DNA of 64,000 nt from Gynurincola endophyticus (GTDB taxonomy: Bacteria > Bacteroidota > Bacteroidia > Chitinophagales > Chitinophagaceae): the NCBI RefSeq assembly GCF_003991195.1, contig NZ_RCWL01000003.1:124001-188000 (forward strand), in the 5' to 3' direction. A program made the translations under genes and the position numbers. The notes under the pieces are model-generated. The model saw nothing but the letters and a program-made list of their open reading frames with translations. It did no database searches and had not been told where the DNA came from. Shown here piece after piece: positions 1-64,000 of this stretch (its first letter is position 1; the number at the start of each line of letters is the position of its first letter).

Positions 1-488
1 AACAGTTCTTCTCCCTGATACTTTATGCGTAAGTATTCGCTGTCTGCTTCTACTAAGTAGCCGTTGTTTTCTACATTAAATGGAACTAATTTTTTAGATG
101 CTATCACTTCTGCCGACTTTACCAATTGTCCGTCTTTGTTTCTTATTACCAGCAGTATTCCTTTACTATTTTTTAAGAAATTCACTTTCAGGTCTGTAAT
201 ATTATAAACATTACTTTCAACAAAGTATTGATAATAATTGTGTGCTACAGTGGAGTAATAGTAAATGCCTTTGGTCTGCTGACGATTGAACAAAGAGAAA
301 TCCCTGGTTGTATCAACAAACTGAAGATATCGGGCAATTTCCTTCTGTTTGATTTTATTCTTATCATCAAAAGCATCCGGATGTATTTTATATACCCAGG
401 TCAGGCCACTATAAGATGTCAGGGGTTGCTGAGCAGTAGAAGAGATAACCGTTGCCAGCAAAAAAAATAAGCTTAATAACCTCCTCAT
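1..488 (-). CDS. Partial secreted protein, N-terminal 162 residues only
   Basis: The reading frame starts at the ATG at 486-488 on the minus strand and runs open off the left edge. Residues 1-20 form a clear signal peptide (MRRLLSLFFLLATVISSTAQ), so the protein is exported. The visible part has a run rich in Tyr, Phe and Asn (QQTKGIYYYSTVAHNYYQYF) and then what looks like a beta-sandwich segment (GILLVIRNKDGQLVKSAEV). That layout resembles the first macroglobulin-like domain of large bacterial alpha-2-macroglobulin proteins, but this is only a suggestion because most of the protein is missing. It lies 79 bp downstream of the E1 dehydrogenase gene on the same strand and may share its transcript. 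Confidence 0.75.
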   Translation of the reverse strand, partial: MRRLLSLFFLLATVISSTAQQPLTSYSGLTWVYKIHPDAFDDKNKIKQKEIARYLQFVDTTRDFSLFNRQQTKGIYYYSTVAHNYYQYFVESNVYNITDLKVNFLKNSKGILLVIRNKDGQLVKSAEVIASKKLVPFNVENNGYLVEADSEYLRIKYQGEEL

Positions 489-536
489 ATACCAAGAGTT
501 TATTAAACTTATTAATTTATTTCGATATTATCAACA

Positions 537-550
537 GGCGATGTATCGCC
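537..550. repeat. Short inverted repeat between the E1 gene and the partial secreted gene
   Basis: GGCGAT and ATCGCC arms of 6 bp with a 2-nt spacer sit in the 79-bp gap downstream of the E1 dehydrogenase stop codon. No T-run follows on the minus strand, so it is at best a weak terminator or an mRNA processing hairpin. Confidence 0.3.
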
Positions 551-567
551 CGTCAATCAAAATGTTT

Positions 568-2577
568 CTAGTATTTCATTAACCGCTGAACCGTTTCATG
601 CAATCTTGATTTCGCCAGGAAGTTCTGTTCCAGTTGAATATTAAAAGGAACGGGCGTATCCAGTGAAGCACATCTCAAAATAGGAGCGTCCAGGTATTCG
701 AAACAGTTTTCGGTAATCCAGGCACTTATTTCACCACCGATACCGCCTACGAGTGTGTCTTCGTGCAGCAATAATACTTTTCCGGTTTTTTGTACGGTTT
801 TTCTGATGGCGTCATAATCTAATGGCAATAAAGTTCTCAGATCCAGTATCTCGATAGCGATTTCCGGATGTTCTGCGGCATAGTCTTCGGCCCAATGAAC
901 ACCGGCACCGTAAGTTATAATTGACATTTCGTCGCCTGACCTTACCAGTCTGGCTTTTCCTATTTCTATTTCATAATATTGTTGTGGTACTTTTCCGCTT
1001 ATACTTCTGTAAAGCGCTTTGTGTTCAAAGAAGATCACCGGATTCGGATCATTAAATGAAGCAATCAGCAATCCTTTCGCATCAGCCGGAGAAGAAGGAT
1101 ATACTACTTTCAAACCGGGAGTATGTACAAACCAGGCTTCGTTACTTTGAGAGTGAAACGGACCGGCACCTACGCCGCCGCCGGTTGGCATCCTGATAAC
1201 CACATCGGCATTTTGCCCCCATCTGTAATGTAGTTTTGCGAGGTTATTGATGATCTGGTTAAATCCAACGGTAACAAAATCGGCAAACTGCATTTCCATC
1301 ATTGACTTAAATCCTTCCAGGCTTAATCCGCACGCAGCTCCTACAATGGCGCTTTCGCAAAGGGGAGTATTCCGAACTCTTTCTTTACCAAACTTCTCCA
1401 CCAGGCCTTCAGTAATTTTAAAAGCGCCGCCATACTCTGCAATGTCTTGCCCCATTAATATCAGATTGTCGTGGTGTTCCATCGACTGAAGCATTGCTTC
1501 TTTGATAGCATCAATTATTCTATATTCATTTTGGGGGATAGAAGGCTGAATCTCTTTTATTGAATTATCCAGTACAGTAATGTTTTGCGTTGATACTTTA
1601 CGCGCATAGATATCATCCAGCTCGTGTTGTGTATTCACTACTAATGGAGTGGCTTCAAATCCGACTTTTAATTCTTCTTCTATTGTATGTTTAAAGCGTT
1701 GGCGTGTTGCTTCGATTACTTCAGTAGATAAGATCTCTTCATTTAAAAGGAATTTTTCAAAGTTGGCGATAGGATCTTTTTCTGCCCATAAGTCGAACAA
1801 CTCTTTCGGAACATATTTGGTACCGCTCGCTTCTTCGTGTCCGCGCATACGGAAGGTCATACATTCGATCAGATAGGGTTTCTGATTTTTGATACAGAAA
1901 TCACGTACACCTTTGATGGTATCAATAACGGTAAGAATATTATTTCCGTCAATTTTTACGCCCTCCATTCCATAGCCTTTCGCACGATCTACCAGGCTTT
2001 CACAACGGTATTGTTCATTCACCGGCGTACTTAATCCGTAGCCATTATTTTCAATAACAAATATCACAGGAAGCTCCCAAACAGCAGCAGTGTTGAGGGC
2101 TTCGTGAAAATCACCTTCGGAGGTACCACCGTCACCTGAAAAAGCAAGGGCTACTTTGTTTTCTTTACGCAGTTTATATGCCAGCGCTACTCCGTCGGCC
2201 AAAGCCAGCTGCGGGCCCAGGTGTGAAATCATGCCGCAAATATGGTGTTCTTTTGCGCCAAAGTGAAAGCTTCTCTCACGGGCTTTTGAATAGCCATCCT
2301 GATTACCCTGCCACTGCTTAAAGAGTTTACTTAAGGGCATGTTTCTACCAGTAAATACACCAAGATTTCTATGAAGGGGCATTATCCATTCATCACTTTC
2401 GAGGGCCGAGGCCACACCTACGGCAATGGCTTCCTGGCCAATTCCACTAAACCATTTTGAAATTCTGCCCTGGCGTAATAACACCAGCATTTTTTCTTCA
2501 ATCAGGCGAGGATATAGCAGTTGTTCGTATATAGCAAGCAATTCATCGTTGCTCCAAGCTTTTCTGTCAAAATTCAT
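568..2577 (-). CDS. Fused 2-oxoacid dehydrogenase E1 component, alpha plus beta (branched-chain/pyruvate type)
   Basis: This 669-aa protein joins both halves of a thiamine-diphosphate-dependent 2-oxoacid dehydrogenase E1, which decarboxylates the oxoacid and passes the acyl group to lipoyl-E2. Residues about 10-330 are the alpha part, with the ThDP/Mg motif GDG at 148-150 and NN at 177-178. Residues about 350-669 are the beta part, with the transketolase pyrimidine-binding segment (MGQDIAEYGGAFK) and the C-terminal domain (EDTLVGGIGGE). Alpha and beta are separate genes in many bacteria; this fusion is common in Bacteroidota, where it is usually annotated as 2-oxoisovalerate dehydrogenase. 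The frame extends to a TTG at 2589, but the ATG at 2577 (MNFDRKAW) is the likelier start. E2 and E3 are not nearby, so the substrate is not settled by context. Confidence 0.9.
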   Translation of the reverse strand: MNFDRKAWSNDELLAIYEQLLYPRLIEEKMLVLLRQGRISKWFSGIGQEAIAVGVASALESDEWIMPLHRNLGVFTGRNMPLSKLFKQWQGNQDGYSKARERSFHFGAKEHHICGMISHLGPQLALADGVALAYKLRKENKVALAFSGDGGTSEGDFHEALNTAAVWELPVIFVIENNGYGLSTPVNEQYRCESLVDRAKGYGMEGVKIDGNNILTVIDTIKGVRDFCIKNQKPYLIECMTFRMRGHEEASGTKYVPKELFDLWAEKDPIANFEKFLLNEEILSTEVIEATRQRFKHTIEEELKVGFEATPLVVNTQHELDDIYARKVSTQNITVLDNSIKEIQPSIPQNEYRIIDAIKEAMLQSMEHHDNLILMGQDIAEYGGAFKITEGLVEKFGKERVRNTPLCESAIVGAACGLSLEGFKSMMEMQFADFVTVGFNQIINNLAKLHYRWGQNADVVIRMPTGGGVGAGPFHSQSNEAWFVHTPGLKVVYPSSPADAKGLLIASFNDPNPVIFFEHKALYRSISGKVPQQYYEIEIGKARLVRSGDEMSIITYGAGVHWAEDYAAEHPEIAIEILDLRTLLPLDYDAIRKTVQKTGKVLLLHEDTLVGGIGGEISAWITENCFEYLDAPILRCASLDTPVPFNIQLEQNFLAKSRLHETVQRLMKY

Positions 2578-2703
2578 GAAACAAAACAATTTGAGTGCTT
2601 GAAATTACATTTTAATTCACTTAAAAAGTTGATTTTGACGGAAAGTTTATTTTATGGACAAAGCTTTATGCTTATACGGATAGTACCAACACACTACTTA
2701 TAA

Positions 2704-2733
2704 AGGGGCTGATCATTTTTGATGATACAGCCC
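2704..2733. terminator. GC-rich hairpin, terminator-like
   Basis: Arms GGGGCTG and CAGCCCC flank an interior that also pairs in part (ATCAT with ATGAT). The T-rich flank (CCCCTTTAT) is on the minus strand, about 125 nt upstream of the E1 start. It may end a minus-strand transcript coming from the gap, or act as an attenuator in the E1 leader. No annotated gene clearly needs it. Confidence 0.4.
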
Positions 2734-2937
2734 CGTTTACGTACTGATAATGAAAGTCATTTATAGATATAGTGATTAGTTACTGCTTACGAAACAAACA
2801 ATGATTTAAATACACCTGACCTAAAACAATACAACATAACAATGCGTATCCGCTCTCAATAAATTGAAATCGGGTCATGTTTTTTCTTAAATCAGTTCAT
2901 CCATTAAAACTGAAGGAAATACGGACGTTCATGAAAC

Positions 2938-2958
2938 TTAACAGCTGGTAGCTGTTAA
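2938..2958. repeat. Perfect 21-bp inverted repeat (9-3-9)
   Basis: TTAACAGCT and AGCTGTTAA are separated by GGT. There is no T-run, so it looks more like a protein-binding site or an RNA hairpin than a terminator. The partner is unknown. Confidence 0.4.
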
Positions 2959-3017
2959 TCTACCGGAATAATGAAGAAATATTGCTGTTACGTCCCTTTG
3001 AGATAGTGATATTATCA

Positions 3018-3043
3018 GATTGTTCAACCGGCTCCGAACAATC
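3018..3043. repeat. Inverted repeat (8-10-8)
   Basis: GATTGTTC and GAACAATC flank a GC-rich 10-nt loop (AACCGGCTCC). It stands out from the AT-rich surroundings. The function is unknown; it could be the stem-loop of a short RNA or an operator. Confidence 0.35.
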
Positions 3044-3114
3044 ATTCTTATCTAGATACCATCAACACAAGCACAATATAATCATTGTTTGTGTAAAAAA
3101 CCAGTGTTTTACAT

Positions 3115-3145
3115 AAAAAAACACACCTTTCGGGTGTGTTTTTTT
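3115..3145. terminator. Bidirectional rho-independent terminator
   Basis: Stem ACACACC / GGTGTGT with loop TTTCG is flanked by six A on the left and six T on the right, so a U-tract is made from either strand. It lies 21 bp beyond the stop of the small membrane protein gene at 3166 and probably ends the M16 peptidase operon. Confidence 0.85.
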
Positions 3146-3165
3146 GAATATTATTCATTTTCAAT

Positions 3166-3525
3166 CTATTCTTCTCTTTTTTCGCGGCCGGTACTTTCCT
3201 GATAGAGAAAAGATACTACCAACGACAAAAGCAAACTAAACAATAAAGCCCACCAGAAATTGGTAATCACTAAACTATCAATAAAATAATCGGCGATTGA
3301 AATAATGATGGCATTAATTACAAAAAGAAACAGTCCTAAAGTTAATATCGTGAGGGGTAAAGTAAAAATGATTAATAAGGGTTTTACCAGAATATTCAGT
3401 ATTGAAAGTACAATAGCCAGAATAATTGCAGTGGTAAAATCTTTCATTTGTACGCCGTCAAGAATAAACGATAAGCCAAAGGCGACTATTGACGTTATCA
3501 TCATCTTTAGTATAATCTGCTTCAT
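3166..3525 (-). CDS. Small membrane protein of the phage holin family 4-type (PF04020-like)
   Basis: A 119-aa very hydrophobic protein with about four predicted membrane helices (near residues 7-24, 31-48, 50-75 and 90-108) and a short charged C-terminus (STGREKREE). Its pattern, including the VKPLL and TLPLTILTLGLF segments, matches the widespread bacterial family named after phage holins. Most members are chromosomal with no known lysis role, and nothing phage-like surrounds this one. It begins 7 nt after the upstream M16 peptidase stops, so it is probably the third gene of that operon, ending at the terminator at 3115-3145. The function is not known. Confidence 0.8.
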   Translation of the reverse strand: MKQIILKMMITSIVAFGLSFILDGVQMKDFTTAIILAIVLSILNILVKPLLIIFTLPLTILTLGLFLFVINAIIISIADYFIDSLVITNFWWALLFSLLLSLVVSFLYQESTGREKREE

Positions 3526-3532
3526 ATGTTAG

Positions 3533-4819
3533 TTATATTACGGTTAGTTCATAAAATTCGTCAGGTTTTAAATACTGCTGTGCTAATTTTCTCAGTTCCG
3601 GAGCGTCTACCTCTTTTATAACATTGATCGCTTTATCAAAAAACGATTTATCAAACCCTTGCACAATCAGTGATTTCCATCTGGCAATTACCTGGAACGG
3701 ACCATCCAGATCGCCTAATACGGCACCCATCATGTAATTTTTACAGTTCAATAATTCTTCCTCATCAATCAGTTCGTCTCTCAGGATATCCATTTCATAA
3801 TAAATTTCCTTTATAGTATCGTCTTTCACATCAATTCCTGCTTCTGTACTTACAATCCATCCGCTATGTTTGATATAATTCAGTATACCGCTGTATATTC
3901 CATAGGTATACCCCTTTTCTTCGCGGATGTTTGCCATCAGTCTTGATCCAAAGTATCCTCCGTAAACTGCATTTAGTATTACCAGTTCGTGATAATGAGG
4001 ATCTGATTTTCCGATATAAGGCCTGGCAATACGGATAGATGCCTGTACTCCCTTTTCATCTACGATGATTGTTTTCTTCTTTTCTGCACTTGGCCGGATA
4101 ATATGTACCGGCTCAATAATTGTGCTAGTATAGGGCTTCCATTTAAATTTACCGAAAAGATCGTTCATTAAAGGTAAAAAACCTTCGGGTAATTTTCCAA
4201 CTGCAAATAATACAACTTTACCCTCTTTATAATGTTGCTGGTGAAAAGCGATCAGGTCTTCACGTAATAAAGACTGATAATCTTCGTGTTTGCTGTACTT
4301 ACCGTAAGGATGTTCTTCACCGAAAAGCATTGCATCAATCTCTCTGCCGGCTACAAAATCGGGTTTCAGCAAATTCACGGTTAACCTTTGTTGTGCATTT
4401 TGTTTATAGATCTGTAGCTCTTCTTCCGAATAAGAGGCATCCTGAATTAATTCAGCTACCATTGGCAATAAGTTGGTTACATGTTTCCCTAAACAATGTA
4501 ATGTTATTTCAGCGGTTTCGCTATAACAGTTCCGGTTGAAATAAGCTCCGTAATAATCAAAATGATCATTTATTTCATATGCCGAATGCTGATGTGTTCC
4601 GTTTTTTATCAATTGATTTGCTGCAATAGCTACATTTCTTTTTTCCTCAAACCAGTTACCTGCCGAAAATACCCAGTTTACCATCAATGTATCTTCTGCC
4701 CCGGCATTGATATAATACAGTAACACACCATTGTCTAACGTATAACACTCACAGTCGGGTAATTCAATATTAAACTCAACCGGTTGTTTGATTGCAGGCG
4801 CAATTTTTCTATTTATCAT
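3533..4819 (-). CDS. M16 family peptidase-like protein, zinc site lost (non-catalytic partner)
   Basis: A 428-aa protein with the two-lobed M16 (insulinase/pitrilysin) layout. At the place where active members carry HxxEH the sequence reads AANQLIKNG, so the zinc ligands are absent. The C-terminal half keeps the family's substrate-binding signature (GSRLMANIREEKGYTYGI). In M16B peptidases an active subunit often pairs with an inactive one supplying this Arg/Tyr region, and the gene lies 3 nt after the HxxEH-bearing subunit, so a heterodimer is the natural reading. No signal peptide is evident, suggesting a cytoplasmic location. Confidence 0.9.
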   Translation of the reverse strand: MINRKIAPAIKQPVEFNIELPDCECYTLDNGVLLYYINAGAEDTLMVNWVFSAGNWFEEKRNVAIAANQLIKNGTHQHSAYEINDHFDYYGAYFNRNCYSETAEITLHCLGKHVTNLLPMVAELIQDASYSEEELQIYKQNAQQRLTVNLLKPDFVAGREIDAMLFGEEHPYGKYSKHEDYQSLLREDLIAFHQQHYKEGKVVLFAVGKLPEGFLPLMNDLFGKFKWKPYTSTIIEPVHIIRPSAEKKKTIIVDEKGVQASIRIARPYIGKSDPHYHELVILNAVYGGYFGSRLMANIREEKGYTYGIYSGILNYIKHSGWIVSTEAGIDVKDDTIKEIYYEMDILRDELIDEEELLNCKNYMMGAVLGDLDGPFQVIARWKSLIVQGFDKSFFDKAINVIKEVDAPELRKLAQQYLKPDEFYELTVI

Positions 4820-4822
4820 ATT

Positions 4823-6061
4823 CTAGTTCTCTCCTAAATAATATAATGTATTCGAATGAGTAGGTGCAAATATTTGCTGACTGTAATTTTTAATATCATT
4901 TGCAGTAACAGCAAAGTATTTGGAGCGGTCATCATTAAAGAGCGCTGCATTGCCCAGCAACTCATAGAAAGCCAGGTTATTGGCGCGGGTTAAAACGCTC
5001 ATATCTTCAAATGCGAGTGAAGACTCTGTTTTGTGCTGTATTTTGGTAAGTTCCTTTTCAGAAATTCCTTTTTCACACAACTCATCGATAATCTGTTGAA
5101 TGGCTTTATCTCCTTCTTCGATAGAAACACCTTTTACCAGCTTACCTTCGATGGCCAATAATCCTTTATCGATACTACCCATCTGATAACAATCTATATT
5201 ACTGAACAGGCGCTTTTCTTTTACTAACTGCTGAAACAAGCGGGAAGATGAACCTCCGCCCAATACTTCAGTAATCAGATCGGCCGCATAATATCCATGC
5301 GACAAGCGGTCGTCGATATGCCAGCATTTATACAAAGCGTCTACCGGAACCGGTGCATTCACTTTTTCAATTCGGGCATCGGATTGCTCTGGTTCCAGTG
5401 GTAAGTTACGGTCATACTTAACACCTCCCGGTATATCTTCAAACCATTTTTTTACCAATTTTTCTACCTGATCGTATTTCACTTTACCCGCAACCACCAA
5501 AATGGCATTTGCCGGTGTATAATGCTTAAAAAAGAAGTTTTTTACATCAGAGAGGGTAGCGTGTTCAATGTGCGACAACTCTTTTCCGATAGTCATCCAT
5601 TGATAAGGGTGTTGTTTATAGGCCATCTGGCGAAGCTTAAACCAAACATCACCATAGGGCTTGTTAATATAATGCTCCTTAAACTCTTCACACACTACTT
5701 TTCGCTGAACATCCAGACTCTGTTCGCTAAATGCGAGCGACAACATGCGGTCGCTTTCCAGCCAAAGAGCTGTTTCCAGGTTTTCTGCAGGAATAGAAAT
5801 ATAATAGTTTGTCAGGTCATTAGTGGTGTAAGCATTGTTATCTCCGCCCGCCATTTGTAAAGCTCCGTCGAAATCTTCAATATTTACAGAGCCGCCGAAC
5901 ATCAAATGCTCAAACAGGTGAGCAAAACCCGTTCTTAACGGATCTTCATCTCTGGCACCAACATCGTACATTACATTCACTACTGCCATCGGAGTTGTAG
6001 GATCCTCATGAACCAATACCCTCAATCCGTTTTTTAGTTGAAATCTTTTATATTCAATCAT
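4823..6061 (-). CDS. M16 family zinc metallopeptidase, catalytic subunit
   Basis: A 412-aa M16 peptidase. The inverted zinc motif HLFEH is at residues 48-52 with the expected downstream acidic ligand near E125-E126 (VCEEFKEH). The N-terminus starts directly in the domain (KRFQLKNGLRVLVHED), with no signal peptide. It is the first gene of a tight operon with the inactive M16 partner (3-nt gap) and the small membrane protein. The family degrades or processes peptides inside a closed chamber formed by two halves. The operon is divergent from mqnC across a 169-bp spacer. Confidence 0.92.
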   Translation of the reverse strand: MIEYKRFQLKNGLRVLVHEDPTTPMAVVNVMYDVGARDEDPLRTGFAHLFEHLMFGGSVNIEDFDGALQMAGGDNNAYTTNDLTNYYISIPAENLETALWLESDRMLSLAFSEQSLDVQRKVVCEEFKEHYINKPYGDVWFKLRQMAYKQHPYQWMTIGKELSHIEHATLSDVKNFFFKHYTPANAILVVAGKVKYDQVEKLVKKWFEDIPGGVKYDRNLPLEPEQSDARIEKVNAPVPVDALYKCWHIDDRLSHGYYAADLITEVLGGGSSSRLFQQLVKEKRLFSNIDCYQMGSIDKGLLAIEGKLVKGVSIEEGDKAIQQIIDELCEKGISEKELTKIQHKTESSLAFEDMSVLTRANNLAFYELLGNAALFNDDRSKYFAVTANDIKNYSQQIFAPTHSNTLYYLGEN

Positions 6062-6205
6062 TTTTCTTAAAAATTATCCGTTCTGTCAAACATACAAAAT
6101 AACAATATAGTTTATTCATTTGTTTGTTTTAAACGGTTTTCAACTATAATTGTTAATTAAATAAGCTCAAATGAGTTTTATCAACCATTGTCAATGATCA
6201 TTTTG

Positions 6206-6213
6206 TAAATTTG
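6206..6213 (+). promoter_or_regulatory. Candidate -7 promoter box for mqnC
   Basis: TAAATTTG matches the Bacteroidota -7 consensus TANNTTTG and ends 17 nt before the mqnC ATG. The nearest -33-like TTG (6188-6190) is only 15 nt upstream, shorter than usual, so support is moderate. Confidence 0.4.
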
Positions 6214-6230
6214 AAGGCGAAATAAGTATT

Positions 6231-7355
6231 ATGAACCTGAAGGATATATATAAAAAAGCCCTTGACTTCGAGTTTCTGAGTGTTGATGAAGGTATTTTTC
6301 TGTATGAAAATGCCCCTCTGAACGAACTCATGTATGTGGCGAATGAAATGCGTAAACAGCATGTTCCGCACGGAAAAGTTACCTGGCAGATTGATCGAAA
6401 TGTAAATACAACAAATGTTTGCATTGCAAACTGTAAGTTTTGTAACTTCTTCAGAATTCCGGGTCATGCAGATTCCTATATCACTGATATTGAGACTTAT
6501 AAAAGAAAAATCGAAGAAACGATCCGTTGGGGGGGAGACCAGCTTTTATTACAAGGCGGGCACCATCCGGGGCTGGGATTAACATTTTATACCGACCTCT
6601 TTAAACAACTGAAGGATCTTTATCCAAATATAAAACTACATGCATTAGGGCCACCCGAAGTAGCCCATATTACCAAGCTTGAAAAGTCTACACACCGTGA
6701 GGTTTTAACCGCTCTCAAAGAAGCCGGACTGGATTCTTTACCCGGAGCCGGAGCTGAAATATTAACTGACCGTGTACGCCGTCTCATTTCTAAAGGGAAA
6801 TGCGGATCTCAGGAATGGCTCGATATTATGCACGAATGCCACAAACTGGATATTACCACCTCTGCAACAATGATGTTCGGACATGTGGAAACCCTCAGAG
6901 AACGCTTTGAACACCTGGAAAAAATCAGAGAAGTACAGGCGAAAAAACCAGATTATGCAAAAGGGTTTCTGGCATTTATCCCGTGGACTTTCCAGGATGT
7001 AGACACCTTATTGGCAAAAATCAGAGGAGTACATAACCTGACCACCTCTGACGAATATATCCGCATGATTTCTTTAAGCAGAATCATGTTGCCAAATATT
7101 ATTAATATCCAGGCATCGTGGCTAACCGTAGGAAAACAAACCGCTCAGTTATGCTTACATGCCGGAGCAAATGATTTTGGTTCAATCATGCTTGAAGAAA
7201 ATGTGGTAAGTGCAGCAGGAGCACCACACCGGTTTACCTATAAAAGTATTCAGGACGCGATCAGCGAGGCCGGATTTATCCCGCAACTCAGAACCCAACA
7301 GTATGAGTTCAGAGAATTGCCACAGCAGATTGAAGAACAACAGATTACATACTAA
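6231..7355 (+). CDS. mqnC: Cyclic dehypoxanthinyl futalosine synthase (radical SAM, futalosine menaquinone pathway)
   Basis: A 374-aa radical SAM enzyme. The 4Fe-4S cluster motif CxxxCxxC is at C64, C68 and C71 (CIANCKFC). MqnC cyclises dehypoxanthine futalosine on the way to menaquinone. The MqnC-typical stretches LLLQGGHHP, HALGPPEV, GLDSLPGAGAEIL and TTSATMMFGHVET separate it from the related MqnE. It is a single gene here, divergent from the M16 operon, with a terminator right after it. A run of seven G lies in the coding sequence near 6529-6535 (codons for WGG). Confidence 0.92.
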   Translation: MNLKDIYKKALDFEFLSVDEGIFLYENAPLNELMYVANEMRKQHVPHGKVTWQIDRNVNTTNVCIANCKFCNFFRIPGHADSYITDIETYKRKIEETIRWGGDQLLLQGGHHPGLGLTFYTDLFKQLKDLYPNIKLHALGPPEVAHITKLEKSTHREVLTALKEAGLDSLPGAGAEILTDRVRRLISKGKCGSQEWLDIMHECHKLDITTSATMMFGHVETLRERFEHLEKIREVQAKKPDYAKGFLAFIPWTFQDVDTLLAKIRGVHNLTTSDEYIRMISLSRIMLPNIINIQASWLTVGKQTAQLCLHAGANDFGSIMLEENVVSAAGAPHRFTYKSIQDAISEAGFIPQLRTQQYEFRELPQQIEEQQITY

Positions 7356-7380
7356 TATTTCTCTTTTAAAATAACTGTTC

Positions 7381-7413
7381 AGCCCCATGTCGCATACACA
7401 TGGGGCTTTTTTA
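7381..7413 (+). terminator. Rho-independent terminator after mqnC
   Basis: AGCCCCATGT pairs with ACATGGGGCT across a 7-nt loop and is followed by a T-run on the plus strand. It lies 25 bp beyond the mqnC stop. Confidence 0.9.
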
Positions 7414-7526
7414 ATATACATATACGGGTTATTGTTATACTTTTTAACCTCCTTTGTCGTTAACAATTACTGGCTCCTTATTTTTTTTGTATAACTTTAA
7501 AGTAGAAAATCCACCCTAGAATATCC

Positions 7527-10500
7527 ATGCAATCTAATTTTAGAAAACTATTCCGCCCTCTACTTTTTTTAATAGCAGTCGTACTGTTGTTAAACTTTTT
7601 TGGTTACTACCTCTTCCAACCGAACAAACAGTTTTATCATAAGATCAATCACACCATTGAAATTATTGGTGACCAAAAAGCCATTGTTAATACATTAACC
7701 GAAAACAAAGCGTTATATCTAACAGTTAGCGATTCGCTGGCGGCCTCCTACCAGAACCTGAAACAAACCATTCAGGAATTAAGCATATTGGCAAAAGACA
7801 AAAACCGTATTTTTTTATCCTCACTTTTTGAGAACTATAATGTGAGCTATAGCCAGCTGCAACATGCTCTCTCCGCAGGTACAGGCCAGGTAACCATTGC
7901 CAAAAACGCTTTCATTGTTGCTTCTGACAACCTATTGAACAATTTCAAGCTTTGGTCGGTGGAGTATTATACTTTTAATGAAATCACTCCGGGAAAGTTT
8001 ATTTCGTTATTTCTGGCAATTATTGCACTAATGTATCTGATTCTGGAACCGTTGATTCGAAATTACCGTTCAAACAAGTCGAACCTGCTGCTTACAAAAT
8101 CTGAATTACTCAAAGAAAAAGTTTATCTAAGCTCTATACTTAATTCACAAACGAACTTTATACTCCGGTTAAATGATTCATTTCAATTGAATTATGTAAA
8201 TCCGGCCTTTATCAAAAAATTTAAATATAACGCTGATAACATACATCTACTCACCTTTTACGACCTCGTTCAACCGAAAGACCTTTATCGTTGCCGTCAG
8301 ATTCTGGAAGAGTGTATCCACCGCCCGCAACAAATCTTTACGCTGAAACTGGAAATTCCGGTAGTAGGTGAAGACGAAAAACTCTGGACCAGTTGGGAGT
8401 TTATCAATTTATCATCCCCCGAAGAAAATACTTCTGAGATTCAGGTGTTAGGAATCGATATCAATGAAAAACATTATGCCGAAAAAGGAAAGGAAGAGGT
8501 ATTAAGAACAAAGACCTTCGCATTGACACATGCAAAAATGGGAAGCTGGAAGTATAATTTTCTTACCAGAGACCTTCGGCTGAGCAGAGAAATGCTAAAG
8601 GTTCTCGGTATTGATGCGCCCGGTGAACAAACCATTTCACTTGACTCGTTTTTAAATAACTATGTTCCTCAAAAATATCATCATAAAATTTTAGATGAAA
8701 TCGTTAAAGCAATTTCCTCGAAAGCTCTTGACAAAGAATCTAATTTCACTTTCGAAATCATTAATGCCCAACAACAAACCAGATGGTTTTATGTGAGCGG
8801 AAAATTGATCGACAAAACAACCGCTTTCGGTATTGCACAGGATATTACGAATCAAAAACGTTCGGCAGATGCATTAATTGAAAGCAACTTCAAATTCAAG
8901 TTACTCGCTGATAATGCTGACGATATAATCGCCATTACCAATCAGCAAGGTTTTTTTACTTATGTTTCGCCTTCCATCGAAAAAGCTTTGGGATACCAGC
9001 CCAGAGAAATACAACACGAACATTTTTCTTCGATTATTCACGTTGAAGATTTCGACAAAATCAACTGGAATAAATTAAAGAACTTTCAAAAAAATCCTGA
9101 GCCGCAAACATTGCGGTTTAAAGTATTATCAAAAAGCCAGTTTTATATCTGGTTTGAATGTATCATCAAGCCATTATTTCAGGATGGTGACATTCAGTTT
9201 ATCTGTTCTGCAAGAAATATTACCAAAAGAACAATTGTTGAAACAGAACGGGAACAACTATTAGAAGAGATTAAACAATCTGAAGAACTGTTAAGAACGG
9301 TGATTAACTCTACGCCCGACTGGATGTATATTAAAGACACCGGCCAACGCTACTTGCTGGTAAATAAATCGTACGCAGAACAGATGCAATTACCTGCAAT
9401 GGAATTTATCGGACGGACGGAGCTGGAGTTAAATCTTCCTTACATTCAAAAACATATTACACCCAACCTGATTTCTGACAACGAAGTGTTGAAAACAGGA
9501 GTGACTAAATTTACTTTAGAAGAAACTTTTCATATCGGAGAAAGGCCGTACACAATGACCACTATCCGGATACCATTGTTTTCAGCAGACAAATCTATCT
9601 GGGGCGTTTTGTGTATCGCCCATAATATTTCTGAAATTAAAGAGGCGCAACACAAACTTTTGTATAAAGACAAACTTTTACAAGCCGTTGCAGACGCAAC
9701 CTATGAACTCATCCGGAACGCAGACCTTGATACCGCTTTAAAAACAGCCGTTTCTAAACTGGGGGCGCAGCTAAACATTGCCAACATCGGCGTTTATTCA
9801 TTCAATCATTCGGCACAATTACCCAATGATTCAACAAAATGTATCCTTAACTGGAAAGGGAATCAGGTAGATCCTTTCAGCAGAGACGAGGCCATTCCCT
9901 TACTCACAGTTTCACCGGTTTACAAAACGCTGGAGCAAAAAAAGTTTTTTACCGGAAGATGTAACACAATCAGTGATCCTATTGTAAAGAACTATCTTAC
10001 TCAAAATCATATTGAAACCGTTACATTCATGCCGCTGTTTGTAATGAATGAACTATGGGGATTTGTCAGCTTCACCAACAAAGAAAATATCGGCTGGAGC
10101 AATACTGAAATCTCCATTTTGCAATCATTCACAGAAAGTATTGCCGCATCCGTCGAACGGAAAAATGTAGAAAAGCAATTAATAGATGCAAAGAATAATG
10201 CAGAACTGGCCAATACGGTAAAATCGTCTTTTCTGGCAAACACCACACATGAGCTTAAATCTCCTTTAAATAGTATTATCGGTTTTACAGACCTCGTGAT
10301 AAAGAGCGATGTGAATAAGAGTCAAAAGGAGTTTTTACAGAATGTAAAGAAGTCGGCCACAGATCTTCAGCAAATGATTAACAATATTCTCGATTATTCT
10401 AATCTTGAATCAGGTACGCTTGCGCTCAAAGCAGAAAGCTTTATGCTGGAAGACTTTATGACCGATGTTTTTGACATTTACCAACTACACGCTTTAGATA

Positions 10501-11744
10501 AAAATGTAAACTTTACTTCGTTTGCAGATCCGGGATTACCAACCAAAATTGTAACCGATTCATTCAGGCTGCGTGAAATTCTTTTCCACCTGCTGAATAA
10601 TGCCTTTAAATTTACCCCTGCGGGTGAAGATGTAATTATTTCGGTGAAGACCGTAGGTAATATTGTACATGAGTCGGGTAAGGCAATGCAAAAAATCGCT
10701 ATCAAAATAAAAGACACGGGTTATGGTATTTCTCCTAAAAAGCTTAAAACAATCTTTGATTCATTCAGCCAGGCTAACAGTAATGTTAACCGGCCGCATG
10801 GTGGAATGGGATTAGGCTTGTCTATTTCAAAACGCCTCGCCGAACTGATGAATGGAGAGTTATCCGTTGAAAGTGAAATGGGCAAAGGAGCCTCTTTTAC
10901 TCTTACACTCAATGTAGAAGTATTAGTACCAGAGCCTCTTTATCTGAACAACCTGCCAATCGGTATAAAAAAGGCATTAATCATTGAAAAAAACAAACAT
11001 ACTGCGCATTATATAAAAACCACCCTTGAGTACTTCAACATTCCGGTAGTCTGTACTGAAAATACTGAAGAAGCAGTTTTGTATCTGACCGAAAATGCTG
11101 AAATAAACCTTGTATTAGTAGATCAATACATTGATCAGAATAAGGGAATTGAGTTCATTCAGAGAGTCAACCGCGAACTGAAATTTCCGATGCATCAATG
11201 CATTCTGATGATGCCGGCTTTAGAAAACAACCTTTACGAGCAGCAGGCAGGCAATGCGGGCATTAGCAATATCTTGTCGAAACCGGTAAAAACATACGAA
11301 TTATACGGACTGCTTTTCTCTGCCGCAATGGAACACTCTCCCAATGATGTTTCATATGAAGATGCAGTAAACAAAGCCATTATCATGGTAGTAGAAGATG
11401 ACGAAATCAATAGAATGCTGATAGAAAAAGTGTTAAACGGGCTGGGGTTCGAGGTAATTGCGGTTTCATCGGGCAAAGACTGTTTAGAACAAATTACCTC
11501 TATTGAACCGGTTTTGGTATTTCTTGACCTTAACCTGCCGGTAATGGATGGATTTACAACCGCCAGACTTATCAGAAAACTCAAGTCACCCTACTGTAAT
11601 ATTCCGATTGTTGCCATTTCCTCTTCAGACAGTGCCCAGGACCGGCAAAAATGTAATGATGTGGCAATCAATGATTTCATTAGTAAGCCCTATCGATATG
11701 AAGATATTGTAAAAGTACTGAAACAACGCACACTATTAGTTTAA
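7527..11744 (+). CDS. Hybrid sensor histidine kinase with four PAS, one GAF and two receiver domains
   Basis: A 1405-aa membrane-bound hybrid kinase. A first helix near residues 10-30 and a second near 156-175 enclose a periplasmic segment of about 125 residues. Four PAS domains follow (about 205-315, 335-450, 455-575, 588-705), then a GAF domain (about 718-880). The kinase core has the H-box THELKSPLN with phosphoacceptor H908, the N-box HLLNNAFKFTP and the G-box GGMGLGLS. The first receiver (about 1148-1262) keeps an Asp at D1199 and a KP lysine, but its acidic pocket reads EKN rather than the usual acidic pair, so it may be a pseudo-receiver. The second (about 1285-1402) looks complete (VVEDDE, D1334, SKPY). 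No HPt domain or response regulator is encoded next to it, so partner and signal are unknown. Confidence 0.93.
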   Translation: MQSNFRKLFRPLLFLIAVVLLLNFFGYYLFQPNKQFYHKINHTIEIIGDQKAIVNTLTENKALYLTVSDSLAASYQNLKQTIQELSILAKDKNRIFLSSLFENYNVSYSQLQHALSAGTGQVTIAKNAFIVASDNLLNNFKLWSVEYYTFNEITPGKFISLFLAIIALMYLILEPLIRNYRSNKSNLLLTKSELLKEKVYLSSILNSQTNFILRLNDSFQLNYVNPAFIKKFKYNADNIHLLTFYDLVQPKDLYRCRQILEECIHRPQQIFTLKLEIPVVGEDEKLWTSWEFINLSSPEENTSEIQVLGIDINEKHYAEKGKEEVLRTKTFALTHAKMGSWKYNFLTRDLRLSREMLKVLGIDAPGEQTISLDSFLNNYVPQKYHHKILDEIVKAISSKALDKESNFTFEIINAQQQTRWFYVSGKLIDKTTAFGIAQDITNQKRSADALIESNFKFKLLADNADDIIAITNQQGFFTYVSPSIEKALGYQPREIQHEHFSSIIHVEDFDKINWNKLKNFQKNPEPQTLRFKVLSKSQFYIWFECIIKPLFQDGDIQFICSARNITKRTIVETEREQLLEEIKQSEELLRTVINSTPDWMYIKDTGQRYLLVNKSYAEQMQLPAMEFIGRTELELNLPYIQKHITPNLISDNEVLKTGVTKFTLEETFHIGERPYTMTTIRIPLFSADKSIWGVLCIAHNISEIKEAQHKLLYKDKLLQAVADATYELIRNADLDTALKTAVSKLGAQLNIANIGVYSFNHSAQLPNDSTKCILNWKGNQVDPFSRDEAIPLLTVSPVYKTLEQKKFFTGRCNTISDPIVKNYLTQNHIETVTFMPLFVMNELWGFVSFTNKENIGWSNTEISILQSFTESIAASVERKNVEKQLIDAKNNAELANTVKSSFLANTTHELKSPLNSIIGFTDLVIKSDVNKSQKEFLQNVKKSATDLQQMINNILDYSNLESGTLALKAESFMLEDFMTDVFDIYQLHALDKNVNFTSFADPGLPTKIVTDSFRLREILFHLLNNAFKFTPAGEDVIISVKTVGNIVHESGKAMQKIAIKIKDTGYGISPKKLKTIFDSFSQANSNVNRPHGGMGLGLSISKRLAELMNGELSVESEMGKGASFTLTLNVEVLVPEPLYLNNLPIGIKKALIIEKNKHTAHYIKTTLEYFNIPVVCTENTEEAVLYLTENAEINLVLVDQYIDQNKGIEFIQRVNRELKFPMHQCILMMPALENNLYEQQAGNAGISNILSKPVKTYELYGLLFSAAMEHSPNDVSYEDAVNKAIIMVVEDDEINRMLIEKVLNGLGFEVIAVSSGKDCLEQITSIEPVLVFLDLNLPVMDGFTTARLIRKLKSPYCNIPIVAISSSDSAQDRQKCNDVAINDFISKPYRYEDIVKVLKQRTLLV

Positions 11745-11800
11745 ACATCGTTGATAATCAAACAAGTGAGAATAAAAATTTGATCTGAGGCAACCATTCC

Positions 11801-12133
11801 ATGTCAAAAAGCGTCATTATTATAAACAGGGAGGTTGTTGTGTTGAAAAGAAACAGTTTGATTGTCTGCCTGATAATGGATTTTGTAGGCTACTTAAGTT
11901 TTACATTACCGGTATTGGGCGAATTAACAGATTTAGTGTGGGCTCCTTTTTCCGCTTTAGTATTTTATTTACTATTCGGAGGTAAAAAAGGCGCTATAGG
12001 TGCAGTTTTTAACTTTGTAGAAGAACTGTCGCCGGGTTTAGACTTTATCCCAACTTTTACCTTGATGTGGATTTTTAGAAAGCTGACTGCTGAAAAAAAA
12101 TCTGTCACAATACTGAAGACTGCTACAACTTAG
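11801..12133 (+). CDS. Small conserved membrane protein, function unknown
   Basis: A 110-aa protein with hydrophobic stretches near residues 19-40 and 44-60 and a further nonpolar patch near 68-95 (GAVFNFVEELSPGLDFIPTFTLMWIF). An acidic pair after FNFV and a PGLDFIPTF motif look conserved rather than random. I recall similar short proteins in other Bacteroidota but know no assigned function. It follows the hybrid kinase by 56 bp on the same strand and may be co-transcribed. The start at 11801 could instead be the internal ATG at residue 29 (MDFVGYLSF). Confidence 0.65.
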   Translation: MSKSVIIINREVVVLKRNSLIVCLIMDFVGYLSFTLPVLGELTDLVWAPFSALVFYLLFGGKKGAIGAVFNFVEELSPGLDFIPTFTLMWIFRKLTAEKKSVTILKTATT

Positions 12134-12163
12134 TTGTTTTTAATAGGGTTATATGTTTATTGT

Positions 12164-12199
12164 AATACAGATCCCACTCAATTGAGTGGGATCTGTATT
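12164..12199. terminator. Perfect 36-bp palindrome, bidirectional terminator
   Basis: Positions 12164-12199 are perfectly self-complementary around a centre at 12181/12182 (core CCCACTCAATTGAGTGGG), giving a stem of about 16 bp with a 4-nt loop. It lies between the ends of two convergent genes and should stop transcription from both sides. Confidence 0.85.
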
Positions 12200-12225
12200 T
12201 ATAATAGCCTGTATAAATAACGTTC

Positions 12226-13806
12226 TTATTCTTTTGCTGGTCCATAAAGTGCCTTTCCTGATTTTTTGCCGGTATGTTTTGCTTCATCCATCACCACATC
12301 TCCGTTTACCAGTACATATTTAAATCCTACTGAATACTGATGCGGCTGATCGAATGTTGCTTTATCAGCTACTTCATTCTCATCAAAAATCAATATATCA
12401 GCAGCGTAGCCTTCTTTTAATAACCCTCTATCCTTAAGATAAAATTTTTGTGCGGCCAATGAGCTCATTCTCCGGATGGCTTCTTCTAAAGAAATAACAT
12501 TTTCTTCGCGAACATATTTCCCCAATACACGTGCATTGGTACCATATCCGCGTGGATGCGGTCTGCTAACGCCCATAACCGGAACACCGGCATCAGCACC
12601 GAACATACTATACGGATAACTCATGATATATTTGATATCATTTTCATTCATCTGATGATATACCATTTGAGCACCTCCTTTCGCAATCATTTCCATAATC
12701 GTTTCTGCTTCGGTAGCTGCATTTGATTTTCTGCCAAGGCTCTTATTAATTTCAGTGATACTTTTTCCGTTAAAGCTGGTATCTGCGCTATAGTTGGCAA
12801 CAACCGCATAGCTATAATTTTTATACCCGTATCCGGCCAGTTGAGCCAGCATTTCTTTTTTAATACGTGCTCTTGTAGGTGCATCATTTAATCTGGCAAC
12901 GATCGAGTCTTGCCCGCCGGCCAATGACCAATCCGGTAAACGAACGCCCAGATTTGTTGAACTCGCGGTATAGGGATATTGGTCAATCGTAACATCGAAC
13001 CCTTCTTTCCGCGCATCTTCAATCATCTTTATCGTGGTTTTCGATTTACCCCAGTTCACTTTACCGCTCACTTTATAGTGTGAAATCTGAACAGGTATAT
13101 TGGCTGCTCGTCCGATATGGATTGCTTCGTTAACCGCATCGATTACGCCTCCTTCTTCATTACGGATATGCGACACATACACTCCGCCATGTTTAGCAGT
13201 AGCTTTTGCCAGACTAACCACTTCTTCCGTATTGGAGTAAGCTCCCGGAATGTATATCAGGCCAGTTGACATACCAAGCGCACCGTCTTTCATTCCTTTT
13301 TCAATCAGCGCATCCATTTTTAACTGCTCTTCCGGTGTAGCATAACGGTTATCGCGGTTCATGATCATTCTGCGAACATTGTTATGACCAATCAAACTTG
13401 CGACGTTTATTGAGGTGCCTTTTTCATTGATTTCACCTAAAAATCCGCCGATATCATCTGCTGATCCACCACAGTTTCCGGTAATTACCGTAGTAACACC
13501 GTCATAAATATAATTTTCGGCAGTAGGATTATTTCTCAATATACTTTCTATATGACCGTGTACATCAATAAAGCCCGGAGATACAATCATCTTTTTAGCG
13601 TCTATTGTTTTACTGGCAGTATAAGAAGCAGCCAGCTTTCCGATATCTACAATCTTGCCTCCCTTCACTGCTATATCTCCATAGTACCAGGAGTTTCCTG
13701 TACCATCGATAATTTTACCATTAACGATTAATACATCACAGCTTTTTTGTTGTGCTGCCAGCATAAATGGACTGAGCAATGCGAGTGCTAATAATTTCTT
13801 TAACAT
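12226..13806 (-). CDS. N-acyl-D-amino-acid deacylase family amidohydrolase, exported
   Basis: A 526-aa metal-dependent amidohydrolase. Residues 1-19 are a signal peptide (MLKKLLALALLSPFMLAAQ). The metal motif HxH is at H83 and H85 (DVHGH), and the Cys typical of D-aminoacylases is at C112 (TGNCGG). Further family segments are SHYKVSG and FGADAGV, and the C-terminal strand VADILIFDENEV closes the composite amidohydrolase barrel. Such enzymes remove acyl groups from N-acyl-D-amino acids or related amides. It is the last gene of a three-gene operon with an acylase and an M19 dipeptidase (21-nt gap to the acylase). The exact substrate cannot be read from sequence. Confidence 0.88.
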   Translation of the reverse strand: MLKKLLALALLSPFMLAAQQKSCDVLIVNGKIIDGTGNSWYYGDIAVKGGKIVDIGKLAASYTASKTIDAKKMIVSPGFIDVHGHIESILRNNPTAENYIYDGVTTVITGNCGGSADDIGGFLGEINEKGTSINVASLIGHNNVRRMIMNRDNRYATPEEQLKMDALIEKGMKDGALGMSTGLIYIPGAYSNTEEVVSLAKATAKHGGVYVSHIRNEEGGVIDAVNEAIHIGRAANIPVQISHYKVSGKVNWGKSKTTIKMIEDARKEGFDVTIDQYPYTASSTNLGVRLPDWSLAGGQDSIVARLNDAPTRARIKKEMLAQLAGYGYKNYSYAVVANYSADTSFNGKSITEINKSLGRKSNAATEAETIMEMIAKGGAQMVYHQMNENDIKYIMSYPYSMFGADAGVPVMGVSRPHPRGYGTNARVLGKYVREENVISLEEAIRRMSSLAAQKFYLKDRGLLKEGYAADILIFDENEVADKATFDQPHQYSVGFKYVLVNGDVVMDEAKHTGKKSGKALYGPAKE

Positions 13807-13827
13807 AAGCGTGCGGGTTGGTTACAA

Positions 13828-15999
13828 CTATTTTTTTCCGGGTTGATATTTTCGTTCTACATTCTTCAGTACATCTTCTTTATAAAAATTAATCAACTTA
13901 AATTGTCCGTTTGCAAATAAAGATGCCTGATCATTGAAGTGTTTACTGGCCGGGTTACCCGATACACCGCCACTCAATACGGTTTTCGCAATTATTTTTT
14001 CTCCGAATTCAATTGCCGCTACAAAACTGTTTCCACTATATCCATATCTCTTAGATCCATTTTCGTTATATCTACTCACATAAGAAGGTAAAGAGCCCCA
14101 TGTTGCTGCGGCAAACGCTACCGGAATGCTTGGCTGTTGATCATCAAAAACATTTTCAACTGAATTATTTATGCGTTGAAACCTGTTCACACTTCCCCAG
14201 GTGGTTTTCCAGGTACCATTTCTTTTTTCAATCAGTTTTACAACACTGTCTAACAAAATAACCGTTTTTTCAGCCGGAAACTCATTAGCGAATTGCTGAT
14301 ACTTTTCAATCATATTACCTTTCAATCTTGAAATCGGAGATTGTAAAGATTGTGCAAATTCTATAGCAACATTCGTAGCAACACTATTTACCGAAGAGTG
14401 ATAATTCCATCCATACAAACTATCTATCACTTCTTTTAAATGTGCATATTGTGTGCCTGAACCGGATACTTCTTTATAGTGTTTAATAATACCGGGCACG
14501 AGGTATTCGAAAGCAGGTAAGTAGGTGTTGTATCCTACCTGATGAATCACATCATCCAAACTAAGTTTACCGGATTTTTCAAGAATAGCCACCGCATTGA
14601 TTCCTCTGAAGTTTTCAACATCAGTTTTCATATATGAAGGAAAAAAAGACGGAGATAAACTGTTTTTACCTGTTGCCGTAAACGGAGTAGAGTTACAGTT
14701 TTGTATCCAGCCATTAGCCGGATTGATGTAATGAACAGTAGAGGCGATATCGTGCAACCCCTTCCATTCTGTTGCTTTAATAGAACCATCCACAGGTTTT
14801 GTCCAGTCGTATGCAGTATCCCGTACCGGCACATAATTACCATGATAATAGGCAATGTTTCCGGCTTTATCAGCGTATACTGTATTGTTAGAGGTATTTG
14901 CACGAAGGTCCATTACTGCTTTAAATTCATCGAAAGATTGAACCTTTGTTCTTTTCCACGATTGAATCAACCCGTTCATGTCTCTGTTGTTAGATTTAAT
15001 GGCAATCCACTTTCCTTGTCTGATACCCATCACAGGGCCATGATGCGAAGCATATGTTTTAATGGTTTTTGTTTCAAATCCATTACTGTTTTTAAACCGA
15101 ACGGTTATTTCTTTTTCGATCACAGGCTTCCATGCACCTTCATACTTGTAAAAATATTTTCCGTTTTCATTTTTTACATCCAGATAATATGAGTCTGCCA
15201 CATCCGTGTATCCGGAAGTGTGCATCCAACCACAAAAATCATTGAAACCCTGATATACAAAAAACTGCCCCCAGGTAACGGCGCCATATGCATTCAACCC
15301 TTCTTCACTGATCATATGAACTTCGGGTCTGAAATAAAATGTTGTATGCGGGTTAATATACAAAATTGCATTACCCGAAGTTGTTTTTGAAGGAGTGAAA
15401 GCAAATCCGTTTGAACCATCATGAATTTCATCAATGGGTACAGGAGGTTGATAAGCAACTTCTTTTTGTTCACGATAAAAACCCTCAACATCTCTGGCGG
15501 TAAATCCTGCAGTATTAATAGAACCGATACTTCCATCGGTCCACATCAGAGGAAACCAGGGTTCAAAATGAGTAAGCAGTTTAGGTTTTATATGTGTGTT
15601 TTTATACAGGAAATAATTCATTCCGTCGGCCCATGCATCCAGCAACTCTTTAAGCCAGGCAGGAGCTTTTGTATAATCTTCTTTAGCAGCATCGGCATCA
15701 TATACCAGTTTTTTATACAGGTCTGCATAAAAAGATGCGGCTCCTTCTACTTCAGCTCTACGGCCTAATACATCGATATAATTAGATTCAATTCTATAAA
15801 AATCATCTTCCGACTGAGCATACATGAGTCCGAAAACACAGTCTGCGTCTTTTTTTCCATAGATGTGCGGAACACCCCATTGATCGCGTATAATTTCAAC
15901 ACGCTTTGTTTTTTTATCCCACTGATTAATGGTTGATTTATTTACCTGTGCGATTCCGAGTAACGGACAAAAAAGTAATCCGATGGCAAGCTTTTTCAT
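13828..15999 (-). CDS. Penicillin-acylase family N-terminal-nucleophile amidase, exported
   Basis: A 723-aa precursor of the PF01804 family (penicillin and acyl-homoserine-lactone acylases), which self-cleaves into two chains. The catalytic Ser is S196 in the motif DGSNGF, which follows the expected alpha-chain and linker. The early motif RDQWGVPHIYG is the family's N-terminal signature. A frame extension reaches a GTG at 16041 inside the upstream dipeptidase gene, but the ATG at 15999 gives a proper signal peptide (MKKLAIGLLFCPLLGIAQ) and begins 1 nt after the dipeptidase stop, so I chose it. The substrate is unknown: beta-lactams, acyl-homoserine lactones or acyl-peptides are all possible. 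Confidence 0.9.
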   Translation of the reverse strand: MKKLAIGLLFCPLLGIAQVNKSTINQWDKKTKRVEIIRDQWGVPHIYGKKDADCVFGLMYAQSEDDFYRIESNYIDVLGRRAEVEGAASFYADLYKKLVYDADAAKEDYTKAPAWLKELLDAWADGMNYFLYKNTHIKPKLLTHFEPWFPLMWTDGSIGSINTAGFTARDVEGFYREQKEVAYQPPVPIDEIHDGSNGFAFTPSKTTSGNAILYINPHTTFYFRPEVHMISEEGLNAYGAVTWGQFFVYQGFNDFCGWMHTSGYTDVADSYYLDVKNENGKYFYKYEGAWKPVIEKEITVRFKNSNGFETKTIKTYASHHGPVMGIRQGKWIAIKSNNRDMNGLIQSWKRTKVQSFDEFKAVMDLRANTSNNTVYADKAGNIAYYHGNYVPVRDTAYDWTKPVDGSIKATEWKGLHDIASTVHYINPANGWIQNCNSTPFTATGKNSLSPSFFPSYMKTDVENFRGINAVAILEKSGKLSLDDVIHQVGYNTYLPAFEYLVPGIIKHYKEVSGSGTQYAHLKEVIDSLYGWNYHSSVNSVATNVAIEFAQSLQSPISRLKGNMIEKYQQFANEFPAEKTVILLDSVVKLIEKRNGTWKTTWGSVNRFQRINNSVENVFDDQQPSIPVAFAAATWGSLPSYVSRYNENGSKRYGYSGNSFVAAIEFGEKIIAKTVLSGGVSGNPASKHFNDQASLFANGQFKLINFYKEDVLKNVERKYQPGKK

Positions 16000-16000
16000 C

Positions 16001-17191
16001 TTATTGAGCGTTTTGAGTGAAGAGTCTGATAAAATTTCCACCCAAAATCTTTTCCACGTCAGTTGTTGAATAACCTTTAGCCAATAAAGCTTTGGTAACT
16101 TTATTCATATCGGTAATATCATCCAGTTCTTTGGTAGCGGCAGAAATACCGTCGAAGTCTGAACCGAGGCCCACATGGTCAACACCTGCAACTTTTACAA
16201 TATGGTCGATATGATCAATTAATTTTGATAATGGCGGTCGGATAGCTGCCTGCAAAGGGGCATATTTATCATTCAATAACTTTGTAACAGTAGCCGCATC
16301 TTTTGTTTTCAGCATTTCTTCTCTTTCGGCCTTCTTTTTATTTTGTAAATCATTATTCTTCTTTACAAAATCGGCATCCAGAAAAGATGCATAAAAATTA
16401 ACATGTATCACACCTCCGTTTTTAGCAACCGCTTTAATTTGTTCATCGGTAAGGTTTCTGAAAACAGGGTTAATACTATGCGCACAGCTATGAGAAACAA
16501 TCACCGGTTTAGTAGTCGTATTAATAGCATCCCAGAAAGTTTGTTCTCCGACATGACTCAGATCAACCATCATTCCCAACTCGTTCATACGTTTTACTAC
16601 TTTAACACCAAAGTCATTTAAGCCGATTTTACGCCCATTTGATGAAGTTGGATTTTTTTTGAATGCTTCTTCGTCCATAGCAGAAGTAGCCCAACTGGTA
16701 GAGTTGTTCCAGGTGAGGGTCAGATATCTTGCCCCGCGCTCATACAAAGCATCGAGATAAGACAGGTTGTCTTCAATCATATGACCGCCTTCCACACCGA
16801 TCATTGCACCCAGTTTTTTTTCACGAACAGCTGTTTGCAATTCCTGAGGAGTTGTTACTTTTTTAATTTTTTGAGGGTTTCTGGCAATTACCGCATCCAA
16901 TGTATCAATTTGCTGATTGGCGCGGGCATATGCTTTTCCTTTTCCATAGGTTTCATTACAAAACACAGAAAACACCTGCACATCAATGCCGGCTTTTAAA
17001 AAGCGGTTTAAATCAGAATGTGTTTTTCCTGTGAGGTCCTGATCCCAGACCAATCCCTTCTGCAGGGCAGAGGTCAAAATATCATTATGGGTATCAATCA
17101 CAATAGCTTTTTCATGAACCTTTTTAAAGTCCTGAGCGTAAATACCAGTAGCAGCAACCAGCGCAGCAATGGATAGGGTTAGCTTTTTCAT
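16001..17191 (-). CDS. Membrane dipeptidase (M19, renal dipeptidase family), exported
   Basis: A 396-aa M19 zinc dipeptidase. Residues 1-19 are a signal peptide (MKKLTLSIAALVAATGIYA). The zinc-site motifs are present: IDTHNDIL, the metal-bridging Glu in GVEGGHM, VDLSHVG, VSHSCAHS and GLGSDFDG. Family members hydrolyse dipeptides and accept D-residues at the C-terminal position; some also open beta-lactams. It is the first gene of the operon with the acylase and D-aminoacylase, with essentially no gap to the next gene. The upstream region is shared with the divergent GNAT gene. Together the three enzymes suggest breakdown of peptides or acyl-amino acids containing D-residues outside the cytoplasm. 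Confidence 0.92.
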   Translation of the reverse strand: MKKLTLSIAALVAATGIYAQDFKKVHEKAIVIDTHNDILTSALQKGLVWDQDLTGKTHSDLNRFLKAGIDVQVFSVFCNETYGKGKAYARANQQIDTLDAVIARNPQKIKKVTTPQELQTAVREKKLGAMIGVEGGHMIEDNLSYLDALYERGARYLTLTWNNSTSWATSAMDEEAFKKNPTSSNGRKIGLNDFGVKVVKRMNELGMMVDLSHVGEQTFWDAINTTTKPVIVSHSCAHSINPVFRNLTDEQIKAVAKNGGVIHVNFYASFLDADFVKKNNDLQNKKKAEREEMLKTKDAATVTKLLNDKYAPLQAAIRPPLSKLIDHIDHIVKVAGVDHVGLGSDFDGISAATKELDDITDMNKVTKALLAKGYSTTDVEKILGGNFIRLFTQNAQ

Positions 17192-17255
17192 CTTAAAATC
17201 AATTTCAGGGTATAAAATTTTTCGTACTAAATTTAATCAACACTTTAGACATATT

Positions 17256-17732
17256 ATGCTAAAAATCCAAATACTTTCATCTGAGTCAGCAGATTTAGAA
17301 GCTGTAAAACAATTATTTCATTTATATGCGTTAGAATTAAATGAAAACATTTGTTTTCAGAATTTTGACGAAGAGTTGAGTGACCCTCTAAAAAAATATG
17401 GCGGAGAAAACGGCTTATTACTGACAGGAAAATGGAATAATGAACTGGCAGGCTGTGTGGCTTATACCAGATTGAATATTCCCGGAACCTGCGAAATGAA
17501 ACGATTATTCGTATTGCCTGCATTCCGGGGAGAAGGGGTTGGTAAAGAACTTGCAGAAGCAATTATTGAACATGCCCGTAAAGACGGTTTTAAATCGATG
17601 GTACTCGACACGTTGGAAAAATTGGGAAGTGCCGTAAAGTTGTATGAAAAACTCGGCTTTAAAGAACGTACGGCCTATTACAATAATCCACTGAATGGTG
17701 TAATTTACATGGAGAAACCACTCAATTATTAA
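17256..17732 (+). CDS. GNAT family N-acetyltransferase
   Basis: A 158-aa acetyltransferase. The acetyl-CoA loop is RGEGVGKEL, preceded by the strand MKRLFVLP and followed by LYEKLGFKE, the standard GNAT core. The frame opens further upstream at an ATG at 17169, but that lies inside the start of the divergent dipeptidase gene and adds no domain, so the ATG at 17256 (MLKIQILSS) is preferred. It is followed after 3 nt by the pseudo-rhomboid gene and is probably co-transcribed with it and with NAMPT. The acceptor substrate is unknown. Confidence 0.85.
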   Translation: MLKIQILSSESADLEAVKQLFHLYALELNENICFQNFDEELSDPLKKYGGENGLLLTGKWNNELAGCVAYTRLNIPGTCEMKRLFVLPAFRGEGVGKELAEAIIEHARKDGFKSMVLDTLEKLGSAVKLYEKLGFKERTAYYNNPLNGVIYMEKPLNY

Positions 17733-17735
17733 AAG

Positions 17736-18539
17736 ATGTTTAGTATAATTTTTATCATAATATTTGTGCTGGCCGGTTTAAGAATAGCCAGTCATTATCC
17801 TACAAAAGTTCAGTTGTCGTACGATGAGGCGGCTATTACAAAAGGGCAATTGTATCGTCTTTTTACAGCGATCTTCGATAATCAGAACTGGATAGGTGTT
17901 CTATTCTCAGCGTTAAACGTATTCTTTATACTTGCCGGAACCGAAGCTGTATATGGACCTCTATTCGCAGCCATTATCACAGTGGTATTATCGGTAGCCC
18001 CTTATTATGCTATTTACAGACTACGGTCTTCTACTGAATTTATCTGGGGAAGTTTGCCTTTAATTTTCGGATTATTTATACTCAATACTGCAATTAATCC
18101 ATTTGGGGAAATTCGTTTTTTCTTTATTCTGCCATTGAACTTTGTTATTTTATCGGCACTGGTAATCGGCCTCATTATCTACAATCAGATAAAAAGAAAA
18201 GTACCGGTTTCAGGTGTAGGATTTGCAGTTTCCGGTATCGCTGCCATTCTGCTGGCCACCATATTTTCAACAGCAACCGTTACTCACAACTGGATGGTTG
18301 CAACAGGTTTATTGCTTGCATTGTGTGCTATTATTTATCTGGATAAAAATTCATTAGCACTCAGACCTAAAAAAGCTAAAGTGATTAAAATGAATATCGA
18401 TCAGCAGTATAATGTTCATAAAATCAGTGATCAGGAGCGCCTGAACAGCATTCTTGATAAAATAAAACAAAAAGGGGTGGATGCATTGAATAAAGATGAG
18501 AAAAGATTTCTCGACGAATACTCAAAAAAACAACAATAA
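17736..18539 (+). CDS. Rhomboid-like membrane protein lacking the catalytic residues
   Basis: A 267-aa protein with about six membrane helices and a soluble tail of about 55 residues. The N-terminal part aligns by eye with rhomboid proteases (KGQLYRLFTAIFDNQNWIGVLF), but the usual His of that segment is replaced, no GxSG serine motif exists (WGSLPLIFG is the nearest), and the late catalytic His is not evident. The tail (ISDQERLNSILDKIKQKG, then LNKDEKRFLDEYS) matches the short C-terminal domain (DUF6576-like) found on many Bacteroidota rhomboids. I infer an inactive rhomboid homologue. Its stop TAA overlaps the next ATG by one base, implying translational coupling with NAMPT. Confidence 0.7.
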   Translation: MFSIIFIIIFVLAGLRIASHYPTKVQLSYDEAAITKGQLYRLFTAIFDNQNWIGVLFSALNVFFILAGTEAVYGPLFAAIITVVLSVAPYYAIYRLRSSTEFIWGSLPLIFGLFILNTAINPFGEIRFFFILPLNFVILSALVIGLIIYNQIKRKVPVSGVGFAVSGIAAILLATIFSTATVTHNWMVATGLLLALCAIIYLDKNSLALRPKKAKVIKMNIDQQYNVHKISDQERLNSILDKIKQKGVDALNKDEKRFLDEYSKKQQ

Positions 18540-19951
18540 TGACGTCTGATAATATTATTCTATTGGCCGATGGATATAAATATGCACATCACAAGCTTTA
18601 TTATCCGGGTACCAATAAAATCTATTCGTATCTCGAATCGAGGGGAGGAGTATTTCCCGCTACTGTTTTTTTCGGACTTCAATATTATCTCAAAAAATAT
18701 TTAAGCGGGCAGGTTATTACTGAAGATAAAATCAATGCTGCTGAAAAAGTGCTAACAGAAGTATTTCAACGGCAAGATGTATTTGACCGCACAATATTTG
18801 AGTATATCCTTCATCAACACGGGGGCAGGTTACCGGTAAAGATCAACGCAGTACCCGAGGGTTCAGTGGTAGAAAACAGCAATGTTTTAATGACGATTGA
18901 AAATACAGATCCTCAATGTTACTGGCTCACCAATTTCTTAGAAACCTTGCTGGTGCAGATCTGGTATCCCATTACCGTAGCCACTTTATCGCATCATATC
19001 AGGCTTATAGTAGAGGAATATTATCAGGAAACAGCCTCTGCCGGAAGTTTTACCGGAATACCTTATGTTTTAAATGATTTCGGATTCAGAGGTGTCAGTT
19101 CGGTAGAAAGTGCCGGACTCGGCGACATGTCGCATTTGCTCAATTTTGTTGGCAGCGATACCATTGTAGGGTCGGTTTTTGCGCAACAATATTATCAGGC
19201 TGCATCTATCATTGGCAAGTCTATTCCCGCAACGGAACACTCTATCTGCACCTTATTGGGCGAGGAGGGTGAACTCGCCGTCTTTGAACATGTGTTACGC
19301 ACGTATCCAACAGGTACCGTTGCATGTGTATCTGATTCATTTGATATCTTCAGGGCTTGTGCCGACTATTGGGGCACCGCGCTAAAAGAGTTGATTTTGA
19401 GCAGAGAAGGAACACTGGTGATTCGTCCCGACTCGGGCGACCCAACATTTACCCTGCTGAGGGTATTTGATATATTATTTGAAAAGTTCGGATTTACTTT
19501 TAATGAGAAAGGATATAAAGTACTGCCCAAACAGATTCGGGTAATACAGGGCGACGGCGTGAATCTTGATAGCATCCGCCAGATATATGCCTGCCTGAAA
19601 CTAAACGGTATCTCTGCCGAAAACCTGGTACTTGGAATGGGCGGGGCGCTACTGCAAAAGCCCGACCGGGATGTAAACCAGTTTGCACTCAAATGTTCCT
19701 ATGCAGAGATCAATGGAGCACCGATTGATGTACAAAAAAATCCGCTGGAATTAAATAAATACGGTGTATTACAACGTTCCTTTAAGAAGTCGAAAAAAGG
19801 CCAGCTGAAGCTGGTAAAAGAAGAGGGGGCGTATAAAACTTATCGGATAGAAGAAAACGATGCAAAGGATCTGATGGTTCCTGTTTTTGAAAACGGTACA
19901 ATATTAAAGGAATATACGTTTGAAGAAATTATAAGCAGAATATATCAATAA
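18539..19951 (+). CDS. Nicotinamide phosphoribosyltransferase (NAMPT type)
   Basis: A 470-aa NAMPT-type enzyme that joins nicotinamide and PRPP to give NMN for NAD salvage. The N-terminus (ADGYKYAHHKLYYPGT) and the phosphoribosyltransferase core match the family: FGFRGVSS with R184, the catalytic His H234 in PATEHS, DSFD, RPDSGDP and IQGDGVN. The length is close to animal and bacterial NAMPT. It is coupled to the pseudo-rhomboid gene by a TAATG overlap. A terminator follows at once. NadV would be the bacterial name, but I leave the symbol blank. Confidence 0.92.
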   Translation: MTSDNIILLADGYKYAHHKLYYPGTNKIYSYLESRGGVFPATVFFGLQYYLKKYLSGQVITEDKINAAEKVLTEVFQRQDVFDRTIFEYILHQHGGRLPVKINAVPEGSVVENSNVLMTIENTDPQCYWLTNFLETLLVQIWYPITVATLSHHIRLIVEEYYQETASAGSFTGIPYVLNDFGFRGVSSVESAGLGDMSHLLNFVGSDTIVGSVFAQQYYQAASIIGKSIPATEHSICTLLGEEGELAVFEHVLRTYPTGTVACVSDSFDIFRACADYWGTALKELILSREGTLVIRPDSGDPTFTLLRVFDILFEKFGFTFNEKGYKVLPKQIRVIQGDGVNLDSIRQIYACLKLNGISAENLVLGMGGALLQKPDRDVNQFALKCSYAEINGAPIDVQKNPLELNKYGVLQRSFKKSKKGQLKLVKEEGAYKTYRIEENDAKDLMVPVFENGTILKEYTFEEIISRIYQ

Positions 19952-19956
19952 TTAAA

Positions 19957-19983
19957 AAGAGACTGTAGTGGATACAGTCTCTT
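19957..19983. terminator. Hairpin between convergent genes
   Basis: AAGAGACTGTA and TACAGTCTCTT form an 11-bp stem with a 5-nt loop between NAMPT and the convergent secreted-protein gene. The T-tract is short on both sides, so termination may be partial. Confidence 0.75.
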
Positions 19984-19992
19984 GAATATAAT

Positions 19993-20412
19993 TTAGAAAT
20001 TTCCTCCAGGACCACCAGGGCCGCCGGGACGTCCGCCACCAGGGCGTTGGTTAAGACTCGGAGCTACCTTTTTCTCCCATTGCTTCCACTCATCAGCTGT
20101 AAGAACTGCTTTTAAGCGGTTATCTCTTTCACCTGAAAGCTTTTCATTATTAGCACGCATCGTTTCAAAATCAGGACGCTGGCCGCTGTTACGGATTGCT
20201 TCCATCTGAGTTTGTTGCGTCTGGTAGAACTCGGTAAAGATTGCTTTTACGCTATCGGTCTTCACTGCATCTAGTTTCAACGACTTAGCTTCTTTGATAA
20301 CATTGTCAACTCGTTGTTCTACTGTCATTCGCTGGCCACCGCCCGGTTGAGCCATCAAAACTGACATACTGGTGAATACTGTAGCTACCAAAATGAAGGC
20401 AAACTTTTTCAT
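19993..20412 (-). CDS. Small secreted Spy/DUF4890-like helical protein with a Gly/Pro tail
   Basis: A 139-aa protein with a signal peptide at residues 1-21 (MKKFAFILVATVFTSMSVLMA). The mature part is a charged, mostly helical segment (residues about 28-118) and a low-complexity Gly/Pro/Arg tail (RPGGGRPGGPGGPGG). The helical part with a WKQWEKK segment resembles small periplasmic proteins often annotated as DUF4890 or Spy/CpxP-like in Bacteroidota. A chaperone or stress role would be inference only. It is transcribed alone, convergent with NAMPT. Confidence 0.7.
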   Translation of the reverse strand: MKKFAFILVATVFTSMSVLMAQPGGGQRMTVEQRVDNVIKEAKSLKLDAVKTDSVKAIFTEFYQTQQTQMEAIRNSGQRPDFETMRANNEKLSGERDNRLKAVLTADEWKQWEKKVAPSLNQRPGGGRPGGPGGPGGNF

Positions 20413-20609
20413 ATTCTTTTGTTTTTAGGATGTTTATTATTAATTGGACGGTTTTTCTGCACAAATCTTGCGATTTAAAGCAAAAAATGATGAAATTGGT
20501 CAGAATTGTAGTTTAAAAAAGTATAAATGCGTTAATTTGCTTACACATAAAGTGGGTTTGTAAAAAATTGGTTTATCTTGCAGACCCTTTAAAATACATC
20601 GATTTAGGT

Positions 20610-21254
20610 ATGGAATATGGAAAAATCATAGCGGTAACCGGGTTACCAGGTTTATTTGAGTTAGTTAGCTCAAAAAGTAATGGTGCGATTGTTCGTTCTT
20701 TAGAAGACAATACCACAAAATTTGTGGCCAGTCGCGTGCACAACTTCTCTCACTTAGAAAGCATCGAAGTATATACTGTTCGTGAGAACGTTAATCTCAT
20801 TGAAGTATTCATCGGTATGAAAAACAGTAGTGAAGCTGTTCCTGACGGAAAAGATGCTGCCGCATTGAAAGCCTATTTCGAGAAAGTTGTTCCTGAATTA
20901 GATTTTGAGCGTGTATATGCCAGCGATTTAAAGAAAATGGTAAAATGGTTCGCTATTATTGATAAAAACAATATCGAACTGAAAAGATATGAAGAGTCTT
21001 TAGCGGAAGAAACTGAAGCTCCGGCTCCTGTTGAAGAAGAAGCTCCGGCTCCGAAAAAAACCGCTAAAAAAGCGGCCGCTAAAGAACCGAAGGCAGAAGC
21101 TGCTGAAGAAGAAACTCCGGCTCCAAAAAAAGCAGCTAAAAAAGCAGCTCCAAAAGCAAAAAAAGCGGATGCTGAAGGCGAAGAAGCCCCGGCTCCCAAA
21201 AAAGCAGCAAAAAAAGCAGCTGCTAAATCAACAAAAAAATCTGACGGAGAATAA
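20610..21254 (+). CDS. DUF5606 domain protein with a histone H1-like Lys/Ala/Pro tail
   Basis: A 214-aa protein. Residues 1-125 match the DUF5606 domain seen across Bacteroidota (start MEYGKIIAVTGLPGLFEL, then ALKAYFEKVVPE and SDLKKMVKWF). Residues about 140-214 are a low-complexity tail with three copies of a PAPKKxAKKAA unit separated by acidic spacers, much like the tail of bacterial H1-like proteins. That composition suggests DNA or RNA binding, but the domain's function is unknown. The frame opens at a TTG at 20568; the ATG at 20610 is chosen because it begins exactly at the conserved domain. A strong terminator follows. Confidence 0.8.
   Translation: MEYGKIIAVTGLPGLFELVSSKSNGAIVRSLEDNTTKFVASRVHNFSHLESIEVYTVRENVNLIEVFIGMKNSSEAVPDGKDAAALKAYFEKVVPELDFERVYASDLKKMVKWFAIIDKNNIELKRYEESLAEETEAPAPVEEEAPAPKKTAKKAAAKEPKAEAAEEETPAPKKAAKKAAPKAKKADAEGEEAPAPKKAAKKAAAKSTKKSDGE
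21036..21230 (+). repeat. Three imperfect repeats coding the PAPKKxAKKAA units
   Basis: The 3' end of the DUF5606 gene has three imperfect DNA repeats of about 45 bp separated by acidic-spacer codons. Each contains runs of six to seven A and blocks such as GCTCCGGCTCC, which makes slippage or copy-number change likely between strains. Confidence 0.7.
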
Positions 21255-21285
21255 TTACTCTGTTTGTTTCAAAATATTTATTTTA

Positions 21286-21317
21286 CAAAAGCTACAACCG
21301 ATCCGTTGTAGCTTTTG
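21286..21317 (+). terminator. Rho-independent terminator after the DUF5606 gene
   Basis: CAAAAGCTACAAC pairs with GTTGTAGCTTTTG over 13 bp with a 6-nt loop, followed by TTTTAAAT. It ends 11 bp before the M3 peptidase ATG, so that gene must have a promoter within or just after the hairpin, or depend on read-through. Confidence 0.85.
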
Positions 21318-21328
21318 TTTTAAATACT

Positions 21329-23053
21329 ATGACTATGAATTTATCAGCAGATATTAAAAAAATTGAAAGGAACTTTTTACCGGAAGTATTTAGCATCAAC
21401 AAATGGAGCGATTTACAACCCTTTTTCGATCAATTAGTTAATAGAGAAATCAACAATAGGGCAGAACTGGAACAATGGCTGAAAGACCTTAGTGAGCTGG
21501 AAGCTGTTGTAAGTGAAGATTACTGTTGGAGGCATATCAGAATGACCTGCGATACCGAAAACGAAGCCATTAAACAATCGTTTATAGATTTTGCTTCAAC
21601 GATTCAACCGGAAATTCAGGTGTACGCCGATCAGTTAAACAAAAAATTGCTGGCTGTTCCCTATCTGAGCGAATTAGATAAAGACCTTTACTTTACTTAT
21701 ATCAGAAGTATACAGAAAAGTATTGATTTATTTCGCGAAGAAAACATTCCCCTTACTACGAAGCTTAGCGTAAAGCAACAGGAGTACGGAGGAATTGTAG
21801 GCGCATTAACCGTAGAAGTAGATGGCCAGGAATATACTTTGCAACAAGCTGCCAAGTACCTGGAACATCCCGATCGTGCAAAAAGAGAATCGGTTTACAG
21901 ACAGATACAGGAAAAGAGATTGACTGTAAAAGACAAACTCGATGATTTATTCAACGAACTGATACAATTAAGACATCAGGTGGCGAAAAACGCAGGCTAT
22001 GAGAATTATGTTGATTATAAATTCAAGGAACTCGGGCGTTTCGATTATTCTGAAAGAGATTGTATTCAGTTTCATACAGCAGTAAAAACAGCTATCATGC
22101 CGTTGGTAGATAAGATCTATCAGCAAAAGAAAAAAGACCTGGGGTTGAACGAACTTCGTCCGTGGGACCTGGAAGCTTTACCGGCAAACGTAAAACCGTT
22201 AAAACCGTTTACATCAGGTGATGAGCTTTTGGCAAAAAGTATTAATTGTTTTGAAAAAGTGAATCCTTTTTTCGCCGACTGCCTGAAGAAAATGAAAGCA
22301 ATGAATCATTTTGATTTAGACAGCCGTAAAGGAAAAGCACCGGGTGGATATAATTGCCCGCTCGCAGAATCCGGAGCTCCGTTTATTTTCATGAACGCTG
22401 CCGGGCAGATGAGCGATGTTATAACAATGGTTCATGAGGGCGGGCACGCCGTGCATTCATTTCTCGCGCACCCATTACCGTTAACATCGTTTAAAGAGTA
22501 TCCGATGGAGATTGCTGAAGTAGCATCGATGAGTATGGAATTGTTCACCATGGATGAGTGGGATACATTTTTTGAAAACGCAGACGAATTAAAACGTGCA
22601 AAGTTTTATCAGTTTGAACGTGTCATCACGATTTTTCCGTGGATTGCAACAATTGATAAATTTCAGTTCTGGTTATATAAGAATCCGCAACATACGGCAG
22701 CAGAAAGAGAGGCCGCATGGGTTTCTATATTCAATGAATTTACTTCTAAAGAGTTAAACATAGACGGACTGGAATTATATAGAAAATATTTCTGGCAGAA
22801 ACAGTTACACCTATTCGAAGTTCCTTTCTATTACATAGAATACGGAATTGCACAACTGGGTGCAATCGGTTTATATGCTCAATATAAAGAGAATAAAGAA
22901 CGTGCTATTGAAAACTATATAAATGCACTAAAACTCGGCAACACAAAAACACTACCTGAATTATATCAGGCTGCAGGTTTAAAGTTCGACTTTAGTGAAC
23001 AACATATTGCAAAGTTGATGCAATTTGTGCAAAAAGAAATGGAAACGTTATGA
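21329..23053 (+). CDS. M3 family oligoendopeptidase (PepF/thimet type)
   Basis: A 574-aa zinc oligopeptidase of family M3. The zinc motif HEGGH is at residues 369-373 (MVHEGGHAVHSF), with the downstream Glu in MEIAEVASMSMELF. The size and all-helical character fit oligoendopeptidase F-like enzymes, which cut short peptides in the cytoplasm. There is no signal peptide. The start may be the ATG at 21329 or the second ATG at 21335 (MNLSADIKK). It is a single gene, with its own small terminator after it. Confidence 0.9.
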   Translation: MTMNLSADIKKIERNFLPEVFSINKWSDLQPFFDQLVNREINNRAELEQWLKDLSELEAVVSEDYCWRHIRMTCDTENEAIKQSFIDFASTIQPEIQVYADQLNKKLLAVPYLSELDKDLYFTYIRSIQKSIDLFREENIPLTTKLSVKQQEYGGIVGALTVEVDGQEYTLQQAAKYLEHPDRAKRESVYRQIQEKRLTVKDKLDDLFNELIQLRHQVAKNAGYENYVDYKFKELGRFDYSERDCIQFHTAVKTAIMPLVDKIYQQKKKDLGLNELRPWDLEALPANVKPLKPFTSGDELLAKSINCFEKVNPFFADCLKKMKAMNHFDLDSRKGKAPGGYNCPLAESGAPFIFMNAAGQMSDVITMVHEGGHAVHSFLAHPLPLTSFKEYPMEIAEVASMSMELFTMDEWDTFFENADELKRAKFYQFERVITIFPWIATIDKFQFWLYKNPQHTAAEREAAWVSIFNEFTSKELNIDGLELYRKYFWQKQLHLFEVPFYYIEYGIAQLGAIGLYAQYKENKERAIENYINALKLGNTKTLPELYQAAGLKFDFSEQHIAKLMQFVQKEMETL

Positions 23054-23071
23054 ATAAATTAAAATTTTAAA

Positions 23072-23095
23072 TACCCTTTTTAGGGTAGTTTTTAT
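23072..23095 (+). terminator. Small terminator after the M3 peptidase gene
   Basis: TACCCT and AGGGTA form a 6-bp stem with a T4 loop and are followed by GTTTTTATTT. It lies 18 bp after the peptidase stop. Confidence 0.65.
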
Positions 23096-23109
23096 TTCAT
23101 TTTTTTTAT

Positions 23110-23230
23110 TATCTTTGGTATACACATTTTTGATCTGTATAAAGCAATTGTATTGCTTTTATATATAAAGAAGCTACTAATCAGAGCCTTAACCAAAAGT
23201 CGCGATGTTTCTACATCGGGGCTTTTTTTA
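23110..23230 (+). ncRNA. Candidate small RNA of about 105 nt (promoter box, two hairpins, terminator)
   Basis: TATCTTTG at 23110-23117 is a perfect TANNTTTG box. Transcription would start near 23120-23124. The region then has a hairpin AAAGCAAT/ATTGCTTT with a 3-nt loop, a single-stranded stretch, and a second hairpin (arms CGATGT and ACATCG, extending to AAAAG/CTTTT with one mismatch) ending in seven T. It codes for no protein. The -33 element is not convincing. An alternative is that the second hairpin merely ends the convergent Fur-family gene, since the minus strand also gives four T there. No known RNA family was recognised. Confidence 0.4.
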
Positions 23231-23644
23231 TTTACAGTCTTTACATACTCCTTTCACTACCATTTGTTGTTCTTCCGCAACAAAACCAAATGGCAACCTA
23301 ACGGAAGGAATCAAAACATCTTCTAAACAAATCGTAATATTACAACCGCTACAGATAAAGTGAACGTGATTATCATGATGATGGCCTTCTCCGCAAGAAT
23401 CTTTACAGAGTGCATAACGGATAGCATTATCCGCTGTAGGAATGGTATGAATAATTCCTTTTTCAAGGAATGTTTGAAGTGTACGATATACGGTAACCCT
23501 GTCGAACTTTTCGCTGGTTCGTTTTTCGATGTCGCCGTGAGCCAATGCGCCGTTACTCGAAAAAAATATTTCCAGAATTTTTTTTCTGCTCCCCGTAATA
23601 CTCAGATTGTTTGATTTTAGCATATCATCAATCAGGTTATCCAT
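23228..23644 (-). CDS. Fur-family metal-responsive repressor (Fur/Zur type)
   Basis: A 138-aa Fur-family protein. The winged-helix DNA-reading part is DRVTVYRTL (residues 48-56). A His-rich loop (GEGHHHDNHVHF) and two CxxC pairs, C98/C101 and C134/C137, are the structural zinc and sensor ligands. Whether it senses zinc or iron cannot be decided from sequence, although the paired CxxC and the neighbouring MerC and SCO1 genes favour zinc or copper handling. It lies 11 nt after the SCO1 gene on the same strand. A perfect 17-bp palindrome at 24357-24373 in front of that operon is its most likely operator. Confidence 0.9.
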   Translation of the reverse strand: MDNLIDDMLKSNNLSITGSRKKILEIFFSSNGALAHGDIEKRTSEKFDRVTVYRTLQTFLEKGIIHTIPTADNAIRYALCKDSCGEGHHHDNHVHFICSGCNITICLEDVLIPSVRLPFGFVAEEQQMVVKGVCKDCK

Positions 23645-23655
23645 AACAACTACTT

Positions 23656-24303
23656 TTAATTACCAAAAATATTATTTACAAAGCGGGTTTGGTCAACCGG
23701 TTCTTCGATGAGCTTCTTAACATCCTGGTGAAGCTCTTTCAATTCTTCTTTCTTTAATCCGTCATACACTTTTCTTACACGGCCGGCTTTGTCAACCAGC
23801 GCAAAAAACTGTGTATGCATGAACTGCTCTTCAATACTTTTCAGATTATTTTTCGGATCATCCAGCAGATATGAGTTTCTGGCTGCATTGTAGAGGCTGT
23901 CTTTTCTTCCAGTAAGGAAAATCCACTTATCCGTATCCACTCCTAAAGAATCAGCATATACCTTCAAGCGGTCAACAGTGTCGGTTTCAGGATCACAGGT
24001 ATGTGATAAAATTCTGAATTGAGTACTGTCTTTATAGCTCGTGTATAAATCAAGCATATTTGTATTCATGATCGGACAGATTGATTTACAGGTAGTAAAA
24101 AAGAATTCACTCACATATACTTTTCCTTCCAGGTCTCTGTTCGAGATTCTTTTACCGTCCTGATTATAAAACTCAAACGGTTGAACATATGACAATACCG
24201 GCAGTTTAACTATTCCATATCCCGGAATCAATTTGGTCATTGCAAAATAGAATCCAATAGCTATCACAATAAAAAATCCGAAATACAAAAGCGCTTTTTT
24301 CAT
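23656..24303 (-). CDS. SCO1/SenC family copper-binding thioredoxin-fold protein
   Basis: A 215-aa membrane-anchored protein with one N-terminal helix (residues about 4-22) and a thioredoxin-like domain outside. The copper site is CxxxC at C72 and C76 (TTCKSICP) with the distal His H163 (FMHTQFF). SCO proteins deliver copper to, or reduce, the CuA centre of cytochrome c oxidase. The frame could begin at a GTG at 24309, but the ATG at 24303 (MKKALLYF) is the better start. It forms an operon with the Fur-family gene and is divergent from merC around a shared palindrome. Confidence 0.92.
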   Translation of the reverse strand: MKKALLYFGFFIVIAIGFYFAMTKLIPGYGIVKLPVLSYVQPFEFYNQDGKRISNRDLEGKVYVSEFFFTTCKSICPIMNTNMLDLYTSYKDSTQFRILSHTCDPETDTVDRLKVYADSLGVDTDKWIFLTGRKDSLYNAARNSYLLDDPKNNLKSIEEQFMHTQFFALVDKAGRVRKVYDGLKKEELKELHQDVKKLIEEPVDQTRFVNNIFGN

Positions 24304-24321
24304 AATCACCTATTTAAACCG

Positions 24322-24341
24322 CAAAATTACACTCAAAAATA
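24322..24341 (-). promoter_or_regulatory. Candidate -7 boxes for the SCO1-Fur operon
   Basis: On the minus strand TATTTTTG (24341-24334) and TAATTTTG (24329-24322) both match TANNTTTG. The first has a -33 TTG at 24362-24360 with an 18-nt spacer, inside the 17-bp palindrome. Confidence 0.55.
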
Positions 24342-24356
24342 CTATTTAACATAACT

Positions 24357-24373
24357 TTGCAACAGAGTTGCAA
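24357..24373. promoter_or_regulatory. Perfect 17-bp operator-like palindrome between SCO1-fur and merC
   Basis: TTGCAACAGAGTTGCAA is a perfect 7-3-7 inverted repeat. It supplies the -33 TTG of both divergent promoters: 24368-24370 for merC, 24362-24360 on the minus strand for SCO1. A bound dimer would block both. The operon includes a Fur-family gene, so autoregulation is the simplest model. This is inference; no consensus search was run. Confidence 0.7.
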
Positions 24374-24399
24374 ATATTTACTTTTTTTGTTTATTTTTG
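24368..24399 (+). promoter_or_regulatory. Promoter of merC, giving a nearly leaderless mRNA
   Basis: The -33 TTG (24368-24370) and -7 TATTTTTG (24392-24399) are 21 nt apart. The box ends 4 nt before the ATG at 24404, so transcription would start within a few bases of the start codon. Confidence 0.65.
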
Positions 24400-24403
24400 C
24401 GCA

Positions 24404-24796
24404 ATGAATTTTAAAGTAAACTGGGACGCGTTGGGTATAGCAACTTCGGTTGCTTGTGCGATACATTGTGCAGTTTTACCTCTTGTAGCCACAAGTCTAC
24501 CACTCTTTGGAATCAACATTTTAAACAATGAAATGTTTGAATATCTGATGATTTTATTGGCCCTGGTGGTGGGTATCTGGAGTTTGTGGCATGGGTTCAG
24601 AAAACATCACCATTCTTTATTTCCTATTTTGTTATTCATTGCAGGGTTTATTTTATTGATTTCCAAACAAATATGGCACGAAGTAAGTTATTTTCTCCTG
24701 ATTCCTGCCGTTATTCTGATCGTAACCGCTCACTGGGTCAATTACAGAAAATGCAGGGTACATAACCATGCCCATCACGACGACTGTAATCACTAA
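24404..24796 (+). CDS. MerC-domain small membrane protein, probable metal transporter
   Basis: A 130-aa protein with about four membrane helices and the MerC family cysteine pair C18/C22 (ACAIHC) in the first helix. The C-terminus carries a metal-binding-like tail (CRVHNHAHHDDCNH). MerC proteins were described as mercuric ion transporters, but chromosomal Bacteroidota members next to Fur-family genes probably carry other metals. The open frame can be read from a TTG at 24368, but that lies in the promoter and palindrome; the ATG at 24404 (MNFKVNWDALG) is the real start. No other mer genes are present. Confidence 0.85.
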   Translation: MNFKVNWDALGIATSVACAIHCAVLPLVATSLPLFGINILNNEMFEYLMILLALVVGIWSLWHGFRKHHHSLFPILLFIAGFILLISKQIWHEVSYFLLIPAVILIVTAHWVNYRKCRVHNHAHHDDCNH

Positions 24797-24872
24797 GCGG
24801 ATTCTCTAAAGATTTTTTTCGGTAACAAAAGTATTTTTTGCATTTCAGCCAACAATAGTCGTGACTCTTTGT

Positions 24873-24880
24873 TACTTTTG
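24873..24880 (+). promoter_or_regulatory. Candidate -7 box for the nfu gene
   Basis: TACTTTTG matches TANNTTTG and ends 23 nt before the ATG. No clear -33 partner was found. Confidence 0.4.
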
Positions 24881-24903
24881 TATATATTAAAATAAGTGGC
24901 ATC

Positions 24904-25500
24904 ATGATTAAAACAGGAAACCCGGTTATTAGCATCTATACAGAAATGACTCCCAATCCGGAAACAATGAAGTTTGTGGCAAACAAACTGTTGTATCCTG
25001 GTAAAAGCGTTGATTTTCCTGATGTAGAAAGTGCTAAGCCTTCCCCATTAGCTGTTGAGCTTTTCGGATTTCCATTCATCAGAGCTGTTTTCATTGCAAG
25101 CAATTTCGTAACACTTACAAAAACGAATGAAACCGAGTGGAATGACGTTATTCCTACCATTCGTCAGTTTTTGAAAGATTACTTGGAAGAAAACAAACCG
25201 GTGATCAATGAAGACGAAATCGCAGCCATTCAACCGGAAAGCAGCAATATTGTTGCAGCAGATGACGACGATGTTGTAAAGCGTATTAAAGAACTTCTTG
25301 AAAACTACGTAAAACCGGCAGTAGAAATGGATGGAGGAGCTATCCAGTTCAAAAGCTATGAAGACGGCGTTGTAAACTTAATGCTTCAAGGTTCATGCAG
25401 CGGATGCCCCTCTTCAATGATTACATTAAAAGCGGGTATCGAGCAGATGATGAAACGCATGATTCCTGAAGTAAAAGAAGTTTTAGCAGAGGCTGAATAA
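24904..25500 (+). CDS. Nfu-type iron-sulfur cluster carrier (Nfu N-domain plus NifU C-domain)
   Basis: A 198-aa protein with an N-terminal Nfu_N domain (IYTEMTPNPETMKFVAN, residues about 10-95) and a C-terminal NifU-like domain (about 118-195) with the cluster-binding CxxC at C165 and C168 (CSGCPSS). Such proteins carry 4Fe-4S clusters to client enzymes; MqnC, NadA and other Fe-S enzymes in this window would be possible clients. It lies 107 bp after merC on the same strand. A TACTTTTG promoter box at 24873-24880 suggests it has its own transcript. A strong terminator follows. Confidence 0.92.
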   Translation: MIKTGNPVISIYTEMTPNPETMKFVANKLLYPGKSVDFPDVESAKPSPLAVELFGFPFIRAVFIASNFVTLTKTNETEWNDVIPTIRQFLKDYLEENKPVINEDEIAAIQPESSNIVAADDDDVVKRIKELLENYVKPAVEMDGGAIQFKSYEDGVVNLMLQGSCSGCPSSMITLKAGIEQMMKRMIPEVKEVLAEAE

Positions 25501-25524
25501 GTTCTATATAACTCAACAATAGTA

Positions 25525-25555
25525 AAACAGCCCCCGACAATGTTGGGGGCTGTTT
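25525..25555. terminator. Strong GC-rich terminator after the nfu gene
   Basis: AAACAGCCCCC pairs with GGGGGCTGTTT over 11 bp with a 9-nt loop. A- and T-rich flanks make it usable from both strands, fitting its place between the nfu gene and the convergent pirin gene. Confidence 0.88.
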
Positions 25556-25667
25556 ATTGTTATGACATGCTTGTTGACGGCACAATCCTCCGGGCATCAA
25601 TAAGAGCTGTTCTTGCGGTTACCTCATTCTTCTGTTACGCGTGCTGCAAGAAGTTTTGTTGTCGCTA

Positions 25668-26540
25668 TTACTCATCTAATGTGCCGAACTTACCTGCACT
25701 ATAATCTCTATAAGCCTGAACGATCTCGTCTCTTGTATTCATTACAAAAGGTCCGTGCGCAATAATAGGTTCGTTCAAAGGCTCTCCGCTCAATAACAGG
25801 ATCGCCGCTCCGTCCTTGCTGCTGATTTCGAAGCTGCTGTCGCCGCTATTTTCCATTAACGCAAATTCGTCTTTTTCAACAGCTTCATCATTAACCTGTA
25901 TATTGCCGTTCCAAACGATCATTCCGGTATTATAATTGGCGGGTAAATTGAGTTTGATCTTTCCTCCTTTAGCCAGGTAAATATTATACATTTCTATTTT
26001 AGAATAAGGTTTTGCACTTCCTTCTACATTCATAAAACTACCAGCCAGCACATCTACATATCCGTTTTGCTCAGGTAGCACAACAGTTCTGTCATGGTTG
26101 TTAAATGTTATATAATCGGGAGCAGTATTTTTTACTGCAGCAGGAAGATTCACCCATATCTGGGCCATTTGTAAAGAACCGCCCTCCTGAGCAAATTCAC
26201 GTTCATGAAACTCACTGTGCAATACGCCCGCACCGGCGGTCATCCACTGTGTTTGTCCGGTTTCAATAATGCCACCGCCACCGCTACTGTCTTTATGGGC
26301 AAGCTTGCCTTTTTGTGCAATCGTTACCGTTTCAAAACCTCTGTGCGGATGTGCACCCACACCACGCGGTGTATCAGTTGGTGAATAGTAATATTCAGGA
26401 TGATAATCAATTACAATAAAGGGATCCATTCTTTTCATATCAATCGCAGCAGAAGGATTGTATGTAAAAACCCTGAATCCGTCACCTACAAAATGGGGTT
26501 CGCCTAAAGAAAGAACTCTTTCCACATTTCTATGTTTCAT
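25668..26540 (-). CDS. Pirin family protein (cupin fold)
   Basis: A 290-aa bicupin. The metal ligands of human pirin are conserved: H64, H66 (AHPHRGFETVT), H108 and E110 (HSEFHER). Bacterial pirins bind iron and some oxidise quercetin; the cellular role is generally unknown. The frame extends to a TTG at 26564, but the ATG at 26540 (MKHRNVERVL) is the natural start. The Crp-like regulator gene ends 61 bp upstream on the same strand, so the two may be co-transcribed. Confidence 0.9.
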   Translation of the reverse strand: MKHRNVERVLSLGEPHFVGDGFRVFTYNPSAAIDMKRMDPFIVIDYHPEYYYSPTDTPRGVGAHPHRGFETVTIAQKGKLAHKDSSGGGGIIETGQTQWMTAGAGVLHSEFHEREFAQEGGSLQMAQIWVNLPAAVKNTAPDYITFNNHDRTVVLPEQNGYVDVLAGSFMNVEGSAKPYSKIEMYNIYLAKGGKIKLNLPANYNTGMIVWNGNIQVNDEAVEKDEFALMENSGDSSFEISSKDGAAILLLSGEPLNEPIIAHGPFVMNTRDEIVQAYRDYSAGKFGTLDE

Positions 26541-26601
26541 AGCTTTCTGTTTTACATAACACAAAGATCTTCCTTTACCTTAAGCTGAACATTGATGTAG
26601 G

Positions 26602-27189
26602 TTAAGATCGTTTTTGCGCTATTTCTTTTCGTACTCTGCTGAGGCTTTCCGGAGCAATTCCCAGATAAGCTGCTAACAATGTTTGTGGAATTCGTGCAGC
26701 AATAGACGAATACATTTCAAGAAAATCTTTATACCGCTCTTCTGCCGAAGCAGATAAGAGCTGATGTATACGCTTTTGCAAGTGTAAGATATGATGATGC
26801 AATGCTTTGGTATTCATCTCTACAAAAGCCGGTTCTGATTCAGAAAGCTTTGAAAAAAAATCCAGCGGAATTACAGTAACTACCGTATCTTCTATTGCCT
26901 CAATAAAATAGGGTGATGGTTGCTGAAAAAACAAACTGCACCTGTCAGCCATAAACCATTCTTCAGCGGCAAACTGTATAATATGATATTTGCCTTTTTC
27001 GTCTATTGAATAATACGACAATAATCCTTTTTCTACATAATAAGAATAACGACTGGTTTCTCCTGCCCGCAAAAGAAACTCACCCTTTAATACGGTTCTT
27101 GTAGTAAGGTTTGTAAGCTCGTTGATCGTGTTATCAGACAAACGGATATACTTCTTTAAATGATCTGCCAAACTGATTGCGTATTCCAT
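26602..27189 (-). CDS. Crp/Fnr family transcriptional regulator
   Basis: A 195-aa protein with a cyclic-nucleotide-binding fold (residues about 15-125, with LKGEFLLRAGE and FAAEEWFMADR) and a short C-terminal helix-turn-helix (IPQTLLAAYLGIAPESLSRVRKEI). The glycine-rich ligand loop is degenerate, so cAMP binding is doubtful; many Bacteroidota members are like this. The frame extends to a TTG at 27210; the ATG at 27189 (MEYAISLADH) is preferred. It is divergent from the NadR-like kinase gene and upstream of pirin, which may be its target. Confidence 0.88.
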   Translation of the reverse strand: MEYAISLADHLKKYIRLSDNTINELTNLTTRTVLKGEFLLRAGETSRYSYYVEKGLLSYYSIDEKGKYHIIQFAAEEWFMADRCSLFFQQPSPYFIEAIEDTVVTVIPLDFFSKLSESEPAFVEMNTKALHHHILHLQKRIHQLLSASAEERYKDFLEMYSSIAARIPQTLLAAYLGIAPESLSRVRKEIAQKRS

Positions 27190-27230
27190 CTTTGCAGTTT
27201 TTATGAGCAATAATGTAACTTCACACGAAG

Positions 27231-27758
27231 ATGAAGAAAATTGTTGTAATAGGACCCGAATCTACAGGAAAAAGTACATTATGTGAAGCATTGGCTAAAC
27301 ATTATGGATGCCTGTGGGTACCCGAATATGCCAGAACATTTTTAGAAGAGAACGGAGCCGATTATCAATATGATGATTTAAAAAAAATAGCAGAGGGCCA
27401 AATTCATCTTGAAAATAAATACACTACTATTGCTATTGAAAATAAACATCCATATCTTTTTATCGATACCAACTTATATGTTATACAGGTATGGAGTGAA
27501 TATGTTTTTGGAAACTGTGATGAGTCAGTTTTCCGGATGCACAATCAACAACAATACGACTTGTATTTACTCTGTAACATTGATCTTCCGTGGCAAGAAG
27601 ACCCACTACGAGAGCTACCCGATATAGAAGCAAGAAAAGTTGTTTACAACTATTATAAAACAATTTTACAATTTCAACAGGTTCCCTGGATAGAAATTTC
27701 GGGAGATAGTGAACAACGACTCTTAAATGCTGTTAATGGATTGGAAGCAATTTTGTAG
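27231..27758 (+). CDS. NadR-like P-loop kinase, probable ribosylnicotinamide kinase
   Basis: A 175-aa ATPase with Walker A GPESTGKST (residues 8-16) and the segments WVPEYARTFLEENG and FIDTNLYVIQVWSEYVFG, which match the C-terminal kinase half of NadR. That domain phosphorylates nicotinamide riboside to NMN. Here it stands alone, without the NMN adenylyltransferase or repressor parts of enterobacterial NadR. The window also encodes NAMPT, NadD and NadA, so it would feed the same NAD pool. The PnuC transporter often found next to such genes is not here. GT39 follows after 27 bp. Confidence 0.82.
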   Translation: MKKIVVIGPESTGKSTLCEALAKHYGCLWVPEYARTFLEENGADYQYDDLKKIAEGQIHLENKYTTIAIENKHPYLFIDTNLYVIQVWSEYVFGNCDESVFRMHNQQQYDLYLLCNIDLPWQEDPLRELPDIEARKVVYNYYKTILQFQQVPWIEISGDSEQRLLNAVNGLEAIL

Positions 27759-27785
27759 CATTCATATCTATAACACTTTTACCTG

Positions 27786-29459
27786 ATGAGTTTCCTTTCA
27801 AAGAATCATTTTAAGTTCTTTTTTGCCGGTTGGTTTTTAGTAAATATCATTCAGGCTTTTTTTACCGAACTGTTTCATGATGAGGCTTATTATTGGGTCT
27901 ATAGCCAATTCTTTGATTGGGGATATTACGATCATCCTCCAATGATTGCATGGATGATTAAACTGGGGTACGCAATTTTTCCAAATGAACTGGGTGTAAG
28001 ATTGTTGAGTATTATACTCAATACGGTTACTATTCTTATTATCTATGATTTAACCAATAAAAAAAATCCTTTTCTCTTTTACGCCATTGCTTTATCTATT
28101 GCTGTTGCACATCTCGGTGGTATGATAACCGTGCCGGATATTCCCCTTATCTTTTTTACAGCATTATGGTTTTGGGTGTACAGAAGATTTACTGATAATG
28201 ATTCATGGTTCAATACTTTCTTACTCGCATTAAGTGCCGCTTTACTAATGTATAGTAAGTACCATGGTATTCTGGTAATTCTATTTACCGTTCTTTCTAA
28301 TATAAAACTTGCAGCAACAGGAAAAATGTATGTTGCAGGATTGATTGGTTTACTATTATTTGCGCCTCATCTATATTGGCAATGGGAACACGACTTTCCC
28401 TCTGTACAATATCATCTGTATGAAAGAAATGCTCCTGTTTACAAATTCAGTTTTACAACCGAATATATCTTAGGGCAACTTGCATTGATGGGACCATTAT
28501 TAGGATGGTTATTCTTATGGATGAATTTTAAATATAAAAGTCAGAATCTTACTGAAAAGGCTTTGCAATTCAGCGTTTGGGGCTTTCTGATTTTCTTTTT
28601 ATTCAGTTCTTTAAAAGGAAGGGTAGAAGCCAACTGGACATTGCCCGCGTTAGTCGGATTAATGGTCATCAGCTATCAATACATTGACAGTCATCGCCAA
28701 TATGTGAAATGGGTATACAGACTACTGCCGGTCACTCTATTGTTGGTACTCTTTGCCAGAATTATTCTGATTGTTGAAATACCTTTTGCAGGAAAAGTAG
28801 CCAAACACAATGAGTTTCATAACAACCCTGAATGGGTGTCAGAAGTCAATAGTATTGCCCGGGGTGAGCATGTGGTTTTCATAAACTCTTATCAAAGTCC
28901 TTCAAAGTTTTGGTTTTACAATCAACAATTATCTTATAGCTTAAATACGTTAAACTATAGAAGAAATAATTATAACTTTTGGACGATTGAAGACAGTTTA
29001 ATTGGCAAACCTGCTTATGTATTCGGCAGCAACAAGGAAGCTCCGTTTGCCGGTGCGTTACAAGAAAAGCCTGACATGGGCCATTACTATACAACTGATT
29101 ATTTTTCTTTTGGCCGGGTGCAAATATTATTAGGAAGGGCTCCGGTTGTACGTGATTCAATAATTTCGGTGAGTGGTTTATTCCGTAGCCCGCAGGGGTA
29201 TTTGTTTCACTTTAAAAATCCAAAATATAAAGACGCAAAAATATTGTTGGGTTTAAAAGACGAAACCGGAAAACTAAGCGTAGTTTCCAATGGTTATACA
29301 GTAGAGCATATAGAATACAGTGAGCAGTATTTTGTGATCTCATTTGAACTACCTAATGACTTACCAAAAGGAAAATACTTTGCCCGGTTAGGTATTGAAT
29401 CAGCAATAGAGCATCACCCCTCATTGAATAGTACAGGGTACACAATTGAAATAAAATAG
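27786..29459 (+). CDS. GT39-type polytopic glycosyltransferase (ArnT/PMT-like)
   Basis: A 557-aa membrane protein with about ten helices in the first 360 residues and a soluble C-terminal part. The catalytic-loop signature is clear: HDEAYYWVYS with D32/E33 and GYYDHPPM at 46-53. Family members transfer sugars from polyprenyl phosphate donors to lipid A, proteins or other acceptors in the periplasm. The acceptor is unknown. It ends 1 nt from the convergent mtgA gene. Confidence 0.88.
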   Translation: MSFLSKNHFKFFFAGWFLVNIIQAFFTELFHDEAYYWVYSQFFDWGYYDHPPMIAWMIKLGYAIFPNELGVRLLSIILNTVTILIIYDLTNKKNPFLFYAIALSIAVAHLGGMITVPDIPLIFFTALWFWVYRRFTDNDSWFNTFLLALSAALLMYSKYHGILVILFTVLSNIKLAATGKMYVAGLIGLLLFAPHLYWQWEHDFPSVQYHLYERNAPVYKFSFTTEYILGQLALMGPLLGWLFLWMNFKYKSQNLTEKALQFSVWGFLIFFLFSSLKGRVEANWTLPALVGLMVISYQYIDSHRQYVKWVYRLLPVTLLLVLFARIILIVEIPFAGKVAKHNEFHNNPEWVSEVNSIARGEHVVFINSYQSPSKFWFYNQQLSYSLNTLNYRRNNYNFWTIEDSLIGKPAYVFGSNKEAPFAGALQEKPDMGHYYTTDYFSFGRVQILLGRAPVVRDSIISVSGLFRSPQGYLFHFKNPKYKDAKILLGLKDETGKLSVVSNGYTVEHIEYSEQYFVISFELPNDLPKGKYFARLGIESAIEHHPSLNSTGYTIEIK

Positions 29460-29460
29460 C

Positions 29461-30168
29461 TTATTGAATCAGTGCCAGAATCTTTTCGTCTTTTTGAATA
29501 TTCGTCATCTGTTTTAATATCCATGGATATTTTCTGCTAACGTATTTTGACTGAGGTTGTACTGTATATACCTTAGGGTTAGGTAAACAAGCGGCAATCA
29601 ATGCAGCTTCTTTCCGGGTTAGTTTAGAGGCTGGTTTTTGAAAATAATGCTGTGCTGCAGCTTCAATACCATATACGCCGGTTCCCATTTCCGATATGTT
29701 CAGATAAAGTTCCAGTATTCTTTTCTTCGGCCAGAAGGTTTCAATCATAAAGGTGAAATAAACTTCCAGACCTTTTCTTGCCCAGCTCCTTCCTTGCCAT
29801 AAGAATACGTTTTTTGCAACCTGTTGTGAAATAGTTGATGCGCCACGAACCTTTTTTCCCTCATTGGTTTTGTTATACTCAATGGCTTTTTCTATTCCTT
29901 TCCAATCAAACCCTCTATGTTCTGCAAAAAGCTGATCCTCTGATGCAATTACAGCCAGTTTTGCATAAGAAGACATTTCATCAAGGTCAACATAATCTCG
30001 TTTTAAACCGTCGAACTTTAATACACTTCCAAGTTGTGTAAAAGTAATAGGAGGGTTTACCCACCGGATGAGTAAGATGTAGAAGAATTGAAAGAGAACT
30101 AAAAATATAAAGAGTTTTTTGAGAAAACGTAATATGCGCAATCCCAATCCACGTCGTTTAATAGGCAT
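29461..30168 (-). CDS. mtgA: Monofunctional biosynthetic peptidoglycan transglycosylase (GT51)
   Basis: A 235-aa GT51 enzyme that polymerises lipid II into glycan strands. One N-terminal membrane helix (residues about 18-36) anchors it. The catalytic Glu is E77 in [15 protein letters not shown], followed by the family motifs [13 protein letters not shown] and [15 protein letters not shown]. No penicillin-binding transpeptidase domain is present, so it is the monofunctional type. The 5' end lies 45 bp from the previous minus-strand gene. Confidence 0.93.
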
Positions 30169-30212
30169 CCGAGTTGTATTTTGCTAGGAAGCTGCAATTT
30201 AATATTTCATGT

Positions 30213-30821
30213 TTATATATCCTTGTCTGACTTGATTAAGTCTTTAATTTCGTCAGCTTTTATATACATGAAGTAATATGACTTTTTAACGTTATCTCTA
30301 CTGGTGCGGATTTTCTTAATACCCCTGGATACAACATATACACCTGCAGCAATACCAATTGATCTCCAACGGTTGTTACTACTGAATTTTTCACTGCTTC
30401 TGAGGCCGTTTACAGTTTCAAGCGCAATAAAACCTAACGATCCGATAGCGAGAATTTTATCAAGATATACATCTACAAACTTATTCTTTCCACCGAATTG
30501 AGTGTTCGCATCAAGATCCAGTTTTTGAAAATCGAGATAATGGAACTTCATGGTTCTGTGAATCGTATCGATGACGGTTCCCATCTCTGTTTTGAACAAA
30601 GCCGTTTCTCCGTGAAGAATGGCAAGCGTATCATTTTCGATGTGAGAAATAAAGCCATTTACAGAATGGCCATATTTTGTTACCCCGCGTATAAAAGAAC
30701 CCTCTCCGTAAACTTTTACGGTATTTCCTTTTTTATTCTTTATAATCACTACATCGCTTTTTTGCGCAACAAGCGGTTGCACAGAACAAAACAGAATAAG
30801 TAAAAGTACGAGACGTATCAA
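30213..30821 (-). CDS. Exported protein of unknown function
   Basis: A 202-aa protein with a signal peptide (residues 1-19, ending LVAQ). The mature part has a small beta-rich segment (VVIIKNKKGNTVKVYGEGSF, ISHIENDTLAIL) and a hydrophobic stretch near residues 122-137 and another near 151-163. I do not recognise a family. It begins with a TTG whose last two bases overlap the TGA of the LysE gene (ATTGA), and no in-frame ATG exists near by, so translation is probably coupled to LysE. Confidence 0.65.
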   Translation of the reverse strand: MIRLVLLLILFCSVQPLVAQKSDVVIIKNKKGNTVKVYGEGSFIRGVTKYGHSVNGFISHIENDTLAILHGETALFKTEMGTVIDTIHRTMKFHYLDFQKLDLDANTQFGGKNKFVDVYLDKILAIGSLGFIALETVNGLRSSEKFSSNNRWRSIGIAAGVYVVSRGIKKIRTSRDNVKKSYYFMYIKADEIKDLIKSDKDI

Positions 30822-31465
30822 TGTTGATTTAATATTTGATTTGCGTAAAAGATGGTACCGTACAATAATGCAATACCAAAACCTACTAATATTATACCTG
30901 AAACCTTATTTACTACAGAGAGTGTATTCAGTGTTAAACGCTTGCGTAATTTGCCCGCCAACAATACTTTCGCAGAATCAGCAGCGATATTCACCAATAA
31001 ACAAACCGAGAAAATAATAATTCTTTCCTGAAAATTATATTTGGCAGAAAAGGCAGTAGCTGCCCCTAACCAAAAAATGAGTACACTGGGATTAAGCGTA
31101 TTGATCAAAAAACCACTTGAAAAAATTTTCATCATGGTTTTCTTCGAAAATTTACTAACATCATCACAGTTTGCAGAAATAGAAACTTTCTTGAAAAACA
31201 AATAGTAAATACCGGTTATCACCAGAAAAGAACTTCCTACGTAGCCAATTACATGTTTATATTCTAACAAAGTAGTTACCAACGATGAAAAACCGTTCGA
31301 AACCACAATCAATACCAGGTCGCTCACCCATACCCCCGTCACAAAACTAAATCCGCCAACATAACCGTTGGTTAAACTTTGTTTAATGACAGTAAATATG
31401 ACCGGTCCTACAGATAATGCTAAAATACATCCTAATGTTACTCCACTAATAATAGCCTCCCACAT
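30818..31465 (-). CDS. LysE/RhtB family amino acid exporter
   Basis: A 215-aa protein with six predicted helices and the LysE-family start (GVTLGCILALSVGPVIFTVIKQSL) plus the central SGFLINTLNPSVLIFWLG motif. Such transporters export amino acids or related metabolites across the inner membrane. The substrate is unknown. It is the first gene of a two-gene unit with the exported unknown protein at 30213. Confidence 0.9.
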   Translation of the reverse strand: MWEAIISGVTLGCILALSVGPVIFTVIKQSLTNGYVGGFSFVTGVWVSDLVLIVVSNGFSSLVTTLLEYKHVIGYVGSSFLVITGIYYLFFKKVSISANCDDVSKFSKKTMMKIFSSGFLINTLNPSVLIFWLGAATAFSAKYNFQERIIIFSVCLLVNIAADSAKVLLAGKLRKRLTLNTLSVVNKVSGIILVGFGIALLYGTIFYANQILNQH

Positions 31466-31501
31466 GCGATATTTTCGGATATTTTACTATAAGTTTCAAA
31501 A

Positions 31502-33034
31502 TTATGGTAGTGATACATTTTGTAGAAAATCATTCCAATCTTCTAACATTTTGCCCTTCATCACTCTCGGAAACTTGTGTTGTCCTCCTACTTTACCTTT
31601 ATGTTGTAAAAATGCCATAAAGGTATCCACCGGCAATACATCTACATATATATCTTTCAACGCACTGGTTCTTTCAACTGCGTAATCGTCATTTAATTTT
31701 TTCAAATGAAAATCCAGTCTTTCCTTGAATACCTGTGAATCTATTACTTCGCTGCTGGCTATCCACCATTGATGCGCAAAGAATAATCCGTGAGGTACAC
31801 CGGCCACTGTAAATTCCGGTATAGAAACATTCAGCTCATCTGCAACTAACTGAATAGCCCTGTTCATATTGTCTACACTGAGGTGTTCGCCCACCAAACT
31901 CAGGAAGTGTTTGGTTCTGCCGGTAATAATCAGCTCTCTTTTTTCAAGATTTACGAACCGGATGGTATCACCGATCAGGTAACGCCATGCTCCGGCCGGA
32001 GTTGACAGTAACAATGCATAATCTTTTCCTTCTTCTACTTCACCAATGGTGTAAGCGATCGCGTTCGGATTGATATTGCCATTTACGTCAAAATTCTGAT
32101 CATTAAAAGGAACAAACTCAAAGAAAATATGATCTTTCGACGCCAGTTTCATTCCCCCCTGCGCATTCTGCCTGTCTTGATAAGCCAGAAAACCTTCAGA
32201 CGCCAGATATGTTTCTATAAATATTAACGGTTTGGCAACCAATTTATTGAATCCTTTCTTGTAAGGTTCAAAACTAACGCCGCCGTGTACAAAAAAAGCG
32301 AGGTTAGGCCAGATATCATGAATTGTTTTTAATTGGTATCGTTCTATGATTTTTTCCATGCACATCTGAATCCATGCCGGAACACCCACTACGAAACCAA
32401 TATCCCATTTAGGGGCTTCTTCAACAATTTTTTCGATTTTTTCATGCCAGTCTTTGGTTTTTGCAATCTTTTTACCCGGTTTATAAAACGGGCTAAACCA
32501 AAAAGGAACATTTTTGGCGGTAATACCGCTTAAGTCACCGGCGAAATATCCGGGACCCTTTTCCAGATCTGTACACCCACCCAGCATTAACCAGCCCTTA
32601 CCGATACTTCTCATCGGAAGATCCTGATAAGACCTTAAGCTCAATAGCTGCTTTATCATAATGCGCTGATTACCACGCATTAAGTCGTTCGTGATAGGAA
32701 TATATTTAGAGGCTGATTCAGAAGTACCCGAGCTAAGTGCAAAATATTTTACCTTATCAGGCCAGCAAACATCTGCCTCGCCTTCGAGCGTTCTGTGCCA
32801 CCACTTTTCTGTAATGGAATTATAGTCATGAATGGGAACCGCTTGTTGAAAGGCTTTTACCCAATCTTCTTGTGTTAACATCGACTCAAAATCATAGGCC
32901 TGGCCAAAAGCCGTATATTTTGCTTTTTTAAGCAATCGTTTTAATACCTTTTTTTGATGTTGAGCAGGTGGCGTCTTTGACAAACGCAATACGCTCCTGA
33001 TACTTGAAGGTAAATTTATGTCTTTCAAACCCAT
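31502..33034 (-). CDS. GH3 auxin-responsive-promoter family acyl-adenylating enzyme
   Basis: A 510-aa protein of the GH3 family (PF03321), a branch of the ANL adenylate-forming enzymes. The nucleotide-binding motif SSGTSES is at residues 101-107, with the later motifs ETYLASEGF and YLIGDTIRFV. Plant GH3 enzymes join amino acids to jasmonate or auxin; bacterial members are of unknown substrate, and the family name does not imply auxin response here. It stands alone on the minus strand, with a TAATTTTG box at 33064-33071 upstream (29 nt from the ATG). Confidence 0.88.
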   Translation of the reverse strand: MGLKDINLPSSIRSVLRLSKTPPAQHQKKVLKRLLKKAKYTAFGQAYDFESMLTQEDWVKAFQQAVPIHDYNSITEKWWHRTLEGEADVCWPDKVKYFALSSGTSESASKYIPITNDLMRGNQRIMIKQLLSLRSYQDLPMRSIGKGWLMLGGCTDLEKGPGYFAGDLSGITAKNVPFWFSPFYKPGKKIAKTKDWHEKIEKIVEEAPKWDIGFVVGVPAWIQMCMEKIIERYQLKTIHDIWPNLAFFVHGGVSFEPYKKGFNKLVAKPLIFIETYLASEGFLAYQDRQNAQGGMKLASKDHIFFEFVPFNDQNFDVNGNINPNAIAYTIGEVEEGKDYALLLSTPAGAWRYLIGDTIRFVNLEKRELIITGRTKHFLSLVGEHLSVDNMNRAIQLVADELNVSIPEFTVAGVPHGLFFAHQWWIASSEVIDSQVFKERLDFHLKKLNDDYAVERTSALKDIYVDVLPVDTFMAFLQHKGKVGGQHKFPRVMKGKMLEDWNDFLQNVSLP

Positions 33035-33063
33035 GCATGAAGCCTTTTAAAGTTCGGCAAATT

Positions 33064-33071
33064 CAAAATTA
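33064..33071 (-). promoter_or_regulatory. Candidate -7 box for the GH3 gene
   Basis: Reads TAATTTTG on the minus strand, matching TANNTTTG, 29 nt upstream of the ATG. No clear -33 element. Confidence 0.35.
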
Positions 33072-33168
33072 ATGAAAACTATGGCTAATTCTCCATTTTC
33101 AATTTTGATTGACTAAAAACTGGTAAAAATTAGCGTTTTTTTAATAGGACGCTCAACCTTCGATAAAG

Positions 33169-34299
33169 TTACAGATCCGTTCGATAAATGCTACCCCGGC
33201 GGTCACCCGAAACGCTTTCTATTATGAAGGGATAAGGGTGGATATAAACTCCTTTCCACCGTGAAATGTTTGTTTCCAAAAATTTAATAAAGCCCTCGAT
33301 CCCTTCCTCGCGGTTAATTACCCATACCTTTTTGGTTGCCTTTGGCTTATTGGCTGCAAAAATTTTATGTTCCGGCAATAATGAGCTATTTAAAAGCTCA
33401 TATTCTAACGAAATTTCATTTGTTATAGTATGATTCTGATTATCTTCAGGCTGCAGTTTTCCAGATTTGATTTTTACGAAACTTTTTAGTATCTTATTAA
33501 GATAGGGTGTTTGCCATGGGTGGTATTTTGCTACAAACAGCTCCATCGCTCCATAAAAACGTTTGAGATAAACCCTGTCTTTAACGGTTGATTCTCCCTT
33601 GTAATGCACAATGGTGTGTTGCCCCAGATACCAGTTTTCATACCCTGCTTTTTCTATCTGCACACTAAGGTCAATATCTTCTCCATACATAAAATAGCGC
33701 TCATCGAAACCGTTTACTTCATCCAGAATATTCTTTCTGACCAACATAAACGCTCCGCTTAGTACCGTAACCCTTCCATTCGCTTTTTCTTTTATATGGG
33801 GAGCATAATATTTGTTTAAAAACGAGGACCTTTCATTCAATCTATACAGCTTACTCATTTTCATGAAAGAAGCCCAGAGAGAAGGGTATCCGCGTTTCGA
33901 TTCTGGCAGGAAGCGACCGGCCCCATCAATCATTCTTACTCCCACCGCGCCTATTTTTTCGTTTTTCAATAGCTGTTCTATTGTATATACGAAGGTTTGT
34001 GGCTGAACGAGTGTATCCGGATTCAAAAACAATACAAAGTTTCCTGTAGCCATTGTCAACGCCCGATTGTTCGCTTTGGCAAAGCCAAGGTTTTCGTCAT
34101 TCACCAGAATCTTTACATCAGAAAAATACTGATTTATCAGGTGAATGTCGCCAGAGGTAGAGGCATTATCTATCACAATCAATTCTGTTGCTACAGACAG
34201 TTGTTTCATCAACGCCTCTTTAGCCTGATGAACCGTATGTAAACAATGAATTAAAAACGGCACACTATTATAGTTTACTATAATCACAGATAACTTCAT
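33169..34299 (-). CDS. Family 2 glycosyltransferase (rhamnosyltransferase-like)
   Basis: A 376-aa GT2 enzyme of GT-A fold. Visible motifs are VIIVNYNS at the N-terminus, IVIDNAST, NLGFAKANN, the metal-binding LNPDT and the acceptor-side FMYGEDIDLS. The last 110 or so residues are an extra soluble tail with no recognised domain. The frame starts at a GTG at 34305; the ATG at 34299 (MKLSVIIVNY) is the better start. Such enzymes build cell-surface polysaccharides; there is no polysaccharide cluster around it. Confidence 0.9.
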   Translation of the reverse strand: MKLSVIIVNYNSVPFLIHCLHTVHQAKEALMKQLSVATELIVIDNASTSGDIHLINQYFSDVKILVNDENLGFAKANNRALTMATGNFVLFLNPDTLVQPQTFVYTIEQLLKNEKIGAVGVRMIDGAGRFLPESKRGYPSLWASFMKMSKLYRLNERSSFLNKYYAPHIKEKANGRVTVLSGAFMLVRKNILDEVNGFDERYFMYGEDIDLSVQIEKAGYENWYLGQHTIVHYKGESTVKDRVYLKRFYGAMELFVAKYHPWQTPYLNKILKSFVKIKSGKLQPEDNQNHTITNEISLEYELLNSSLLPEHKIFAANKPKATKKVWVINREEGIEGFIKFLETNISRWKGVYIHPYPFIIESVSGDRRGSIYRTDL

Positions 34300-34573
34300 C
34301 AACACGAATTAAGTGGATTTTCTTCATAAATCAATCAAAAACAATTACAAAATCAGATTACCGCAATTTTTCCTTTGAAGGTCCGGAAAAACAAGACCGC
34401 TATTATTTGTAAAAGTTACTGCTAAAAATGTAAGCTGTCTGAAGCTCACCGGTTTTTGTTCAGATACTTAACAATTTGTTTATGATCTCTTAAAACTAGT
34501 TCTTTAAGTTTACCGATTGAATACATCACTCTTCTTGTAAATAAATACACATTGCTATCTTAAAATTATAAAC

Positions 34574-35185
34574 ATGAAAATAACAACCGTTTTCTTTTCC
34601 GTTGCCTTGTTAGGAATGATTTCTTGCAATCAGAATAAGAAGCCCAACGAGGATACCACACATAATAACGATCGTCAAAAAGAAGAAGCAGTTGAAAAAA
34701 ACAAATCAACCGAAGCTTTTAATTTTGAAAAGATTCCATTATCAACTAAAGAAGTCGGGAATTTTCCTTATGTTGTAGCACCCGAAGGATATAGATTTGC
34801 CAATGAAAAAGAAAAAAGAATAGAGGAGAAGTATTTTTTCCATAATGATTCATTGGTAAAAAAAGTAAATGGTCAATATTTTCATGCAACTGTTTATCAA
34901 AACGGAGATGTTTTTGAAGATACGTTTCTGGTAAATATGTTAAAAGAACAAATAGAACAGTTAGGGGGAGTAGAAATATTTTCCGGGGGTTTGCCCTACG
35001 CAGCAAGCGAAATGATTCAACATGAAAAACCCAATTATGTAACAGATATGTATGACCCGATGCCCTACAAGTACAAACAGTTTTTGTTAAGAAGGCAAAA
35101 TGAAAATATCTGGATTGAATTATGTCATGGCTTAAATGCCAATCAAATTGATGTGAGTGTTGTACGTGAAGATAACAAACAGTAA
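34574..35185 (+). CDS. Lipoprotein of unknown function
   Basis: A 203-aa protein with a type II signal peptide and lipobox GMISC (Cys18). A charged linker (residues about 20-50) precedes a folded region with FPYVVAPEGYRFANEKE, which recalls the N-terminal part of some OmpA-type Bacteroidota proteins, but there is no OmpA domain here. It precedes the UspA gene by 18 bp and may be co-transcribed. The 268-bp spacer to the divergent GT2 gene shows no clear promoter box. Confidence 0.7.
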   Translation: MKITTVFFSVALLGMISCNQNKKPNEDTTHNNDRQKEEAVEKNKSTEAFNFEKIPLSTKEVGNFPYVVAPEGYRFANEKEKRIEEKYFFHNDSLVKKVNGQYFHATVYQNGDVFEDTFLVNMLKEQIEQLGGVEIFSGGLPYAASEMIQHEKPNYVTDMYDPMPYKYKQFLLRRQNENIWIELCHGLNANQIDVSVVREDNKQ

Positions 35186-35203
35186 AATAAAATTATTTGT
35201 TTT

Positions 35204-36043
35204 ATGAATACGATCATTATCACCACTGATTTTTCTGCTCCTGCTATGAATGCCGTAAAATATGCAGCAAAACTAGCGCAGGTTGTAAAAGTTTCGGAAA
35301 TCATCGTTTATCATTCTTACCACAATGCAACAGCATCTTCTGACGTATCGATACCTATTACCAATACAACTCTGGCGCATGAAGCAAGTATGCTGGCGCT
35401 TGAAATCACTCTAAATGAAATCAAGAACCTATTGAACGATGAACATAATGTTTCAATAGAAGCAATCACTAACAAACTTCCCTTAGAATCCGGGGTACAA
35501 CAACTGGTTGAACAAAGAAATGCAGGGTTAGTCGTTGCCGGGGCAACAGGCAAGAGCAATCTTGAAAAGTTTCTGGTAGGTAGTAATACCGTGGCGCTTG
35601 CTGACTCCTGTACGGTACCATTGCTTATTATTCCAGACGGATATTCCTTTCTTCCTATTCGCAAAATAGTTTTTGCCTGTGACTTAAAGCAGGTTAATAA
35701 TAATACTCCTGTGTCAGCTATAGCCTGGTGGTTAAAGTCTTTTGAGGCAAAGCTACTGGTTTTAAACGTTGCTTTAAAAAATAAAGCATTTAGTCCTCAA
35801 ACCGTAACTGACCAATATAAAATGCATGCAATGCTGGATGTATTCAATCCTGATTATCATTACACGGAAGGGAGTAGCATTGTAGAAGAAATTACAACGT
35901 TTTCTGAAAAGGAAAGCGCTGGATTAATTATTACCATACCAAAATCTTATGGGTTTTTTGAAGGACTATTCAAACGTAGCATAAGCAAAGGCCTTACCGG
36001 TAAAACAGAAACACCGTTGCTTATTTTAAGAGACGTTCAATAA
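35204..36043 (+). CDS. Universal stress protein with tandem Usp domains
   Basis: A 279-aa protein with two Usp domains (about 1-145 and 148-278). The first is complete with the nucleotide loop GATGKSNLEKFLVGSNT; the second is degenerate, lacking that G-rich loop, though it ends with the typical KTETPLLILRD. Tandem Usp proteins are common in Bacteroidota and linked to starvation or redox stress. It is cytoplasmic. Confidence 0.87.
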   Translation: MNTIIITTDFSAPAMNAVKYAAKLAQVVKVSEIIVYHSYHNATASSDVSIPITNTTLAHEASMLALEITLNEIKNLLNDEHNVSIEAITNKLPLESGVQQLVEQRNAGLVVAGATGKSNLEKFLVGSNTVALADSCTVPLLIIPDGYSFLPIRKIVFACDLKQVNNNTPVSAIAWWLKSFEAKLLVLNVALKNKAFSPQTVTDQYKMHAMLDVFNPDYHYTEGSSIVEEITTFSEKESAGLIITIPKSYGFFEGLFKRSISKGLTGKTETPLLILRDVQ

Positions 36044-36093
36044 AATTAAAAAGGCCTGCTAAATGATCTGTTTAAGTTGATAAATTTAGTTAC

Positions 36094-37056
36094 ATGAAAG
36101 CTGCTGTATATAAACGCTATGGGGGTGCTGAGGTGGTAAGTATTGCCGAAACAGCAGCTCCGTCTGCAAAAGACGGCGAATTGTTAATTCAGGTACATGC
36201 CAGTACCGTAAACAGAACTGATGCCGGGTTCAGAAGTGCACAATACTTTGTATCGCGCTTCTTTAGTGGATTAGTTTATCCCAGGAACCAGGTTCTGGGA
36301 TGTGAGTTCTCAGGAGTTGTGGTAAATATTGGTGCCGGAGTAAAAAGTTTTAAACCGGGTGACCGGGTTTTTGGCTACGATGATCAGCGTTTCGGTTCTC
36401 ATGCTGAATACAAGGTTATACAGGAAAACAAAGCGGTGGTACTGATGCCCGAAAAACTCAACTTTCAAACTGCAGCTGCAATGACGGAAGGAAGTCATTA
36501 CGCACTTGGAAATATCCGTGCTGCAAAGGTAAAAGCGAATGATCGGGTATTGGTATATGGAGCATCCGGAGCAATCGGATCGGCTGCCGTTCAACTGCTC
36601 AAACAGATCGGTGCATACGTGGTTGCCGTTTCAAATAGTAAAAATGTGCCGTTAATAAAATCTCTGGGAGCAGATCTTGTGGTCGATTTCGAAACAGAGG
36701 ATTTTACCGCCATTACTCATCGCTTTGATTTTGTTTTCGATGCAGTAGGCAAAAGCTCTTTCAGGCAGTGCAGGCATTTAATGAAACCAAAAGGCATTTA
36801 TATCTCTACGGAATTAGGAAAAAATGCTGAAAATATATGGTTGGCATTCATAACACCTATGTTGCGAGGAAAGAGAGTACTTTTTCCGATTCCGTCTATA
36901 AATAAACAGGATCTTTTATTTCTGAAGAGCCTTGCCGAAAATGGATTATTCACTCCGGTAATAGATAGAAGTTATCCGCTGAAAGATATAATTGACGCTT
37001 ACCGTTATGTTGAAACCGGTCAGAAAACAGGTAATGTTATCCTTAACATTATTTAA
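36094..37056 (+). CDS. NAD(P)-dependent quinone oxidoreductase-like MDR protein
   Basis: A 320-aa medium-chain reductase. The N-terminal GroES-like domain (MKAAVYKRYGGAEV) is followed by the nucleotide-binding fold with GASGAIGSAAVQL near residues 156-168. It lacks the zinc ligands of alcohol dehydrogenases, so it is of the zeta-crystallin/quinone reductase type. It follows the Usp gene by 50 bp and precedes a serine hydrolase by 14 bp. Confidence 0.87.
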   Translation: MKAAVYKRYGGAEVVSIAETAAPSAKDGELLIQVHASTVNRTDAGFRSAQYFVSRFFSGLVYPRNQVLGCEFSGVVVNIGAGVKSFKPGDRVFGYDDQRFGSHAEYKVIQENKAVVLMPEKLNFQTAAAMTEGSHYALGNIRAAKVKANDRVLVYGASGAIGSAAVQLLKQIGAYVVAVSNSKNVPLIKSLGADLVVDFETEDFTAITHRFDFVFDAVGKSSFRQCRHLMKPKGIYISTELGKNAENIWLAFITPMLRGKRVLFPIPSINKQDLLFLKSLAENGLFTPVIDRSYPLKDIIDAYRYVETGQKTGNVILNII

Positions 37057-37070
37057 ACCCAAAGCTATTC

Positions 37071-38111
37071 ATGATTATTAAACACAAGCTGCTACAGAAA
37101 ATTTTAGACAGTGCTGTTGACAATAAAAAAATATTTGGTACCTCCTTTTGTATAAAGCATGGAAAAGAAAATTGGTGTGGTGCTTCAGGAAATTTAGGAA
37201 CAGATCAATCATACTTTATCGCCAGCACGACCAAGTTATTTATTACGGCGATTATTTTACGATACCGGTCACAAGGATTATTGGATTTAAACGATAGAAT
37301 TGGAAAATATCTTTCCTCTGATATTGTAGCGGGCTTAAATGTCGTTAAGGGAAGAGACTATTCTCACGAAATTACTATTCGAGACTTACTTGCGCACACT
37401 TCAGGAATACCAGATTACTTTCAAAAGAAAGACGCCTCAGGAAATAGTTGGGAAAACCAACTACTGAGCGGAATTGATTTTAGCTGGACGTTTGATGAGG
37501 CGATAGCCCGCAGCAAAAGTCTGCCGCCTCCTTTTCCACCCGGAGCTAAAAATAAAGCGCATTATTCAGACACTAATTTCCAGTTACTTGGGAAAATAAT
37601 AGAATTTATTTCTCAGGAACAGATTCAGAAAGTATATGAAGAACAACTGTTTGAGCCTTTAAATCTTAAAAGAACCTATCAATATTCGGATAAACTGGAT
37701 ATACGCCCAAAGCCGTTATATTACAAAAACAAGATTTTGCACATTCCTCAGGCCATGTCGTCTTTCGGTGCAGATGGAGGTATGGTATCAACGTCTCGTG
37801 AGATGATGGTATTTCTGCATGCTTTTTTTACAGGAGTGCTTTTTCCGTATGAATATCTTGAGGAATTAACTCAATGGAAACCTATTTTTTTTCCTCTTCA
37901 ATCGGGGATAGGCATTCACCGTTTTAAACTATTATGGATATTTAATCCTACAGGAGCCATACCGGCACTCATTGGCCACTCAGGACTTTCCGGTGCTGTA
38001 GCATTTTGCAACCCTGAAAAAAACCTGTATATAAGTGGCACCGTTAATCAGGTGGCCTACGCCGATTCATCATTTCGTCTTATGATTAAACTCATGCAAA
38101 CCTTATTATGA
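37071..38111 (+). CDS. Serine hydrolase of the beta-lactamase/DD-peptidase fold (class C type)
   Basis: A 346-aa protein with SxxK at S52-K55 (ASTTK), the tyrosine motif YSD at 165-167 and the third motif near HSG (GHSGLSGAV). These are the class C beta-lactamase/esterase active-site elements. No signal peptide is visible, which argues against a periplasmic beta-lactamase and for an esterase or peptidase-like role in the cytoplasm. It may be co-transcribed with the MDR gene. Confidence 0.85.
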   Translation: MIIKHKLLQKILDSAVDNKKIFGTSFCIKHGKENWCGASGNLGTDQSYFIASTTKLFITAIILRYRSQGLLDLNDRIGKYLSSDIVAGLNVVKGRDYSHEITIRDLLAHTSGIPDYFQKKDASGNSWENQLLSGIDFSWTFDEAIARSKSLPPPFPPGAKNKAHYSDTNFQLLGKIIEFISQEQIQKVYEEQLFEPLNLKRTYQYSDKLDIRPKPLYYKNKILHIPQAMSSFGADGGMVSTSREMMVFLHAFFTGVLFPYEYLEELTQWKPIFFPLQSGIGIHRFKLLWIFNPTGAIPALIGHSGLSGAVAFCNPEKNLYISGTVNQVAYADSSFRLMIKLMQTLL

Positions 38112-38266
38112 GCTATTGGAAATATCACACTAACAGATCATAAGAACCTTTGGGCCAAAAAGAAAGAAGTTTTGTGTTTTTTAACAACTCCCGGCACAAA
38201 CCATACTGCGAAAATTGCTGGTAGCCATTTCAGTAGCTGATACAGTCAACTACAATACTTCTTTTA

Positions 38267-38298
38267 TAACTTTGTTTAGACTGATCGGATTATCTTTG
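38267..38298 (+). promoter_or_regulatory. Two TANNTTTG boxes upstream of the IMPase operon
   Basis: TAACTTTG (38267-38274) and TATCTTTG (38291-38298) both match the -7 consensus. The second ends 4 nt before the ATG at 38303, so its transcript would be nearly leaderless. A TTTG lies 16 nt upstream of it, a short spacing for a -33 element. Confidence 0.5.
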
Positions 38299-38302
38299 CA
38301 GA

Positions 38303-39073
38303 ATGTTAAAGAACGTACTTTTAGAAGCAACGGAAGCGGGTGCAAAAGTCATCCAATACTATTTCAATACAAAAAACTTACAGATTAGCAATAAAGAGGG
38401 TGCTTATAATCCGGTTACGGAGGCCGACACGGCTTCTGAAAAGGCAATTTTTGAAGTAATTCGTAAACACTTTCCCGATCATTTTATTTTAAGTGAAGAG
38501 TCTGGAGAAATGGAGCAGGCAAGTGAATACAAGTGGATAATTGACCCTATTGACGGAACGGTGAACTTTGCACAGGGTATTCCTGTTTGTTGTGTGAGCA
38601 TTGCGGTAGAAAAGGCCGGAGAAATTATCATGGGAGCTGTATATAACCCGTTCATGAATGAATTTTACTTTGCTGAAAAAGGAAAAGGTGCTACCTTAAA
38701 TGGGGAGCAAATTCATGTTACCAAAAAAGCTGATCTTAACAAAGCTTGTATCGCTACCGGTTTTCCCTATAACTACGTAGAGTCTGAAAATGATCCGCTA
38801 ACCAGTATAGGAAAATTTATTAAAAACGGTATCAGCGTAAGAAGACTTGGCTCCGCAGCGTTAGACTTGTGTTGGGTTGCCGCCGGTCGTTTAGATGCTT
38901 ACTATGAACACAAGATTCATTCATGGGATGGCGCCGCCGGATATATTATTGTAAAAGAGGCCGGTGGTAAAGTAACCGATCTTCAGGGAAATGAATACAG
39001 TGTTTATCAACCGGGTATTCTTGCTTCCAATACGATATTACACGAAGACATGTTAGCCAGAATTCACCAATAA
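38303..39073 (+). CDS. Inositol monophosphatase family phosphatase
   Basis: A 256-aa Mg-dependent phosphatase. Metal motifs are SEESGE (E65/E66), DPIDGT (D81, D84) and WDGAAG. The family includes inositol monophosphatase and 3',5'-bisphosphate nucleotidase (CysQ), and sequence alone does not separate them reliably. It begins an operon with thiL (10-nt gap) and an S41 protease-like gene (3-nt gap). Confidence 0.9.
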   Translation: MLKNVLLEATEAGAKVIQYYFNTKNLQISNKEGAYNPVTEADTASEKAIFEVIRKHFPDHFILSEESGEMEQASEYKWIIDPIDGTVNFAQGIPVCCVSIAVEKAGEIIMGAVYNPFMNEFYFAEKGKGATLNGEQIHVTKKADLNKACIATGFPYNYVESENDPLTSIGKFIKNGISVRRLGSAALDLCWVAAGRLDAYYEHKIHSWDGAAGYIIVKEAGGKVTDLQGNEYSVYQPGILASNTILHEDMLARIHQ

Positions 39074-39083
39074 ACTTTTTGTT

Positions 39084-40118
39084 ATGAGTCAACAGAGAAC
39101 AGAAATCGCAGAGTTAGGAGAGTTTGGGTTAATTCAACACCTCACTAAGAATATTGAATTTCAAAATGCTTCTTCGATAGTTGGAGTAGGAGACGATGCT
39201 GCAGTGATTGATCACTTCGGTAAACAAACCGTTATTACTACTGACTTGTTAATTGAAGGCGTACATTTTGATTTAGTATATACTCCGCTCAAACACCTGG
39301 GCTATAAATCAGTAGTTGTAAACATCAGCGATATTTATGCGATGAACGCGACTCCAACCCAAATAACTTTAAGTATCGGTATCAGCAATCGCTTTAGTGT
39401 TGAGGCATTAAATGAGTTTTATGAAGGCGTGTACGCTGCCTGCGAAAAATACGGTGTTGACCTGATCGGAGGCGATACTTCTATGTCGCAAAAAGGTTTC
39501 GTGATTTCAGTAACCGCTATCGGCGAGGTGAAGCCTGATCAGTTTGTGAAAAGAAGCACTGCTCAAAAAGGAGACCTTATCTGTTGTAGCGGTGATCTGG
39601 GTGGTGCTTATGTAGGCTTGCTTTTTCTCGAAAGAGAAAAACAAATTTATCTTGAACACCCAAATGTTCAGCCCGACCTTGAAAACGAAGCTTATGTTAT
39701 CGGAAAGCTGTTAAAGCCGGAAGCCAGAAAAGATATTGTTGAGTTTCTGGAACAGAACGACGTTAAGCCGACTTCGATGATGGATATTTCTGACGGATTA
39801 AGCTCAGAGCTCATTCATATTACCGAACAAAGTGGTTTAGGTTGTGTGATTTATGAGGATAAAATTCCGGTTCATGAAGACATGAAAAAAGCCGCCTTTA
39901 AGTTCGAAATAGATCCGACTGCCTGCGCTTTAAGTGGCGGGGAAGATTATGAATTATTGTTCACTATTCCACAATCAGAATACGATAAACTCGTTTTAAA
40001 TGAACAAATCAGTGTTATCGGTTATATGACTGATTTGGAAGAAGGAAGAAAAATTATCACCAAAGGGGGCAGTACTCATAATATTACCGCTCAGGGATGG
40101 AATGCTTTTAAAAAGTAA
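39084..40118 (+). CDS. thiL: Thiamine-monophosphate kinase
   Basis: A 344-aa ThiL that phosphorylates thiamine phosphate to thiamine diphosphate, the cofactor of the E1 enzyme encoded at 568. Family motifs are VGVGDDAA (33-40), TTDLLIEGVHFD, NISDIYAMNA and SGDLGGAYVG. It is the middle gene of the IMPase-thiL-S41 unit. No thiamine riboswitch was seen upstream. Confidence 0.95.
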   Translation: MSQQRTEIAELGEFGLIQHLTKNIEFQNASSIVGVGDDAAVIDHFGKQTVITTDLLIEGVHFDLVYTPLKHLGYKSVVVNISDIYAMNATPTQITLSIGISNRFSVEALNEFYEGVYAACEKYGVDLIGGDTSMSQKGFVISVTAIGEVKPDQFVKRSTAQKGDLICCSGDLGGAYVGLLFLEREKQIYLEHPNVQPDLENEAYVIGKLLKPEARKDIVEFLEQNDVKPTSMMDISDGLSSELIHITEQSGLGCVIYEDKIPVHEDMKKAAFKFEIDPTACALSGGEDYELLFTIPQSEYDKLVLNEQISVIGYMTDLEEGRKIITKGGSTHNITAQGWNAFKK

Positions 40119-40121
40119 TGT

Positions 40122-41615
40122 ATGATCAGGAATTATTGCGGCTTGTTACTTGTGTTGTTTATTTTTTTAAGCAGCTGTTCTGCCACTAAGTCTATTCCTG
40201 TATCTACCAAATTATCCCCTTCAGAATTACGCGAAGATTTTGCTGTTCTGAAGGGGGTATTAGAAGAGTCGCACCCCAGCCTTGACTGGTTTGCGCCCAA
40301 AGATTCTATCTATCATTTTTTTGAAAATCAATATGAGTCTTTAAAAGACTCCATGACCATTTTTGATTTTAAACATTTTATATCTGCCACACTTTCTCCG
40401 ATTAAGTGTGCCCACACGTCCTGTTCTTTCTCGGGTTATCATTTGTCAAGAAGTAACAACAGCCCGAGCGTCGTGTATCCTTTTCATTTAAGAGCGATAG
40501 GTGATACCCTGGTAACAGCCAATGTTACAGATACTACCGTTAATCAGAATTTTATCCGCGGTACTATTATAAAAAAAATCAATAATATCCCGGGTAATGA
40601 AATTATCTCTACTTTAAAAAATTATGTTCAATCTGACGGTTTTAACGAAAGCGGAAAAATCAGTCAGTTAAATGGCAACATCATTTTAACAGCTTACTTT
40701 TACCAGATTATAGCCAGAGATTCTATCTGGAACATCGAATTCGTAAATAGATTCGGGGAAACCGAATCTGCCAGCTTCAAAGTTAAAAAGCCTGTAAAAA
40801 AAGACAGTACAGTAAAAGAAACTCCAAAGGATACTTCAAGCATTCCCAAACCGGCTTTACCAAAACTGAATAGCTACAGAAACTTACAAATTGACACCTC
40901 TCTTTCATCGGGGTTTATGACCATTAATACTTTCAAAAATGATGGTAATCTTGATATTTTTTTCAGAAGAAGTTTTAAAGCACTTCGAAAAAACAATATT
41001 CAATACCTCGTAATAGATCTTCGCAGAAATACAGGTGGATTGATGAGCAGCACTACCAAACTTTTATCATATGTAAAAGACAGCTCTTTTCATATGGCAC
41101 AGGAGGCTTATGGAATCAGGAGAAATTCTTCTTATAAAAAGTACATTACCAACTACTGGAAAAACAGAGTCATTCACCTCTTCAGTACAAAAGATGATAA
41201 AGGTTTATTTCATTTGAAGTTTTATGAAAAACATACTTTCCGTTTGAAGAAAAAGAATCACTTCGACGGACAAATTTTTGTGTTAAACGGAGGATTATCT
41301 TATTCTGCCAGTGCAATTTTTGCTCAAAAAATGAAGGGGCAACAAAATGTTACCATTATAGGAGAAGAAACCGGTGGCGGTGCTTATGGAACCACTGCAA
41401 TGGGTAGCTACAAAATACTATTACCTAATAGTAAAATCAATGTCAATGTTCCCTTATACCGCTTAATAATTGACTCAACGCTTCAGCAAACCGGAAGAGG
41501 CGTTGAACCTGATATTGCTTTACCGGTAACACTTATGGATTTCCGGCTGAAAAGAGATCCGGTAACCTTGTATCTGAAAGATTATCTAAGCAATTTACGT
41601 GTGGATCAAAAATAA
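40122..41615 (+). CDS. S41 family (tail-specific protease-like) lipoprotein
   Basis: A 497-aa exported lipoprotein; the lipobox is LSSC with Cys19. An N-terminal helical region (LREDFAVLKGVLEESHPSL) precedes a C-terminal S41 core. The core motifs are VIDLRRNTGG, then GGLSYSAS with probable nucleophile S395, then GEETGGG. A PDZ domain is hard to see, and a Lys/Pro/Thr-rich linker lies near residues 225-250. It probably acts in the periplasm or on the cell surface. Its last 21 nt overlap the end of the convergent nitrilase gene. Confidence 0.85.
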   Translation: MIRNYCGLLLVLFIFLSSCSATKSIPVSTKLSPSELREDFAVLKGVLEESHPSLDWFAPKDSIYHFFENQYESLKDSMTIFDFKHFISATLSPIKCAHTSCSFSGYHLSRSNNSPSVVYPFHLRAIGDTLVTANVTDTTVNQNFIRGTIIKKINNIPGNEIISTLKNYVQSDGFNESGKISQLNGNIILTAYFYQIIARDSIWNIEFVNRFGETESASFKVKKPVKKDSTVKETPKDTSSIPKPALPKLNSYRNLQIDTSLSSGFMTINTFKNDGNLDIFFRRSFKALRKNNIQYLVIDLRRNTGGLMSSTTKLLSYVKDSSFHMAQEAYGIRRNSSYKKYITNYWKNRVIHLFSTKDDKGLFHLKFYEKHTFRLKKKNHFDGQIFVLNGGLSYSASAIFAQKMKGQQNVTIIGEETGGGAYGTTAMGSYKILLPNSKINVNVPLYRLIIDSTLQQTGRGVEPDIALPVTLMDFRLKRDPVTLYLKDYLSNLRVDQK

Positions 41616-42398
41616 ATCTGCATCCAGCAAGAACGGTAGTTTGGTTCTTGTTTCGGCCAGTTCATTTTTCTCAAGTGTAATGGTATTTATTTCTTCTTTA
41701 TGTTCGCAGTGATATAAAACTTCGCCCATCGGATTAATGATCATAGTGTCGCCGCTGTGATAAATATTATTACCGTCATTTCCTACACGATTAACACCAA
41801 CAACATAAGACTGGTTTTCGATTGCGCGTGCCTGTAATAAAGTTTTCCAGGCAAGATTACGACGTTCGGGCCAGTTAGCTACGTATAATAAAATGTCATA
41901 CTCCGGCTCTACATAATCATCTTCAATATTCATTTGTTGGCGCGACCAAACCGGAAAACGTAAATCATAACAAACTAATCCGTTCAGGCGCCACCCCTTT
42001 ATGCTGGCAATGAACCTCTTTGAACCTGGTGTGTAATGTTCATCCTCCCCGGCATAGGCAAACAAGTGACGCTTATCATAATGTGCAATCTGCCGGTTCG
42101 GCAAAGCCCATATCAACCGGTTAAAAAACCGGTCATTTTCTTTCACCATTATACTTCCTACCAATACAATTTTATTATCAGCAGCTATCTTTTTCATCCA
42201 TTCTACGGTTTCACCATCCATTGTTTCAGCAAAAAGTTCGGGTTTCATTGAAAAGCCCGTATTGAACATTTCTGGTAAAACCACAATTTCTTTTTTGCCT
42301 TCAATGCCGGCAATTTTATCACTAAACATTTTAAGATTAGCCGGTTTATTTTCCCAATGAAGATTCGATTGAATAGTAGTAATGGTGAGCGTTGACAT
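41595..42398 (-). CDS. Nitrilase-superfamily amidase (YafV/omega-amidase type)
   Basis: A 267-aa C-N hydrolase with the catalytic triad Glu43 (LPEMF), Lys109 (YDKRHLF) and Cys143 (LVCYDLRFP). The arrangement and length fit the YafV/Nit2 omega-amidases, which hydrolyse alpha-ketoglutaramate or related amides and serve as metabolite repair. The gene converges on and overlaps the S41 gene. It is cytoplasmic. Confidence 0.9.
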   Translation of the reverse strand: MSTLTITTIQSNLHWENKPANLKMFSDKIAGIEGKKEIVVLPEMFNTGFSMKPELFAETMDGETVEWMKKIAADNKIVLVGSIMVKENDRFFNRLIWALPNRQIAHYDKRHLFAYAGEDEHYTPGSKRFIASIKGWRLNGLVCYDLRFPVWSRQQMNIEDDYVEPEYDILLYVANWPERRNLAWKTLLQARAIENQSYVVGVNRVGNDGNNIYHSGDTMIINPMGEVLYHCEHKEEINTITLEKNELAETRTKLPFLLDADLFLIHT

Positions 42399-42456
42399 AC
42401 GATGATTTTTGCAATTGGAAATTAAGCATTGATCCTGAAAAAAGTATCATTCGTAC

Positions 42457-43482
42457 TTACTTTTCAAGTTTCAATTCATCATTTATTTCATTTATCACTT
42501 TTGCAAATAAGCGATACGACTCAAATCGCTGTTCTTTAGTTTCAGTCATTGTAGCAAACATAATTTCTTCCGCATCCGTTTCTTCAATAACTTTTTGTAT
42601 TTGTGCTTTTACTTGTGCCGGTGTACCAACAATCATTCTTTTGCGGTTTTCCAGTATGCGGGCACGGTCATAATCATTATAAGGATAATCTAAGGCTGCT
42701 TCTATGGTCGGAATTTCTTCAAATCTTCCTTTTTCAAAACTCAACAAACGATAGTCCATCATAGTACCGATCGCATGTACTTCTGTTTCATCTTCAGAAC
42801 AAAATGCAAAAAAGCTGACCATCGTTTGGGGGGAGGCAGATTGAATAGAAGGTTTGAAACTTTCACGATATCCGTTTAACGCTTCAGGTACACCATATGG
42901 GCTGATAAACTGAGCAAAAGATATTGGCACGCCAAAATGTGCTGCCAGGTAAGCGCTCTCTCCACTTGAAGTTAACATCCAGATGGAAGGAGCCGTGTCA
43001 ATCACAGGAATAGCCTTGATATTACCGGGCTTTTTTTGCTCTTCTACATTAAAGTAGAACTGAAGTTCGGCAATCTGTTGAACGTATTGCTTGGGATCGA
43101 ATGTATTAGAAGGATTTAACAACTGTGCGGTTTGCCTGTCTCCACCCGGTGCACGGCCAATGCCTAAGTCAATTCTGTTAGGATACATCGCTTCTAACAC
43201 TTTAAAATGTTCGGCAATTCTTAGCGTAGAGTGGTTGGGTAACATGATTCCACCCGATCCGAGTTTAATTGTTTTGGTAACCTGGCCGATTCTGGCGATT
43301 AAAATCTCAGGAGAACCACCTGCTAATGTGCGGGAGTTATGATGTTCAGAAAACCAATAACGGGTAAAACCCAATGATTCAGCATATTGTGCCAATTCAA
43401 CCGATTCTTCAAAAACCTCGTGCGCATTTAAATCACTGCGCATCTGGGTTTGGTCTAAAACACTATAACGAATTGTTTTCAT
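42457..43482 (-). CDS. LLM class flavin-dependent oxidoreductase (luciferase-like monooxygenase)
   Basis: A 341-aa single-subunit TIM-barrel flavoprotein of the bacterial luciferase-like family (MKTIRYSVLDQTQ, RYWFSEHHN, GSGGIMLPNHSTLRIAEHF, LGIGRAPGG). Family members use FMN or F420; the type seen here is the common FMN one often annotated MsnO8-like. It precedes the nitrilase gene on the same strand (58-bp gap). The substrate is unknown. Confidence 0.9.
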   Translation of the reverse strand: MKTIRYSVLDQTQMRSDLNAHEVFEESVELAQYAESLGFTRYWFSEHHNSRTLAGGSPEILIARIGQVTKTIKLGSGGIMLPNHSTLRIAEHFKVLEAMYPNRIDLGIGRAPGGDRQTAQLLNPSNTFDPKQYVQQIAELQFYFNVEEQKKPGNIKAIPVIDTAPSIWMLTSSGESAYLAAHFGVPISFAQFISPYGVPEALNGYRESFKPSIQSASPQTMVSFFAFCSEDETEVHAIGTMMDYRLLSFEKGRFEEIPTIEAALDYPYNDYDRARILENRKRMIVGTPAQVKAQIQKVIEETDAEEIMFATMTETKEQRFESYRLFAKVINEINDELKLEK

Positions 43483-43513
43483 GTAGAATTAACAACCAAA
43501 GGAAATCAGTTGT

Positions 43514-44536
43514 TTAATCTTTCTTCTCGAATATTTTGAGTTTCTTTTTCAATTTTGGGCCCGGTGTAAATCTATACGCATATGTTAAGCGTACATTTCC
43601 GGTGCGTACTTTATATTTTCCTGTTTCGCCCATCGTCTGAAAACTGGAGTTTACCCACATCAGGCCAAAACTCTTTTTTTCATCGTTGTAACCGATTCCC
43701 GCTCTGTAGGTAAGGTTTGGCAAAAACTTTACATCTTTTGAATAGCCATTATCCGTCCATTCTTTATGCCAGCCCAACGGAAAACTGATCGTCATGGCTC
43801 CGGTAGCATAAAATCGTTCATCAATTACGTGTGTATAAGCATAACCTGCTCCGGGTCCTATATTAAAATACCTGATTTTATTTACCTCAAACTGATCATA
43901 GTTATGTGACAAGGAAGCAGGAACAAAGGCACTGTCTGCCATCGTTACTCCATAATAAATATCACCGCCCAGTAAAATACTTCCGGCTGATTTCTTTTGC
44001 CATTCATTTTGAATCATAGGAGCTCGTAAAGACAATTTTTTCCAGTTTAATACATAATAAGGGGCAATTCCAAAATGCCGGATTTTAATATCAGGCCTGA
44101 TGTAATAAGAAGAAGCGTCTGGCGCCGCATTTCCCTGCGGGCGTAAATAAAAGCTTTTATAAAACTGACCCATAAAATCAATGGTCATCTTACGGGTATA
44201 AATATGAGATTGAAGATCAAGGTATTTGGTTTCGCCTTTTTTTTCGTCATTTCCGTTCAGAAAACCAAATCCATACGCCAGGTTTAAAGTGAACCATTCA
44301 TAAGTAGCACCTATCCCAAAATTTAAAGTCGTATTTGGGTTATAAGTCAGATTTTTGAGCGAACTGCCACTGGCAATCGTAAAATTGGTATATTTCTGCG
44401 AAAAATAAGTTCTGGCAGTAATCAGATTACTGAATGATTCGTAATAATTTTCATTAAACGCAGTGTCTGCATCCTGTGCATACAATGAACAAGGCAATAC
44501 CGCTACCAATAAAACAAAAAGCCTTTTCAATAACAT
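43514..44536 (-). CDS. DUF4421-like outer-membrane beta protein
   Basis: A 340-aa protein with a signal peptide (residues 1-20, ending CSLYAQ) and many alternating aromatic strands (ITARTYFSQKYTNF, NTTLNFGIGATYEWFTL, KYLDLQSHIYTRKMTIDFMGQFYK). This pattern matches the DUF4421 family of Bacteroidota, probably a beta-barrel in the outer membrane. The function is unknown. It precedes the LLM gene by 31 bp on the same strand. Confidence 0.7.
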   Translation of the reverse strand: MLLKRLFVLLVAVLPCSLYAQDADTAFNENYYESFSNLITARTYFSQKYTNFTIASGSSLKNLTYNPNTTLNFGIGATYEWFTLNLAYGFGFLNGNDEKKGETKYLDLQSHIYTRKMTIDFMGQFYKSFYLRPQGNAAPDASSYYIRPDIKIRHFGIAPYYVLNWKKLSLRAPMIQNEWQKKSAGSILLGGDIYYGVTMADSAFVPASLSHNYDQFEVNKIRYFNIGPGAGYAYTHVIDERFYATGAMTISFPLGWHKEWTDNGYSKDVKFLPNLTYRAGIGYNDEKKSFGLMWVNSSFQTMGETGKYKVRTGNVRLTYAYRFTPGPKLKKKLKIFEKKD

Positions 44537-44707
44537 ATAATTATTTATATATGAAAATTACTACAAATGTGATACCTCTGTGCAGGGGTGTCAAAAATAA
44601 GTTGAAACAACCGGGTCAGAAAAATAATATATAATTTTCTTATTCCAGTTTCTCTTATCGTCATGAGTGATAATAAATCATTTATAAGTAGTTATTTTTA
44701 CAGATAT

Positions 44708-44730
44708 CAGATTTTACGAATTCAAATCTG
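44708..44730. repeat. Inverted repeat upstream of the 160-aa protein gene
   Basis: CAGATTT and AAATCTG (7-9-7), with the octamer TTTTACGA occurring twice, lie 27-49 nt before the ATG at 44757. It could be an operator; the partner is unknown. Confidence 0.35.
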
Positions 44731-44756
44731 TTTTACGAAAAGAAAAGTTATTTGAG

Positions 44757-45239
44757 ATGAAAGCAGCAAATGTTCAGGTTTTAAAACAGGCTCTGAAAGA
44801 TAAAAAACAATCAGAACTGGTAGAGCTTTGTTTAAGGCTGGCCCGGTTCAAAGCTGAAAATAAAGAATTGCTGAGTTATTTGCTTTTTGACGAATCTGAT
44901 TTGTCCGGTTATCTTCAACATGTAAAAGAAGAAATGGAGATAGGATTTGAAACGCTTAATACACAACAAACTTTTCTGGCAAAAAAAACGATCCGGAAAG
45001 TTTTACGAATAGCTAATAAACATATCCGCTACATTGGTCAGAAAGAAGCCCAGGCAGAAATATTAATTTATTTTCTTCACCTGCTTAAACATTCAGGCTA
45101 CGATGTGCATCGTTCCGCCGTAATGATGAATTTGTATAAAACTCAGCTTAAAAAGATTGACCAGGTTCTGGAAACACTTCACGAAGATTTACAATTCGAA
45201 TACAAAAAATCGAGAGAGGAGGTCTCTCTCGATCGTTAA
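44757..45239 (+). CDS. Helical protein of unknown function
   Basis: A 160-aa cytoplasmic protein, almost entirely helical and rich in Lys, Glu and Leu (LKDKKQSELVELCLRLARFKAENKE is one such helix, then KKTIRKVLRIANKHIRYIG). No membrane segment, signal peptide or catalytic motif is visible. I recognise no family. Its stop codon overlaps the end of the convergent glucosidase gene by 4 nt. Confidence 0.65.
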   Translation: MKAANVQVLKQALKDKKQSELVELCLRLARFKAENKELLSYLLFDESDLSGYLQHVKEEMEIGFETLNTQQTFLAKKTIRKVLRIANKHIRYIGQKEAQAEILIYFLHLLKHSGYDVHRSAVMMNLYKTQLKKIDQVLETLHEDLQFEYKKSREEVSLDR

Positions 45240-47842
45240 TCTTTTGTATATAATTCATGAATTAATTCGGCAATACAAGCTGTCCATCCGGTTTGATGTG
45301 ATGCGCCCAGTCCGTTTCCATCATCGCCATGAAAATATTCATAAAACAGGAGCAGGTCTCTATTTTCAGGTCGCTGATAAAAAGCATTATGAATACCGTA
45401 GCTCGGAATTTCATCCTTTTCGTCACGGCTGAATAATTTCAATAATCTTTGCACGAGTTCTGCTGCAACTTCTTCAAGATTTAACCAGTTTCCTGAACCC
45501 TTAGGGCATTCAACTTTTAAATCATCACCATAAAATTCGCCGTATTTATGAATGGAGTGAATGGTTATGTGATTGATCGGCATCCAAATGGGGCCACGCC
45601 AGTTGCTGTTTCCACCAAAGAGATCTGATGTAGAGTCGCCCGGGTCATATTGAATAGAATAAATTTGTCCGCCTATCTGAACAGTATAGGGATGATCTTT
45701 GTGGTATTTAGACAAAGCCCTGATTCCGTACTTTGATAAAAATTGTGATTCATCCAATAGTCTGTCGAGCAGGTTTAACAATCTGTCTTTCGGAACTAAC
45801 GACAGTAGCAGGTAATTAGAGTTTTCATTTTCCGTATTCGGCCAGAATTTGTTATTCCGCTTACGGTAATTCTCAAACCATTCTACCCGTTTTTTAAAAT
45901 CTTTCAGTTTATCAAACTTTCTCTTTTCAATAGTAGACACGGCAAACAATGAAGTGAGTCCGACTATAGAAAAAATCTGCATTTGTTTAGGTTGTTCATC
46001 CTGAAGGGTAAGCGTATCGTAAAAGAATTTATCGATATCATTCCACATGCCGTGTTCGTTCAACGATTCGGCAATCAGTACAAACTGTTCAAAAAATTTG
46101 GTAGCGCTGTCTTCATAGCTGTTATCATAAAGGGCTATTTCCAATGCGATGTCCATCATGTTGAGGGCATACATACCCATCCAGCTGGTACCGTCGGCCT
46201 GTTCGAGTTTTGCATTTGGTAAATGAAGACTTCTGTTAAATACACCGATATTATCTAATCCGAGGAATCCTCCTTCGAACATATTATTACCACTTGGATC
46301 TTTTCGGTTAAGCCACCACGTGAAATTGATAATCAGTTTATGAAAAGCTCTCTTCAGAAATGGAATATCTCCTTTACCGATCCGTTGTTTTTCGATTCGA
46401 TATACCTGCAGGGCTGCCCATGCCTGTACCGGAGGATTTACATCTGAAAAGTTCCATTCGTACGCTGGTAACTGTCCGTCGGGTTTCATGTACCATTCCC
46501 GCATGATCAGCAGTAGCTGGTGTTTAGCAAAAGTAGGATCTACCATTGCCATCGGCACACACTGGAATGCCAGATCCCAGGCTGCATACCATGGGTATTC
46601 CCATTTATCGGGCATACTGATAATATCTTCATTTTTTAAATGTTTCCATCCGCTGTTACGACCGGTTTGTTTAAGCTCGTAATTAGAGATTTCAATCCAC
46701 TTTTCAACGTCGTAATAATAAAACTGTTTACTCCATAAAAGAGCCTGCAGTGCTTTTTTCTGAATAGACCTAAGATTTTTATCGGTAACATTTTCGGTAA
46801 GTGACTCATAAAAAGAATCACACTCTTTCATTCTGGTTTGAAAAAGAGCATCAATATCAAGATCAAAAGGCTTCTCAACTGCTTTATTTGTTAGCCGGAA
46901 AAACCAGATTTTCTTATTGTTCGCCGGTATAGAAGTTTGGTATACCGGTGCGAATTTAGTTCCTGATTTTTTCGACATCAATGCTTCATTGTACAAGCCC
47001 CCGATAATAGCATTATTGAAAGCATCTTTCGTGAAAATATCCTGTCCTTTTCCAGAAACCAACTTCCAGTTCGTTTCGTTTTCAGTCATCAGTGACGCAG
47101 CAGGCTGCGGAAAATAAAAATGATAATTTCCCAGTTTGTCGTGTACTGTTTTTACATACTGGTCATCGATTCGTTGAATAGACGGTTTTTTCAGATTCGG
47201 TTCCGTTTGCCAGCGATTAAAAAACCAAAGGGTAGGGATGAGTGTAAAGGGAGCTTCGGTGGCTGACCGGTTAGTAACTACTACTCTGATAAAAATATCC
47301 TTTGAGTTTTCTTTCGCATAAGTTACTTCTACATCGAAGTATTCATTATTCTGAAAAGCTTCGGTATCCAATATTTCAAACTCTGTATCGAGTTTTCCTC
47401 TTTTGTGATTCTGGTCTTTAATCTCTTTATAAGGAAACTCTTTTTGCGGGTATTTATACAAATAGCGCATGTAATAATGCGAAGGAACATTATCCAGATG
47501 ATAGTATAGTTCTTTCACATCTTCACCATGATTTCCTTCATAATTGTTTAAACCGAAAAGGCGTTCTTTCAGAATTGGGTCGTGGTGATTCCACATACTA
47601 ATTCCGAAACAAAGGTTCTGCGACATATCAGAGATTCCTGCGATGGCATCTTCACCCCATTTATAAGCACGGTAATGCGCTTCTTCAAAAGGCAGGTAGC
47701 CCCAGGCGTCAGCATTGATACTTTCATCTTCTCGTACGGTTCCCCACTGACGTTCGCTAATGTAAGGGCCCCAAAGTTCTAAAGGAATTTTTTTAGCAGC
47801 ATTTAAGATCAAACGCTGTTGTTCAGTATTTTGATTCATCAT
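45236..47842 (-). CDS. GH63-like glucosidase (MGH1-type mannosylglycerate hydrolase family)
   Basis: An 868-aa cytoplasmic (alpha/alpha)6-barrel glycosidase. Diagnostic segments include GISMWNHHDP near the N-terminus, YPWYAAWDLAFQCVPMA, GTSWMGMYALNM and GNSNWRGPIWMPINH. These fit the GH63 and mannosylglycerate-hydrolase-like group common in bacteria, which remove glucosyl residues from small glucosides. No sugar transporter or other glycosidase lies beside it. Two adjacent ATG codons occur at the start (MMNQN). The substrate is not fixed by sequence. Confidence 0.87.
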   Translation of the reverse strand: MMNQNTEQQRLILNAAKKIPLELWGPYISERQWGTVREDESINADAWGYLPFEEAHYRAYKWGEDAIAGISDMSQNLCFGISMWNHHDPILKERLFGLNNYEGNHGEDVKELYYHLDNVPSHYYMRYLYKYPQKEFPYKEIKDQNHKRGKLDTEFEILDTEAFQNNEYFDVEVTYAKENSKDIFIRVVVTNRSATEAPFTLIPTLWFFNRWQTEPNLKKPSIQRIDDQYVKTVHDKLGNYHFYFPQPAASLMTENETNWKLVSGKGQDIFTKDAFNNAIIGGLYNEALMSKKSGTKFAPVYQTSIPANNKKIWFFRLTNKAVEKPFDLDIDALFQTRMKECDSFYESLTENVTDKNLRSIQKKALQALLWSKQFYYYDVEKWIEISNYELKQTGRNSGWKHLKNEDIISMPDKWEYPWYAAWDLAFQCVPMAMVDPTFAKHQLLLIMREWYMKPDGQLPAYEWNFSDVNPPVQAWAALQVYRIEKQRIGKGDIPFLKRAFHKLIINFTWWLNRKDPSGNNMFEGGFLGLDNIGVFNRSLHLPNAKLEQADGTSWMGMYALNMMDIALEIALYDNSYEDSATKFFEQFVLIAESLNEHGMWNDIDKFFYDTLTLQDEQPKQMQIFSIVGLTSLFAVSTIEKRKFDKLKDFKKRVEWFENYRKRNNKFWPNTENENSNYLLLSLVPKDRLLNLLDRLLDESQFLSKYGIRALSKYHKDHPYTVQIGGQIYSIQYDPGDSTSDLFGGNSNWRGPIWMPINHITIHSIHKYGEFYGDDLKVECPKGSGNWLNLEEVAAELVQRLLKLFSRDEKDEIPSYGIHNAFYQRPENRDLLLFYEYFHGDDGNGLGASHQTGWTACIAELIHELYTKD

Positions 47843-47879
47843 TTCTATTAAAGTTTTCGCTAAATCGATTTAGCCGTAT

Positions 47880-49139
47880 TTACCACATCCATCCCAATAA
47901 TAAGCAAGCGATTACGATAAAAGGAGACGATATTTTGGTATAAGATAATATAAACCAAGTGCCGACGATAACTGCAATATTGGCGATACTGATTGTTTGC
48001 ATATTAATCAAACTGATATCACGCATCATATACAAAGTAGAAGAAATCATTATTCCAACTACTACGGCATTAATACCTTCTATAGATCTAAAAACGATTA
48101 CATACCGTTGCAAGTTGTGCCAGATCGGATAGAAAAATAATACCAGCAATGCACTGGGAAGAAAGATGGCAATTCCTCCTAATGTTATACCCAGACATTG
48201 CCACCAGAAACCTTTGTCTTTCATTGCAAGTCCACCCATATAAGAGGCAATTGAAAATACTGGTCCGGGTACGGCACGCACTATACCTGCTCCGGTATAA
48301 AATTCATCGCGATAGATTTCAATTACACCTTCTTTTTTATCCTGGTTTTTGAGAATAACTCTTTCGTTTTTTGGTCTTTCAACCCATTGCTCGAACATCA
48401 TGGGAATAAGTACCTGACCGCCACCAAATACGAGGCTTCCGAAACGGTAAGTATTTTCAAATAGGTTTAAGGGGCGGCGATGGGGAAGGTCATACTTTCT
48501 TGCCAGTTCTGAGCCCACCCCGGCAACAAAAAAGATACTCGCAAAGAGCCAGATATTCGCCCATTTAATTTTCTTAGGACGGTCATATTTTTCAGGAATT
48601 CTTTTATCACTAAGGTTAGTAACAAAGCCACCGGCTATAATAAGTATAGGAAAAACCCAGGGTGTTTTAAATAGAAGAACTGTTGCAATACAGCTAACAA
48701 TCATTATAACCCAGGTAATAGTATTTTTAATGGCTAAGTGAAAAGATTTCTGCGCAGCAAAAGCGAGAAAACCTACTGCCATCGGCTGAATAAAGCGAAA
48801 GATTTGTTCACTAACTGCCGGGTTAATAATATTAATAAAAAAAGAGAATGCACCCATGATGATGCAGGCAGGGGAGATCCAGATTAATAGAGAAAGAATA
48901 GCGAGAGGAATTCCTCCTCTTTTATATCCGATCAGAGTAAGTACCTGGGTAGAGCTGGCGCCGGGCAATAACTGGCAAAATGAATTGTAATCGAGTACTT
49001 CTTTTTCAGTCACATCTTTTCTTTCTTTCACAAAGGTTTTCATCACCATCCCGAAATGACCTTGTGGTCCTCCAAAAGCGGTGATGCTATGCAGGAAAAC
49101 GGCTCTAAGGAATGGAATATGTCTGATTAAGGCCTTCAA
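47880..49139 (-). CDS. chrA: Chromate transporter family protein (CHR, two-domain)
   Basis: A 419-aa membrane protein with about ten helices and two homologous CHR domains. The family motifs are [11 protein letters not shown] (N-domain) and [16 protein letters not shown] (C-domain). Family members export chromate by proton antiport, although many chromosomal ones are uncharacterised. The start is a TTG at 49139; a stop codon lies directly before it in frame, and the next ATG would remove the first motif. The nadD stop is 7 nt upstream, so both are in one operon. Confidence 0.88.
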
Positions 49140-49146
49140 CTAAAGC

Positions 49147-49719
49147 TTACTTTTTATAATAACGATTCGTTTCTATTTCTTTCCAAACTGCATCGGGTAC
49201 CAGAAATTGTATTGAATGATTTTTCTGAATAGCTTCCCGAATAAAGGTAGCACTGATATCCAGATGGGGTGCATGAACGATCTGATGATTTGCTTTATAT
49301 AAATGTTCAACCGGAAAATTAGGGCGGATATAAATATAGACCTGATAATTATTAATAATGTATTCGCTGTTTTTCCATCGTGGTAAATTCTGATAACTAT
49401 CACTCCCCATTACAATGGTAAACTCATGATGAGGATATTTATCGATCAGATAAGCCAGGGTATCGGCCGTATAAGAAGGTTTAGGTAATCTGAACTCTAT
49501 GTCGCAGGCTTGCATTTGAGGAACAGATTCTATTGCAATTTGTACTAAATGTAAGCGGTGATATTCGTTCAATAAAGTAGAGGAGGGTTTGAAAGGATTC
49601 TGCGGACTTACTACAAACCATACCTGATCCAGGTCAGTATTCTGTAGCAGATGATTAGCTATTATTAAATGTCCGTTATGAACCGGATTAAAAGAACCGA
49701 AATACAAACCCACCTTCAT
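49147..49719 (-). CDS. nadD: Nicotinate-nucleotide adenylyltransferase
   Basis: A 190-aa nucleotidyltransferase that adenylates nicotinate mononucleotide in NAD synthesis. The (H/T)xGH motif lies in GSFNPVHNGH (8-17), with MGSDSYQNLPRWK and the C-terminal ISATFIREAI (a SxTxxR variant) also present. It is 7 nt downstream of feoA and 7 nt upstream of chrA, so the three form a minus-strand operon. Confidence 0.95.
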   Translation of the reverse strand: MKVGLYFGSFNPVHNGHLIIANHLLQNTDLDQVWFVVSPQNPFKPSSTLLNEYHRLHLVQIAIESVPQMQACDIEFRLPKPSYTADTLAYLIDKYPHHEFTIVMGSDSYQNLPRWKNSEYIINNYQVYIYIRPNFPVEHLYKANHQIVHAPHLDISATFIREAIQKNHSIQFLVPDAVWKEIETNRYYKK

Positions 49720-49726
49720 GTGCCTA

Positions 49727-49951
49727 TCAAATTAATTCAACAAAAATATGTTCAGCTTCATTCAAACGTAAACTCAGATTATATCCTGCTACCATCACTG
49801 ATATCGGATCACCCAGAGGAGCTACTTGTTCTACTTTAATCATTTCGCCCGGAACACAGCCCATTTCCATTAATTTCAACACCAGATCATTACTTTCAAA
49901 AGAGTGTATCACACCTTGTTCTCCCACTGACAACTCCGACAATCTTTTCAT
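49727..49951 (-). CDS. feoA: FeoA-domain protein
   Basis: A 74-aa SH3-like protein (MKRLSELSVGEQGVI, MEMGCVPGEMIKV, GDPISVMVAGYNLSLR). FeoA proteins help the ferrous iron transporter FeoB, but no feoB is present here, so the protein may act with a distant FeoB or in another role. The frame also opens at an ATG at 50002, which would add an N-terminal extension of 17 residues with no family match; the ATG at 49951 gives the normal length. It is the first gene of the feoA-nadD-chrA unit. Confidence 0.85.
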   Translation of the reverse strand: MKRLSELSVGEQGVIHSFESNDLVLKLMEMGCVPGEMIKVEQVAPLGDPISVMVAGYNLSLRLNEAEHIFVELI

Positions 49952-50044
49952 ATTTATTATTTTTTGCTTCTCAAAACTACTATTCAAATCCCGAATTACC
50001 ATGCTAAAATTTAAATATTACCTTTACAAAACAATTCAATTACA

Positions 50045-50470
50045 ATGAGTAAAATAAGTTTTCATAGTTTAAAAGCCACTCCTTTAAAAAATAAAACAGC
50101 CCTTAAAAACTTCCTTCAACAGTTGTTTGAACAAGAAAACAAATCTTTACACCAGCTCACTTATATATTCTGTGACGACGATTATCTTTTAGAAATCAAT
50201 AAAAACCACCTTCAACACGATTATTATACTGATATTATTACTTTCGATTTGAGTGAAAACGATGAGGACGGAACCATCGGAGAACTTTATTTATCTATTG
50301 ACCGAATCAGGGATAATGCTAAACAAATGAATCAACCCCTCGAAAGAGAATTACATAGAGTAATATTTCATGGAGCACTCCATCTTTGTGGCTATAAAGA
50401 CAAGACGGATAAAGAAGAGAAGCTGATGCGTGAAATGGAAGACAAATACTTAAATCAATACTTAAAATAA
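50045..50470 (+). CDS. ybeY: Endoribonuclease YbeY (16S rRNA maturation)
   Basis: A 141-aa YbeY. The metal site reads HGALHLCGYKDK, with H109 and H113 in place; the position of the usual third His (GYDH in Proteobacteria) is Asp119 here, as I recall from other Bacteroidota homologues. Other motifs (YYTDIITFD, GELYLSIDRI) are standard. It is divergent from feoA. The first parS palindrome begins 2 bp after its stop codon. Confidence 0.93.
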   Translation: MSKISFHSLKATPLKNKTALKNFLQQLFEQENKSLHQLTYIFCDDDYLLEINKNHLQHDYYTDIITFDLSENDEDGTIGELYLSIDRIRDNAKQMNQPLERELHRVIFHGALHLCGYKDKTDKEEKLMREMEDKYLNQYLK

Positions 50471-50471
50471 G

Positions 50472-50489
50472 AGGTTCCACGTGGAACCT
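50472..50489. promoter_or_regulatory. parS-like palindrome 1 (GGTTCCACGTGGAACC)
   Basis: A perfect 18-bp palindrome (AGGTTCCACGTGGAACCT) containing the parS core TTCCACGTGGAA. It starts 2 bp after the ybeY stop and is followed by a T-rich stretch, so it may also act as a terminator hairpin. Confidence 0.75.
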
Positions 50490-50512
50490 TTCTTTTTCTT
50501 ACACTATCAACT

Positions 50513-50530
50513 ATGTTCCACGTGAAACAT
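50513..50530. promoter_or_regulatory. parS site 2, exact canonical match (TGTTCCACGTGAAACA)
   Basis: TGTTCCACGTGAAACA at 50514-50529 is identical to the well-known bacterial parS sequence bound by ParB/Spo0J. It is the best of the three sites. Confidence 0.92.
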
Positions 50531-50551
50531 ATCAACTTCTCGGCTAAGTTA

Positions 50552-50567
50552 AGTTCCACGTGGAACC
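50552..50567. promoter_or_regulatory. parS-like palindrome 3 (AGTTCCACGTGGAACC)
   Basis: Contains the 14-bp palindrome GTTCCACGTGGAAC. The centre is 38 bp from site 2, whose centre is 41 bp from site 1, giving a regular array of three in 96 bp. Confidence 0.78.
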
Positions 50568-50627
50568 TCTTATTTTTTTAACAAATAGACTATAAGGTAA
50601 AAAATTACTAGATATTCTATTCCATAT

Positions 50628-50635
50628 TATCTTTG
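50628..50635 (+). promoter_or_regulatory. -7 box for mnmG, 4 nt before the ATG
   Basis: TATCTTTG is a perfect TANNTTTG match and ends 4 nt before the mnmG ATG at 50640. No -33 TTG is found at the normal distance. The transcript would be nearly leaderless. Confidence 0.5.
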
Positions 50636-50639
50636 CAGC

Positions 50640-52499
50640 ATGTTTTTAAATTATGATATTATAGTAGTAGGGGCCGGCCATGCTGGATGTGAAGCAGCAG
50701 CAGCAGCAGCAAACATGGGATCTACAGTTTTATTGATCACCATGAATATGCAAACCCTTGCACAGATGAGCTGTAACCCGGCAATGGGAGGAATTGCTAA
50801 AGGACAAATTGTGAGAGAAATAGATGCCCTGGGCGGATATTCTGGTATCGTTACCGATAAAAGCATGATCCAATTCAGAATGCTGAATAGGAGTAAAGGC
50901 CCTGCCATGTGGAGCCCAAGAGCACAAAGTGACAGAATGTTGTTTGCAGCTACCTGGAGAGAAATGCTGGAAGCAACACCTAATGTAGACTTCTATCAGG
51001 ATATGGTGAAAGAAATGATCATTAAAGATGGAAAAGCTTGTGGTGTTGTTACCGGGCTAGGACATGAAATCAGATCAAAATCAGTGATCGTAACCTCCGG
51101 TACTTTCTTAAATGGTGTAATTCATATAGGAGAAAAGAGATTGGGAGGAGGAAGAATTTCAGAAAAAGCTGCTACAGGAATCACCGAACAATTAGTAACC
51201 TTAGGTTTTGAAGCCGATCGCTTAAAAACTGGTACCCCTCCGAGAGTAGATGGAAGATCACTCGATTACTCAAAAATGGAGGAACAACCGGGTGATGAAG
51301 AAATTATAGGCTTCTCTTATATGCCGGTACAAAAACCTACCAAACAGAGAAGTTGCTGGATTACTTACACCTCATCCGAAGTACACGAAATTTTAAAAAC
51401 AGGTTTCGATAGAAGTCCAATGTATACCGGAAGAATTGAAGGAGTAGGCCCAAGATATTGTCCTTCCATAGAAGATAAAATCAATCGCTTTGCAGAAAGA
51501 GATCGCCATCAGCTATTTGTAGAACCAGAAGGTTGGAATACACATGAAATTTATGTAAACGGATTTTCAACCTCTCTTCCTGAAGAAGTTCAGTATAAAG
51601 CACTGCGTCAGGTGAAAGGTTTTGAAAATGTAAAGTTCTTCCGCCCCGGATATGCAATCGAATATGATTACTTTCCACCTACACAATTAAAGCATAACCT
51701 CGAAACTAAACTGATAGAAAACTTATTTTTTGCAGGACAAATTAATGGAACCACCGGTTATGAAGAAGCAGGTTGCCAGGGAATCATGGCCGGAATAAAT
51801 GCTCACCTGAAAGTTAATAATAAGGAACCTTTTATTCTTAAAAGAAGTGAGGCTTATATTGGTGTGCTAATCGATGATCTGATTAGCAAAGGAACCGACG
51901 AACCTTATAGAATGTTTACTTCAAGAGCAGAATATAGAACACTACTCAGACAAGATAATGCTGATTTACGTTTAACAGAACTAAGCTTCGAAATGGGATT
52001 AGCTACTGAAGAAAGAAGAGATCTGATGCTTCGTAAAGTAGAACAAACAGAAAAAATAAAATCAACTATTAAAGAAACCAGTATTTCACCGGAAGAGGCA
52101 GCTGCTTTACTCGAAAAATATTCAACCAGTCCTCTACCACAAAAACAAAAAGCTCAGCAAATTCTTTTACGCCCGAACGTTCACTTGAAAAATATGATTA
52201 AAGAATTGCCTTCATTAAGTGACTTAAAAACATTCGATGCAGAAGCAATTGAACAGGCAGAAATACAAATCAAGTATGACGTCTATATCGAAAAGGAAAA
52301 AGAACTGGTAGATAAAATGAATCAACTGGAAGACAAACTTATTCCAGACAATTTCAATTTTGATAAAGTAGGCAGCTTATCCGCAGAGGCTTTACAAAAA
52401 TTCAAGAGAATAAGACCAAGAACGCTCGGACAAGCAGCCAGAATAAGCGGCGTAAATCCCAGCGATATTCAAATACTAATGATACATATGGGAAGATAA
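50640..52499 (+). CDS. mnmG: tRNA uridine-5-carboxymethylaminomethyl modification enzyme MnmG (GidA)
   Basis: A 619-aa FAD-dependent enzyme which with MnmE installs the cmnm5 group on U34 of certain tRNAs. FAD-binding motif GAGHAG at residues 11-16, then CNPAMGGIAKG, TGTFLNG, GGRISEKAA, LKTGTPPR and the C-terminal helical domain. It is often near the chromosome origin and parAB in bacteria, which fits the parS array just upstream. Near its start a (GCA)6 run (50694-50711) codes for six alanines. Confidence 0.96.
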   Translation: MFLNYDIIVVGAGHAGCEAAAAAANMGSTVLLITMNMQTLAQMSCNPAMGGIAKGQIVREIDALGGYSGIVTDKSMIQFRMLNRSKGPAMWSPRAQSDRMLFAATWREMLEATPNVDFYQDMVKEMIIKDGKACGVVTGLGHEIRSKSVIVTSGTFLNGVIHIGEKRLGGGRISEKAATGITEQLVTLGFEADRLKTGTPPRVDGRSLDYSKMEEQPGDEEIIGFSYMPVQKPTKQRSCWITYTSSEVHEILKTGFDRSPMYTGRIEGVGPRYCPSIEDKINRFAERDRHQLFVEPEGWNTHEIYVNGFSTSLPEEVQYKALRQVKGFENVKFFRPGYAIEYDYFPPTQLKHNLETKLIENLFFAGQINGTTGYEEAGCQGIMAGINAHLKVNNKEPFILKRSEAYIGVLIDDLISKGTDEPYRMFTSRAEYRTLLRQDNADLRLTELSFEMGLATEERRDLMLRKVEQTEKIKSTIKETSISPEEAAALLEKYSTSPLPQKQKAQQILLRPNVHLKNMIKELPSLSDLKTFDAEAIEQAEIQIKYDVYIEKEKELVDKMNQLEDKLIPDNFNFDKVGSLSAEALQKFKRIRPRTLGQAARISGVNPSDIQILMIHMGR

Positions 52500-52513
52500 T
52501 TATCTTCCCTTTT

Positions 52514-52990
52514 TTATAAAGCAGGAATTAATTCAACAATTTGTTCGAGAAACTCTTTATCCGTTTCATCAAACTGATTGTATTCATCCGCATCTACATC
52601 CAATACACCAATCACTTTACCGTTTCTTATAACGGGAACAACAATTTCTGACTTAGACAAACTACTACAGGCAATATGCCCGGGGAATGCTTCCACATCC
52701 GGAACAATGATAGTTTCGGCTTTTTCCCAGGCTGTACCACAAACACCTTTTCCCATACGGATACGCGTACAGGCAATCGGACCCTGAAATGGTCCTAGAA
52801 CCAACTGATCTTCTTTCACCAGGTAAAAACCAATCCAGAACCATCCGAATTGCTGCCATAAAGCAGCAACAGTATTTGCCAGATTTGCAATGGCATCAGT
52901 TTCACCTTCCAACAAACCTTTTATCTGCGGAATTAAAGCCTCATATTGCGCTGATTTACTGCCACTTGCTATGTATAAGTTCTCTGCCAT
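52514..52990 (-). CDS. Free methionine-(R)-sulfoxide reductase (GAF domain)
   Basis: A 158-aa GAF-domain enzyme that reduces free Met-(R)-sulfoxide. The three redox cysteines are in place: C74 (IACTRIRMG), C84 (GVCGTAW) and C108 (HIACSS). Length and motif FWIGFYLV match the fRMsr family. It ends 14 bp from the convergent mnmG. A TACTTTTG box on the minus strand ends 4 nt before its ATG. Confidence 0.92.
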   Translation of the reverse strand: MAENLYIASGSKSAQYEALIPQIKGLLEGETDAIANLANTVAALWQQFGWFWIGFYLVKEDQLVLGPFQGPIACTRIRMGKGVCGTAWEKAETIIVPDVEAFPGHIACSSLSKSEIVVPVIRNGKVIGVLDVDADEYNQFDETDKEFLEQIVELIPAL

Positions 52991-52994
52991 GACA

Positions 52995-53002
52995 CAAAAG
53001 TA
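52995..53002 (-). promoter_or_regulatory. -7 box for the methionine sulfoxide reductase gene, 4 nt before the ATG
   Basis: TACTTTTG on the minus strand matches TANNTTTG and ends 4 nt upstream of the ATG at 52990. No -33 TTG is found at the usual spacing. Confidence 0.45.
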
Positions 53003-53144
53003 GAAAGATAAAAGTGAATAAAAATGAACAAACTATTACGCAGTTACTAACAAACAGAAAATTATGTGAGAATGTGAAAAAAACACTCTAAATATTGTAT
53101 GTCAATAATTTAAAAACAACAAATAATTAATATATTATAAATTA

Positions 53145-53180
53145 ACATGGGTTATTAACAATAATGTGAATAACCCATGT
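53145..53180. terminator. 12-bp inverted repeat after nadA, with a DnaA-box-like loop edge
   Basis: ACATGGGTTATT and AATAACCCATGT flank a 12-nt loop, 10 bp beyond the nadA stop. It can serve as the nadA terminator, though the U-tract is poor. The right part contains TGTGAATAA (53165-53173), a minus-strand match to the DnaA-box consensus TTWTNCACA. Confidence 0.55.
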
Positions 53181-53189
53181 CAATAATCT

Positions 53190-54191
53190 TTATAATCCGA
53201 ATTGAGCACTGATATCCAACATACGTTGAATCGGCTTTAATGCAGCCAGGCGTAATTGCTCATCCATGGTAATTTCTGGAATTTCATGCTTCATACACAA
53301 GTAGAGTTTTTCTAAAGTGTTGAGTTTCATGTGTGGACAATCGTTACAGGCACAGCTGTTATCAGGAGGTGCCGGAATAAATGTTTTATCAGGTGCATTT
53401 TTCATCATTTGGTGAAGAATGCCTGTTTCTGTAGCAACGATGTAAGTATCAGCGCTATCTGCAGTAGAATATTTCAGCAGAGCTGTAGTAGATCCGATAT
53501 AATCGGCATGTTTCAGCAAAGCTTCTTCACATTCAGGGTGTGCAAGAATTTTTGCATTTGGGTATTGAGCTTTTAGCTTGAGTAATTTCTCTATGCTGAA
53601 TATTTCATGCACCATGCAGGCTCCATTCCACAAAAGCATGTTTCTACCCGTTTTTTTGTTCAAATAAGCGCCTAAATTCCTATCCGGGGCAAAGATGATC
53701 GGTTGATCATCCGGAATCGTAGAAACGATCTTTTCGGCGTTTGAGGAGGTACAGATGATATCTGACAAAGCCTTAATTCCTGCAGAGCAGTTGATATACG
53801 AAATCACCAGGTGATCAGGATGTGCTTTTTTGAAATCGGCAAACAATGCTGGTGGGGCAGAGTCTGACAACGAACAACCTGCGTTCAGGTCGGGCAATAA
53901 AACCTTTTTGTTCGGATTCAGAATCTTCGCTGTTTCAGCCATGAAATGCACACCGGCAAAAACGATGATATCGGCATCAGTTTTCTCAGCAGCCTGTGCA
54001 AGACCTAAACTATCCCCAATATAATCGGCGATGTCCTGAATATCTGCTTCCTGGTAATAGTGCGCGAGAACAATTGCATTTTTTTCTTTTTTCAATTTTT
54101 CGATCTCGGCAAACAAGTCCAAATCTGGCGACACGGGCAAATCTAAAAATCCTTTTTCAGGAACTGCATTCACTATGTTAATATCTACCAT
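53190..54191 (-). CDS. nadA: Quinolinate synthase
   Basis: A 333-aa 4Fe-4S enzyme that condenses iminoaspartate with dihydroxyacetone phosphate to make quinolinate for NAD synthesis. Likely cluster ligands are C106 (NAGCSLSD), C192 (NGACMVHE) and one of C280/C282/C285 (CACNDC). Other family motifs are [14 protein letters not shown] and ILAHPEC. nadB and nadC are not adjacent. Its 5' end borders the candidate origin. Confidence 0.95.
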
Positions 54192-54298
54192 AGTAACTAT
54201 TATATTATATATTTTTAAAAAAACTCTATTATTATTACGGCTGTGGATTAGTGGATAAATCTCAGATCCAAATATTTGGTAAAGTTACAATAACTAGT

Positions 54299-54307
54299 TT
54301 ATCCACA
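54299..54307 (+). promoter_or_regulatory. Perfect DnaA box (TTATCCACA)
   Basis: An exact TTATCCACA, followed after 1 nt by TTATCAACA (54309-54317), giving a close pair in the same orientation. Confidence 0.85.
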
Positions 54308-54363
54308 GTTATCAACATATAAATAACATACCGGAAGGCAGATTGTTAGCGGTATTTTTATGT

Positions 54364-54383
54364 TTATCCACTTCTGTGGATGA
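54364..54383. promoter_or_regulatory. Inverted pair of DnaA-like boxes
   Basis: TTATCCACT (54364-54372, plus) and TGTGGATGA (54375-54383, minus-strand TCATCCACA) face each other with a 2-nt gap. Confidence 0.65.
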
Positions 54384-54696
54384 AAAAAGCTGTATATAAA
54401 TTTGTTATTAATCCTACATTATTTTTATGTGAATCTATGTGGAATAAATAGGCAGTTATAGACAATAAAAATCTGACCGGTACGTTTCTCCAAAATTACT
54501 CCCCAAATATCCACTGTCCGGAAATGTCAAAAAACTGGTTTATCCACTGTAAAACCACGTTATTCACAGAGTTATGTCAATTTTGTTTTCACGAAATGTT
54601 TCACGCAAGTCTGTGATATATAAATAATATGTGTATATTGAAAACCGAATCGAGGGAAAAGCTTGTATTTATGCAGATTATGCTGGTTTTCCACAA

Positions 54697-54727
54697 TTTG
54701 TTAATATCCATTTTTACCCTATTTTTG
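54697..54727 (+). promoter_or_regulatory. Textbook Bacteroidota promoter for the foldase gene
   Basis: TTTG (54697-54700), 19-nt spacer, TATTTTTG (54720-54727), exactly the TTTG-N19-TANNTTTG arrangement. The start of transcription would be near 54730, about 32 nt before the ATG. The -33 element begins 2 nt after the last DnaA-like box, so DnaA binding could affect it. Confidence 0.75.
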
Positions 54728-54761
54728 CTATCCTTAAAAAACGGAAGTAATTAATTAAATT

Positions 54762-56879
54762 ATGTCAATTATTCAAACTATCCGCGATAAAGCGTGGATT
54801 ATTTTTGTCGCTATTGCAGTCGCGTTGATTGCCTTTATTGTTCAAGATGGATTTCAAGGAAGTGGTATGTTCGGTCAGGGAGATACTTCCATAGGTAAAA
54901 TCAATGGTAAATCAGTTGATTTATTCGAATTCGAACAAAAGATTAAAAATTACGAAGATAATTATCAGGCTCAGGGTTATAATGTAAATGAGCAGGTACG
55001 TCAACAAATTCGTGATGAGGTTTGGAATTCAATGATTATCGATCAGGTTTTAAATGACAGATTTAAAACATTAGGTTTCCAGGTAACCGATAATGAAGTG
55101 TATGATATATTATATGGAGCAAATCCTCCTGCACAATTAAGACAACAATTTATTGATAGTTTGGGTAACTATGATGCGCAGGCAGCTTATACTGCTATCA
55201 GATCTTTACAACCGGGAAGTCCTCAACATAAAAGTATTTATGGTGAATTCATTCCTGCTTTAAGAGAAGCAAGAATTAAAGAAAAATATGTTGCTGCTAT
55301 TGCTAACAGTGCATATGTACCAAAATGGTTAGTAGAAAAAAATAATAGTAATAATGCTCAGGTAGCAGATATCGAGTATGTAGCTGTTCCTTATACTTCT
55401 ATTGCCGATTCTACTATTAAAGTAACAGATGCTGATATCAAAGCATATCTGGAAAAAAATAAAGATTTATATAAACAAGAAGCTACAAGAAGTATTGAGT
55501 ATGTAGTTTTCGATGCCTCTCCGAACGCACAGGATACAGCTTCTTTAGTACAGGCTTTCGAGCAAAGAAAAGAAGCATTTAAAAATGCTCCGGATGTGAA
55601 TCAATATGTTTCTTTAGAAAATAGTGAATCACAATATTATGATGGTATCATCAGCCGCAAGGAAATTAAAATTGTAAATTTTGATGATATTGCTTCTACT
55701 GAAGTAGGTGAAGTTTACGGACCATACATCGACGGCGGTCACGTATCTTTAGCCAGAATGGTAGAGAAAAAAGTAATTCCTGACACAGTTAAAGTTCGTC
55801 ATATATTAATTGCAACAAATCAAAGAGACCAGGCTGGAAACATGTATCCGGTTAGAGCTGATAACGATGCAAAAGAATTAGCCGATTCTATTGCCGATGC
55901 AATTAAAAAAGGATCTTCTTTCACAGCATTATGCGAACAGTTTTCTGATGATCAGTCATCTATCGCAAATGGTGGAGAATATGATAAAATTGTTACAGGT
56001 AGCATGATGCCTGAGTTCAATGATTTTATCTTTAAAAATGCTACCGGAGCAAAAGGTGTGGTAAAAACAGACTTTGGTTATCACTATGTTGAAATTTTAT
56101 CACAAAAAGGAAATGGTACCGGTTATAAAGTAGCTTATTTCACACAGTCTATTTCTCCTTCTGACAGAACCATCAATGCTGCTCAGATAGCTGCATCTAC
56201 CTTTGCTGCAGGTATTAAAAATTACGACCAGTTTGTTGAGAAAGCAAAATCTCAGAATCTGAACAGATTCACTGCTACCGATATTAAAAACTTAGATGCA
56301 AATATCTATGGCATCGGTAATAGCCGCGAATTGGTAAAATGGATTTACAATGATGCTTCTGTAGGTGAAGTTTCTAATACTTCATTTAACGTTGGAAATA
56401 AATATATTGTTCCTGTAGTAACAGGCGACTATAAAGAAGGATTAATGGATGTGAAAAAAGCACGTGCATTAGTTGAATTCAAAGTAAGAAATGAGAAGAA
56501 AGCTGAGAAAATCGTAAATGATGCTAAAAACCAGGCTGACCTGCAGTCAATTGCTGAAGCAACCGGTCAATTAGTATTAGTAGCTGATAGTGTAAGCTTT
56601 AGTAACCCTTACGTATCAAACGTAGGACAAGAGCAAAAATTCATTGGTAGTGCTTTCAACCCGGCCAATAAAGAAAAAGTTTCTGCACCAATTGTAGGTG
56701 AACAAGGTGTTTATTTTGTAAAAGTAAAAGACATCAAGGCAGTAACTACTATTCCAACTCCGGTTGAAGAAGCTCAAAAGTCGATGATTGCACAACAAAA
56801 ATCTATGATCGGATACAGATTATTTGATATCATTCAAAAATCTGCCGATGTAAAAGATAGTCGTAGCAAATTCTATTAG
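54762..56879 (+). CDS. PpiD/SurA-type membrane-anchored peptidyl-prolyl isomerase
   Basis: A 705-aa periplasmic folding factor. One N-terminal helix (residues about 11-27) anchors it, followed by a SurA_N/PpiD-like chaperone domain and a parvulin domain at about 342-440 (VKVRHILIAT, CEQFSDD, GGEYDKIVTGSMMPEF). A further 250 residues may hold a second, degenerate parvulin fold. It is probably an inner-membrane foldase for exported proteins. It is a single gene with a strong promoter and terminator, directly beside the candidate origin. Confidence 0.9.
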   Translation: MSIIQTIRDKAWIIFVAIAVALIAFIVQDGFQGSGMFGQGDTSIGKINGKSVDLFEFEQKIKNYEDNYQAQGYNVNEQVRQQIRDEVWNSMIIDQVLNDRFKTLGFQVTDNEVYDILYGANPPAQLRQQFIDSLGNYDAQAAYTAIRSLQPGSPQHKSIYGEFIPALREARIKEKYVAAIANSAYVPKWLVEKNNSNNAQVADIEYVAVPYTSIADSTIKVTDADIKAYLEKNKDLYKQEATRSIEYVVFDASPNAQDTASLVQAFEQRKEAFKNAPDVNQYVSLENSESQYYDGIISRKEIKIVNFDDIASTEVGEVYGPYIDGGHVSLARMVEKKVIPDTVKVRHILIATNQRDQAGNMYPVRADNDAKELADSIADAIKKGSSFTALCEQFSDDQSSIANGGEYDKIVTGSMMPEFNDFIFKNATGAKGVVKTDFGYHYVEILSQKGNGTGYKVAYFTQSISPSDRTINAAQIAASTFAAGIKNYDQFVEKAKSQNLNRFTATDIKNLDANIYGIGNSRELVKWIYNDASVGEVSNTSFNVGNKYIVPVVTGDYKEGLMDVKKARALVEFKVRNEKKAEKIVNDAKNQADLQSIAEATGQLVLVADSVSFSNPYVSNVGQEQKFIGSAFNPANKEKVSAPIVGEQGVYFVKVKDIKAVTTIPTPVEEAQKSMIAQQKSMIGYRLFDIIQKSADVKDSRSKFY

Positions 56880-56899
56880 TAGAAATATATTACTTCCTG

Positions 56900-56930
56900 A
56901 CCCCCAACATTGTTGGGGGTTTTTGTTTTT
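56900..56930 (+). terminator. Rho-independent terminator after the foldase gene
   Basis: ACCCCCAAC pairs with GTTGGGGGT over 9 bp with loop ATT and is followed by TTTTGTTTTT on the plus strand. Confidence 0.9.
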
Positions 56931-56961
56931 AGCCTGACCCTGAACACAACATATTTATCTT

Positions 56962-56969
56962 TAAATTTG
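56962..56969 (+). promoter_or_regulatory. Candidate -7 box for the DUF2480 gene
   Basis: TAAATTTG matches TANNTTTG and ends 19 nt before the ATG at 56989. No clear -33 partner. Confidence 0.4.
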
Positions 56970-56988
56970 TTATAAAAGAAAAGAACAA

Positions 56989-57501
56989 ATGAGTACAGGA
57001 GAAATTGTAAACCGGGTGGCTAACAGCGGATTAATTACCATTGATATGGCTGATTACTTCCCTAAAGAAGAGGATATTGTACTGTTTGATTTAAAACCAT
57101 ACCTTTTTATGGAAATGGTTTTAAAAGAAAAAGATTTCAGGGAGCATTTAAAAAATATAGACTGGACACAGTTTGAAGGTAAAAATGTAGCCATTCATTG
57201 CAGTACTGATGCTATTATTCCTTACTGGGCTTATATGCTGGTAACAGTGAGCCTGGCTCCCTATGCGATAGAAATTGTGAAAGGGGATATTCCGGCAGTA
57301 CAGAAAAAGATCTTTCAAAAAAGAATTGAAGAGATAGACGGATCGCAATATACAGATCAGCGAATTGTTGTAAAGGGTTGTGGTATCAAGGCAATAACCG
57401 AAGAGTTTTATGTGATGATTGCCGCACAGCTGGCCCCCTATGTGAAAAGCATGATGTATGGAGAACCCTGCAGTACAGTACCGATTTATAAGAAAAAATA
57501 A
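56989..57501 (+). CDS. DUF2480 family protein
   Basis: A 170-aa cytoplasmic protein matching the Bacteroidota-specific DUF2480 family (IVNRVANSGLITIDMADYFP, then FDLKPYLFMEMVLKEKDFRE, and a late KGCGIK). The function is unknown. The CGIK cysteine and a second Cys near the end (GEPCSTVPIY) are possible functional residues. It is followed after 1 nt by a 36-aa membrane peptide gene, so the two are almost certainly co-translated. Confidence 0.88.
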   Translation: MSTGEIVNRVANSGLITIDMADYFPKEEDIVLFDLKPYLFMEMVLKEKDFREHLKNIDWTQFEGKNVAIHCSTDAIIPYWAYMLVTVSLAPYAIEIVKGDIPAVQKKIFQKRIEEIDGSQYTDQRIVVKGCGIKAITEEFYVMIAAQLAPYVKSMMYGEPCSTVPIYKKK

Positions 57502-57502
57502 A

Positions 57503-57613
57503 ATGAGCGAAAAAGAAAATATCAATTTTCAGATTAGAAAAAAATTAACCCTTTTCGGGGTTATCTTTTTATTGGGAATTGTATTTATTCTTTTATTACT
57601 GTTTGTTTTTTAA
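57503..57613 (+). CDS. 36-aa single-pass membrane peptide after the DUF2480 gene
   Basis: A small reading frame that starts 1 nt after the DUF2480 stop. Residues 1-15 are polar and positively charged near the membrane (MSEKENINFQIRKK), and residues about 16-36 form one membrane helix (FGVIFLLGIVFILLLLFVF). The positive-inside rule puts the N-terminus in the cytoplasm. Its stop overlaps the end of the convergent corA by 4 nt. Tight spacing and the clear helix make it a likely real gene; the function is unknown. Confidence 0.65.
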   Translation: MSEKENINFQIRKKLTLFGVIFLLGIVFILLLLFVF

Positions 57614-58650
57614 AACCAGTTCCTCTTTTTAAATATAAACAACATAATAATCGGAATAATGAGCATCAGCGAAATGGTGATGTAAAAACCGTACGCATGG
57701 TTTAATCCTGGAATTCTTTCGAAATTCATCCCAAATATTCCCGAGATAACAGTGGCCGGAGCCATTAAACAGGTTACAATCGCCATCACTTTCATCACCT
57801 CATTCAAGCGCATATTAAGTTTATTAATATACAATTCCTGTAAACTCATCATCACATCTCTATAGTTGTCAAGTGTATCACCTGCCTGCGCTACGTGATC
57901 AAGAATGTCTTTAAAGTATTTCTTCGTTTTTTCTGAAATATATTTATTATCTGATCTTAGAATCGTATTGATAATTTCTTTGATCGGTAGAACATGTTTT
58001 TTCATCAGCAGAATCTCTTTTCTGAATAAATTCACTTTCGCTAATGATTTCTGATTAGTTCTGCCCATTATCTCCCCTTCAATATTTTCCAGCACTTCTC
58101 CCATTTTTTCGAGAGGTACATAATAATGGTCTACAATATGATCAAGTAGATTATAAAGAAGATAATCTATATCCTTGATTCTTGATTTATGTGCTTTATT
58201 CTCCAGTTTAAGAAAAAGATTCTGAAAAGAAGAAACTGCCTTTTTCTCTTCAAAACTGATGATGTAGTTTCTGGTCATCGCAATGGTAATCTGCGATTTT
58301 CTGATATGCTGATAAGTGTCTGAAAGCTTTAGTGAGTACAACAGAAAGAATAAAACACCTTCGGCATCATCCATTTTCGGACGTTGATCACTACTCAGAA
58401 TGTCTTCAATCAGCAAACTATGAATACCATAAAATTCACATAACTGAATGACATCAGTATGATGAATACCTTCAACATGTATCCATAACTTATAGTTATT
58501 GTCAATAGGTGTAAGTACCGGTGGTAATTCGGTAAAAACCTGATGAGAATATTCTGTAGAGTTGTACTTAATCAGGTGATACTTTACTTGTGCATCGTCT
58601 TCTCTCGATACCGGATGAAGTGGATTGAATGGGTGAACGCTGGTGGACAT
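57610..58650 (-). CDS. corA: CorA family Mg2+/Co2+ channel
   Basis: A 346-aa CorA-type channel. A long cytoplasmic domain with coiled-coil helices is followed by two C-terminal membrane helices; the selectivity motif GMN is at 307-309 (FGMNF, with Phe in place of the more usual Tyr). It carries Mg2+ and can admit Co2+ or Ni2+. The frame extends to a TTG at 58677, but the ATG at 58650 (MSTSVHPFNP) is the likely start. Confidence 0.92.
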   Translation of the reverse strand: MSTSVHPFNPLHPVSREDDAQVKYHLIKYNSTEYSHQVFTELPPVLTPIDNNYKLWIHVEGIHHTDVIQLCEFYGIHSLLIEDILSSDQRPKMDDAEGVLFFLLYSLKLSDTYQHIRKSQITIAMTRNYIISFEEKKAVSSFQNLFLKLENKAHKSRIKDIDYLLYNLLDHIVDHYYVPLEKMGEVLENIEGEIMGRTNQKSLAKVNLFRKEILLMKKHVLPIKEIINTILRSDNKYISEKTKKYFKDILDHVAQAGDTLDNYRDVMMSLQELYINKLNMRLNEVMKVMAIVTCLMAPATVISGIFGMNFERIPGLNHAYGFYITISLMLIIPIIMLFIFKKRNWF

Positions 58651-58693
58651 CACTACACTTTTAACGATTATTGACAAATTTGATACCTAATGA

Positions 58694-58722
58694 AAATGCG
58701 CAGTGAAAATCACTACGCATTT
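58694..58722. terminator. Hairpin between kdsB and corA
   Basis: AAATGCG/CGCATTT and AGTGA/TCACT pair with one internal mismatch and an AAA loop. It lies about 150 bp after the kdsB stop and just upstream of corA, so it may end the kdsB transcript or sit in the corA leader. The longer T-run is on the plus strand. Confidence 0.45.
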
Positions 58723-58870
58723 ATTTTTTCTTCGTTCAGAACCTTAACCAAATATCTTTTTACAAAGAGTTATATCGATAAATTTATATTTTTTTTCATT
58801 AAAATCAAGATTCTTAATGATTTTCAATAAAAATTTTTTTTCAATGTATTCAAAGTATGCCATTAAAACC

Positions 58871-59605
58871 CTATTTAGTTAAGCTTTTCAGGTATTCGTT
58901 TGCTCTTGTCAAATCATCCGGAACATCTATTTCTACACCATTATAATCGACTAATACCATTCTTAGCTGAACCCCGTGTTCTAAATACCTGATACATTCT
59001 ATTTTTTCAGCATCTTCCAGTGGCGTTAATGGCCATGTAGAGAATTGCATTAATATATCTTTCCTGAAAGCATATACGCCAATATGTTTATGATAAACAG
59101 GAGTAATCTCTTTATTCCTGTGATATGGAATAACACTTCTGCTGAATAATAAAGAGTTATTCTTTAAATCTACTACTACTTTTACAAAGTTGGGATTTTC
59201 AATATCTTCTTTTTGTGTCAGTTTCTGCATCAAAGAAGCTACTTGTACGGCCGGATCTTTAAATTGATCAACTAATTCGCGCAGTGCCCTGGCATCTACG
59301 AAAGGAGTATCGCCCTGAACATTTAACACAACATCAATATCCATATCTGTAATGGCTTCGGCGATTCTGTCTGACCCGCATTCGTGTTCTTTAATGCTCA
59401 TTTTTACATTTCCACCGTTTGAAGCAATTTCCTGATAAATGATATCGCTATCTGTAACCACCCAAACCTCATCAAAGATGCCGGTAGCAACAGTATTATC
59501 ATATGTGTGCCGTATGACGGTTTTATCACCCAGCATTTGCATTAATTTGGCAGGAAAACGACTCGCTGCATATCGTGCAGGAATCATGGCAATAACTTTA
59601 CCCAT
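58871..59605 (-). CDS. kdsB: 3-deoxy-manno-octulosonate cytidylyltransferase (CMP-Kdo synthetase)
   Basis: A 244-aa nucleotidyltransferase that activates Kdo for lipopolysaccharide core synthesis. Motifs are IPARYAASRFPAK (8-20), ECGSDRIAEA, NVQGDTPF and the C-terminal EDAEKIECIRYLEHG. Its presence shows that the organism makes LPS. It lies 26 nt after the fatty acid hydroxylase gene; a TAACTTTG box on the minus strand (59630-59623) near the end of that gene may give it its own promoter. Confidence 0.95.
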   Translation of the reverse strand: MGKVIAMIPARYAASRFPAKLMQMLGDKTVIRHTYDNTVATGIFDEVWVVTDSDIIYQEIASNGGNVKMSIKEHECGSDRIAEAITDMDIDVVLNVQGDTPFVDARALRELVDQFKDPAVQVASLMQKLTQKEDIENPNFVKVVVDLKNNSLLFSRSVIPYHRNKEITPVYHKHIGVYAFRKDILMQFSTWPLTPLEDAEKIECIRYLEHGVQLRMVLVDYNGVEIDVPDDLTRANEYLKSLTK

Positions 59606-59622
59606 AGTTTTAATTTACAGAG

Positions 59623-59630
59623 CAAAGTTA
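59623..59630 (-). promoter_or_regulatory. Candidate -7 box for kdsB
   Basis: TAACTTTG on the minus strand matches TANNTTTG exactly and ends 17 nt before the kdsB ATG, in the 26-bp gap after the hydroxylase stop. Confidence 0.45.
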
Positions 59631-59631
59631 A

Positions 59632-60450
59632 TTATTCATCCGTTTTAATGTTTTTATTAAACGGTAATTTAAATTGATACAGCAAATCCTGATCAGTAGC
59701 ATCTTCCAGAACGTCTAAACCATATCTCAGTTGATTTGGATCTACATATGCAAATGTGCCGAATAAACGGTCCCAGATCGAAAAGATGTTTGAATAGTTT
59801 GTATCAGTATAAGGGCGTTTATAGTGGTGATGCACTTTATGCATGTTTGGAGAGATAAAAATCCACGAAATTGGTTTATCTAACCAAAGAGGAACCCTGA
59901 TGTTGGCATGATTAAAATGTGTAAAGAGGGCAGAAGCCGACCGGTAAAGAAAATACATCCATACAGGTACGCCAATTAACAATACGCCCAGGATAGTAGT
60001 GGTTTCTCTGAACAGCCATTCTCCCGGATGATGACGTGTTCCGGTAGTAACATCTACGTGCGTATCGCTATGATGAATCATGTGAAAGCGCCACATAAAC
60101 TTCACTTTGTGCATTAACCAATGTGGAGCATATTGGCTGAAAAAATCCATCAGCATTAAACCAAAAACTATCTTTAACCAGAGAGGTATGTGAATGATAT
60201 TGAGTAATCCGATTTGATTTTCAGAAGTATAAGCACAGACTTTTAAAGTAATCAGCCCCAGAATTACATTTAATAAAACGGTGGTGGCAAGAAAAACGAG
60301 GTTTACGCCGGCATGTTTATACCGGTTGAAAGATTGGCGGGAGAGCGGATAATAGCCTTCCAGCAGCCAGAAAAAGATCATCCCACCCATCAAAATGGTA
60401 ATCCTTTGCCAGCTTTGAATGTTATTCCAAAAATCAATGAAAGTTTCCAT
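59632..60450 (-). CDS. Fatty acid hydroxylase/sterol desaturase superfamily membrane enzyme
   Basis: A 272-aa di-iron membrane enzyme. The His clusters are visible: HWLMH (110-114), HMIHH (123-127) and a late HKVHHH. Four or so helices surround them. The family hydroxylates or desaturates lipids; in Bacteroidota, members act on sphingolipid or carotenoid precursors among others. The real substrate is unknown. It lies upstream of kdsB on the same strand. Confidence 0.88.
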   Translation of the reverse strand: METFIDFWNNIQSWQRITILMGGMIFFWLLEGYYPLSRQSFNRYKHAGVNLVFLATTVLLNVILGLITLKVCAYTSENQIGLLNIIHIPLWLKIVFGLMLMDFFSQYAPHWLMHKVKFMWRFHMIHHSDTHVDVTTGTRHHPGEWLFRETTTILGVLLIGVPVWMYFLYRSASALFTHFNHANIRVPLWLDKPISWIFISPNMHKVHHHYKRPYTDTNYSNIFSIWDRLFGTFAYVDPNQLRYGLDVLEDATDQDLLYQFKLPFNKNIKTDE

Positions 60451-60541
60451 ATAGCAACAAGGGGTTGTATATATAAGATACGAAAAATCAGCGATAATTA
60501 CAAGCGTAGAGAACAGATTTTTTACACCGGACCATTGACAA

Positions 60542-60574
60542 AAAAAGCCGGATAAAATATTTATCCGGCTTTTT
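60542..60574. terminator. Bidirectional rho-independent terminator after dnaN
   Basis: AAAAAGCCGGATAAA pairs perfectly with TTTATCCGGCTTTTT (15-bp arms, 3-nt loop), with A- and T-rich outer arms on both sides. It lies 17 bp after the dnaN stop. Confidence 0.93.
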
Positions 60575-60591
60575 AACTATTTGTATTACAA

Positions 60592-61707
60592 TTAATTATT
60601 TAACATTAACGGCATAACCAGCATTAACATTTCTTCATATTCATCCTGTTCTGTAGGTTTGATGATACCTGCTTTTGTAGAAGTAGAAAGTTCTACTACT
60701 ATTTCGTCAGATTCTGCAGCGTTCAACATTTCTATCAAAAATTTAGCATTGAAAGCAATCTGTAAATCTTCACCATTGTAAGAACATTTCATACGCTCGT
60801 TACCTTCAAATGAAAAATCTACATCCTGCGCAGCCAGCTGTAATTCAGAGCCACTGATATTTAAAACTACCTGATTGGTACTTTTGTTTGAGAAAACAGA
60901 TACGCGACGTAAAGCTCCCTGGAAATCAGACTTTTGTAGAGTCAGTTTATAAGGGTTGTCAACCGGAATCACCACTTTATAATCAGGGAAACGGGCATCA
61001 ATCAAGCGACAGCTCATTTGAGTGGTTCCGTGTTTTACAAATAAGTGGTTAGTGTTATAACTAACAGTGATTTCGTCCTGATTATCAGGTAAAGCGCCTT
61101 TCAGAATGTTCAACGGTTTGCGCGGAACAATCATTGAATCGTTTTTAGGGCATTTTACATCACTGCGTTTGTAACGAACCAAACGGTGGGCGTCTGTAGC
61201 TACAAATTGCAGATATTCAGTGTTCATTTCAAAAAAAACACCGGTCATTGCAGGACGTAAATCATCGGTGCTCACCGCAAAAATTGTTTTATTTACAGCT
61301 GTAATTAAAGCACTGGAAGTCATTGTGAAAGAGCTGGTATCATCAGCTACCGGTTCTTTCGGGAAGTGGTCAGGGTTTTCGCCCATCACTTTATACTTAC
61401 CGTTGTCGCTGGTAATTTCTACTCCGTAACTTTTATCAATGCTAAAAGTGAGCGGTTGCTCTGGAATATTTTTTAAAGAATCAATCAAAATTTTTGCAGG
61501 GATACATACTCTACCAGTTTCTTTAGCTTCAACTTCAAGCTGCACTTTCATCACAGTTTCTAAGTCGGTAGCCACTACCGTCAGCTTATTTGTATCTACC
61601 TCAAAAAGGAAATCTTCTAAAATGGGCAATACAGTGTTAGCATTAATTACTCCACTAATCTGTTGTAATTGTTTTAATAATGTCGAAGAGGAAACGATGA
61701 ATTTCAT
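60592..61707 (-). CDS. dnaN: DNA polymerase III beta subunit (sliding clamp)
   Basis: A 371-aa clamp protein with three repeated domains (start MKFIVSSSTLLKQLQQISGVI; LPILEDFLFE; TDAHRLVRYK near residue 176; ALRRVSVFSNK; C-terminal MLVMPLMLN). It is single, with its own terminator, and not next to dnaA or recF, unlike the classic dnaA-dnaN-recF order. It is divergent from recX. A TATATTTG box (minus strand 61735-61728) ends 20 nt before the ATG. Confidence 0.97.
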   Translation of the reverse strand: MKFIVSSSTLLKQLQQISGVINANTVLPILEDFLFEVDTNKLTVVATDLETVMKVQLEVEAKETGRVCIPAKILIDSLKNIPEQPLTFSIDKSYGVEITSDNGKYKVMGENPDHFPKEPVADDTSSFTMTSSALITAVNKTIFAVSTDDLRPAMTGVFFEMNTEYLQFVATDAHRLVRYKRSDVKCPKNDSMIVPRKPLNILKGALPDNQDEITVSYNTNHLFVKHGTTQMSCRLIDARFPDYKVVIPVDNPYKLTLQKSDFQGALRRVSVFSNKSTNQVVLNISGSELQLAAQDVDFSFEGNERMKCSYNGEDLQIAFNAKFLIEMLNAAESDEIVVELSTSTKAGIIKPTEQDEYEEMLMLVMPLMLNN

Positions 61708-61727
61708 ATCGTTAGTAATGATTTGAG

Positions 61728-61735
61728 CAAATATA
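61728..61735 (-). promoter_or_regulatory. Candidate -7 box for dnaN
   Basis: TATATTTG on the minus strand matches TANNTTTG, 20 nt before the ATG. No normal-spaced -33 TTG was found. Confidence 0.4.
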
Positions 61736-61827
61736 AAATTTACGTAGCAACCTTGTGCAGTTTTTTACGAAATTTGAAAGCAAATTTATTGAAAATGCTT
61801 CGGTTTTAGCTAAAATAGGAAGAAACT

Positions 61828-62304
61828 ATGTTATATAAAAAGAGATTTACTCCCGAACAGGCCCTCCAGAAGCTAAAACATTACTGCGCCTACCAGGAAA
61901 GAAGCCATGCGGAAGTGAAAGAAAAGCTTTACCAGTACGGTGTTTTCAGCAATGATGTGGATAATATCATTGCTACTCTTATTGAGGAAAACTATTTGAA
62001 CGAGGAGCGTTTTGCAAAAGCTTTTGTAAGAGGGAAGTTTCGTATGAAACAGTGGGGCAAGGTAAAAATTATGCATGCTCTCAAGCAAAAACAGGTTTCT
62101 ACCTACAATCTGAAACAGGCAATGCTTGAAATTGACAATGATGAATACGCGAAAGTGCTGGCTTCTTTGGCAAAAAAGAAGTGGGATTCCATCAAGGGGG
62201 AAGGAGTAAACAGGTTTGTAAAAATGAGCAAAACAATGGATTATCTCATACAAAAGGGATTTGAAAGAAATCTTATCCAGGATGCAATGAAATTACTTGA
62301 GTAG
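61828..62304 (+). CDS. recX: Regulatory protein RecX
   Basis: A 158-aa RecX-family protein made of tandem three-helix repeats (YCAYQERSHAEVKEKLYQYG; NYLNEERFAKAFVRGKFRMK; QWGKVKIMHALKQK). RecX modulates RecA filaments. recA is not here. It is divergent from dnaN (120-bp gap) and convergent with the M28 peptidase gene. Confidence 0.92.
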   Translation: MLYKKRFTPEQALQKLKHYCAYQERSHAEVKEKLYQYGVFSNDVDNIIATLIEENYLNEERFAKAFVRGKFRMKQWGKVKIMHALKQKQVSTYNLKQAMLEIDNDEYAKVLASLAKKKWDSIKGEGVNRFVKMSKTMDYLIQKGFERNLIQDAMKLLE

Positions 62305-62307
62305 TTG

Positions 62308-62365
62308 AACAGGAAGAAACGAAGCCGGTAAAACCAAAAGGTAATTTTCTTCGCCTCTTCCTGTT
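62308..62365. terminator. Long hairpin between recX and the M28 peptidase gene
   Basis: AACAGGAAGA pairs with TCTTCCTGTT, and an inner CGAAG pairs with CTTCG across small internal loops. It sits between two convergent stops and probably serves both. Confidence 0.7.
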
Positions 62366-62387
62366 TAATCTTATTAAAATCGATCAT

Positions 62388-64000
62388 TTACTTTTTTAGA
62401 GAAGCTTCACGGATAGCTTTAAATTCAGAGCCTTCCTTCCAACCTGGGAAACTCTTTTCAAAAGCCAGTTTTTTACCTACCTGAAACAAAAGTTTAATAT
62501 CTTCAACGGCGCCTTCCATAGTCCAGGTATTTTCATCAAACTCATCACCCGGGCGGTGATATCTGCTATTGGTATATTCTTTTTTTGCTGCTTCTCCACC
62601 TTCTTTTCCTTTGGTAACCATATCAATACCAACTTCAGTATACAAAGCGGGAATACCAACCTTGGCAAAATTGAAATGGTCTGAACGGTAATAAAATCCT
62701 GACGAAGGGCTGTTTTCAAAAGCCACATAGCGGCCAACTTTTTTCGCTGCTTCTTCAAGATAATCTTCCAACTCTGATTGGCCTCTGCCAACAACAATGA
62801 TATCGGTAGTTTTTTCAAAAGGGTTTAATATGTCCATATTGATATTCGCTACTGTTTTTTTAACAGGAAAAATTGGGTTATTGGCATAATAAGCAGATCC
62901 CCATAGCCCTTGCTCTTCGGCAGTTACAGCCAGAAATACAATGGTGCGCGCGGTTTCCTGGGGCAGGCTCTTGAATGCACGGGCTACCTCAATCAGTGCA
63001 GCAGTACCGGTTGCATTGTCTAAAGCTCCGTTATAGATGGTGTCTCCTTTTTCGTCTGCTTTACCGATGCCGAGGTGGTCCCAGTGTGCGGTATAGATGA
63101 TATACTCGTCTTTCTGAGTAGTTCCTGGGATCATTCCCACTACGTTATAAGACGAATTATATTGGGTTTTTACATCAATTTTTGCAGAAACAGTGAGGTT
63201 TAATGGAGTTGCTTTGAAATCAGCGGTTTCGGCGGTTGCCAGCAAACTACTGTCTTTTCCTGCTGCGGTTAATAATTGTTTAGCAGCATCAAACGATACC
63301 CAGCCCACAATATCACATAATTGCTCTTGTTTACCTCTTGGATCGAGGCGAAGTTTTGAAGCATTCCAACTGTTTTGAACAACAGAGAAAGGATAGGCTG
63401 CGCCTTCATCGTGGTGAATGATTAAACAACCTTTAGCTCCCTGACGAGCCGCTTCTTCAAATTTATAGGTCCACCTGCCGTAATAAGTCATGGTATCACC
63501 TTTGAACAAACTTTCATTTTTACTGTAGAATCCCGGATCATTTACCAGCACCAGCACTACTTTACCTTTCACATCAATATCCTTGTAATCATTCCATCCA
63601 TATTCAGGGGCCACTACACCATATCCGGCGAATACCAATTCATTTTGATTAAAGGAAACAGACTTTTCGGTTTTTTCGGTCCAGATAACATAGTCATCGA
63701 ATCCTTTTAAAGAAAAAGTTTGCGTAGGTGTTTTAACCGACATGTTTGCTCCGGCATACGAAGTAATATTTACCATGGGAACCTGTTGCAAATAAGAGGC
63801 TCCGTTGCCTGGCTGCAGGCCTGCTTCCTGAAAAGATTTTTCAAGAAAAGCAATTGTTTTTGATTCACCGGTGGTAAAAGGTTTCCGCCCTTCAAATTCA
63901 TCAGAAGCCAGCGTTTTGATGTTGTTTTTCAAGTGTTCAACTGAAATAGCATCTAACCCGGCGGCATCACTCAAATTAGAGCTGCTATTCTTACAACTGC
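62388..64000 (-). CDS. M28 family metallopeptidase lipoprotein, 5' end cut by the window edge
   Basis: A zinc aminopeptidase of family M28 with an inserted PA domain (VKGKVVLVLVNDPGF). The two-zinc site is visible: AHWDHLG, GALDNATG, AVTAEEQG, NINMDIL and YYRSDHF. The frame continues to the right edge as SCKNSSSNLSDAAG, so the Cys just inside the edge (about 63994) is probably the lipidated residue; the TTG at 63974 is not the start. The start codon lies beyond the window. It is likely on the periplasmic side or cell surface, cutting peptides from the N-terminus. Confidence 0.92.
   Translation of the reverse strand, partial: SCKNSSSNLSDAAGLDAISVEHLKNNIKTLASDEFEGRKPFTTGESKTIAFLEKSFQEAGLQPGNGASYLQQVPMVNITSYAGANMSVKTPTQTFSLKGFDDYVIWTEKTEKSVSFNQNELVFAGYGVVAPEYGWNDYKDIDVKGKVVLVLVNDPGFYSKNESLFKGDTMTYYGRWTYKFEEAARQGAKGCLIIHHDEGAAYPFSVVQNSWNASKLRLDPRGKQEQLCDIVGWVSFDAAKQLLTAAGKDSSLLATAETADFKATPLNLTVSAKIDVKTQYNSSYNVVGMIPGTTQKDEYIIYTAHWDHLGIGKADEKGDTIYNGALDNATGTAALIEVARAFKSLPQETARTIVFLAVTAEEQGLWGSAYYANNPIFPVKKTVANINMDILNPFEKTTDIIVVGRGQSELEDYLEEAAKKVGRYVAFENSPSSGFYYRSDHFNFAKVGIPALYTEVGIDMVTKGKEGGEAAKKEYTNSRYHRPGDEFDENTWTMEGAVEDIKLLFQVGKKLAFEKSFPGWKEGSEFKAIREASLKK

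Follow-up and report, generated by a model that had tools for sequence, protein, structure and literature searches.

A probable chromosomal replication origin between nadA and a foldase gene in Gynurincola endophyticus, with a core sequence that recurs in Chitinophagaceae

The gap that separates nadA from a SurA/PpiC-type foldase gene is very probably the chromosomal replication origin, oriC, of Gynurincola endophyticus (probability about 0.93). The gap lies in a 64,000-nucleotide stretch of the draft genome (NZ_RCWL01000003.1, positions 124,001 to 188,000), which is called the window throughout and supplies the coordinates below unless a contig or locus is named. What the analysis shows is the cluster of DnaA boxes, the weak duplex, the order of the parts, their conservation and a change in GC skew; DnaA binding, opening and initiation would follow from established oriC biology. 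A first-pass annotation of the window had proposed a probable oriC at this place. The present analysis supports that proposal and adds a core sequence found in 33 of 36 genomes of the family, three of them without an adjacent nadA.

Results

Nine DnaA boxes cluster in the gap

Nine 9-mers in the gap match TTATCCACA with at most one mismatch, one of them perfectly, and together span 454 bp (54242-54695). The boxes start at 54242, 54250, 54299 (perfect), 54309, 54364, 54375, 54540, 54560 and 54687, and the first eight fall into four pairs with start spacings of 8, 10, 11 and 20. The gap (54192-54761) contains no ORF longer than 41 aa, and it thus has the DnaA-box cluster in a gene-free stretch that is used to recognize an oriC. 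This recount reproduces the first-pass description of nine near-consensus boxes, one perfect, arranged as close pairs within about 455 bp of DNA that holds no gene. The coordinates of the features are collected in Table 1.

Table 1. Features of the proposed origin and its surroundings (window coordinates)
Feature	Position	Strand	Remark
Intergenic gap taken as oriC	54192..54761	.	570 bp, nine DnaA-box matches, no ORF >41 aa
A/T-only run, proposed DNA unwinding element	54198..54223	.	26 bp, window's least stable 40-mer starts at 54198
Four NAT trinucleotides (3' to 5' from the boxes), DnaA-trio-like array	54227..54238	+	conserved in relatives
GGC spacer	54239..54241	.	
Two DnaA boxes, 54242-54250 and 54250-54258	54242..54258	-	one-base overlap
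DnaA box pair	54299..54317	+	first box perfect
DnaA box pair, face to face	54364..54383	.	54364 +, 54375 -
DnaA box pair	54540..54568	+	
Ninth box, TTTTCCACA	54687..54695	+	within conserved block upstream of foldase
nadA, flanking gene	53190..54191	-	PF02445
SurA/PpiC-type foldase gene, flanking	54762..56879	+	PF13623, PF13616
mnmG, marker gene of origin region	50640..52499	+	PF01134
dnaN	60592-61707		Pfam
parS-like 16-mer	50514..50529	.	one mismatch to consensus

The whole window holds 26 box matches at this threshold. Genome-wide, 1253 matches in 4,525,614 bp were counted against 1255 for a control in which the pattern was read backwards, so the DnaA-box motif is without genome-wide enrichment. 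A scan of box density, which the annotation had proposed as a check, sets the nine boxes of the gap against 0.126 expected per 455 bp at the genome's own density (Poisson P(≥9) ~2e-14). One thousand shuffles of the gap gave a mean of 0.17 boxes and a maximum of 2. No Rfam match reached the gathering score in the window. The genome has 30 perfect boxes, and the other close pairs that they form, C30:21187/21197 and C32:23298/23363, have no third box within 500 bp and were dismissed as rival clusters, each being an isolated pair. The window's only other perfect box (61956) is inside a small ORF (61828-62304) that adjoins dnaN.

Dense box clusters can also titrate DnaA, and the gap might on that account be a secondary locus that titrates or regulates DnaA, with the origin elsewhere. 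This is extremely unlikely, as the sampled stretches of the own genome contain no second cluster of more than three boxes per 500 bp, and the unwinding-type core, the skew change and the single strong core site per genome described below argue against it.

The nadA-proximal end of the gap has the order of an unwinding core

From the nadA side, the core consists of the A/T-only run, TATTATTATTAC (54227-54238), GGC and the two overlapping minus-strand boxes. The A/T-only run is the longest of the seven runs of at least 18 bases in the window, exceeding the run at 53121 by one base only, and nearest-neighbour energies rank the 40-mer at 54198 as the least stable of the window's 63,961. The easily melted A/T-rich element expected beside the boxes of an oriC is therefore present, and it corresponds to the A/T-only stretch that the annotation had pointed out. 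The next separate 40-mer in order of instability starts at 53105, in the gap at the opposite end of nadA; this region (53105-53165) also has a 25-bp A/T-only run and, at 53165, a single DnaA-box match.

On the plus strand, bases 54227-54238 resolve into four NAT trinucleotides when followed from the boxes in the 3' to 5' direction. Trios of this polarity and order are known from the basal unwinding system (BUS), which occurs in Bacillus subtilis and others (PMC8287927, PMC8235120) and calls for three or more 3'-NAN-5' trios no farther than 16 bp from a box; here, four NAT trios start 3 bp away. The BUS of PMC8287927 shares with this core the two DnaA boxes, the short GC spacer, the trinucleotide array with a middle A in the right polarity and the A/T-rich duplex beyond. 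It differs in that the trios here are TAT or CAT and not the common GAT, a box-proximal GAT occurring in some relatives.

The loose published trio rule (three NAN and a box with up to two mismatches) carries little weight because it has 114 matches in the window against 96 for a control with T in the middle. A strict core rule (four NAT, a box with at most one mismatch and a second box behind it) has a single match in the window, at the core. When four NAT and a box with up to two mismatches are required and the second box is not, the window has three matches, two of which are the core boxes, and 798,857 bases of own-genome stretches also have three, one of them in the overlap between L011 and the window. 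Positions 54198-54258, at the nadA end of the gap, are the likely unwinding core.

One strong core site is found in most family genomes

A sequence-only core model, R1, was built from 23 genomes and used to search 59, 36 of them from the family. The invariance of the repeats in R1 is partly selection, 21 of the 23 genomes having been picked by a pattern that requires them. The E-values are rough, and filters were stricter above 40 genomes, with the loss of some weak matches. The search returned one strong match (E ≤2.6e-4) in 33 of 36 family genomes, including 10 of the 13 that were left out of model building, and every second match had E >0.005. These genomes thus show the single conserved site per chromosome expected of an oriC. 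No R1 match was obtained in G011 and G029 (630 contigs), and the match in G019 is weak (0.048); it lies at a distance of 3 kb from mnmG, and the foldase begins 0.4 kb downstream of it.

Of the 23 genomes from outside the family, 3 had a match below 0.001. Among the best 80 of 575 named nadA loci, 26 had a core below E 1e-4, whose end precedes the extrapolated nadA start by about 20-160 bp. The inspected part of an alignment of 16 gaps shows the trio-GC-box block as the most conserved by eye, besides the foldase upstream block.

Two further forms of the core were observed. A second, weaker match lies opposite the first across a common A/T-rich centre at G001:C11:63383-63465 (L254 about 9983-10065), and similar head-to-head second matches occur in L112 (2452-2539), L064 (4930-5016) and G005:C204:1814-1896; the unwinding module seems as if doubled head to head in these places. 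Upstream of nadA in L084, L087, L101, L102 and L123 (Pedobacter, Olivibacter, Sphingobacterium), an A/T run, TTTATTAG and a box-like sequence were recognized by eye, with no R1 match reported for the block in these five loci. The block is perhaps the Sphingobacteriaceae form of the core.

Boxes follow nadA in several relatives, and the core also occurs without it

A foldase search of 59 genomes, the own genome included, was successful in 58 and returned 30 loci, 29 of them from relatives. The divergent nadA-foldase pair is kept in 20 of the 29. These 20 paired gaps contain 82 boxes (1 to 7 per gap) compared to 7 for the reversed pattern, with low counts in L028 (1) and in L030 and L045 (2), and the nine loci without nadA contain 7 compared to 2. 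Where nadA lies elsewhere, the 900 bp upstream of it hold 12 boxes in G017, 6 in G020 and G021, 5 in G026, 3 in G003 and G018, 2 in G037 and 1 in G001; no nadA was matched in G016. A search for related loci with the foldase returned no relative, and nadA served as the query instead. Its nearest named relatives are Chitinophaga and Ilyomonas (78% and 77% identity), from which a placement close to Chitinophagaceae is deduced. Among the best 80 of 575 named nadA loci, box counts were 3-8 in Chitinophaga, 4-6 in Niastella, Ilyomonas and Hydrotalea, 7 in two Sphingobacterium, 0-3 in Pedobacter, 0-1 in Saprospiraceae and 0-2 in cyanobacteria. In L264 (G030:C1:1072701-1092700), a 20-kb stretch centred on the core has 25 box matches, many of them beyond the core gap, and the core stretch of G017 has 24.

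The foldase gene has a conserved upstream block of its own. The block TTTCCACAATTTGTT ... TATTTTTG at 54687-54735, which resembles the promoter type of this phylum, precedes most of the foldase genes in the alignment of 16. A displaced foldase in L029 still has the block upstream, and those in L043 and L048 have part of it; the TATTTTTG part is more widely retained. A DnaA box seems to be built into a promoter-like element, and the ninth box (54687) may belong to the foldase promoter rather than to the origin.

A gap that separates two divergent genes, in a pair conserved this often, could be nothing but a divergent regulatory region that carries the nadA and foldase promoters, with DnaA acting at the boxes as a transcription factor. 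The foldase-promoter-like block and its partial retention upstream of displaced foldase genes fit this explanation, as do the boxes that accompany nadA in several genomes whose foldase is elsewhere. It fails, however, for cores that have other neighbours. In G001 and G030, the core is flanked by an ABC-transporter ATPase gene and the gene of a hydrolase-like protein (both identified by eye from translations), 5.4 and 3.8 kb from mnmG, respectively, and the surrounding 20 kb contain no nadA match. The distance from the core is 383 kb for nadA and 45 kb for the foldase in G001, and 250 kb for the foldase in G030. The core of G016, a genome without a nadA match, is 3.8 kb from mnmG, and the foldase follows it after 0.4 kb. 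Box counts around the core are low, at most 3 per 500 bp in G001 and 2 in G016, which complicates the picture. The core without a neighbouring nadA in these three genomes is therefore not simply a nadA promoter, and their gene contexts tie it to a chromosomal neighbourhood and not to nadA or the foldase. A regulatory region also leaves the skew change and the proximity of mnmG unexplained. On these three grounds it was rejected as the main explanation and is considered very unlikely.

Origin-region markers and GC skew around the gap

The annotation had named mnmG, dnaN and parS as neighbours. Pfam places both genes in the window. The parS claim holds insofar as a parS-like 16-mer is present at 50514, but it has one mismatch to the parS consensus. 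Genome-wide, parS-like sequences were found at two places with one mismatch and two with two mismatches, and a control pattern was found at one place. In 30 of the 33 genomes with a strong core, mnmG is on the same contig at a distance of 1.0 to 37 kb; it is on a different contig in the other three.

GC skew was read in ten-kb bins over 380 kb of contig C23 (543,053 bp), which carries the box cluster at 178.2 kb. The skew is negative in 12 of 14 bins at 1-140 kb, mixed in the four at 140-180 kb and positive in 18 of the 20 sampled beyond. It turns from negative to positive around 178 kb, with a flat minimum that locates the origin only within tens of kb. Sampling covered 8 of the 32 contigs, the remaining 24 totalling about 0.98 Mb, and only C23 had a negative-to-positive change. 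The 20 stretches from the seven other contigs were positive in 7 of 7 cases on C1 and nine of nine on C28-C32, and negative in 3 of 4 on C12.

The skew of relatives was sampled in 20 stretches each of the single-contig genomes G004, G017 and G021; its sign change at the matching core is clear in the latter two. In G021 (core at 0.640 Mb), it is negative in 5/5 stretches before the core, positive in 10/11 at 0.63-2.06 Mb and negative in 4/4 after. In G017 (core at 2.376 Mb), it is negative in 9/9 at 0.5-2.28 Mb and positive in 6/7 at 2.5-4.2 Mb; the core-containing stretch has -0.049, and the values at 0, 0.25 and 4.6 Mb are -0.120, +0.012 and -0.023. G004 (core at 3.711 Mb) has the same direction, very weakly, with no value above 0.048 in size. 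On the 1.44-Mb contig of G030 (core at 1.083 Mb), the skew is negative in four stretches at 0.70-1.02 Mb, positive at 1.15 and 1.25 Mb and +0.002 at 0.55 Mb. That of G001 is flat except in the 20 kb that contain the core. For G004, G017 and G021, the densest 500 bp among the 20 stretches lies at the core, with 12 boxes in G017 (next 5), 6 in G021 (3) and 5 in G004 (2).

The origin of a bacterium usually adjoins dnaA according to the excerpted text of PMC10225481. The same text treats this adjacency as common and not as a defining requirement, and origins are not always near dnaA (PMC10225481, PMC6323995). In G. endophyticus, dnaA is not adjacent to the gap but on another contig (C1:736039). 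The surrounding 20 kb have 3 scattered boxes and no box cluster, and all seven C1 stretches have positive skew. Of the 36 family genomes, 33 yielded a dnaA match; four of these have it on the contig of the core, at a distance of 1.8-1.9 Mb (G004, G017 and G021) or 0.4 Mb (G013). An origin beside dnaA was rejected because the sampled C1 stretches have neither a box cluster nor a skew change, and it retains next to no probability. The annotation had held that a skew minimum and a denser box cluster elsewhere, such as beside dnaA, would speak against an origin in the gap; neither was encountered in the sampled stretches.

Discussion

The oriC of Escherichia coli has a box cluster that is bordered on one side by the unwinding element, and mnmG (gidA) is among its neighbours. 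The gap described here resembles it in all three respects and differs in its neighbouring genes. By analogy with established oriC biology, DnaA would occupy the box cluster and, from the overlapping boxes at 54242-54258, would assemble onto the plus strand of the trinucleotide array at 54227-54238. This assembly would open the A/T-only run next to nadA (54198-54223), where the helicase would be loaded and two forks would start.

An oriC by mnmG is already published for Flavobacteriaceae, and the kind of element is itself well known. Such origins were predicted with Ori-Finder 2022 in Mariniflexile litorale (PMC11278836) and Algorimicrobium (PMC12843772). In the excerpted text on M. litorale, the position of dnaA does not fit the GC skew, and the figure legend swaps the labels relative to the text (PMC11278836). 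As far as these excerpts go, both cases share with the gap the phylum and an origin region by mnmG. They belong to another family, and the likeness is one of position; mnmG is 1.7 kb from the gap here, with nadA between. The annotation had held that a location away from dnaA would characterize this lineage. The gap is indeed on another contig than dnaA, but with an oriC reported beside mnmG in two Flavobacteriaceae this is not unusual for the phylum (PMC11278836, PMC12843772). A literature search returned no paper that combines Chitinophaga, oriC and DnaA box, and nothing on Chitinophagaceae for nadA or mnmG combined with oriC; DoriC was outside the search and may hold predictions for the family.

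The odds appear about even that Chitinophagaceae share a portable core of ~45-50 bp with lineage-specific NAT trios, kept near mnmG while its flanks are exchanged, and that in a few members the core is doubled head to head and could open both ways. The present analysis places a probable replication origin in this family, and its added value is a family-level signature. This nearly single-match sequence signature finds the likely origin in draft genomes. It would allow growth estimates from coverage, a sensible rotation of assemblies and direct tests of origin opening in Bacteroidota.
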